34,495 bases of DNA from Helicobacteraceae bacterium (GTDB taxonomy: Bacteria; Campylobacterota; Campylobacteria; Campylobacterales; Sulfurimonadaceae), in contig JALVUF010000032.1 of NCBI GenBank assembly GCA_027023805.1, forward strand, positions 1-34,495. Reading direction: 5' to 3'. Numbering within the stretch: position 1 is the stretch's first letter; every line of letters begins with the position of its first letter. The notes under the pieces are model-generated. The model made no database searches. It was given only the letters and a program-made list of their open reading frames with translations, and was not told the origin of the DNA. The position numbers were made by a program, and so were the translations under genes. Below are positions 1-34,495 of the stretch, piece by piece.

Positions 1-1892
1 GTTTTCATGCCATGGAGTCACTTAAAAAAGCGATGAAATGGGACGAGCAGCAGTATAAGCGTGAATATGATCTTGAGATTTACAATATCGTTGCAGTCGA
101 TAGCTTTAATATGGGTGCCATGGAGAATAAAGGTTTAAATATTTTTAATTCTCATTACGTGCTAGCTGACGCGCATAGCGCGACTGATACGGATTACATG
201 GGTATAGAGAGCGTGATAGCTCATGAATATTTTCATAACTGGACGGGTAATCGCATTACATGTAAAGAGTGGTTTGAGCTGACGTTGAAAGAGGGTTTGA
301 CAGTTTATAGGGATCAGTGTTTTAGTGCCGATATGAATTCAAAAGATGTGGTTCGCATAGACAATGTAAAGCGGTTAAAAGAAAATCAGTTTTTTGAAGA
401 TAGCGGACCGACTGCTCATCCTATTCAGCCAAAGTCATATATTTCTATGAATAATTTTTACACGGCAACCGTATATGAAAAAGGCGCTGAGGTTATAAGA
501 ATGTATAACACTCTCTTAGGCGAGCAAAATTATAAAAAATCTATGCAGCTGTATTTTGATACGTTTGACGGACGTGCTGTGACGATAGATGATTTTTTCT
601 GGGCAATGCAGAAAAATTATAAAGGAGATTTAACGCAGTTTAAGAGATGGTATCATCAGTCAGGTACGCCTGTTTTGGAGCTAGAAGAGAGTTTTAATAA
701 CGGTACTTTAACTCTTACATGTAAACAAATTATTCCAAAAACCCCTGACGGCAAAGAGCAGTTTGCTATGATGTATCCTTTGCGTATCGCACTTTTTTAC
801 GCAGATGCCGAGTTGGCAGTGGAGACGACTTTGGTTATTAGTAGATCAAGCCACAAGTTTGTCTTTGATGATTTAAAGAGCAGGCCATATTTATCTCTAA
901 ACAGAGGATTTAGTGCACCTGTTAAGATTGTATATGCAAATGAAAATTATCCTTTTTTGATGAAATATGATACAGATTCATACAACAGATATGAAGCGGC
1001 TGAAAATTTTGCGCTTAAAACCATCAATATGCTTATAGATACCAAAGAGCTTGATAAAAAATATCTAAATAGTTTTGGTGATCTTTTAAACAGTGATACT
1101 GATTTGATGTATAAGGCAAAACTTTGCGCGCTGCCCGAAATCTCAGCCATTTTACAGACAAGAGAAGTGTTGGATTTTGAAAAAATATGCAATGCGCAAG
1201 AAGTGTTAGCGCTTGAGATAGCAACGCTGTATCAAGATAGATTGCTTCAAATCTATCATAACTATAATGATCTGGACAATAATCATATCACATCGGTACA
1301 AATGGGTAAACGTGCAATAAAAAACAGAGCTTTGTGGTACCTGGCTTTTTTACAAAATGATGATATAAAACAGTTGTGTAAAGCGCAGTATTATCAGGCT
1401 TGCACTATGACTGATAAGATATTTGCTTTATCGTTATTATCTATTCATTTTATAGACACGCTAAAACCCGCCTTAGATAATTTTTACAAACATTACTCCG
1501 GCAATAAATTAGTTATGACAAAATATTTTTCAATTATTGCTATGTCGCACCAAGACAACCTAATCTCAGTTTTAAATGAAACTAAACACGATAGTGCATA
1601 TAATGAGCTGGTGCCAAATTTCATACGGGCACTTTTTGGTTCATTTACGCGAAATTACCGCTTTTTCCATGCTAAAGATGGTAGTGGATACAAATTTTTA
1701 GCCGATGAGATTTTAAAACTAGATAAGGTAAATCCTCAGATATCATCTTCGCTGGCAGGTGCATTTAAAATATATAAAAAATTGGATGCAAATAACAAGC
1801 AATTAGTTGAGATTGAGCTTAAACGGATATTGGATGAGGATGAGCTATCTGATAATTGTTTCGAGATCATTCAAAAAATTATAAATATATAA
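1..1892 (+). CDS. pepN: Aminopeptidase N, C-terminal part (5' end outside window)
   Basis: M1-family zinc aminopeptidase of the cytoplasm, which removes N-terminal residues from peptides. The reading frame is open to the left edge, so the gene starts outside the window. Numbering from the Met at position 12, the substrate-binding GAMEN motif is at residues 35-39 and the zinc site HEYFH at 71-75. The third zinc ligand is Glu94, eighteen residues after the second His, followed by the long helical C-terminal domain. About 626 residues are present; by comparison with the roughly 870-residue E. coli enzyme, about 230 N-terminal residues are missing. The segment MESLKKAMKWDE matches the E. coli PepN region just before GAMEN. 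Two copies of the palindrome TTACATGTAA lie inside this gene (256-265 and 715-724). The stop codon TAA is followed by a hairpin. Confidence 0.95.
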   Translation, partial: FHAMESLKKAMKWDEQQYKREYDLEIYNIVAVDSFNMGAMENKGLNIFNSHYVLADAHSATDTDYMGIESVIAHEYFHNWTGNRITCKEWFELTLKEGLTVYRDQCFSADMNSKDVVRIDNVKRLKENQFFEDSGPTAHPIQPKSYISMNNFYTATVYEKGAEVIRMYNTLLGEQNYKKSMQLYFDTFDGRAVTIDDFFWAMQKNYKGDLTQFKRWYHQSGTPVLELEESFNNGTLTLTCKQIIPKTPDGKEQFAMMYPLRIALFYADAELAVETTLVISRSSHKFVFDDLKSRPYLSLNRGFSAPVKIVYANENYPFLMKYDTDSYNRYEAAENFALKTINMLIDTKELDKKYLNSFGDLLNSDTDLMYKAKLCALPEISAILQTREVLDFEKICNAQEVLALEIATLYQDRLLQIYHNYNDLDNNHITSVQMGKRAIKNRALWYLAFLQNDDIKQLCKAQYYQACTMTDKIFALSLLSIHFIDTLKPALDNFYKHYSGNKLVMTKYFSIIAMSHQDNLISVLNETKHDSAYNELVPNFIRALFGSFTRNYRFFHAKDGSGYKFLADEILKLDKVNPQISSSLAGAFKIYKKLDANNKQLVEIELKRILDEDELSDNCFEIIQKIINI

Positions 1893-1901
1893 AATATATT
1901 A

Positions 1902-1927
1902 TTACCACAGCGGCTATACTGTGGTAA
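1902..1927 (+). terminator. Hairpin after pepN, possible terminator
   Basis: A perfect 9-base inverted repeat, TTACCACAG and CTGTGGTAA, is separated by an 8-base loop, ten bases after the pepN stop. No T-run follows directly, so intrinsic termination is likely rather than certain. A T-rich stretch comes only about 20 bases later. Confidence 0.5.
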
Positions 1928-1952
1928 ATAGTTACATTCAAGATTGTTTTTC

Positions 1953-1971
1953 TTGACAAAAGTATTATAAT
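1953..1971 (+). promoter_or_regulatory. Candidate promoter elements for sqr
   Basis: TATAAT at 1966-1971 is a perfect -10 box about 85 bases before the sqr start. TTGACA lies upstream at 1953-1958, but its spacing of 7 bases is too short to act with this -10. Campylobacterota sigma-70 promoters often lack a -35 box, so the -10 alone may suffice. Two direct copies of TTGTGAT follow, near 1980 and 1990; their role is unknown. Confidence 0.4.
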
Positions 1972-2056
1972 TTATATTATTGTGATACTATTGTGATTAG
2001 ATTTAGTTATAGTTATGTGAGCATTCGTACAAGATTGTAAAATAAAAGGAGTAATT

Positions 2057-3526
2057 ATGGCAAGATTAGTTGTTCTAGGCGGTGGAGTCTCAGGGCATAC
2101 CGCTGCTACATTTGCGGCTAAGTGGCTTGGTTCTGCACATGAAGTAGTAGTCGTAACACCAAATTCACAGTGGAATTGGATTCCGTCAAATATTTGGGTC
2201 GGGGTAGGCGATATGAGTAAGCAAGATGTAGTGTTTGATCTTGCTCCGGTATATAGAAAAGGAAATATCACTTATAAGCAGGCAAAAGCCATTTCACTAA
2301 ACCCAGAGGGCAAAGAGGGTGCTGATACCCCTTTTGTTACTATCGAATACACAGGACAGGGCAAGGAGGGGCAGACTGAAGAGGTGACTTATGATTATGT
2401 CATCAATGCTACTGGACCAAAATTAAATTTTGCAGCAACTCCGGGGTTAGGTGATGCAAATGGATTAGGAGAATATACCGTTTCTGTTTGTACGGCAGAC
2501 CATGCAGTTCATGCAAGCCATGAGCTTGACAGATGCATAGAAAAAATGCAAAAAGGTGAACGTCAGAAATTTTTAATAGGTACGGGTCATGGTATGTGTA
2601 CTTGCCAGGGTGCCGCGTTTGAATATGCATTTAATATAGAGTCTAAGCTAAGAAAAGCCGGCGTTAGAGATATGGCTGATATCAAATGGATATCTAATGA
2701 AGCTTTTTTGGGTGACTTTGGTATGGGCGGTCTGCATATGAAAGTAAACGGTTATGTAGTTAGTTCAAAATTGTTTGCAGAATCTCTTTATGCCGAGCGT
2801 AATGTTGATTGGATCATCGGTGCACATGTAAATAAAGTTGAAAAAGGTAAAGCCCATTATGAGCTACTAGATGGCACGACAGGAGTTGAAGAGTTTGATT
2901 TTGCGATGCTTATTCCTCCTTTTGCAGGCGTTGGACTGAAAGCTTATGGTAAAGACGGTTCTGATATTACCGATCAACTGTTTGCACCAAACGGTCTGAT
3001 GAAAGTCGATGCAGATTATACGCCTAAGCCTTATAGCGAGTGGAAAGCAAGCGATTGGCCTAGAACTTATCAAAGCCCTGCATATAAAAATATTTTTGCA
3101 GTAGGAATTGCATTTAATCCACCACACCTTATATCTAAACCTGCAAAATCTCCAAACGGAACCCCGATTAATCCTACACCTCCACGTACGGGAATGCCGG
3201 CAGGCATTACAGGTAAAGCGGTTGCTCACAGCGTTTGTGATCTGATTACAAAGGGTGAGGGAGTACAGTTGCATGAAGCCTCAATGGCTGAAATGGGTGC
3301 TGCTTGTGTCGCTAGTGCAGGCAGAGGTTTGCTAACCGGAACTGCGGCAGCTATGACGGTTTATCCCGTCGTTCCTGATTTTGATAGATTTCCTGGAACG
3401 GGTCGCGATACTGATTATACGTTTGGTGAGATAGGTCTTGCGGGTCACTGGATAAAACAGGTGCTCCATTATCTATTTATATATAAAGCAAAACTAAAAA
3501 CCGGTTGGACATTAATACCGGAATAA
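2057..3526 (+). CDS. sqr: Sulfide:quinone oxidoreductase
   Basis: FAD flavoprotein of the inner membrane surface that oxidises sulfide to sulfur/polysulfide and passes electrons to quinone. The N-terminal Rossmann motif GGGVSG is at residues 8-13 and the second FAD-contact segment NATGP at 117-121. All three redox cysteines can be placed by comparison with the Acidithiobacillus enzyme. Cys145 (in SVCTADHA) corresponds to C128, Cys183 (in CTCQGAAFEYA) to C160, and Cys417 (in AACVASAG) to C356. An additional Cys181 makes a C-x-C pair. The C-terminus (about 462-489) is amphipathic and aromatic-rich, as expected for monotopic membrane attachment. Length 489; the SQR subtype is not assigned. The start is set by AAAAGGAG upstream. 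A 57-codon gene follows after 12 bases. Confidence 0.93.
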   Translation: MARLVVLGGGVSGHTAATFAAKWLGSAHEVVVVTPNSQWNWIPSNIWVGVGDMSKQDVVFDLAPVYRKGNITYKQAKAISLNPEGKEGADTPFVTIEYTGQGKEGQTEEVTYDYVINATGPKLNFAATPGLGDANGLGEYTVSVCTADHAVHASHELDRCIEKMQKGERQKFLIGTGHGMCTCQGAAFEYAFNIESKLRKAGVRDMADIKWISNEAFLGDFGMGGLHMKVNGYVVSSKLFAESLYAERNVDWIIGAHVNKVEKGKAHYELLDGTTGVEEFDFAMLIPPFAGVGLKAYGKDGSDITDQLFAPNGLMKVDADYTPKPYSEWKASDWPRTYQSPAYKNIFAVGIAFNPPHLISKPAKSPNGTPINPTPPRTGMPAGITGKAVAHSVCDLITKGEGVQLHEASMAEMGAACVASAGRGLLTGTAAAMTVYPVVPDFDRFPGTGRDTDYTFGEIGLAGHWIKQVLHYLFIYKAKLKTGWTLIPE

Positions 3527-3538
3527 AAAGGAGAAAAA

Positions 3539-3712
3539 ATGGAAAAGAAAGTAATACCGGAAGAGTTAAATTTTCAAAATAACGATAAAATGAATCTAAC
3601 TATGATTCCAAGCAGATATGCTCGTTTTATGAGAACATGTGTTATATGGCAGTTTATTCGTTTTGTAGTTTTAAACATTAAAATGCTTATAGTTGTTCGA
3701 AAAAGCCACTAG
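3539..3712 (+). CDS. Small membrane-type protein downstream of sqr
   Basis: A 57-codon reading frame from ATG at 3539 to TAG at 3710-3712. It begins 12 bases after the sqr stop and is preceded by a strong ribosome site, AAAAGGAG, at ideal spacing. The N-terminal third is charged (MEKKVIPEELNFQNNDK). Residues about 33-53 are hydrophobic (CVIWQFIRFVVLNIKMLIVV), enough for one membrane helix or an amphipathic membrane-lying helix, and the end is basic (RKSH). I do not recognise a named family. Placement and spacing suggest co-transcription with sqr and a job linked to it, such as membrane attachment or quinone access; this is inference. It is short enough to be missed by automatic calling. Confidence 0.72.
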   Translation: MEKKVIPEELNFQNNDKMNLTMIPSRYARFMRTCVIWQFIRFVVLNIKMLIVVRKSH

Positions 3713-3720
3713 TTTGCCCA

Positions 3721-3743
3721 GTATGTCGTAATTTGCGGCATAC
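3721..3743 (+). terminator. Hairpin after the sqr unit
   Basis: GTATGTCG and CGGCATAC pair over 8 bases (one G-T pair) around a 7-base loop, nine bases after the small gene. No T-run follows, so it may be a weak terminator or a transcript-end stabiliser. It lies directly before the possible starts of the kinase gene. Confidence 0.4.
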
Positions 3744-3749
3744 GGACGC

Positions 3750-6413
3750 TTGTTTGTATCCGTGCAATCTTTAACTACAAGTAAATCTTTTATTTCGATC
3801 TTCGAGGAAACTCAATCTCTTATCATATCTCAATGGATGGATTATCAAGAGATAAGTGATATTTTAAAGCGTCATGGCATCAAACGAGCTTTTTTTATTA
3901 ATACCTATGCCAACGGTATTTTTGAGTATTTGATCGGTGTGATTAAAGGGACGGTAGATATCGGCAATTGTCCCGTTATGGTGAAACTTTTATTTTATCT
4001 GAAAAACAATAATATCTCTTCACAAGAATTATTTTTAATATGTAGCCATTTTAAGCGCTCTATGATTGATATTGCGTATGATAAAGAGATAATCTCTAAA
4101 GAACTATTTGATGAAATAACATATATTTTTGATAAAAACTTTGCTTCTGTTTTAGCACAATATTCACAAACTATATATGAAAAAGATTTAGAAATCACTA
4201 AAAACGTTACCTTGCTTCAGCAATATATTTATGCCATCAATGAGAGTGCAATTGTCTCAAAGACGGATGAAAAAGGTATTATTACACATGTTAATGATAA
4301 ATTTTTACAGCTATGCGGTTTTGAGCAAAGTGAGTTGATAGGTTTTTCGCATCGCGTTATCAGAGACCCTCAGATGCCGTCATCATTTTTTCAAGATTTA
4401 TGGCAAAATCTGCATCAAGGAAAAGTTTTTCGTGGAACTATTAAAAACAGAAAAAAAAATGGAGAATATTTTTATATAGATACAACTATTTTGCCGATAC
4501 AAAACCCATTTACCGAAAGACGAGAATATATAGGCGTAGGCTATGACGTGACAAAACTAATTGATGCTAAAGTAAAAGCTATCGATGCAGACAGGGCAAA
4601 GGATTATTTTTTATCTAATATAAGCCATGAGATACGGACACCGTTAAATGCTATTTTAGGATTTGTGCAAATTTTAAAAGATGAAATAGTAGCTAAGAGG
4701 TATAAGCACTATTTCGATATTATAGACGATAGCGGGAGAAATTTATTAAATCTTATTAATGATATCTTAGATTTTTCAAAATTAAAGAGCGGAACTTTTA
4801 CAGTTGAGAGACAAGTTTTTAATTTTGAAGAGATATTATCTAGAACTATTGAGCCTTTTGTGATGCTGATAAAGGATAAACATATTAGGTTTATGAACTA
4901 TACCGATCCGCTAATGCCATCAAAAATATTAAGTGATCCGCTTAGAATTCAACAGATTGTGTCAAATTTTATTAGCAATGCAATTAAATTCACATCACAA
5001 AACGGGCGCATAGATATAGAGTCAAAGATTACGCAAGACAATATACTAATGGTGAGCGTTAAAGATACCGGTATCGGGATTGACAAAAAAGATATAGAGG
5101 GTATTTTTAAGCCTTTTTCTCAAGTTTATGGTAATGGAGCTGTTTACGGGGGCACGGGTCTTGGTTTGGCTATTTGCAAGCAATTAGCTACTTTGCTAGG
5201 AGGCGATATAGAGTTATCGTCAGAGTTGTCTTTGGGAAGTAGATTTACTCTTTTAATACCGGTGCAGATTATAGATAAAAAACCAACACTGCTAGAGTGT
5301 AAACTTTTAAAATCAAAAATAATCATCTTTTATGCCGTTGACACAACTGATCTGAAAAAGCTGGATGTTATTTCATTATATCTTAAACAGATGGGCTTAA
5401 AGCTACGTATTGTGCGCTCATTGGATAATATCGATTATGATTTGCTGTATTTTTTTGATGAAGATGTGAGTGATACGCTCAGAGATGCTGTTATAGCAAA
5501 CGATAAGCCATCTATATGTATATCTGATATTTTTCAGAGTAAAACTACAACATTGCCCAATACAAGATATTTAGCATATCCGCTTTATCTGTCTAAAGTA
5601 AGAGAAAGTCTTCTTGATGTCTTTGATTTACAAAGAGAGCGCGATATAATGTTGCTTAGTCAAAAACAGGAGATAAAATATTTTGATGCTTCGGTGTTGG
5701 TAGCAGAAGACAATGAGGCAAATCAGGAACTCATAGGCATGTTACTGTCTAAACACGGCATCTCTTATGATATAGCGCCAGATGGAAAAAAGGCTGTTGA
5801 GCTTTATAAGCGAAAGATATATGATCTGATATTTATGGATGAACAGATGCCGATTTTAAACGGTTCTGATGCGGTCAAAGAGATTTTAAAGATTCAAAAG
5901 CAATTTCATTTTAAACATATTCCAATTGTGGCATTAACTGCAAATATCATAAAAAGTTCAAATATTACGATACTTGAATCCAGCTGCGATGAATTTTTAG
6001 GCAAACCTATAGATATTCGTAAGCTAGAAGATATTTTAATTAGATATTTACCGCAAAAAACAACCGGTTGTAATATGCAGACTTTGCAAGAAACTTTGCA
6101 GCTTAACCAGGAGCAGATTAAGATGCTTTTAAAGCTTTATTTTACAAAAGCCGATATGTTAATATCCAAACTGCCTCAATTGGTAAAAAATGTAAATTAT
6201 ACAAAACTTGCTAAAAACATGCATTCCATAAAAGGTTCCAGCGCAAATTTTAGATTTAAAAAAATACAAAATATATCCAGTGATATAGAACAAGCGGCAA
6301 ATATTCAAAACAAAGAGTTTGATTATGAAAATGCTCTTAGACAATTACAATGCGAGTATGCAAGCATTAAAAAGCAATATGGACTTTGCTTAGATGATGA
6401 TTATTCTATATAA
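3750..6413 (+). CDS. Hybrid histidine kinase with PAS, receiver and Hpt domains
   Basis: Multi-domain signalling kinase with no obvious transmembrane helix. In order (numbering from a TTG start): an all-helical N-terminal region of unknown type (about 12-150); a PAS domain (about 160-270, with ...RDPQMPSS and YDVTKL); a HisKA helix pair with phospho-acceptor His293 (SHEIRTPLN); and an ATPase domain with N-box Asn406/Asn410, DTGIGI at 439-444 and GGTGLGL at 467-473. Next comes a receiver-like segment without recognisable catalytic residues (about 520-630), then a full receiver with Asp697, Thr730 and Lys752, and an Hpt domain with His825 (MHSIKGSS). The start is uncertain: TTG 3750, GTG 3762 or ATG 3837. 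None has a convincing ribosome site, and the ATG would cut into the helical N-terminal region. It converges on, and overlaps, the response regulator gene. Confidence 0.9.
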   Translation: MFVSVQSLTTSKSFISIFEETQSLIISQWMDYQEISDILKRHGIKRAFFINTYANGIFEYLIGVIKGTVDIGNCPVMVKLLFYLKNNNISSQELFLICSHFKRSMIDIAYDKEIISKELFDEITYIFDKNFASVLAQYSQTIYEKDLEITKNVTLLQQYIYAINESAIVSKTDEKGIITHVNDKFLQLCGFEQSELIGFSHRVIRDPQMPSSFFQDLWQNLHQGKVFRGTIKNRKKNGEYFYIDTTILPIQNPFTERREYIGVGYDVTKLIDAKVKAIDADRAKDYFLSNISHEIRTPLNAILGFVQILKDEIVAKRYKHYFDIIDDSGRNLLNLINDILDFSKLKSGTFTVERQVFNFEEILSRTIEPFVMLIKDKHIRFMNYTDPLMPSKILSDPLRIQQIVSNFISNAIKFTSQNGRIDIESKITQDNILMVSVKDTGIGIDKKDIEGIFKPFSQVYGNGAVYGGTGLGLAICKQLATLLGGDIELSSELSLGSRFTLLIPVQIIDKKPTLLECKLLKSKIIIFYAVDTTDLKKLDVISLYLKQMGLKLRIVRSLDNIDYDLLYFFDEDVSDTLRDAVIANDKPSICISDIFQSKTTTLPNTRYLAYPLYLSKVRESLLDVFDLQRERDIMLLSQKQEIKYFDASVLVAEDNEANQELIGMLLSKHGISYDIAPDGKKAVELYKRKIYDLIFMDEQMPILNGSDAVKEILKIQKQFHFKHIPIVALTANIIKSSNITILESSCDEFLGKPIDIRKLEDILIRYLPQKTTGCNMQTLQETLQLNQEQIKMLLKLYFTKADMLISKLPQLVKNVNYTKLAKNMHSIKGSSANFRFKKIQNISSDIEQAANIQNKEFDYENALRQLQCEYASIKKQYGLCLDDDYSI

Positions 6414-7144
6414 TATCCTGTACCGGAAACATTTTTAATGATATCGGTGGGTAATTTATTGCGTATTCTCCAAACAAGCGTTCGTACGCTGTTTTGCGTG
6501 GCATTATCTTCGTCCCAGATATATTGTATGATTTGATCAAAACTAACCACAAGGCCAATATGTGCTACTAAAAGCTTTATAAATGCATTTTCTTTTTTAG
6601 TTAGTCTAATCTTTTTGTTGTTATAAAAGGTTTCACAAACATTAAGATCAAAACAATATCCATCTGCAAATTCGATATTTGGCTGATTGTGATTATTGTG
6701 GTATAGTAATTTTTCAAGATTTAATTTTTCCTGTTTTAACGCACTAATACTGGCTTCTTGTTGCTTTTCGTGATTGTATTTATAAAGAGCCATCTGCAAG
6801 GTTGCGTGAAGCGAATTTGGATCAAATGGCTTTAATATGTATCCATAAGGTTCAGTTTTACTGGCATCTTTAATAATATGGTCATCAGAGTGTGATGTCA
6901 GATATATAAAAGGCAGATGATATTTTTCACGTATTAGGTTTGCTAATTCTATACCGTCTGCGCTCTCTTGAAGAGCTATATCGATGATAATAATATCGGG
7001 TGAGTAAACCTTAATCTTATTGATGGCACTTAGCATGTTATCGGTTGCCGCTACAACATCATAGCCATTTTTTCGTAAGGAAATTTCTAAGTTTAAAGCA
7101 CTTACCTCATCATCTTCAACTATTAAAATTCTATATTTTTTCAT
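6401..7144 (-). CDS. Response regulator with winged-helix output domain
   Basis: 247-residue DNA-binding response regulator. The receiver domain covers about residues 1-120, with the acidic pocket Glu10-Asp11-Asp12, phospho-acceptor Asp55, the LTS switch residues and the KPF lysine. A helical linker (about 120-150) leads to a C-terminal OmpR-type winged helix, in which RLTKKENAFIKLL is the typical first part and SVRTLVWRIRNKL the recognition helix. ATG at 7144 is preferred to the in-frame TTG 15 bases upstream because it gives the normal receiver N-terminus, with GAG eight to ten bases ahead. The last 13 bases overlap the end of the convergent hybrid kinase gene. It is the natural phosphate acceptor for the kinase's Hpt domain (inference). 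Its own gene also seems separately promoted. Confidence 0.9.
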   Translation of the reverse strand: MKKYRILIVEDDEVSALNLEISLRKNGYDVVAATDNMLSAINKIKVYSPDIIIIDIALQESADGIELANLIREKYHLPFIYLTSHSDDHIIKDASKTEPYGYILKPFDPNSLHATLQMALYKYNHEKQQEASISALKQEKLNLEKLLYHNNHNQPNIEFADGYCFDLNVCETFYNNKKIRLTKKENAFIKLLVAHIGLVVSFDQIIQYIWDEDNATQNSVRTLVWRIRNKLPTDIIKNVSGTGYYIE

Positions 7145-7236
7145 CTTGTTATCTCGCAATTGTTTAAGCCTTGTGCATCAAAGATAAAGCTACTAGATTC
7201 TCTTAACTTATGTAATAAAATTGTGATGTCTGAATA

Positions 7237-7279
7237 ATTATACCAGAAAATATCAAATAATAATGTAAGTTACTGGTAT
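7237..7279 (-). promoter_or_regulatory. Promoter and inverted repeat upstream of the response regulator
   Basis: Read on the minus strand, GGTATAAT (TATAAT at 7242-7237) is a strong -10 box about 90 bases before the regulator start. It overlaps one arm of the inverted repeat ATACCAG (7240-7246) / CTGGTAT (7273-7279), which could be an operator. The rest of the 302-base gap between regulator and hemN holds the hemN promoter and no small gene that I can support. Confidence 0.45.
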
Positions 7280-7366
7280 TACATCGCCTTTTAAAGCCAA
7301 AAAACAAGCAAAGTACCACGATGAGAGTGTGCAATATCAATTAATAATAGTATTTTATATTTTTTA

Positions 7367-7395
7367 TTGCATATTCAACACATCTTTGTCATAAT
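7367..7395 (+). promoter_or_regulatory. Candidate hemN promoter
   Basis: TTGCAT at 7367-7372 and CATAAT at 7390-7395 are separated by exactly 17 bases. The predicted transcript start near 7402 leaves about 45 bases of leader. No clear FNR-type inverted repeat was found around it. Confidence 0.5.
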
Positions 7396-7446
7396 GCTAA
7401 GAAAAATAGGGTTTTTTTAGAGTTGCCCTTATATTGGATAATAAAA

Positions 7447-8814
7447 ATGTTAGATTTTACAAAATTTGTCAAATACTCAAAGCCCGGTCCAAGATACACA
7501 AGTTATCCCACAGCCTTAGAATTCAATCAAAATTTTACTTATGAGCAATATCTGCATGAACTTGCCAATATGGATAATTCCAGATTTTTATCTTTATATT
7601 TTCATCTGCCGTTTTGTAGAAGTGCTTGTTATTTTTGCGGATGTAATGTTGTATTTACATCAAAAGAGGATAAAAAAGTGCGATATATGGATTATCTTCG
7701 CCGTGAACTAGAGATACTCTCCAAACATACAGATATGTCAAGAGAGGTAATTCAGATGCACTTTGGCGGCGGTACACCGACATATTTTTCAGCGCTTCAG
7801 CTTGATGAGATTATCAGGATGATTAAGAGTTATTTTCCAAATTTTTCTAAAGAGGCAGAGATTAGCTGCGAAATAGACCCCCGTCATATTGATGAGGAGC
7901 AGATGAGAGTTATGAGTGAAGCCGGATTTAATCGTGTTAGTTTTGGCATACAGGATTTTAATGAAAAAGTACAAGCGACAGTTCACAGATTTCAACCCTA
8001 TGACATTACAAAAAGCGCCATGGATCTGGCACGAAAATACAACATGGTATCAGTAAATGTCGATTTGATTTATGGGCTTCCTTTCCAAACTCTTGAAACC
8101 TTTAAAGAAACATTGGACTTGGCGCTTACGCTAAATCCAGACCGCTTTGCCGTTTTTAATTATGCTCATGTGCCATGGCTCAAAAAAACCATGAGAAAGA
8201 TAGATGAGACCACCCTGCCAAGACCTGATGAAAAACTGGCTATTATGCAATATACAATCGATTTTTTGACATCAAACGGCTACAAAATGGTAGGGATGGA
8301 TCATTTTGCAAAACCTGAAGATGATCTTTTTAAAGCTATAGATAAAGGCGAATTGCACAGAAACTTTCAAGGATATACCACAAAAGGCGGTGCCGATTTG
8401 TTAGGTATCGGACTGACTTCAATCGGTGAAGGCTCTAGGCATTATGCTCAAAATTTTAAAGAGATGGGTTTATATGAAGAGGCGATTGACGCAGGTCGTC
8501 TGCCGTTTGAAAGAGGTGTTTTACTTAGCGAGGATGATTTAATCAGAAAATATGTGATTATGGAACTTATGAGCAACTTCAAGCTTGATATTAGGCGTTT
8601 TGAGAATAAATTTGGTATAAACTTTAAAGAATATTTTAAAGATGCTCTGCGGGAGTTACAACCCTTTGAAGATGACGGACTCCTTAGTATAGACGATAGT
8701 TATATTATCTGCTCTGAGACCGGGATGTTGTTAATTAGAAATATAGCGATGGCATTTGATGCGTATATGCACAGCCATGCAGATAATAAAAAAACTTTTT
8801 CAAAAACGGTATAG
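7447..8814 (+). CDS. hemN: Oxygen-independent coproporphyrinogen III oxidase
   Basis: Radical-SAM enzyme that decarboxylates coproporphyrinogen III to protoporphyrinogen IX in anaerobic heme synthesis; cytoplasmic. With the ATG at 7447 as residue 1, the cluster motif is Cys57-x3-Cys61-x2-Cys64 followed by Cys66, the pattern typical of true HemN. GPRYTSYPT (14-22) is the conserved N-terminal segment. FGGGTP and later SxGIQDF motifs of the radical-SAM barrel are present. 455 residues matches the family. An in-frame TTG at 7423 is possible but gives an atypical N-terminus. First gene of a compact four-gene run; the Fe-S protein begins 2 bases after its stop. Confidence 0.96.
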   Translation: MLDFTKFVKYSKPGPRYTSYPTALEFNQNFTYEQYLHELANMDNSRFLSLYFHLPFCRSACYFCGCNVVFTSKEDKKVRYMDYLRRELEILSKHTDMSREVIQMHFGGGTPTYFSALQLDEIIRMIKSYFPNFSKEAEISCEIDPRHIDEEQMRVMSEAGFNRVSFGIQDFNEKVQATVHRFQPYDITKSAMDLARKYNMVSVNVDLIYGLPFQTLETFKETLDLALTLNPDRFAVFNYAHVPWLKKTMRKIDETTLPRPDEKLAIMQYTIDFLTSNGYKMVGMDHFAKPEDDLFKAIDKGELHRNFQGYTTKGGADLLGIGLTSIGEGSRHYAQNFKEMGLYEEAIDAGRLPFERGVLLSEDDLIRKYVIMELMSNFKLDIRRFENKFGINFKEYFKDALRELQPFEDDGLLSIDDSYIICSETGMLLIRNIAMAFDAYMHSHADNKKTFSKTV

Positions 8815-8816
8815 AT

Positions 8817-10097
8817 ATGCAAAATAATGACTTATTTAATTTTAAAGCTACATCAGATCAGTGTATAAAGTGCGGCAAATGTATTCCTGTGTGTACCATA
8901 CACAATGTAAATAGCGATGAAGTTACATCTCCTCGCGGCTTTATCGACCTGCTTGGTGCTTATCAAGATGGTGAGCTTGAACTTGATAAAAGGGCTAAGG
9001 ATATTTTTGAGAGCTGTTTTTTGTGTACCAATTGTGTAGATATATGTCCGATATCACTTCCAACGGATATGATAATCGAACAAGTACGAAATGATATACG
9101 CAAGAAATACGGTCTTGCCTGGTTTAAACGCGGATTTTTTTATCTGCTAAGACATAGATTTACTATGGATGTGCTTTTTAAGCTTGGGTATGTATTTCAA
9201 ACATGCGGATTTAAGATACAAAAAGAGATAGAGTCTATGGAGCCTAGATTTTCATTGCCTATTATTAAGAAAAATAGATTATTGCCAAGTTTGGGCAAAA
9301 CATCTTTTTTAAATGCGCACCCCGAAAATATAAATAACGGCGGCAAAAGAAAAGTGGCTATATTTATAGGCTGTCTGGGAAATTATAATTATCGCCAGGT
9401 AGGCGAGTCATTGCTTAGTATTTTAAAACATCTTGAAATTGATGCTTTTTTAGCAAAGGCACAAAAATGCTGTTCCGCTCCTGCGTATTTTACAGGTGAT
9501 TTTAACACTGTTGATTATTTGGCAAAACATAATATCGAATATTTTGAACAGTTTATAGATGATGTCGAAGCTATCATAATACCAGAAGCTACATGCAGTG
9601 CTATGATAAAGATAGATTATGAGCATTATTTTCATGATCAGCCGCAGTGGAGAGATAGAGCGGTAAAATTGTCTAAGAAAATTTTTATGGCAACACAGTG
9701 GCTTGAAGACAATACTGATCTAGATAAACTTTTGCAATCCAAAGATAAACGAAACATAGCCGTAACATATCATGACCCATGCCATGCGCGAAAAATGCAG
9801 GGTATTTATGAGCAACCGCGTCGGCTTATTTCAAAAAACTATACGATTAAGGAGATGAGCGATCCGAATGCATGCTGTGGGTTTGGCGGTGTTACAATGC
9901 AGACTGAAAAATATCATTTTGCAAAAGCTGCAGGCGTCCCAAAAGCAGCTATGATAAAACAAAGCGGTGCTTCTGTGGTGAGCGCAGAGTGCAGTGCGTG
10001 CAGAATGCAGATAAATGATTCGATGTATCAGGCAAATGTTGATGTTGAATTTAAAAACCCCATCGAGTTAATAGCGCAGGTGCTTGAAGAGAGATGA
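8817..10097 (+). CDS. (Fe-S)-binding protein with two CCG domains, GlpC/LldE-like
   Basis: 426-residue electron-transfer protein. N-terminal ferredoxin-type part with two [4Fe-4S] motifs: Cys16-x2-Cys19-x2-Cys22-x3-Cys26 and Cys67-x2-Cys70-x2-Cys73-x3-Cys77. Two cysteine-rich CCG domains follow, the first ending around KCCSAPAYF, the second with HDPCHARKMQ, NACCGFGG and ECSACRM. This architecture is shared by GlpC, the glycolate oxidase Fe-S subunit, LldE and HdrD-type proteins, so the substrate cannot be named. No catalytic flavoprotein partner is nearby. A homologue labelled glpC lies beside hemN in Helicobacter pylori, which suggests a conserved link with heme synthesis or respiration. The stop overlaps the lgt start by 4 bases (ATGA). 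Confidence 0.9.
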   Translation: MQNNDLFNFKATSDQCIKCGKCIPVCTIHNVNSDEVTSPRGFIDLLGAYQDGELELDKRAKDIFESCFLCTNCVDICPISLPTDMIIEQVRNDIRKKYGLAWFKRGFFYLLRHRFTMDVLFKLGYVFQTCGFKIQKEIESMEPRFSLPIIKKNRLLPSLGKTSFLNAHPENINNGGKRKVAIFIGCLGNYNYRQVGESLLSILKHLEIDAFLAKAQKCCSAPAYFTGDFNTVDYLAKHNIEYFEQFIDDVEAIIIPEATCSAMIKIDYEHYFHDQPQWRDRAVKLSKKIFMATQWLEDNTDLDKLLQSKDKRNIAVTYHDPCHARKMQGIYEQPRRLISKNYTIKEMSDPNACCGFGGVTMQTEKYHFAKAAGVPKAAMIKQSGASVVSAECSACRMQINDSMYQANVDVEFKNPIELIAQVLEER

Positions 10098-10918
10098 ATT
10101 ACTGGCATCATATTTACCAACATTTTAATCCTATTGCATTTCATATATTTTCCATAGGTGTGCATTGGTACGGCATCATGTATGTTTTGGCATTGCTGAC
10201 ATCGCTTTATATGGCAAAATGGATAGTGCAAAAAGATAATATCTTAATCACAAAAGATCAGCTTGATAATTATTTTATATATGTTGAAATAGGGGTAATT
10301 CTTGGTGCTAGACTCGGATATATTCTAATATACGATCCAAGTCGAGACTACTATTTTCATCAGCCTTGGCAGATTTTTAATCCATTTTATCACGGTAAGT
10401 TTGTCGGTATCAGCGGCATGAGTTATCATGGGGCTATTTTTGGATTTTTACTTGCCTCTTGGATATACGGTAAACGCGCTAAAATATCGTTTGCCAAACT
10501 TATGGATATTGTAGCTGTGGCTATTCCTCTTGGCTATACTTTTGGCAGAATAGGAAATTTTTTAAATCAAAGGCTGGTAGGCCGTGTGACTGATGATAGT
10601 TGGGGCATTTACGTTCACGGTGTTTTACGTTATCCGTCTCAACTCTATGAAGCTTGTTTAGAAGGTATCGTTGTTTTTATCATTGTGTATTTGTACCGCA
10701 AGCATAAAAGTTTTGAGGGTGAGCTTATTTTGGTGTACGGATTTTCATATGGCATACTAAGGTCTATTGCCGGAGCATATAGAGCGCCTGATGTTCAAAT
10801 AGGCTATATATGCTGTCATGATATTACATTAGGACAGATTCTTAGTTTTTCAATGGCAATGCTTAGTTTGTTTGTTTGGATCATCATAAAGTTGTATAGA
10901 AAAAAACTAAAAGGATAA
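10094..10918 (+). CDS. lgt: Prolipoprotein diacylglyceryl transferase, with variant active-site residues
   Basis: Integral inner-membrane enzyme that moves diacylglycerol from phosphatidylglycerol to the lipobox cysteine of prelipoproteins. 274 residues with several hydrophobic helices. Recognised segments are HWYGIMY (Tyr26), GMSYHG (His112), the signature at 151-164 (Arg152, Asn155, Gly163) and Arg223. Aligned by eye with E. coli Lgt, Tyr26, His103, Arg143, Asn146, Gly154 and Arg239 are kept. Glu151 is replaced by Arg160 and Glu243 by Gly227. Both codons read cleanly and the frame is intact. Start overlaps the preceding gene (ATGA), so translation is probably coupled. Confidence 0.93.
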   Translation: MNYWHHIYQHFNPIAFHIFSIGVHWYGIMYVLALLTSLYMAKWIVQKDNILITKDQLDNYFIYVEIGVILGARLGYILIYDPSRDYYFHQPWQIFNPFYHGKFVGISGMSYHGAIFGFLLASWIYGKRAKISFAKLMDIVAVAIPLGYTFGRIGNFLNQRLVGRVTDDSWGIYVHGVLRYPSQLYEACLEGIVVFIIVYLYRKHKSFEGELILVYGFSYGILRSIAGAYRAPDVQIGYICCHDITLGQILSFSMAMLSLFVWIIIKLYRKKLKG

Positions 10919-10921
10919 GGC

Positions 10922-11368
10922 ATGATAGCATTACTTTATATACATTTACTTGCCGCAACAGCATGGATCGGTGGCTCTATTTTTATGTTTGCTCTTGGTG
11001 TCACTTTAAGAGATAAACAAAAACAAGAAGCCGTGTATCCTGTAATTGGTCCAATTTTTGGCTATTTTGAAGTTGCATCACTTGTTATTTTACTTATAAG
11101 CGGTATATTGATGGCTATGGATGATGGTTTGCTAAAACTTGTATTTGAAGGTAACCAATCACATGTGGTCGATCTGCTTAGAACAAAACTTTGGTTTGTG
11201 TTAATTATAGTTATAGCATCTATTTTACATTTTTCTATTGCTTTAAAAACAAATGATAAAAAACGTACAAAGTTAGAGCATATGCTATCACGCAGTTCGT
11301 CAATGCTTATTTTTATCTTAAATCTGGTAGTTTTATATTATGCGATACGATTAATTATGGCGTTGTAG
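10922..11368 (+). CDS. CopD-like four-helix membrane protein
   Basis: 148-residue inner-membrane protein with about four hydrophobic helices (about 2-25, 45-66, 88-108, 127-146). The first carries the HLLAATAWIGGSIF pattern typical of the CopD/YtfQ-like family of small membrane proteins. His8 in helix 1 and another His in helix 3 (LHF) could bind a metal or heme; function is not established. It starts 3 bases after the lgt stop, so it is the last member of the hemN run. It converges on dnaK with a 30-base gap that holds no clear terminator. Confidence 0.7.
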   Translation: MIALLYIHLLAATAWIGGSIFMFALGVTLRDKQKQEAVYPVIGPIFGYFEVASLVILLISGILMAMDDGLLKLVFEGNQSHVVDLLRTKLWFVLIIVIASILHFSIALKTNDKKRTKLEHMLSRSSSMLIFILNLVVLYYAIRLIMAL

Positions 11369-11398
11369 GAGTTAATTTTATTACCGGAGGCAGAGTTC

Positions 11399-13276
11399 TT
11401 ACTCTATCTCTGCATCGATAACATCATCATCAGCTTTTTTGGCTGATTGTTCCGCTTCGCCCGGTTGTTCTTGTTTGTACATCTGTTCTGCCATTTTATG
11501 ACTTACTTGTGTTAACATTTTTACCTTTTCTTCAATCTGTTCTTTGGTTGCGTTGTCATCTTTTAGTGTTGCTTTAAGCTCATCAATAGCAGCTTGAATT
11601 TTTTCTTTTTCTCCTGCTTCAAGCTTGTCGCCCATCTCACCCATAGATTTTTCAGTTTGTGCGATAAGTGCGTCAGCCTGATTTTTAGTTTCAACTAAAG
11701 CTTTGCGTTTCTCATCGTCAGCTTTGTGCTGCTCTGCATCTTGAACCATTTTATTTATTTCGTCTTCACTTAGTCCTGTACTTCCTGTGATGGTGATTTT
11801 TTGCTCTTTTCCTGTGCCTTTATCTTTCGCACTTACAGTCAAGATGCCGTTTGCGTCAATATCAAAAGTTACTTCTATCTGCGGTACTCCGCGTGGTGCT
11901 GCCGGGATATTGGATAGCTCAAATAGCCCAAGTGATTTATTATCTTTTGCAAACTCTCTCTCACCTTGTACTACTGAAATGGTAACTGCCGGCTGATTAT
12001 CTTCTGCTGTTGAGAAGATTTGAGATTTTTTAACAGGAATAGTTGTACCTTTTTCTATAATCTTAGTTGCCACGCCGCCTAATGTCTCAATTCCAAGAGA
12101 AAGAGGAGTAACGTCTAGCAAAAGTACATCTTTAACATCCCCACGTAATACACCGCCTTGTATTGCGGCCCCTGCGGCAACGACCTCATCAGGATTGACT
12201 CCTTTGTTTAACTCTTTGCCGTCAAAATAATCTGAAACCATTTTTTGAGCCAACGGAACACGGGTTGAGCCGCCAACCATGATAATCTCGTTAATTTCAT
12301 TTTTTTGAAGGTCAGCATCCTTCATGGCTGTTTGGATATGAGTTATGGTTTCTTTGACAAGTGACTCAATCATACCTTCAAATTTTGCACGCGTTAGTTT
12401 TGTGACAAGGTGTTTTGGTCCTGTTGCATCAGCTGTAATAAATGGAAGGTTAATTTCTGTTTCTTGAGCAGAACTTAACTCTTTTTTGGCATTTTCGGCA
12501 GCATCTTTTAGTCTTTGAAGTGCCATTTTATCATTTTTTAGATCTATGCCGTTATCATTTTTAAATTCAGATACTAAAAAATCAACGATTTTATTATCAA
12601 AATCATCACCACCTAAAAAGGCATTACCATCAGTTGATAATACCTCAAAAGTACCATCACTTATCTCTAGCGTAGTTACATCAAAAGTACCGCCGCCTAA
12701 ATCATAAACAAGTACTTTTTCTTCGCTTTTGCTCTCTAAGCCGTATGCCAATGCCGATGCCGTAGGTTCGTTGATTATACGCAGTACGTTAAGTCCTGCA
12801 ATCGTACCGGCATCTTTAGTAGCTTTTCTCTGTGCGTCATTAAAGTAAGCAGGAACCGTAATAACGGCATCTGTTACTTTTTGACCAAGGTAACTCTCTG
12901 CGTCCTCTTTTAATTTTGTAAGGATTTTTGCTGAAATCTCTTGCGGTGTATATACTTTGCCCGCGACATCAACTGCAGCCATGCCATCTTTGCTGACAAT
13001 TTTATATGTAACTTTATTTAAAGCCTCTTTCGCTTTATCTTCATCCATCATAAGACCCATAATTCTTTTTATAGAAGATATGGTTTTGTGTGGATTTGTG
13101 ATTGCCTGACGCTTTGCCGGATCTCCTATTAAAACTTCACCTTTATCTGTAAATGCTACAACTGACGGAGTAGTATTTTTACCCTCTTTGTTTGGGATGA
13201 TTTTCGCTTCACCGCCTTCATAAACTGCTACACATGAATTTGTTGTTCCTAAATCTATACCTATTACTTTGCTCAT
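11399..13276 (-). CDS. dnaK: Molecular chaperone DnaK (Hsp70)
   Basis: Cytoplasmic ATP-dependent chaperone working with GrpE and DnaJ. N-terminal actin-like ATPase: GIDLGTTNS near residue 6, phosphate-2 segment [11 protein letters not shown], adenosine segment VGGSTRVP. Then the conserved linker ([16 protein letters not shown]), substrate-binding domain and a helical lid ending in the acidic tail [10 protein letters not shown]. 625 residues from ATG 13276, which has AAAAGGTG ahead of it; a GTG nine bases upstream is also in frame but overlaps that ribosome site. Downstream of grpE with a 57-base gap; dnaJ is not in the window. Confidence 0.97.
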
Positions 13277-13333
13277 TTTTTTCACCTTTTTTAATTATTT
13301 GTTATAAAAATTTGTAATACTTTTTAACTAATG

Positions 13334-13903
13334 TTAATTGGCTATTACGACCATGGCATCTCTTAGAGGTCTGTCTTTGTACCTATACCCTTTTTGAAAT
13401 GTTTCTACGATTTGACCGCTTTCATGTTCTTCGCTGTCAACTTGCTGCACTGCGTGATGGATACTCGGGTCAAATGCTTCATCTTCGCTAACGGGCGTGA
13501 CTCCATGTTTTTCCAACGTTGTAAGAAAAAGCTTCATGGTTAACTCTATACCCTCTTTTAACTTTTCTAACAGCTCTTGTGCCGGAGCATCCGACTGTGT
13601 CGCGGTTATTGCCATAGATAATGAATCTACAACAGGAATTAAATCTTTGGCAAATTTTTCATTTGCATATTCAACTGCTTGATATTTTTCTCTCTCCAAG
13701 CGTTTTTTAATATTCTCAAAATCTGCATGTACTCTTGCATATTTATCAGCAAGCTGCGTATTTTGTTCTCTTAGCTGTTCTAATTCATCTGAGTTTTCAA
13801 CTCTTAATTCCTTAGAATCTTCAATTTCATTGTTTTCATCGTTTTCGTTATTTTCAATTTCCTCTTTTTGTGAGGATTGCTTATTTTGCTCATCTTGTGA
13901 CAT
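13334..13903 (-). CDS. grpE: Nucleotide exchange factor GrpE
   Basis: 189-residue DnaK partner that releases ADP. The first 45 residues are acidic and low-complexity (Glu/Asn/Asp-rich), followed by a long coiled coil (about 45-95) and the C-terminal beta domain with HHAVQQVDSEEHESG and the ending RPLRDAMVVIAN. ATG at 13903 is chosen because AGGAG stands eight bases upstream; the in-frame start 42 bases further out adds residues foreign to the family and would start within the promoter region. The gene normally first in this operon in Campylobacter and Helicobacter, hrcA, is absent here. Confidence 0.95.
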   Translation of the reverse strand: MSQDEQNKQSSQKEEIENNENDENNEIEDSKELRVENSDELEQLREQNTQLADKYARVHADFENIKKRLEREKYQAVEYANEKFAKDLIPVVDSLSMAITATQSDAPAQELLEKLKEGIELTMKLFLTTLEKHGVTPVSEDEAFDPSIHHAVQQVDSEEHESGQIVETFQKGYRYKDRPLRDAMVVIAN

Positions 13904-13935
13904 ATAATATGACTCCTTTTTTGAAATCCAGATGT

Positions 13936-13966
13936 ATTCTACCATATTGAGTCATTCTTTGTCAAG
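13936..13966 (-). promoter_or_regulatory. grpE-dnaK promoter with HAIR-like inverted repeat
   Basis: On the minus strand, TTGACA (13965-13960) and TAGAAT (13941-13936) are 18 bases apart, with TGG just before the -10, giving a strong sigma-70 promoter. Overlying it is CTTGACA-N7-ACTCAAT (13966-13946), which matches the HspR operator consensus CTTGAGT-N7-ACTCAAG at 11 of 14 positions with the exact spacing. A CIRCE element (TTAGCACTC-N9-GAGTGCTAA) is not present. Confidence 0.6.
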
Positions 13967-14042
13967 TGTATCTTTATATTTTTTATTTAAAAAAGTTGAG
14001 CCACTTAATATCAAGTTATATTTTATAAGTTGCAATTGGTTG

Positions 14043-14056
14043 ACTTGTGGTATAAT
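14043..14056 (+). promoter_or_regulatory. Extended -10 promoter of the AsmA-like gene
   Basis: ACTTGTGGTATAAT ends in a perfect TATAAT (14051-14056) preceded by TGG, an extended -10. A nearly identical 14-mer (13 of 14) precedes surE at 32044. The coding start lies 40 bases downstream with AAGGA ahead of it. Confidence 0.55.
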
Positions 14057-14095
14057 CTTACAATATTTTTTGCTTAGCAAATAAAGGATTTATAG

Positions 14096-15559
14096 ATGAA
14101 GTATTTTTGGTTTTTTGTCGGCTTTGTCCTACTTATTTTTATATTATTTTATATAGTAGTGTTTACACATCCAGGCAACAATATAGTCCGCCCGATTATC
14201 CAAAGTGAGATAATAAAACGTACAATGACACCTGCTAAAGTTACAAAATTTTCTTTGTCGGTAAAACATATAGATATTAGAATTAAACTTGATAAATATA
14301 ACAGTTTATTGTTGATGGGCGACTATTCACTGTTATCAAATAAGCTTGATTTGAAATATAATGTAAGCTTTAATAAACTTCAGACACTATACAGAGTAAC
14401 TAAAAAAAGATTATACGGAAAACTCTACACGCACGGAACGATAACCGGAACGCTTAAGCTTTTACATATAGACGGTGTCTCAAATATCGCAGACAGCCGG
14501 ACCACCTATCATATAACAGTTGCCAATTCACAACTGACTTCTATCACAGCCTCTGTTAAAGGCGCAAAAATACAACAATTATTGGCTCTGACGGCAAAGC
14601 CCGCATATATAGATGCCAAGACTAATATAGATATTGACTTTAAAAATATCACGCCTCACAAATTAGACGGAGATGCAAAAATAGCGCTATTTGATACATT
14701 ATTTAATTATCCGTTAATAAAAAGAGATTTTAATATCACGCTTCCCAAAACAACTTTGAGCATGAATATGAATGTAAAGATGAAGAAAAATGATGCTATT
14801 TACAATTACGTACTAAATTCAAATCTCTCACATATCACATCAAGCGGCGTTGTCGTGCCTCAGCCTTTTCATATAGACGGTAAATATAATATATACATGA
14901 AGAATCTTGCACTTCTTACGCCTCTTACTAAAAGAGTGCTTTATGGTCCTTTATACTTTAAAGGTACGGTTAAAGGCGATTTGAAAGCTTTACATGTAAA
15001 CGGTTATTCAAAAACGCTGCATGGCAATATTGACGCTGTTTTAAAAGGTAAAACACTGCAGGCAAAATTAAACAATATCCAAACAATGCCTATCTTATAT
15101 ATTTTAGGGTATCCGGGTGTCTTTAACTCTGTTGTGAATGCAGATATGACTTATGATACGCTTAGCAGATCAGGCGCATTAAACGGAAAATTGACAAACG
15201 GTCATTTTACACAAAATCTTGTTTTATCATTAGTGAGACGGTATGCAAATGTCAACCTTTACAATCAACGATTTGACGGAGATATATCAACTAAGATAGA
15301 TAAAGATACCACCTTCTCAAATATAGCGCTAAAATCTAATAATGCTTCAATAATAACAAAAAATATGTTGTTAAATTCTAAAACTAATGCCATAAAAGCA
15401 AAAATCAATATCGTCGCTAACGGCAACCCTTTGACGATTAATCTATCAGGAAATATTAAAAAACCGCATGTTAGTTTAAATATTAAAAAATTACTGCAAA
15501 AAAAAGCGTCAAAAGCTATAAAAAAGCAGGTATCAAATCTTTTAAAGAGATTTTTTTAA
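14096..15559 (+). CDS. AsmA-like membrane-anchored periplasmic protein with internal duplication
   Basis: 487 residues: an N-terminal transmembrane anchor (about 3-23), then a long, basic, beta-rich region without cysteines, and a very Lys-rich end (KKLLQKKASKAIKKQ). The beta-strand pattern and the C-terminal section (about 340-455) resemble AsmA/TamB-type proteins that form lipid-carrying grooves between the membranes; the match is by eye. Two copies of one unit are visible: LYGKLYTHGTITGTLKLLHIDG (about 106-127) and LYGPLYFKGTVKGDLKALHVNG (about 282-303), with similar flanks. Transcribed from its own promoter and followed after 15 bases by dnaX. A TTTACATGTAAA palindrome lies at 14989-15000, within the second copy. 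Exact function unknown. Confidence 0.65.
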   Translation: MKYFWFFVGFVLLIFILFYIVVFTHPGNNIVRPIIQSEIIKRTMTPAKVTKFSLSVKHIDIRIKLDKYNSLLLMGDYSLLSNKLDLKYNVSFNKLQTLYRVTKKRLYGKLYTHGTITGTLKLLHIDGVSNIADSRTTYHITVANSQLTSITASVKGAKIQQLLALTAKPAYIDAKTNIDIDFKNITPHKLDGDAKIALFDTLFNYPLIKRDFNITLPKTTLSMNMNVKMKKNDAIYNYVLNSNLSHITSSGVVVPQPFHIDGKYNIYMKNLALLTPLTKRVLYGPLYFKGTVKGDLKALHVNGYSKTLHGNIDAVLKGKTLQAKLNNIQTMPILYILGYPGVFNSVVNADMTYDTLSRSGALNGKLTNGHFTQNLVLSLVRRYANVNLYNQRFDGDISTKIDKDTTFSNIALKSNNASIITKNMLLNSKTNAIKAKINIVANGNPLTINLSGNIKKPHVSLNIKKLLQKKASKAIKKQVSNLLKRFF

Positions 15560-15574
15560 TAAAGGATATTTGAT

Positions 15575-17233
15575 TTGAATGAAACACCTCAGGCGCTAGC
15601 TCTTAAATACAGACCTGCGACTTTTAAAGAATTAATAGGGCAGGAGAGTGTATCTCAAACACTTTCACTTGCAATCGAGTCCAATAGAGTATCGCATGCA
15701 TATCTTTTTTCAGGTCTTAGAGGAAGCGGTAAAACATCAACCGCGCGTATATTTTCAAAAGCTTTGTTGTGCGATAAAGGACCGACAGCGACGCCATGCG
15801 GGGTATGCGAAAACTGTGTGCTTGCAAGCGAGTCAAGGCATATGGATATTATCGAAATGGATGGCGCATCTAATCGCGGGATAGACGATATAAGAGCGTT
15901 AATTGAGCAGACAAAATATAAGCCTAGTATAAGCAGGTACAAGATATTTATAATTGATGAAGTTCATATGCTCACCCCTCAGGCTTTTAACGCTCTTTTA
16001 AAAACGCTTGAAGAGCCGCCGGAGTATGTTAAATTTATCTTAGCTACAACTGATCCGCTAAAACTCCCTGCCACTATATTATCAAGGACCCAGCATTTTA
16101 GATTTAAGCATATCTCTGTTAAAAATGTTTCCCACCATCTAGCACATATACTTCAAGAGGAAGGTGTTGAGTATGAATCAGAGGCGCTTGATATTTTAGC
16201 GCGCAGCGGACACGGGAGTCTTAGGGATTCGATTACGCTTTTAGATCAGGCTATTATCTATTCAAAACGCTTTGTGGATGTTCGTACTGTTACGGGTATG
16301 CTGGGTTTGGTCGATCCTCATGTTGTTGCTGATATTTTTACGGCGATAATCGATAAAGATTATACCGGGCTTATACAATTTGTAAAGGAACTTGAAGAGT
16401 ATGATGCTCAGATGGTAGCAGATGAGCTCATTGCATATTTAAAAGAGAGAATGTATGCACAAGATACCAGATTTTCAACACTTCTGCTAGATAGATTTTT
16501 TAGAATTTTAAGCCAATCTAAACAACTTTTTTCAATCAACGCAGATGGAGGCTTTGTACTTTCTTTACTGTTTTTTAAGATGGTAGAAGCTATGCATATC
16601 AAAGAGATTGATCAGATGATAGATACTTTGCAAAGCGATATAAAGCCACCGGATATTTCAGTAAAACAGGTATCTTCAAGATCTGAGCTACCCATTAAAC
16701 AAACGCAGTCATCAATATCAAAGGATGATAATGCCCAAAAACTTTATCATGAACTTGTTGCTCAGATAACAGATAGAAATGCGGCGATAGGAGAGTGTTT
16801 TAAGAATCATATTACATTTGTGTCGTTTAAAGATAATGTACTAAGCTGGGAGAGTTGTGTTGATGATGAGTGCAAAAAAGCTTTAAGACACGGATTTGGC
16901 GTTATAAAACAGATGGTTCGTGAAATTTTTGGTTTTGAAACAGTGATGAAAAATATCCCATGTTCAAAAAACAGCTATGAAAACAATTCAGATATTAAGC
17001 AAAATCTCACAGAAGAAAAACCCCAAGAAGTCGTAAATAGCAATAAGGTTATGCAGTCAGCTTCAATGGTGCAGGAGATAGAGGCGGGAAGCGGCAGTTG
17101 CGTGGCAAACCATTTAGACGGCGACAGATCAACTCAGGAATATAATGCCGATGAAATCTTAAACGAGGAGATAGTAAAAAAATCTATCGAACTGTTTGAA
17201 GCTACTAAAGTTACCATTCAGTCTAAAGTTTAA
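15575..17233 (+). CDS. dnaX: DNA polymerase III subunit gamma/tau
   Basis: Clamp-loader ATPase of the replicative polymerase. Walker A GLRGSGKTS at 47-55; zinc module Cys66, Cys75, Cys78, Cys81; Walker B DEVH at 128-131; sensor 1 ATTD around 157-160. The SRx motif at 170-172 reads SRT, where many bacteria have SRC. Domains I-III run to about residue 360, followed by a tau-like tail of ordinary composition, 552 residues in all. The start is TTG at 15575, nine bases after AAAGGA; it yields the family's usual N-terminus. No slippery heptamer in the right phase was found, so only one product is expected. Confidence 0.94.
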   Translation: MNETPQALALKYRPATFKELIGQESVSQTLSLAIESNRVSHAYLFSGLRGSGKTSTARIFSKALLCDKGPTATPCGVCENCVLASESRHMDIIEMDGASNRGIDDIRALIEQTKYKPSISRYKIFIIDEVHMLTPQAFNALLKTLEEPPEYVKFILATTDPLKLPATILSRTQHFRFKHISVKNVSHHLAHILQEEGVEYESEALDILARSGHGSLRDSITLLDQAIIYSKRFVDVRTVTGMLGLVDPHVVADIFTAIIDKDYTGLIQFVKELEEYDAQMVADELIAYLKERMYAQDTRFSTLLLDRFFRILSQSKQLFSINADGGFVLSLLFFKMVEAMHIKEIDQMIDTLQSDIKPPDISVKQVSSRSELPIKQTQSSISKDDNAQKLYHELVAQITDRNAAIGECFKNHITFVSFKDNVLSWESCVDDECKKALRHGFGVIKQMVREIFGFETVMKNIPCSKNSYENNSDIKQNLTEEKPQEVVNSNKVMQSASMVQEIEAGSGSCVANHLDGDRSTQEYNADEILNEEIVKKSIELFEATKVTIQSKV

Positions 17234-17255
17234 GTTGTACCAAACCCAACTAAAG
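17229..17255. terminator. Weak hairpin between convergent dnaX and comF
   Basis: AGTTG (17233-17237) and CAACT (17247-17251) pair around a 9-base loop, with partial pairing outside. It sits in the 28-base gap between two converging genes, so it may serve either strand. No clear T-run; low confidence. Confidence 0.25.
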
Positions 17256-17261
17256 AGTGTT

Positions 17262-17834
17262 TTACTCTTGCGCGTCTGCTAGCGTCAGGCAAAAAAGTAT
17301 ATCCTTGCCCTCTTTGTGTAACGCATTGCAGCCTTGCGCGAGCGTTAATCCTGTTGTTATAATATCATCAACTAAAATAACATTTTTTTGTTGAAAGTTT
17401 TTAACTTTAAAATTTCTTGGATATCTTAATCTTTCTTCGTATGTTTTAGAGGAATAGGTTACATGGTTTGTACCTCTTAATCTACAAGTAAGAGGCGTTA
17501 TATATCTGCTTTTTAGCGCTTTGTTTAGTATTGCGGTGTGCGCGTACCCGTTTTTAGCCCTATCATCTATCGCTATAGCTGCAATATCTTCATTGAAAAT
17601 AAACTCATCGGCAAATTTTTTAAACGCACAGCGCGCTAAAATAGTATAAATATAATAACCTAAATCCGTATGCTTTGTGTGAATAAGATCTTTGATATCT
17701 TGATATTTATAAAATGAAATAACTTCTATATTATTTAAAATCTTGCGTTTATATATAGATGGTTGTAAAAATTGATCTTTACATGTAGAGCATATATGCG
17801 CAAGAGATAATCGCTCACAAAGCAGACACTTCAA
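17262..17834 (-). CDS. comF: ComF-family phosphoribosyltransferase-like protein
   Basis: 190-residue cytoplasmic protein. N-terminal zinc-ribbon-like cysteines Cys3, Cys6, Cys15 and Cys18; C-terminal phosphoribosyltransferase fold with the PRPP loop VILVDDIITTG at 152-162. The family is needed for DNA uptake in naturally competent bacteria (ComF/ComFC), acting on the cytoplasmic side, but many members are known only by homology. It begins 3 bases after the lepA stop, so it is probably co-transcribed with prs and lepA. A near-copy (9 of 10) of TTACATGTAA lies at 17779-17788 and encodes the Ser-Thr-Cys-Lys stretch of the zinc site. Confidence 0.85.
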   Translation of the reverse strand: MKCLLCERLSLAHICSTCKDQFLQPSIYKRKILNNIEVISFYKYQDIKDLIHTKHTDLGYYIYTILARCAFKKFADEFIFNEDIAAIAIDDRAKNGYAHTAILNKALKSRYITPLTCRLRGTNHVTYSSKTYEERLRYPRNFKVKNFQQKNVILVDDIITTGLTLAQGCNALHKEGKDILFCLTLADAQE

Positions 17835-17837
17835 AGA

Positions 17838-19628
17838 CTAATCCATTTTTAGTACAGACATAAACGCTTCTTGAGGCAGTTCAACTTTTCCGATTGCTTT
17901 CATCCTTTTTTTACCTGCTTTTTGTTTTTCAAGCAGTTTTCTTTTTCTTGTAATATCACCGCCGTAACACTTAGCCGTTACGTTTTTTCCCATGCTTTTA
18001 ACAGTTTCACGGGCTATTATTTTGTTACCGATGGAGGCTTGAATAGATACTTCAAAGAGCTGTCTGGGTATTATCTCTTTCATGTTTTTGACTAATCCTC
18101 TTCCACGGGATTGAGCTTGATTTTTAGGTACTATCACAGATAAGGCATCTACAACTTCACCTGCTACTTTTACATCTAGTTTTACAAGTTCGCCTACTTT
18201 AAAATCACTAGGTTCATAATCAAAACTGGCATAACCTTTTGAGATTGATTTTAACTTATCATAAAAATCGATAACTATTTCATTCATAGGGATGTAGTAT
18301 TCTAGTAAAACACGTTTTTCATTTATATAAGTCATCTTATCTTGCATACCTCTTTTGTTTACAAACAAGGTGATGATATTACCAAGATAATCAGCCGGTG
18401 TTATAACGGTTGCTTTTACATAAGGCTCTTCAATCCTGTCTATGTGGTTTGGTTCGGGCATCTCAGAGGGATTTTGCACCTCTGTCATTTCACCGTTGTT
18501 TAGATATACATGGTAGATAACCGATGGAGCGGTAGCAATTAGCTCTATATGAAATTCACGCTCAAGTCTCTCTTTTATGACCTCCATATGAAGCATGCCC
18601 AAAAAGCCGACACGAAAACCAAAGCCAAGAGCTATGGATGTTTCCGGCTCAAATGAGAGCGAGCTGTCATTTAATTTGAGCTTATTTAATGCGTCACGCA
18701 AATCTTCAAATCTATCGGTATCTATTGGGTAGAGTCCTGCAAATACAAACGGCTTTGCCGGCTCATATTCGATAACCGCATCAGCGGTGGGATTTTTGGC
18801 GTCAGTCAGCGTGTCTCCAACGTTTATGATGTTTACATCCTTTAAACCAAGTATTACGATGCCGATTTCGCCCGTTTTAATTGATTGTGTTTTTTGTTTT
18901 TTTAAAGGATGAGGATACAACAGGTCTAAAACCGCATGTTCTTGATTGTTGCTCATCAGTTTGACCGTCTGACCTTTGTCTATAGAGCCGTCAAATACTC
19001 TCACAAGTGCTACGGCACCGAGATACTGATCGAACCATGAATCGTAAATAATAGCTTTTGTAGGTGCATTTTCATCACCTGATGGAGGAGGAACTCTGTC
19101 AACTATCGCATTTAAAAGCTCATGAATACCGATGCCTGTTTTTGCTGACACCATAACAGCGTCAGCCGCATCTATGCCGATGGTGGACTCAATCTCTTGC
19201 GCCACACTCTCTGGTTCTGCGGCGGGAAGATCTATCTTATTGATAACTGGCAGAAGCTCAAGATTATGATCAAGCGCCATGTAAACATTGGCGATTGTCT
19301 GCGCCTCAACGCCTTGTGCAGCATCTACTATAAGTAATGCTCCGTCACTTGAAGCTAAGGATTTGCTAACCTCATAAGAAAAATCAACATGTCCGGGTGT
19401 GTCTATAAGATTTAATATATAGTGCTGTGAGTCTTTTACGAAATCCAGTCTTACACTTTGAGCTTTGATGGTTATGCCGCGCTCTTGTTCTATATCCATG
19501 GTATCCATCATCTGCTTTGTCATCTCTCGAGAACTCACAGCTCCGCATTCTTGTATTATTCTATCAGCCAGGGTGCTTTTACCGTGGTCGATATGTGCTA
19601 TTATGGAAAAGTTTCTAATGTTTTTCAT
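17838..19628 (-). CDS. lepA: Elongation factor 4 (LepA), ribosome back-translocase
   Basis: 596-residue translational GTPase, the usual LepA length. G1 loop AHIDHGKST at 11-19, switch [12 protein letters not shown]4 NKIDLP, and G5 in VMVSAKTG. The family-specific C-terminal domain begins near [12 protein letters not shown] and ends with [16 protein letters not shown], the conserved ribosome-contacting tail. Lies 17 bases downstream of prs and 3 bases upstream of comF. Confidence 0.97.
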
Positions 19629-19645
19629 AGATATAGATTTTGCCT

Positions 19646-20572
19646 TTACATAAAAAGCGAATCAACGCTTTCGTTATGATAAACTCTGCGTATAACTTCC
19701 GCAAAAAGCGGTGCTACTGAGAGAACTTTAATTTTTGTATTTGATTTTGAGCTTAATGAGTTTGACACTACCAGCTCATCCAATTCACCGCTATCTAGAT
19801 TGTCGTATGCATTACCGCTTAAAACGGGATGCGTTGCACATGCCATAACCGATACTGCACCCTTCTTTTTTAATGCTGAGGCAGCTTTTACCATGGTGCC
19901 TGCGGTATCTACCATATCGTCAATAATAATAACATCCCTGTCTTGTACATCTCCGATAATATTCATAACCTCTGCCACATTGGCTTTTTCACGCCTTTTA
20001 TCGACTATTACCATATCAAGTCCCATGCGTTGGGCAAAATATCTAGCACGGGCGACTCCGCCGATATCCGGTGATGCTATGATCGGATTAGCAAGATTTT
20101 TACCGGCTATATATTCTTGAAATATTATTGAACCGTAGAGATTATCGACGGGAATATCAAAAAATCCCTGAATCTGCCCTGCATGTAAATCAATAGTTAC
20201 GACTCTGTCAATACCGGCGGTTTGAAACATGTTTGCTACAAGCTTTGCCGTTATGGGCACACGCGGGGCTGCTTTTCTATCTTGTCTCGCATAACCAAAA
20301 TATGGTACAACCGCAGTTATAGTGTTTGCGCTTGAGCGTCTTAGTGCATCTGTCATAACGAGTAGTTCCATCAGGTTGTCATTTGACGGTGCGCCGGTTG
20401 ACTGGATTATAAAAACATCGCGACCCCGAACACTCTCAGATATCTGCACAGATATCTCTCCATCACTAAAACGTTTTATCTCCGCTTTTGCCAGAGGTAC
20501 ATCTAACTTTTTACAGACCTCTTTTGCAAAAAGTACGCTAGCCGTTCCGGCAAATATTTTATAACCACGCAT
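19646..20572 (-). CDS. prs: Ribose-phosphate pyrophosphokinase
   Basis: 308-residue PRPP synthase supplying nucleotide, histidine and tryptophan synthesis from ribose 5-phosphate and ATP. Flexible-loop residues [11 protein letters not shown] (94-104), catalytic region [11 protein letters not shown] (128-138), Lys/Arg region [12 protein letters not shown] (190-201) and PRPP loop [12 protein letters not shown] (215-226) are all present. Start ATG 20572 has AAGGAAG immediately upstream. PRPP is the substrate type bound by ComF folds, though the shared operon with comF may be coincidental. Confidence 0.97.
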
Positions 20573-20601
20573 TTTCTTCCTTGAGTATTATTATAGATGT
20601 G

Positions 20602-20609
20602 ATTATACC
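20602..20609 (-). promoter_or_regulatory. -10 promoter element of prs
   Basis: Read on the minus strand this is GGTATAAT, preceded by TT; the TATAAT hexamer is 20607-20602, about 30 bases before the prs start codon. It has the same TGG/GG-TATAAT form as several other promoters in the window. Confidence 0.5.
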
Positions 20610-20646
20610 AAATTGTATTTTAAGATTTGATTTAGCTGTTTCGTTA

Positions 20647-20667
20647 TATAATTAACCAATCGGTTAG
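20647..20667 (+). promoter_or_regulatory. tetR promoter with likely auto-operator
   Basis: TATAAT at 20647-20652 is overlapped at its end by TTAACC-AATC-GGTTAG (20652-20667), an inverted repeat (TAACC/GGTTA) of the size and type bound by TetR/AcrR dimers. The GTTA unit repeats twice more up to the ribosome site AAGGA. Placement over the transcript start fits auto-repression of the efflux operon. Confidence 0.5.
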
Positions 20668-20683
20668 TTAGTTAAGGATTGTG

Positions 20684-21316
20684 ATGAAATTAAAAACACG
20701 TGACGCAGTTAAAACAAAACAGACTATTTTACAAAATGCAAAATATCTTTTTTCTGAAAAAGGCTTTGATGCAACGTCTATTAACGAGATTGCAGCGGCT
20801 AGCCATATAAACAAGGCGATGCTTTATTATTATTTTAAAAGTAAAAAAGATATTTACGAGGTTGTTGTAAAAGAGATTTTATCTAGTATATATAAAGAGA
20901 TTACAATAAGTGAAAAGTGCTGTGATAGCGTAGTAGGAGATTTAAGAGCATTTATCTCTATTTATACCAGGTTTGCCAATAAACATCCTTATTTTCCGGC
21001 ATTGCTGCTAAGAGAGTTGAGCAATAGCGGTAAAAATCTATCTGAAAGTGTTTTAGCGGGCTGCATACAATTGTTTAGATTGTTTAGCGATATCTTAAAA
21101 AGGGGAGAAGATGAAGGAGTATTTAAAGATGTTAAGCCAATGGTTATTTTTTGCATGGTTATAAGTACCGTAAATATTTTAGTGGTAACAAAACCTCTAA
21201 GGCAGATAGCAGCAAAAAAGGCAGATGATTTAGATACATCTTCTGATATTTCCGTTAATGAAATCTCGGAATATATTTTCAAAAAAATTATACTTATGTT
21301 AGGAGTCGCTTTATGA
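20684..21316 (+). CDS. TetR-family transcriptional regulator of efflux operon
   Basis: 210-residue repressor. The N-terminal TetR helix-turn-helix covers about residues 10-56 (QTILQNAKYLFSEKGFDATS, then INEIAAASHINKAMLYYYF). The rest is a helical ligand-binding and dimer domain. ATG at 20684 is preferred to the GTG at 20681 because it is correctly spaced from AAGGA. First gene of the efflux operon, its stop overlapping the TolC-like start (ATGA), which points to co-expression and self-control. The inducer is unknown. Confidence 0.92.
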   Translation: MKLKTRDAVKTKQTILQNAKYLFSEKGFDATSINEIAAASHINKAMLYYYFKSKKDIYEVVVKEILSSIYKEITISEKCCDSVVGDLRAFISIYTRFANKHPYFPALLLRELSNSGKNLSESVLAGCIQLFRLFSDILKRGEDEGVFKDVKPMVIFCMVISTVNILVVTKPLRQIAAKKADDLDTSSDISVNEISEYIFKKIILMLGVAL

Positions 21317-22581
21317 AAAAAAGTTTTTTACTTTTGATAATCCCGTGGTTTTTGTATGGTTATACTATGCCGCAGCTTTTTAGTGCATTAAAATTGCATG
21401 CGCAGACAAAGCTTGATGAAGCAGGTGTCCATCAAGCAAAGATAGCAAAAAGCATGGTAAGCGCCAAGTTGTATCCAACCATAAATCTTGTAGGCAAGTA
21501 TGATAATTATTCTACACCGTCTAGTATGTTGCCACTTGCACCTAATGCTTTAGTTGGTCTTGTGCAACATAACGAAACGCAGCCTTTTAGTTACAATATT
21601 TACCGAGGCGGTATAAATATCAGTATGCCGATTTTTATAAAATCTCTTTACACACTTGCTGATAAAGCCAGGGTGATGCAGTCAAGTGCGCGTGCAAAAA
21701 AAAGAATTGATCTTTTGCAAAATGAAGCGGTTATAGTAAGCAGCAACGCAAATCTTATTTATCTAAAAGCTTTAAAGAAAGCTTTGTTAACTAAAGCAGA
21801 TTCGCTGCAAAGAACTAGAAAAGTTATACGTCTTGGAGTTAGTAACGGCAGGCTTGCAGGATCTAATCTTTATAGCATAAATGACAGTTTAAATCAGATA
21901 AAAATAGCACTAAATAACATTAATATACAAAAACAACAGATTTTAAGTAAGATAGACGCACTAACTGGTATCTGGCTAAATGAGCCCGTAAGTATGAAGC
22001 TAGACGGAATGTTCAAATCAAATGAATTTGATTCACTAGCTCCTCTTGAAAAAACCATCCAAGCACAAAGGCTTGAGGTTAAAGCTCAAAAAGAGACACT
22101 TTATCCAAGTGTTATCGCACATGGAAGTTATATGTACCAATATGGCGCGGCTTACAATACAAAGCAGGGCGTTTATAACAGATATGGAGATGTCGGCCTT
22201 ATTGTTAACATTCCTCTGTTGTCTATGAGCGATTATATGGGCATCAAAAAAGCCAAAGTAAAACTTTTGATATCTCAAGATAGGCTTGATGTGTCAAGAA
22301 GTGAACTAAGAGCAAAGGCGAAGATGCTAAAGTCATCATTGCCTTTGCTTAAACAATCACTTACTCTTGATAAAAACAATATCAAAAATAAAGAAGAGCT
22401 ATTAAAAATAGCAAGAGTTAGTTATCTAAACGGCAGAATGCCGGTAATTGATTTTTTAAAGTATGAAGATAGTGTTGTAGCGGCTAAGGCCGCGCTTTAT
22501 CAGACAAAAACAAAAATAGTAGAGACTGTTATGCAGTTGGCGGTTATTTATGCAAATAATATTGAGGAGATTATAAAATGA
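21313..22581 (+). CDS. TolC-like outer-membrane efflux protein
   Basis: 422 residues with a signal peptide (MKKSFLLLIIPWFLYGYT) and the repeated long-helix / short-strand pattern of the outer-membrane factor family. Helical hairpin segments lie around 90-190 and 300-400, and strands around 50-80 and 245-290. It would form the trimeric exit duct for the adjacent adaptor and RND pump. Overlaps its neighbours by 4 bases on both sides (ATGA). Substrate not deducible. Confidence 0.9.
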   Translation: MKKSFLLLIIPWFLYGYTMPQLFSALKLHAQTKLDEAGVHQAKIAKSMVSAKLYPTINLVGKYDNYSTPSSMLPLAPNALVGLVQHNETQPFSYNIYRGGINISMPIFIKSLYTLADKARVMQSSARAKKRIDLLQNEAVIVSSNANLIYLKALKKALLTKADSLQRTRKVIRLGVSNGRLAGSNLYSINDSLNQIKIALNNINIQKQQILSKIDALTGIWLNEPVSMKLDGMFKSNEFDSLAPLEKTIQAQRLEVKAQKETLYPSVIAHGSYMYQYGAAYNTKQGVYNRYGDVGLIVNIPLLSMSDYMGIKKAKVKLLISQDRLDVSRSELRAKAKMLKSSLPLLKQSLTLDKNNIKNKEELLKIARVSYLNGRMPVIDFLKYEDSVVAAKAALYQTKTKIVETVMQLAVIYANNIEEIIK

Positions 22582-23627
22582 AAACAGGTGTAAAAGTTAT
22601 TATAGTACTGGCAATCGCGATTATTGTGGCATTTGCTGCTGTTACGGCCATAAAAAGAGCCAAGCAGCGCGCTGCCAAAGTCCCCGTTGCGAAGATATAC
22701 CCGGTAGTGGTTAAGTCGTATATACCTAAGATATCAAAAGTCAAGCTAACATTGCCTGCTATTATGACAGTGCAAAATGATAAAAATGTAGCATTGTCTC
22801 CGATAATACCCGCTAGAATTTTAAGCGTAAAATTAAGCGGACAAAGAGTGCATAAAGGCGAGGTTGTAGCAAGACTTGATATAACCGGCATAAAAAGTAA
22901 AATAGCATCGCTAAATCAGAGTCTTGACGCTTCGTATGTAGCGTTAAAAAATCTAAAAGCAACACACAAACGCACAGCCGAGCTTTTACATGTAAAGGGT
23001 GCTTCAGTTGAGCAATTTGATAAAGAGGTAACGTCTATTGCCGCGCTTGATTCAAAAATAACATCTCTTAAAGAGCAAAAAGCCCTGCTTGAAAATAATC
23101 TTACTTATGCGGTAATCAAATCTCCGGTAAACGGCGTAATATCTCATGTGTATTTCAATAAAGGTGCAGTTGGTATGCCTGGTCATCCCGTACTTGCCAT
23201 TAGTGCAGATAGTGGATTTTATCTACTGCTCAGAGTGCCGGGAGACGTACCGGTTAAAGGCATAGTTTTTAGAGGCAAGACATATCCTGCAGTACCACTA
23301 TCAGCAACATACAACGGTTTGTCTGAATATAAAATATATATACCGCAAAAAAATCTTGCAACAGGTGACAAAGTACAGGCAAGCGTGGTCGTGTTTGATG
23401 GAAAAGGAGTATTTTTACCTTTTGATACGGTATTAAACAACAATGGAGATGATTATGTCTTAGTGATTCATAAAAATCAAGCAGATATTCATAAAATCAA
23501 GATTATTCAAGATGCACAAGAAGGCGTAGTGGCATTAAATGTACCTATTGGCAAGCGCGTAGTAGCCGCCAAGCCTGATGTGCTGCTTAAACTAACAAGC
23601 GGTTTTGCTTTGCGTATAAAGGAGTAG
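22578..23627 (+). CDS. Periplasmic adaptor (membrane fusion protein) of RND pump
   Basis: 349 residues: N-terminal transmembrane anchor (about 5-24), a barrel-sandwich half (about 70-98, NVALSPIIPARILSVKL then GQRVHKGEVVARLD), a helical hairpin (about 105-160), the second half of the lipoyl-like domain (AVIKSPVNGVISHVYFNKGA), and beta-barrel and membrane-proximal domains. No lipobox, so held by its N-terminal helix. It links the TolC-like duct to the RND pump; the pump gene begins 3 bases after the stop. Contains the palindrome TTTACATGTAAA at 22985-22996, in the hairpin-coding part. Confidence 0.9.
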   Translation: MKTGVKVIIVLAIAIIVAFAAVTAIKRAKQRAAKVPVAKIYPVVVKSYIPKISKVKLTLPAIMTVQNDKNVALSPIIPARILSVKLSGQRVHKGEVVARLDITGIKSKIASLNQSLDASYVALKNLKATHKRTAELLHVKGASVEQFDKEVTSIAALDSKITSLKEQKALLENNLTYAVIKSPVNGVISHVYFNKGAVGMPGHPVLAISADSGFYLLLRVPGDVPVKGIVFRGKTYPAVPLSATYNGLSEYKIYIPQKNLATGDKVQASVVVFDGKGVFLPFDTVLNNNGDDYVLVIHKNQADIHKIKIIQDAQEGVVALNVPIGKRVVAAKPDVLLKLTSGFALRIKE

Positions 23628-23630
23628 AGA

Positions 23631-26600
23631 ATGTATGATTTTTTTCATAAAAGACCTTATCTTCTTTATGTTATCATCGCCACTTTTTTTGTTATAGGGG
23701 TCATGGGTCTTATCGAGTTGCCTAAAAATCTCTTTCCTGATGCCAATCCTCCTGAGATTGTAGTAGTAACCAAAGCGCCTGGGACAACTGCGCAAGTTGC
23801 CGCAAATACAATCTCCAAACCTATAGAAAATGAAGTGGCACGCCTCTCAGACGTAACAGATATTAGTTCGGTAAATATGGCAGGTTTTTCCATCGTAAAG
23901 ATAGATTTTAGCTATAAAAAAAGCTTAAATGCTGCTGCTGTTGATGTCTCAAACGCACTTGCTATCGTGAAATCAAAACTGCCCACCAGTTCTAATCCTG
24001 CCGTTTATACCGTTGGTGATTTTACGCTACCTGTTGATGTTATAGCGCTTAGCCCAAAAAATAAAAATATCAATTTAGCACAAATTCGTAAAATTTCAGA
24101 CAGTTTTATAAAACCATATCTCTTAAATATCAAAGCTATCGGAGATGTCGAGGTGTTTGGCGGTTATCAGAGTTCTGTAAATATTGAAGTAAATCCGTTT
24201 AAAGCAAAAAAATATGGAATTAATTTTGAAACTATTGCAAAAGCCATCAGGACACTAAACCATAATACTCCGATTGGGTTTGTAAAGGGTAAAAACAGCT
24301 TTTATACCATTACTTTTTATGGTGAAAAAGACAATATCCAAAAACTCAAACTTTTAAATGTTTTACCAAATGTCCAGCTTCAAGATATAGCAAAAGTCAG
24401 CTGGTCGTATCAAAAACGAACAAGCGGATATATAGGTAACGGTAAGCAGTCTATCGCTTTAGCTATCGAGAGAGTGCCTCATGGAAATGTTTTAGCTGTC
24501 AGTAATGCCGCAAGAGCTGCTATGAAAAAGCTTGAGCTAAGATATCCAAATATTAATTTTACAATCAGCGATACTCAGCGTAATCTTATCTTACAATCAA
24601 ATAACAATATGCTAGGCGCATTAAGAGATGCTATCATCTATACGCTTATAGTTATTTTACTCTTTTTGGGTAATTTTCGTGCAATTGTCGCTGCCGGTTT
24701 ATCTATTCCGATGGTTTTTTTCTCAGTTATTGCTATTATCTGGTTAACCGGAGGAGAGCTAAATATCGTTATCTATACCGCCATCATACTTTCATTGGGA
24801 ATGCTTACCGATGACGCGGTTGTTGTTTTGGAAAATATAGAGCGGCATATAAATGAAGGCAAACTATCTCTTAATGACGCGGTTAATGTTGGGACTAAAG
24901 AGGTTATGAAGCCGGTTTTTGCCGGAACGCTGGCTACTATTGCTATTTTGTTTCCGCTTATGTTTGTTGGTGGATTTCCACAACAGATTTTTAAACCCCT
25001 TATTAGTACGCTGATTACCGCTTTGCTTGTTAGTTATTTTTTATCTGTCACTTTCATACCGCTTTTATCAAAATGGCTTTATAGGCATGGGGCGCAAAAA
25101 ACCAAAGTAGAACAGTTTATCTCTTTGTTTTATACCAAGATAGTTTCTAAGTTTATGTTTCCGTTTATCGGACTGCTTAAATTTACAAATGGTAAAAAAT
25201 TAAAGATTCCTCGCAGAATGTTATTAATCGGTGGCGGTATGGCTATCATGGTTCTTAGCGGAAGACACATAGTGCCTCTTATCGGGCGAGATAGTATGCC
25301 ACCTATGGATACGGGCATTATAAAGGTTAAAATGGCTTTTAGTGCCAATTCTACAGTTGGGGCATCTGAGAAAAAGCTTAAACCGTTTGTTTCTTGGCTG
25401 ACAAAACAGCCTTGGTATAAAAAAAGTTCTATCGCTTTTGGTACGGAAGCGGGAGTGCTAAGCATTGGCAGCGGAGATTTGCCGACAGAAGCTAGCATGA
25501 CCATTATCGCAGTAAACCGTTTTAAAAGAAAACTCACCGTCTGGCAGCTTAATAAAATGATAAGAGCTAAAATAGCATCATTAAACGGTGTTGTACGAGA
25601 TGATGTGTTTGCCTTTGGAGCAACACCTGTTTCATCCATCAAAGCAACAGTAGATGAAAGACTTGAATCACCTTATGTAGCAGGTTTGTCAAAAGATGCC
25701 ACAAAGGTCGTCGATGCTCTAAGACATGTACGCGGCCTTACATCCATATCTACTAGCTGGGGAAAAGATTTTGCGGAGTATGAGCTTGATATCAATGAAA
25801 ACAAAGCACTCAGCTATGGCCTTACACCATATCAAATCGCCATACAATTGCCTATAAAAGGCGAGATTATCGGGTTAAATGCCAATTTGCAGTCTATGAG
25901 GGCACAAAATGTACGGCTTTATCTAAAAGGCAAGTTTTCCAAAAATCTTCAAACATTAAGACTGTTGCCGATTAAAACAAAATTTGGTGAAATTCCGTTA
26001 CAAGAGTTTGCTACCATTAAAAAGCATTTAACATATGCAAAAATTGAGCGTGATAACATGATGTACAGTCTTGATGTTAATGGCTATACGGCAAAACAGC
26101 CTACAACCATCGCAACGGCAGCGTCGATTAAGGCATTAAAACATTTAAATCTTTCGGCTTTACATGTAAGGCAGGCGGGTGACATTTTAATGATAAATGA
26201 CAGTTTTCACAGAATGATAAAAGCTATTGTTGTAGGGCTTGTACTTTTGCTGTTGGTTTTAATTGCGATATATCATTCTGTAAAGCTCGGACTGATTATG
26301 ATGCTAGTACTTCCATATAGCCTAATAGGAGCTTTTTGGAGTATGTTTTTATTTGACAAGCCGATGTGTCTGCCTGCTATTATGGGAATTTTGCTGCTTT
26401 TTGGTATTGTCGTTAAAAATGCGGTTTTATTTGTTGATTTCTTTCAGATATATTATGAAAACGGCGAGCAGCCTTTTGAGAGTTCGCTTGAAGCTATTAA
26501 AGTTCGTTTTCGTCCTATTATGATGACAACATTTGGAACAATAGCGGGTATGATACCAATAGCGCTTCAAGATGCTATCGGACTTGAGAGGCTCTCACCG

Positions 26601-26735
26601 CTTGCCGATGTTGCTATAGGCGGACTTTTAACATTTGTTGTATTGATATATGTTCCAATGTTTACTTATATAGTCACTAAAAAGCACAAACAAACAGTAA
26701 CTCAAAGTAGTGATATAATACCACAAATAAACTAA
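23631..26735 (+). CDS. RND-family efflux pump, AcrB-like
   Basis: 1034-residue proton-driven inner-membrane exporter, full length for the HAE/AcrB type. Large periplasmic loops after helix 1 and helix 7. Proton-relay residues are present: Asp394 and Asp395 in TM4 (GMLTDDAVVVLENI), Lys in TM10 (VVKNAVLFVDF, the AcrB K940 equivalent) and Arg in RFRPIMMTT. The double Asp of TM4 argues for a drug/organic-compound exporter rather than a heavy-metal (CusA) type; substrate unknown. The TetR-TolC-adaptor-pump order makes a complete tripartite system. A TTACATGTAA copy lies at 26160-26169. Confidence 0.95.
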   Translation: MYDFFHKRPYLLYVIIATFFVIGVMGLIELPKNLFPDANPPEIVVVTKAPGTTAQVAANTISKPIENEVARLSDVTDISSVNMAGFSIVKIDFSYKKSLNAAAVDVSNALAIVKSKLPTSSNPAVYTVGDFTLPVDVIALSPKNKNINLAQIRKISDSFIKPYLLNIKAIGDVEVFGGYQSSVNIEVNPFKAKKYGINFETIAKAIRTLNHNTPIGFVKGKNSFYTITFYGEKDNIQKLKLLNVLPNVQLQDIAKVSWSYQKRTSGYIGNGKQSIALAIERVPHGNVLAVSNAARAAMKKLELRYPNINFTISDTQRNLILQSNNNMLGALRDAIIYTLIVILLFLGNFRAIVAAGLSIPMVFFSVIAIIWLTGGELNIVIYTAIILSLGMLTDDAVVVLENIERHINEGKLSLNDAVNVGTKEVMKPVFAGTLATIAILFPLMFVGGFPQQIFKPLISTLITALLVSYFLSVTFIPLLSKWLYRHGAQKTKVEQFISLFYTKIVSKFMFPFIGLLKFTNGKKLKIPRRMLLIGGGMAIMVLSGRHIVPLIGRDSMPPMDTGIIKVKMAFSANSTVGASEKKLKPFVSWLTKQPWYKKSSIAFGTEAGVLSIGSGDLPTEASMTIIAVNRFKRKLTVWQLNKMIRAKIASLNGVVRDDVFAFGATPVSSIKATVDERLESPYVAGLSKDATKVVDALRHVRGLTSISTSWGKDFAEYELDINENKALSYGLTPYQIAIQLPIKGEIIGLNANLQSMRAQNVRLYLKGKFSKNLQTLRLLPIKTKFGEIPLQEFATIKKHLTYAKIERDNMMYSLDVNGYTAKQPTTIATAASIKALKHLNLSALHVRQAGDILMINDSFHRMIKAIVVGLVLLLLVLIAIYHSVKLGLIMMLVLPYSLIGAFWSMFLFDKPMCLPAIMGILLLFGIVVKNAVLFVDFFQIYYENGEQPFESSLEAIKVRFRPIMMTTFGTIAGMIPIALQDAIGLERLSPLADVAIGGLLTFVVLIYVPMFTYIVTKKHKQTVTQSSDIIPQIN

Positions 26736-26746
26736 AGGATAAAGAT

Positions 26747-27109
26747 ATGAAAGTACCAACACCGCAAGAAGTTGAAGCTATGATAGCAGAGAGGATGGGC
26801 GCTTTACCGCAGTCATTAAACAGTGCTAAAGCAATTGATCCAAATTTTTTGGTTGAACAGGCAATGAGCTCCAAAGCAAGTATTCAAAATGATAAAAATC
26901 CGTTTGATGCTAAAACATCGATGATGATAGCTTTGGCGTCATCTATTACATTAGGAAGCCGGGAGTGCATACAAGAGCAGACAAAGCTGCTTAAAAAAAT
27001 GGATATCACAAAAGAGGAGTTAGCTTTTTTGGTTAAAATAGTAAAACATGCACACACTAGTGCAGTAATGGGAGCAGCAAAAGCTGCTTTTGATACGTTT
27101 GAGAGTTAA
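26747..27109 (+). CDS. Carboxymuconolactone decarboxylase-like small protein
   Basis: 120-residue helical protein. Residues about 53-115 resemble the CMD/AhpD fold (DAKTSMMIALASSITLGSREC, then the next helix pair). The family's redox or catalytic segment is reduced: Cys74 is present, but neither a CxxC pair nor the usual His three residues on is there. His101 and His103 lie in the next helix. It begins 11 bases after the RND pump stop, preceded by AAAGGATAA, so it is the last gene of the efflux operon. Role unknown; the context suggests handling of the exported or inducing compound, or a redox sensing task. That is inference. Confidence 0.65.
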   Translation: MKVPTPQEVEAMIAERMGALPQSLNSAKAIDPNFLVEQAMSSKASIQNDKNPFDAKTSMMIALASSITLGSRECIQEQTKLLKKMDITKEELAFLVKIVKHAHTSAVMGAAKAAFDTFES

Positions 27110-27171
27110 AGGTATTTTTATATTAAATGGGTAGGATATGGATATAGATATATCTTTTTTAAGGCAGGTTT

Positions 27172-28059
27172 ATGTCCGAGCATCATCATGAGGTACATGG
27201 CAAAAATTTATTGCTTACGATTGTTTTAAATCTTATTATAACTGTTGCTCAGATTGTCGGCGGGATTTTTTCAGGCTCGCTGGCACTTTTGAGTGATGCT
27301 ATGCATAATTTTAGTGATGTTTTATCACTTATTATCGCTTTTGGTGCCAATCGACTAGCTAGCAGACCAAGTACGAAAGCTAAAACTTTTGGTTACAAAA
27401 GAGCAGAGATTTTAGCTGCTTTGTTTAATGCTTCTATGTTAGTAGGTATAGCGATTTTTTTAATTATAGAAGCTATAAACAGATTATTTCATCCCTCCGT
27501 TGTCATGTCTGTGTGGGTAGTCGCTCTAGGAGCGCTTAGTATCTTGCTAAATACCATCAGTGTATTACTTGTAAAAGATGATGCAGATCACAACATGAAT
27601 ATAAAAGCAGCATATATACATCTTTTAACAGATGTGATGACTAGTGCGATGGTGGTTATAGGCGGTGTGTTGATATATTTTTTCCATATATACTGGATAG
27701 ACCCTATTGTCTCTATGATGATAGCCTTTTATCTCATATTTGCTTCATATGATATCATTAAAGAATCTGTTTCTATTTTAATGCAGTTTGCTCCAAAAAA
27801 TATAAAAATAGAAAACATTATACCTTATGTTATGCAGTTTGATGAGATACAAAATATACATCATATCCATCTTTGGAGGCTTGATGATCATAGAGTTCAC
27901 CTTGAGGCGCACCTGGACTTTGCGAAAAATCTAACGCTTCAAGCTACTAATAATCTCATAGACAAGATTGAGCAAACGTTGCACATGAAATACAATATTT
28001 CGCATGTAACGTTACAATGTGAATATAATCGTAAAGATAATAAGAGTATAATAGTCTAA
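27172..28059 (+). CDS. Cation diffusion facilitator transporter, zinc type
   Basis: 295-residue inner-membrane antiporter exporting divalent metal. A His-rich N-terminus (SEHHHEVHG) precedes six transmembrane helices. The metal site is His45/Asp49 in TM2 (HNFSD) and His150/Asp154 in TM5 (HLLTD), the HxxxD pairing associated with Zn(II) in the CzcD/ZitB/ZnT group. The cytoplasmic C-terminal domain (about 205-285) has HHIHLWRLDDHRVHLEAH, a further likely zinc site. AAGGCAGG precedes the ATG. The 62-base gap after the efflux operon has no strong terminator, so read-through is possible. Confidence 0.92.
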   Translation: MSEHHHEVHGKNLLLTIVLNLIITVAQIVGGIFSGSLALLSDAMHNFSDVLSLIIAFGANRLASRPSTKAKTFGYKRAEILAALFNASMLVGIAIFLIIEAINRLFHPSVVMSVWVVALGALSILLNTISVLLVKDDADHNMNIKAAYIHLLTDVMTSAMVVIGGVLIYFFHIYWIDPIVSMMIAFYLIFASYDIIKESVSILMQFAPKNIKIENIIPYVMQFDEIQNIHHIHLWRLDDHRVHLEAHLDFAKNLTLQATNNLIDKIEQTLHMKYNISHVTLQCEYNRKDNKSIIV

Positions 28060-28087
28060 GATATTTAAAAAAATATAGGAGTTTGGC

Positions 28088-28993
28088 ATGGGACATGTAG
28101 TGCACACACTATTTAAAACATTTGAAGAGATATTATCCATCAAAGTTATACGGTTGGCCTTGTTAATAGGATTTATTGTTAGCCTAGTATGGGGGGCAAT
28201 AGGTTATTTTTACTGGTCTAAAATAATTACTTTTACGAGTCATATAATACATTGGGTTCCATTTTCGATGTTGGAGACAAACGGTGCTTTAATGTTGGAA
28301 ATTTTCTTCTGGTTTTTACTTATTTTACTGACTTTTGCTATTGTTTTTGCTTTTGTGGGCAATTTTCTAGCAGGTAAAACATCCAAAAGTAAAGCCAATA
28401 TATATGCTCTACTCATTATCGCCTTAAGTGCTGTTTTGTGGACTTATATTTGGTGGCATAACTTAGCCTTTATACATTCTAATCTAGTGAAGTTTACTTC
28501 TTGGCTGCCTTTTAAAACGCTAGATGAGGGTTTGTCTGTTATATTGGGTATATATCTAATATATACGGTTGTCATTACCACTATGATTTTAATTGTTAGT
28601 ATTTTAAACGGTTACTTTATAAAAACCATCTTAAACGATGAGATTGTAAAAAATAAAGAGATTATGACTATAAAATATACATTTAGAGATATGGTGATTT
28701 TTTTAGTGATGTCTTTGGTTGTTATTCCTGTTTTATTTATCCCTGTGCTAAATGTGCTTGTACAGATTGCTTTATGGTCATGGCTTATGAAAGATACTTT
28801 TGTGTATGATAACCTTTCACTCCTTAGCAGTGGAACAGTAAATAAAGAGCAGTTACATAAACATAAAAAGGCATTTTGGAGTATCAGTATATTTACGGCA
28901 TTTTTTAATTTTGTGCCAATAATTAGTTTTATAGGACCGTTTTTTGGCGAATTGGCGGTGTATCATTATATAAAAGACCAAAGAGCAGTATAA
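28088..28993 (+). CDS. EI24-family membrane protein
   Basis: 301-residue inner-membrane protein with about six hydrophobic helices. It has the EI24/CysZ-type arrangement and closing segment FFNFVPIISFIGPFFGELAVYHY. In the gamma-proteobacterial CysZ this fold carries sulfate, but Campylobacterota members are unassigned and no cysteine-synthesis gene is near, so sulfate transport should not be assumed. A run of six G occurs at 28191-28196, shorter than known phase-variable tracts. ATAGGAG precedes the ATG. Followed after 22 bases by the DUF255 gene. Confidence 0.75.
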   Translation: MGHVVHTLFKTFEEILSIKVIRLALLIGFIVSLVWGAIGYFYWSKIITFTSHIIHWVPFSMLETNGALMLEIFFWFLLILLTFAIVFAFVGNFLAGKTSKSKANIYALLIIALSAVLWTYIWWHNLAFIHSNLVKFTSWLPFKTLDEGLSVILGIYLIYTVVITTMILIVSILNGYFIKTILNDEIVKNKEIMTIKYTFRDMVIFLVMSLVVIPVLFIPVLNVLVQIALWSWLMKDTFVYDNLSLLSSGTVNKEQLHKHKKAFWSISIFTAFFNFVPIISFIGPFFGELAVYHYIKDQRAV

Positions 28994-29015
28994 AATAAAT
29001 AGCAAAAGATGAGTT

Positions 29016-30959
29016 ATGTCAAATAGATTAGCAAATGAAGATTCACCATATCTTCAACAACATAAAAACAATCCGATAGATTGGTATCCATGGTGCGAAG
29101 AGGCGTTTGCAAAAGCGCAAAAGGAGCAAAAAGGTATCTTTATCTCTATAGGATACAGCAGTTGTCATTGGTGTCATGTGATGGAGGCAGAGGTATTTGA
29201 ACATAAAAAGATTGCCAGTTTTGTAAACGATCATTTTGTCTGTATAAAAGTAGATCGTGAAGAAAGACCCGATATCGATAAGTATTATCAGGAGGTTTAT
29301 CAGCTGTTAAATAGAAAAAGTGGCGGATGGCCTACATCTATATTTTGTACACCGCAAAACAAACCCATCTTTGCAGGTACATATATTCCACCGTATGATC
29401 AAAATGGTATGACCGGATTTAGTGAGCTGACAGCTGTTATTGCCAAGAAAATAGCTCAAAACGATAGCGATTTGTATAAAAATGCAGATGAGATTGCAAC
29501 ATTTTTAAAGCAAGAACACCACCCAAAAGAGGCAACTGTTTTAAAGCAGGAGATATATAAAACATTTATGCTTCAGGTAAAAAATAATTTTGATAAAAGA
29601 TATGGAGGTTTTTCAACAGCACCAAAATTTCCGTACGTGGCAACGCTTAGTTCCTTGCTTGATATTTACCGATTATATGGTGATGAAGAGGTAAAAAATA
29701 TAGTAACGCTCACGCTTGACAATATGATAGCCGGAGGGATGTACGATTTGATTGATGGAGGGTTTTGCAGGTATTCAACCGATCAAAAATGGCTTGTACC
29801 GCATTTTGAAAAGATGACTTATGATAATGCGCTCCTAGCAGAAGTTTATATCAAAGCTTATGTTGCATGTAAAGATGAAAGATACCTGGATATTGCTAAA
29901 GAGATAATTGGTTTTATGCAAAAATTTATGCAAGAAGATGATCTGTTTTATTCTGCCAGTGATGCTGATAGCGATGAGGCGGAGGGCTCGTATTTTACGT
30001 ATGATTATGATGAAGTTGAGTCTGTTTTGCAGCAAAGTTATGATAAGAAGGTTGCTAAAGAGATATTAAAAGCTTTACATGTAAGCAAGCTTGGTAATTT
30101 TGAAGGCAGAAATATTATACGATTTGAAGCCAAAGAGAGACCATATTGGTATGATGACGTTATGCAGATATTAAGAGGTATCCGTTTACAAAGAGAGTAT
30201 CCTTTTGTTGATAAGAAAGTGCAAACATCATGGAACGCTATGATGATAAAAACACTTTTTGCACTATCTTGTATAGACGAGAGCTATATGGATAGGGCAG
30301 TAGCGCATCTTGAGATGCTTTTAAAGACTATGTATATAGATAATGTTTTGTATCATAGCACGCTTATTCATAAGCCGCCAAAAATAAAGGCTTTTTTAGA
30401 AGATTATGCATATTTGGGTACGGCACTTATTGCGGCATATGAAGCAACTTTTGATGAGATGTATCTTATTTTAGCACAAAGAATTGCTAACAGTGCTTTA
30501 GCAGAGTTTTACAGCAAAGGCAAATGGTTTTTTAGTAAAGATGAATTTAGCGTCATGGCAGAAGCATCAGATAACACATACCCTTCACCTGTCGGTAAGA
30601 TGACTGATTTACTGCTTAGTCTGTCATCTTTGCTAGAGGATAAATATAGGACTTTTGCATTTAAAACATTAGAGTATAACTCTTATGAGCTTGGAAGAAA
30701 GCCTATATATTTTCCTACGATGTTAGGTGCCATGCTTAGATATTTAAGAGGTGACGCCATTATAAGATCAAATACCGGCAATTTAAAAAAACATGCTCTT
30801 GCGATATCGCTTATAGAGTATCCGTTTGTGATTAAGCACGCAAGCGGGGATGGTGGGTTTTTACTTTGCAGACAAGATAGCTGTTTTGCGAATGTAGAGG
30901 ATATGAATGAAGTTAAAAAAAATATTCAAAAAGTTATGCAAGAGGAATATTTGCTTTAA
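29016..30959 (+). CDS. DUF255 / thioredoxin-domain protein (YyaL/SPATA20 family)
   Basis: 647-residue cytoplasmic protein. The N-terminal thioredoxin-like domain (about 1-165) has Cys50-His-Trp-Cys53 and the family blocks [27 protein letters not shown] and [11 protein letters not shown]. The remainder is an (alpha/alpha)-barrel region like cellobiose epimerases / N-acylglucosamine epimerases, with [13 protein letters not shown] and [11 protein letters not shown]. Length and order match the widespread YyaL family, whose biochemical role is not settled. A TTACATGTAA copy lies at 30075-30084. Confidence 0.92.
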
Positions 30960-30964
30960 TTGAG

Positions 30965-30970
30965 TATAAT
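30965..30970 (+). promoter_or_regulatory. -10 element of ilvC
   Basis: Perfect TATAAT 31 bases before the ilvC ATG, directly after the DUF255 stop. AAGGAAAG serves as ribosome site nine or so bases ahead of the start. No attenuator-like leader peptide of branched-chain codons fits in the 42-base gap. Confidence 0.5.
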
Positions 30971-30989
30971 GTCGCAAATTATTGATTGA

Positions 30990-32024
<1,035 letters not shown>

Positions 32025-32039
32025 ACCATCAAATAATTA

Positions 32040-32071
32040 TTTTACTTGTGGTATATTTACTGCAAGTAAAA
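32040..32071 (+). terminator. Hairpin between ilvC and surE
   Basis: TTTTACTTG (32040-32048) and CAAGTAAAA (32063-32071) are perfect 9-base arms around a 14-base loop, followed by the T-rich CCTCTTTTCTT. It could be the ilvC terminator. The left arm overlaps ACTTGTGGTATATT (32044-32057), a likely extended -10 for surE, so the element may serve both purposes. Confidence 0.45.
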
Positions 32072-32107
32072 CCTCTTTTCTTAAGTAAAATATTGTAAAA
32101 TACCGTT

Positions 32108-32881
32108 ATGAAAAAATTAAATATTTTAATAACAAATGATGATGGATATGAAGCTAAAGGTTTGCTTGCGGTGGTTCAGGCATTAAAAGATATTGCAAAT
32201 TTAATCGTTGTTGCCCCCTCTACGGAAAAATCGGCATGCTCACACTCTCTTACGCTTACTCGCCCCCTTAGGTTTATCTGTCTTGATGATAATTTTTATA
32301 AACTAGATGATGGTACTCCCGGCGATTGTGTTTACCTGGCACTTAACTCTTTGTATGATAACAATAAGCCTGATTTAGTAATAAGTGGAATAAACCGTGG
32401 TTCTAATATGGGTGAGGATATAACATATTCGGGCACTTGTGCCGGAGCCATGGAAGCTGTTTTGCATGATGTACCTGCTATTGCGATTTCACAAGTGGTA
32501 GATTTTAGTGATAAAAATAATGATTATGCGTTTGCCGCAAGAGTAATAAAAGAGCTTATATTGAAAATAACAAACTCTGCGTTTCCACTACCTAAGCGTG
32601 AATTTTTAAATGTAAATATTCCTTTACATGCAAAAGAGATAAAGTTTGAAGTAACTTACGCGGGGTATAGAAATTATGCTAATGAAGCATATCTTCATCG
32701 CAATCCTAGAGGCGAAGAGTATTTCTGGCTTGGACTTCATCCATTATCGTTTAATGCGCGAGATAAACAAGAGGGTATGTGCGATTATGAAGCTATTGAA
32801 AATGGCTACGTGTCTATTACCCCGATTATGCTTGATCTTAGTGCATATAAATCTATGGATAAATTAAAAGCCTGGTTATGA
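32108..32881 (+). CDS. surE: 5'-nucleotidase SurE
   Basis: 257-residue survival protein, a metal-dependent nucleoside monophosphate phosphatase (also exopolyphosphatase in some species); cytoplasmic. Metal ligands Asp11 and Asp12 (ITNDDGYEAKG), Ser42 (STEKSACSHS) and Asn96 (SGINRGSN) are all in place, matching D8, D9, S39 and N92 of the E. coli protein. Its stop overlaps the next start by 4 bases. Confidence 0.96.
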   Translation: MKKLNILITNDDGYEAKGLLAVVQALKDIANLIVVAPSTEKSACSHSLTLTRPLRFICLDDNFYKLDDGTPGDCVYLALNSLYDNNKPDLVISGINRGSNMGEDITYSGTCAGAMEAVLHDVPAIAISQVVDFSDKNNDYAFAARVIKELILKITNSAFPLPKREFLNVNIPLHAKEIKFEVTYAGYRNYANEAYLHRNPRGEEYFWLGLHPLSFNARDKQEGMCDYEAIENGYVSITPIMLDLSAYKSMDKLKAWL

Positions 32882-33513
32882 AGCATCAGCGTACCAAAAT
32901 GCTTTTAGGCAATAATTTTGATATTATAAAAAATGCCAAGATTTTACTTCTTGGAGTTGGTGGAGTGGGAAGCATGTGTCTTGAGTGCTTGTACCGTTCA
33001 GGAATAACCGATATAACGATAGTAGATTATGATATTTATGACACGAGCAATCAAAATCGCCAATTGCATTCACATTTACATGTAGGCAAATCAAAAGTTC
33101 ATTCTCTAAAAGAGCATTATCCCACCATTACGCCTTTACATGTAAAGGTGGATAAAGAGTGGATAGATACTTTTGATTTTGATGCGTATGATTTGGTATT
33201 AGACGCCATTGATGACACACATGCAAAACTTTATTTAGCTCAAAAAACATATAAAAAACTAATTAGTGCCGTAGGTTCTGCAAAAAGATTGGATCCTACT
33301 AAAGTAGAAGTCTCAACTATTTGGAAAACCCACGGTGACAGGTTTGGTGCAAAAATAAGATATGAGCTTAAAAAACGTGGCTTTAAGAAAAATTATGTGG
33401 TAGTATTTTCCAGTGAGACCGCCCTTGTAAAAGAAAAAGGCAGTTTTATGGGGGTAACCGGAACATTTGGGTTTACTATGTGCTCACAAGCTATTAAAAA
33501 GCTTATGAGTTAA
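32878..33513 (+). CDS. tcdA: ThiF-family E1-like enzyme, probable tRNA t6A dehydratase TcdA (short form)
   Basis: 211-residue ATP-dependent enzyme of the ThiF/MoeB fold. Nucleotide loop GVGGVGS at 26-32, VDYD at 49-52, the NQNRQ segment at 58-62 and Lys71 are family landmarks. The C-terminal blocks DPTKVEVSTIWKT, FSSETALV and VTGTFGFTMCSQAIKKLM align by eye with E. coli TcdA (CsdL), which makes cyclic t6A in tRNA. It is about 57 residues shorter, missing part of the segment before GTFGF. Translation coupled to surE (ATGA). The final TTAA is shared with the stop of the convergent gene. It contains the longest palindrome copy, 16 bases at 33133-33148, plus a near-copy at 33076. Confidence 0.85.
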   Translation: MKHQRTKMLLGNNFDIIKNAKILLLGVGGVGSMCLECLYRSGITDITIVDYDIYDTSNQNRQLHSHLHVGKSKVHSLKEHYPTITPLHVKVDKEWIDTFDFDAYDLVLDAIDDTHAKLYLAQKTYKKLISAVGSAKRLDPTKVEVSTIWKTHGDRFGAKIRYELKKRGFKKNYVVVFSSETALVKEKGSFMGVTGTFGFTMCSQAIKKLMS

Positions 33514-34322
33514 AAATAATAGCCCAGTTTTATAGAGCTATAGTTTTGACTTGTTGCCCTGTTTAATCCTGCGGCAAACGTAAAATTTGTAAACCAATGT
33601 TTATTTATGCTGTAAAACATATATAAAGATATGTTTTTGAGGTTTTGGACACCGCTATATACGCTGTTTGCTTCATAATAGGACAAACTTGTATAAAATT
33701 TTGATGAGAAGTTATATCCGATTCCGGCAGTAAAAGCATTGGTATTTTGGTATGTGATAGTGTCAACATTGGTGTCATTGATGATTGTGTATGTATATCC
33801 TCCAAAAAATGAGTATTTATTTGGCTTGTAGGTTGCAAAAATTGAACCTAAATAATCTGTTTTGTTGTTATGCAAAGATGACTGATATGTGGGTAGTATG
33901 ACGCCCGCGCCTGTTTGAATCGTTAAATCAGGTACCGGATAAAATGAGTAATATCCGCTAAGAGTGGTATCGCCCATGCCGCTTGAATTGTAATTAGTCG
34001 ATTTGGTATAATAGTACAATGTTGAAAATTGCATGGAAAAAGCTTTATGATAAAATCCGGCTTGTAGTGATGAAGAGTATGTATTTGCTCTAGGGGATAA
34101 CTGATAATTTGATTGCCCGAAATTAGCACCGACGGTGACACTGTAATGATTTACACTTTTTTTACTTAAACTTTTAATAGGACAGCCGTTTGGACCAACC
34201 AAGTCTGTAATGGGTGTATTTGGACATTTGTCTAAATAGTTTGGTACCCCATCCATATCGCTATCGGCATATGCAAACAAAGAGACGCATACCAATGTTA
34301 GAATTAAAATCTTTTTTATCAT
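33510..34322 (-). CDS. Outer-membrane beta-barrel protein with thrombospondin type 3 repeat
   Basis: 270 residues. Signal peptide ending near AYA at 17-19, so the mature protein would begin with one calcium-binding thrombospondin type 3 loop (DSDMDGVPNYLDKCPNTP, about 20-37) and a second Cys in GPNGCP. From about residue 58 to the end there are some ten to twelve alternating amphipathic strands rich in Tyr, Ser, Thr and Asn, ending in Phe (KLGYYF), typical of outer-membrane barrels. It lacks the OmpA peptidoglycan-binding domain that often follows such loops. AAAGGA precedes the ATG, and an incomplete upstream gene ends 15 bases before it, so they are likely co-transcribed. No specific function can be given. 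Confidence 0.78.
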   Translation of the reverse strand: MIKKILILTLVCVSLFAYADSDMDGVPNYLDKCPNTPITDLVGPNGCPIKSLSKKSVNHYSVTVGANFGQSNYQLSPRANTYSSSLQAGFYHKAFSMQFSTLYYYTKSTNYNSSGMGDTTLSGYYSFYPVPDLTIQTGAGVILPTYQSSLHNNKTDYLGSIFATYKPNKYSFFGGYTYTIINDTNVDTITYQNTNAFTAGIGYNFSSKFYTSLSYYEANSVYSGVQNLKNISLYMFYSINKHWFTNFTFAAGLNRATSQNYSSIKLGYYF

Positions 34323-34337
34323 TTGCTTATCCTTTCA

Positions 34338-34495
34338 TTAATGCATCGGAATGCGAATAGGCTGTGTGGTTTGTTGTTGCGGTGAACTATTTGGTTGCTG
34401 ATTGAACTGCTTGATAGCTTGTTGTTGATATCGGTTTTGCTGTATGTTTGTACGCATCATTTGGGTAGTTTGTTGTACTTGGTTGATATTATTTG
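34338..34495 (-). CDS. Gln/Asn-rich C-terminal end of a protein running off the window
   Basis: On the minus strand a frame is open from the right edge to TAA at 34340-34338, giving the last 51 or so residues of a protein. The visible part is strongly Gln/Asn-rich with Thr and Pro (for example NRYQQQAIKQFNQQPN and SPQQQTTQP), ends in IRIPMH, and has no hydrophobic stretch. Spacing of 15 bases to the next gene, with AAAGGA in between, supports a real gene end and an operon with the barrel protein. Family cannot be judged from the tail. Confidence 0.6.
   Translation of the reverse strand, partial: NNINQVQQTTQMMRTNIQQNRYQQQAIKQFNQQPNSSPQQQTTQPIRIPMH

Follow-up and report, generated by a model that had tools for sequence, protein, structure and literature searches.

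Electrons from sulfide enter respiration and anoxygenic photosynthesis through sulfide:quinone oxidoreductase (SQR). Some respiratory enzymes are known to have small accessory subunits, an example of which is CydX, the small single-helix accessory subunit of cytochrome bd. In the accessible parts of the literature, SQR itself is treated as the product of one gene, a monotopic enzyme whose C-terminal helices belong to its own chain. Type I SQRs, whose structures were solved for Aquifex aeolicus (PDB: 3hyv) and Acidithiobacillus ferrooxidans (PDB: 3sz0, 3t31), are single chains characterized by a second amphipathic C-terminal helix. According to the accessible sections of one study, type III SqrC from which one or two C-terminal helices have been removed is cytoplasmic and inactive; type VI SQR deprived of its only C-terminal helix is still membrane-bound and active (PMC9666304). 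Type IV SQR is described, in the portions available of two other reports, as conserved in all sequenced Sulfurimonas, and CT0117 of Chlorobaculum tepidum and Alvin_2145 of Allochromatium vinosum belong to the same type, A. vinosum possessing a type VI enzyme in addition (PMC4584964, PMC11267869).

The window (the whole stretch of 34,495 nucleotides that was analysed) encodes an SQR that is directly followed by a gene for a 57-residue protein, which we call the companion. The features of the locus are:

1953–1980, plus strand: promoter-like site TTGACA-16-TATTAT upstream of sqr, matching 11 of 12 consensus positions; weak, as the region has fewer matches than its shuffles
2057–3526, plus strand: sqr, sulfide:quinone oxidoreductase, 489 amino acids; phmmer match to Aquifex SQR 3hyv with an E-value of 7.7e-35
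3437–3490, plus strand: C-terminal helix 1 of SQR, residues 461–478, from the AlphaFold model
3528–3533, plus strand: AAGGAG, the Shine-Dalgarno site for the companion, read from the sequence, five bases 5' of the ATG
3539–3712, plus strand: companion gene, 57 amino acids, from ATG at 3539 to TAG ending at 3712, directly 3' of sqr
3614–3637, plus strand: companion helix 1, residues 26–33, containing Arg32, in both AlphaFold models
3641–3706, plus strand: companion helix 2, residues 35–56, with the core WQFIRFVVLNIKMLIVVRKS, in both AlphaFold models
3721–3743, plus strand: 10-pair hairpin after the companion; the segment 3710–3765 folds with -16.6 kcal/mol, z -1.78, and 8 of 200 shuffles are as good

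The companion frame 3539–3712 on the plus strand is translated as MEKKVIPEELNFQNNDKMNLTMIPSRYARFMRTCVIWQFIRFVVLNIKMLIVVRKSH, and the host genome contains one copy of it. Twelve bases separate the sqr stop codon TAA (3524–3526) from the companion ATG, so that the frame and its near-ideal ribosome-binding site lie exactly where the first-pass annotation had put them. The description of the protein as having a charged head, a hydrophobic segment, and a basic tail is also fair, as the last 36 residues have a net charge of +7 and the part preceding them of -1. The label "unannotated" holds in part: the companion has no match in Pfam, NCBIfam, or the PDB, but RefSeq plasmid records annotate three of its homologues as "hypothetical protein". 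In the scan of 40 family members against Pfam and NCBIfam, no family was matched by more than two members, with a best E-value of 0.0078, and neither phmmer with the peptide nor a profile search of the family returned a PDB match up to an E-value of 10. The hairpin at 3721–3743 is not followed by a run of T and was missed by the terminator scan; it is a possible end of the two-gene unit.

The window SQR has the SQR fold over its whole chain. VIA-align superimposes approximately 400 residues onto the solved type I SQRs with Z-scores of 40.3–41.5; related flavoenzymes and the human enzyme come next, at about Z 32. The sequence also matches those of Acidithiobacillus SQRs. Three cysteines in the profile of window-type SQRs, located in the motifs SVCTADHA, CTCQGAAFEY, and AACVASAG, align with those of 3hyv (SICTAEHA, SCFGPAYEF, and AICIADFG), and we take them to be the catalytic redox and FAD cysteines. 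The N-terminus, MARLVVLGGGVSGH, has the FAD-binding motif at its very start and no export signal. The enzyme is probably a type IV SQR (SqrD), an assignment made from distribution and length, because the described distribution of this type (green sulfur bacteria, Chromatiaceae, and all Sulfurimonas) fits. The accessible text on CT0117 and Alvin_2145 does not mention a companion (PMC4584964, PMC11267869). The type VI enzyme SqrF of Thiocapsa roseopersicina resembles the window SQR in having one C-terminal helix only, but it has a mass of approximately 44 kDa, so the length of 489 residues argues against type VI; a companion gene is not mentioned for SqrF in the accessible sections (PMC9666304).

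The window SQR shares its fold, cysteines, and first C-terminal helix with the type I enzymes, but it stops earlier. Its chain ends with the residues IPE (487–489) right after helix 1, the solved type I SQRs continue for approximately 25 residues beyond this point, and the second amphipathic helix is thus missing. The same truncation is present in all 85 distinct companion-type SQRs examined, which stop right after the first C-terminal helix. Their tails, selected by the motif GLAGHW at their start and not by length, measure 30 residues from this motif in 83 sequences and 29 in two, and end with IPE in 67 and IPD in seven. We searched 274 genomes from the class of G337, which we take to be Gammaproteobacteria, found an SQR-family match in 80 of them, and read the best 30 loci. 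Six of these 30 SQRs have a short C-terminus, and a companion follows every one of the six; two of these loci (L179 and L184) are not part of the companion profile, and the match to the companion of L184 is weak (E-value 2e-5). None of the other 24 loci has a companion. The second helix, with the pattern SEPxYEKYxLKxLGI, is visible in 22, and the contigs of the remaining two (L194 and L205) end before the second-helix region. As L194, L205, and L208 lack downstream sequence, 21 loci with the second helix and at least 1 kb downstream are informative. Five SQR relatives with 24–30% identity, picked from 33 plasmid records with a match, likewise extend past helix 1 and are without a companion.

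A phylogenetic tree of 67 SQRs, hand-picked from the loci, places 52 companion SQRs and 15 others on opposite sides of a branch with 100/100 support. The complementarity of helix and companion and the phylogeny thus represent one deep split, and therefore few independent events. The most divergent companions go with the most divergent gammaproteobacterial companion SQRs (L179–L181 and L184, 42–46% identity). The clade of companion SQRs appears to include the enzymes of green sulfur bacteria and most of those of sulfur-oxidising Campylobacterota, and the position of Gallionellaceae and Chromatiaceae SQRs next to two Campylobacterota SQRs in the tree suggests that the SQR–companion pair moved between phyla as a unit. 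The companion has no detectable sequence homology to helix 2 of type I SQRs (hhalign E-value 0.52), nor did hhalign detect homology to the tail of the window-type SQR itself. Because homology to and superposition with type I helix 2 are lacking, we propose a functional replacement and not a piece split off from SQR.

The companion is found well beyond the window. Its homologues are present in 69 of 100 relatives, the genome of the window included, at an E-value of 0.01 or better, and none of the 69 contains an internal stop. The host genome belongs to Campylobacterota, and the closest homologues in the named collection come from records of Sulfurimonas, Sulfurovum, Sulfuricurvum, and Helicobacteraceae. 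Scanning the species genomes of this collection with a pattern yielded 72 companion loci, which include those of two Gallionellaceae, one Cytophagales, one Spirochaetaceae, and two Nautiliaceae metagenome-assembled genomes. A site resembling Shine-Dalgarno precedes 119 of 121 homologues, a proportion biased upward since the starts were chosen partly by this criterion. The Nei-Gojobori dN/dS ratio of the companion against three copies from the same genus is 0.09–0.12, with dS values of 1.1–1.5 that are near saturation; a ratio below one was the check proposed by the first-pass annotation. Third codon positions differ most (177k differences, versus 125k and 89k at the other two). Among 1042 distant pairs the median dN/dS is 0.35 and 45 pairs reach at least 1, but values at this distance are unreliable, and the five highest all include one of the divergent copies L103, L108, or L110.

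Judged from these comparisons, the frame 3539–3712 is a genuine gene, conserved and subject to purifying selection. We give almost no credence to a spurious frame that owes its conservation to the DNA or RNA rather than to the encoded protein. The hairpin just 3' of the companion would fit such an origin, as would the stop flags in the Bacteroidota sample (nine rows), in Spirochaetota (one row), and in the class of G101 (one row); of the nine flagged Bacteroidota rows, the one that was read (G802, locus L136) is intact, and its match ran past the normal end. The low dN/dS against same-genus copies, the excess of third-position differences, and the intact frames in all 69 relatives speak against a spurious frame.

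The pairing of the companion with SQR is nearly invariant. In Campylobacterota, in green sulfur bacteria and elsewhere in Bacteroidota, and in Spirochaetota, companion homologues immediately follow an SQR gene of the same kind, as they do in Gallionellaceae, on a Chromatiaceae plasmid, and on an alphaproteobacterial plasmid. A companion is present in 121 of 122 collected loci, which include some genomes twice and yield 110 distinct peptides, and 116 of the loci have an SQR upstream on the same strand. In these 116 loci the two genes are 6–202 bases apart, with a median of 27, and none of them contains a fusion or overlap. When the same 100 relatives were searched for SQR, 71 matched at an E-value of 1e-60 or better; 68 genomes have both genes, 28 have neither, and four are discordant. 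In three of the discordant genomes (G034, G019, and G040) the SQR is cut by a contig end, and in the fourth (G067) a divergent companion directly after sqr was found by eye and with an HMM (E-value 0.06). Two genomes (G001 and G063) have two SQRs each, and every one of these is followed by its own companion. On the plasmids of Sulfurovum mangrovi, Candidatus Thiodictyon syntrophicum, and Marivivens sp., the SQRs are 60–78% identical to that of the window, and the gene next to SQR is the companion in all three.

The Bacteroidota sample, comprising 395 genomes from the phylum of G104 (labelled Lutibacter), contains the companion in 98 genomes and SQR in 97, all of which are among the 98. Going by gene positions, 105 of the 106 SQRs are followed by an adjacent companion, and the only one that is not is situated 330 bases away from the end of its contig. 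Conversely, 105 of the 111 companions are next to an SQR; among the six unpaired ones, of which that of G582 was read at its locus (L144), two start no more than 7 bases from the edge of a contig, at its beginning. The FMO antenna protein is a marker of green sulfur bacteria, and because a Pfam search found it in 21 of 30 tested companion-bearing genomes of the sample, many of these genomes belong to green sulfur bacteria. Companion matches were found in 7 of 149 genomes of Spirochaetota (the phylum of G103, according to its label) and in 6 of 321 of the class of the Gallionellaceae genome G101, of which that in G383 is weak and contains a stop. In 34 of the 36 loci from L135 to L170, an SQR lies upstream on the same strand. 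The weak matches in G383 (L134, E-value 5e-4) and G909 (L170, E-value 1e-5) are doubtful, both being stop-flagged and L170 being without SQR, and a companion-like match without SQR in G770 is doubtful as well. The first-pass annotation had named a lack of conserved homologues beside sqr, or disrupted frames there, as refuting its idea. The outcome is the opposite, as the adjacency is almost invariant in every group sampled and the selection is purifying, and the idea that the small protein is a partner of SQR therefore has good support.

The joined AlphaFold model of SQR and the companion, computed from 79 of 108 prepared alignment rows, has a good SQR fold. The companion forms the same helices, residues 26–33 and 35–56, in the joined model and when folded alone, and its pLDDT in the joined model is therefore silent on docking. 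A two-residue strand element at model residues 517–518 is present in the joined model only. When the joined model is aligned to the type I SQRs, the aligned region extends no further than residue 493 and the companion starts at 495, so the companion helix is not shown at the position of helix 2 in the type I enzymes. No fold from the PDB was listed for the companion portion of the model; this does not argue for a new fold. The best 18-residue stretch of the hydrophobic segment has a mean hydrophobicity of 0.52 and a hydrophobic moment of 0.44. Gln38 is invariant in the 110 distinct companion sequences; Pro24 and Arg32 are conserved in 109 each, Phe42 in 107, Arg41 in 106, Lys48 in 105, and Asn46 and His57 in 102 each, and the C-terminal end is a conserved KSH. 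Because the conserved Gln38, Arg41, Asn46, and Lys48 sit inside the hydrophobic segment, the helix looks amphipathic, rather than a clean transmembrane span.

From the pairing and the missing helix we infer, with a probability of roughly 0.6, that the companion is a small SQR subunit doing the job of the absent membrane helix, its binding to SQR, its location, and its role in activity being part of this interpretation. SQR and the companion would be made from one two-gene unit, and residues 26–56 of the companion would form a separate amphipathic helical segment at the membrane beside the C-terminus of SQR. There the companion would take over the work of the second C-terminal helix, holding the monotopic SQR on the membrane, and would close off or shape the quinone entrance of the enzyme. 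The strict complementarity with the missing second helix lends indirect support to the earlier suggestion that the small protein anchors SQR, and conserved polar residues within the helix are expected of an amphipathic helix that contacts a protein. Counted against a subunit are orphan companions without a neighbouring SQR (L071 and L104). Furthermore, a lost helix does not necessarily have to be replaced, because type VI SQR tolerates such a loss in the accessible account (PMC9666304).

The pairing data also fit an assembly or insertion factor that delivers SQR to or across the membrane, or loads FAD or quinone, and is not a stoichiometric subunit. The FAD-binding motif at the start of an SQR without an export signal and the basic C-terminal half of the companion would suit such a factor, which we nevertheless regard as unlikely, since a general factor does not predict the exact complementarity with the missing helix, and SQRs with the second helix do without the companion. 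Gln38, Arg41, Asn46, Lys48, and the KSH end resemble an interaction surface and not a plain anchor, which would be in keeping with a docking or exchange subunit coupling SQR to quinone, polysulfide, or a downstream respiratory complex; help with quinone or polysulfide exchange was among the suggestions of the first-pass annotation. This role is quite unlikely, as the genes after the pair differ among the three annotated plasmid records and no third conserved neighbour is present in them. An independent small protein, for example a toxin or regulator, that is co-transcribed with sqr by chance would be small, basic, and hydrophobic as the companion is, and orphan copies do lie next to a MerR-like regulator in two genomes; the near-perfect co-occurrence and adjacency in several phyla and the lack of any Pfam or NCBIfam family match make such a coincidence highly improbable.

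A subunit that stands in for the missing membrane helix of SQR would resemble CydX in being very small, associated with the membrane, and encoded immediately behind its enzyme. It would differ from CydX in having no family match and in having as its partner a monotopic flavoenzyme that is usually treated as single-gene. Such an accessory subunit of SQR would be new: a full-text literature search, with most subscription papers outside its scope, found no description of an SQR companion of this kind. We consider the chances about even that the whole SQR clade is a two-gene enzyme in which an unrelated subunit of approximately 55 residues, which took over the role of the missing helix before the clade spread through several phyla, sets membrane binding and quinone access. 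If this is true, the expression of such SQRs from a single gene would give a partly defective enzyme. If the clade needs the second gene, kinetics measured on such SQRs from single genes may be incomplete, the subunit is missing from annotations of sulfide oxidation, and the SQR–companion pair is a natural experiment on the role of the second membrane helix.

Several observations concern individual copies. The orphan paralogues, which begin with MGSEQKYFSDN, are located at 3995–4153 of L071 and 2117–2278 (minus strand) of L104, with no SQR beside them. They adjoin a divergent MerR-like regulator in a Sulfuricurvum metagenome-assembled genome and in G049, the other companion copy of which adjoins SQR; the orphan companion is perhaps a stand-alone or regulated version. 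The second SQR copies of G063 and G001 (L106 and L107) are 65–67% identical, and the C-terminal half of their companions has strongly diverged, with the loss of the motif RF..N.KM...KSH; this duplicate pair is possibly changing function. The Lutibacter-labelled metagenome-assembled genome G104 (L048/L123 and L129) contains two SQR–companion pairs with SQRs 78% and 59% identical to that of the window, and the 78% pair is Campylobacterota-like, for which contamination or transfer is possible. In the SQR tree, the Gallionellaceae and Chromatiaceae sequences L097, L098, L114, L116, L172, L182, and L183 group with two Campylobacterota SQRs. In the window, the pair is followed at 3750–6413 by the gene of a large hybrid histidine kinase (PAS, HisKA, HATPase, receiver, and Hpt domains), whose first start codon is TTG, and a convergent response regulator at 6401–7159 on the minus strand faces it.
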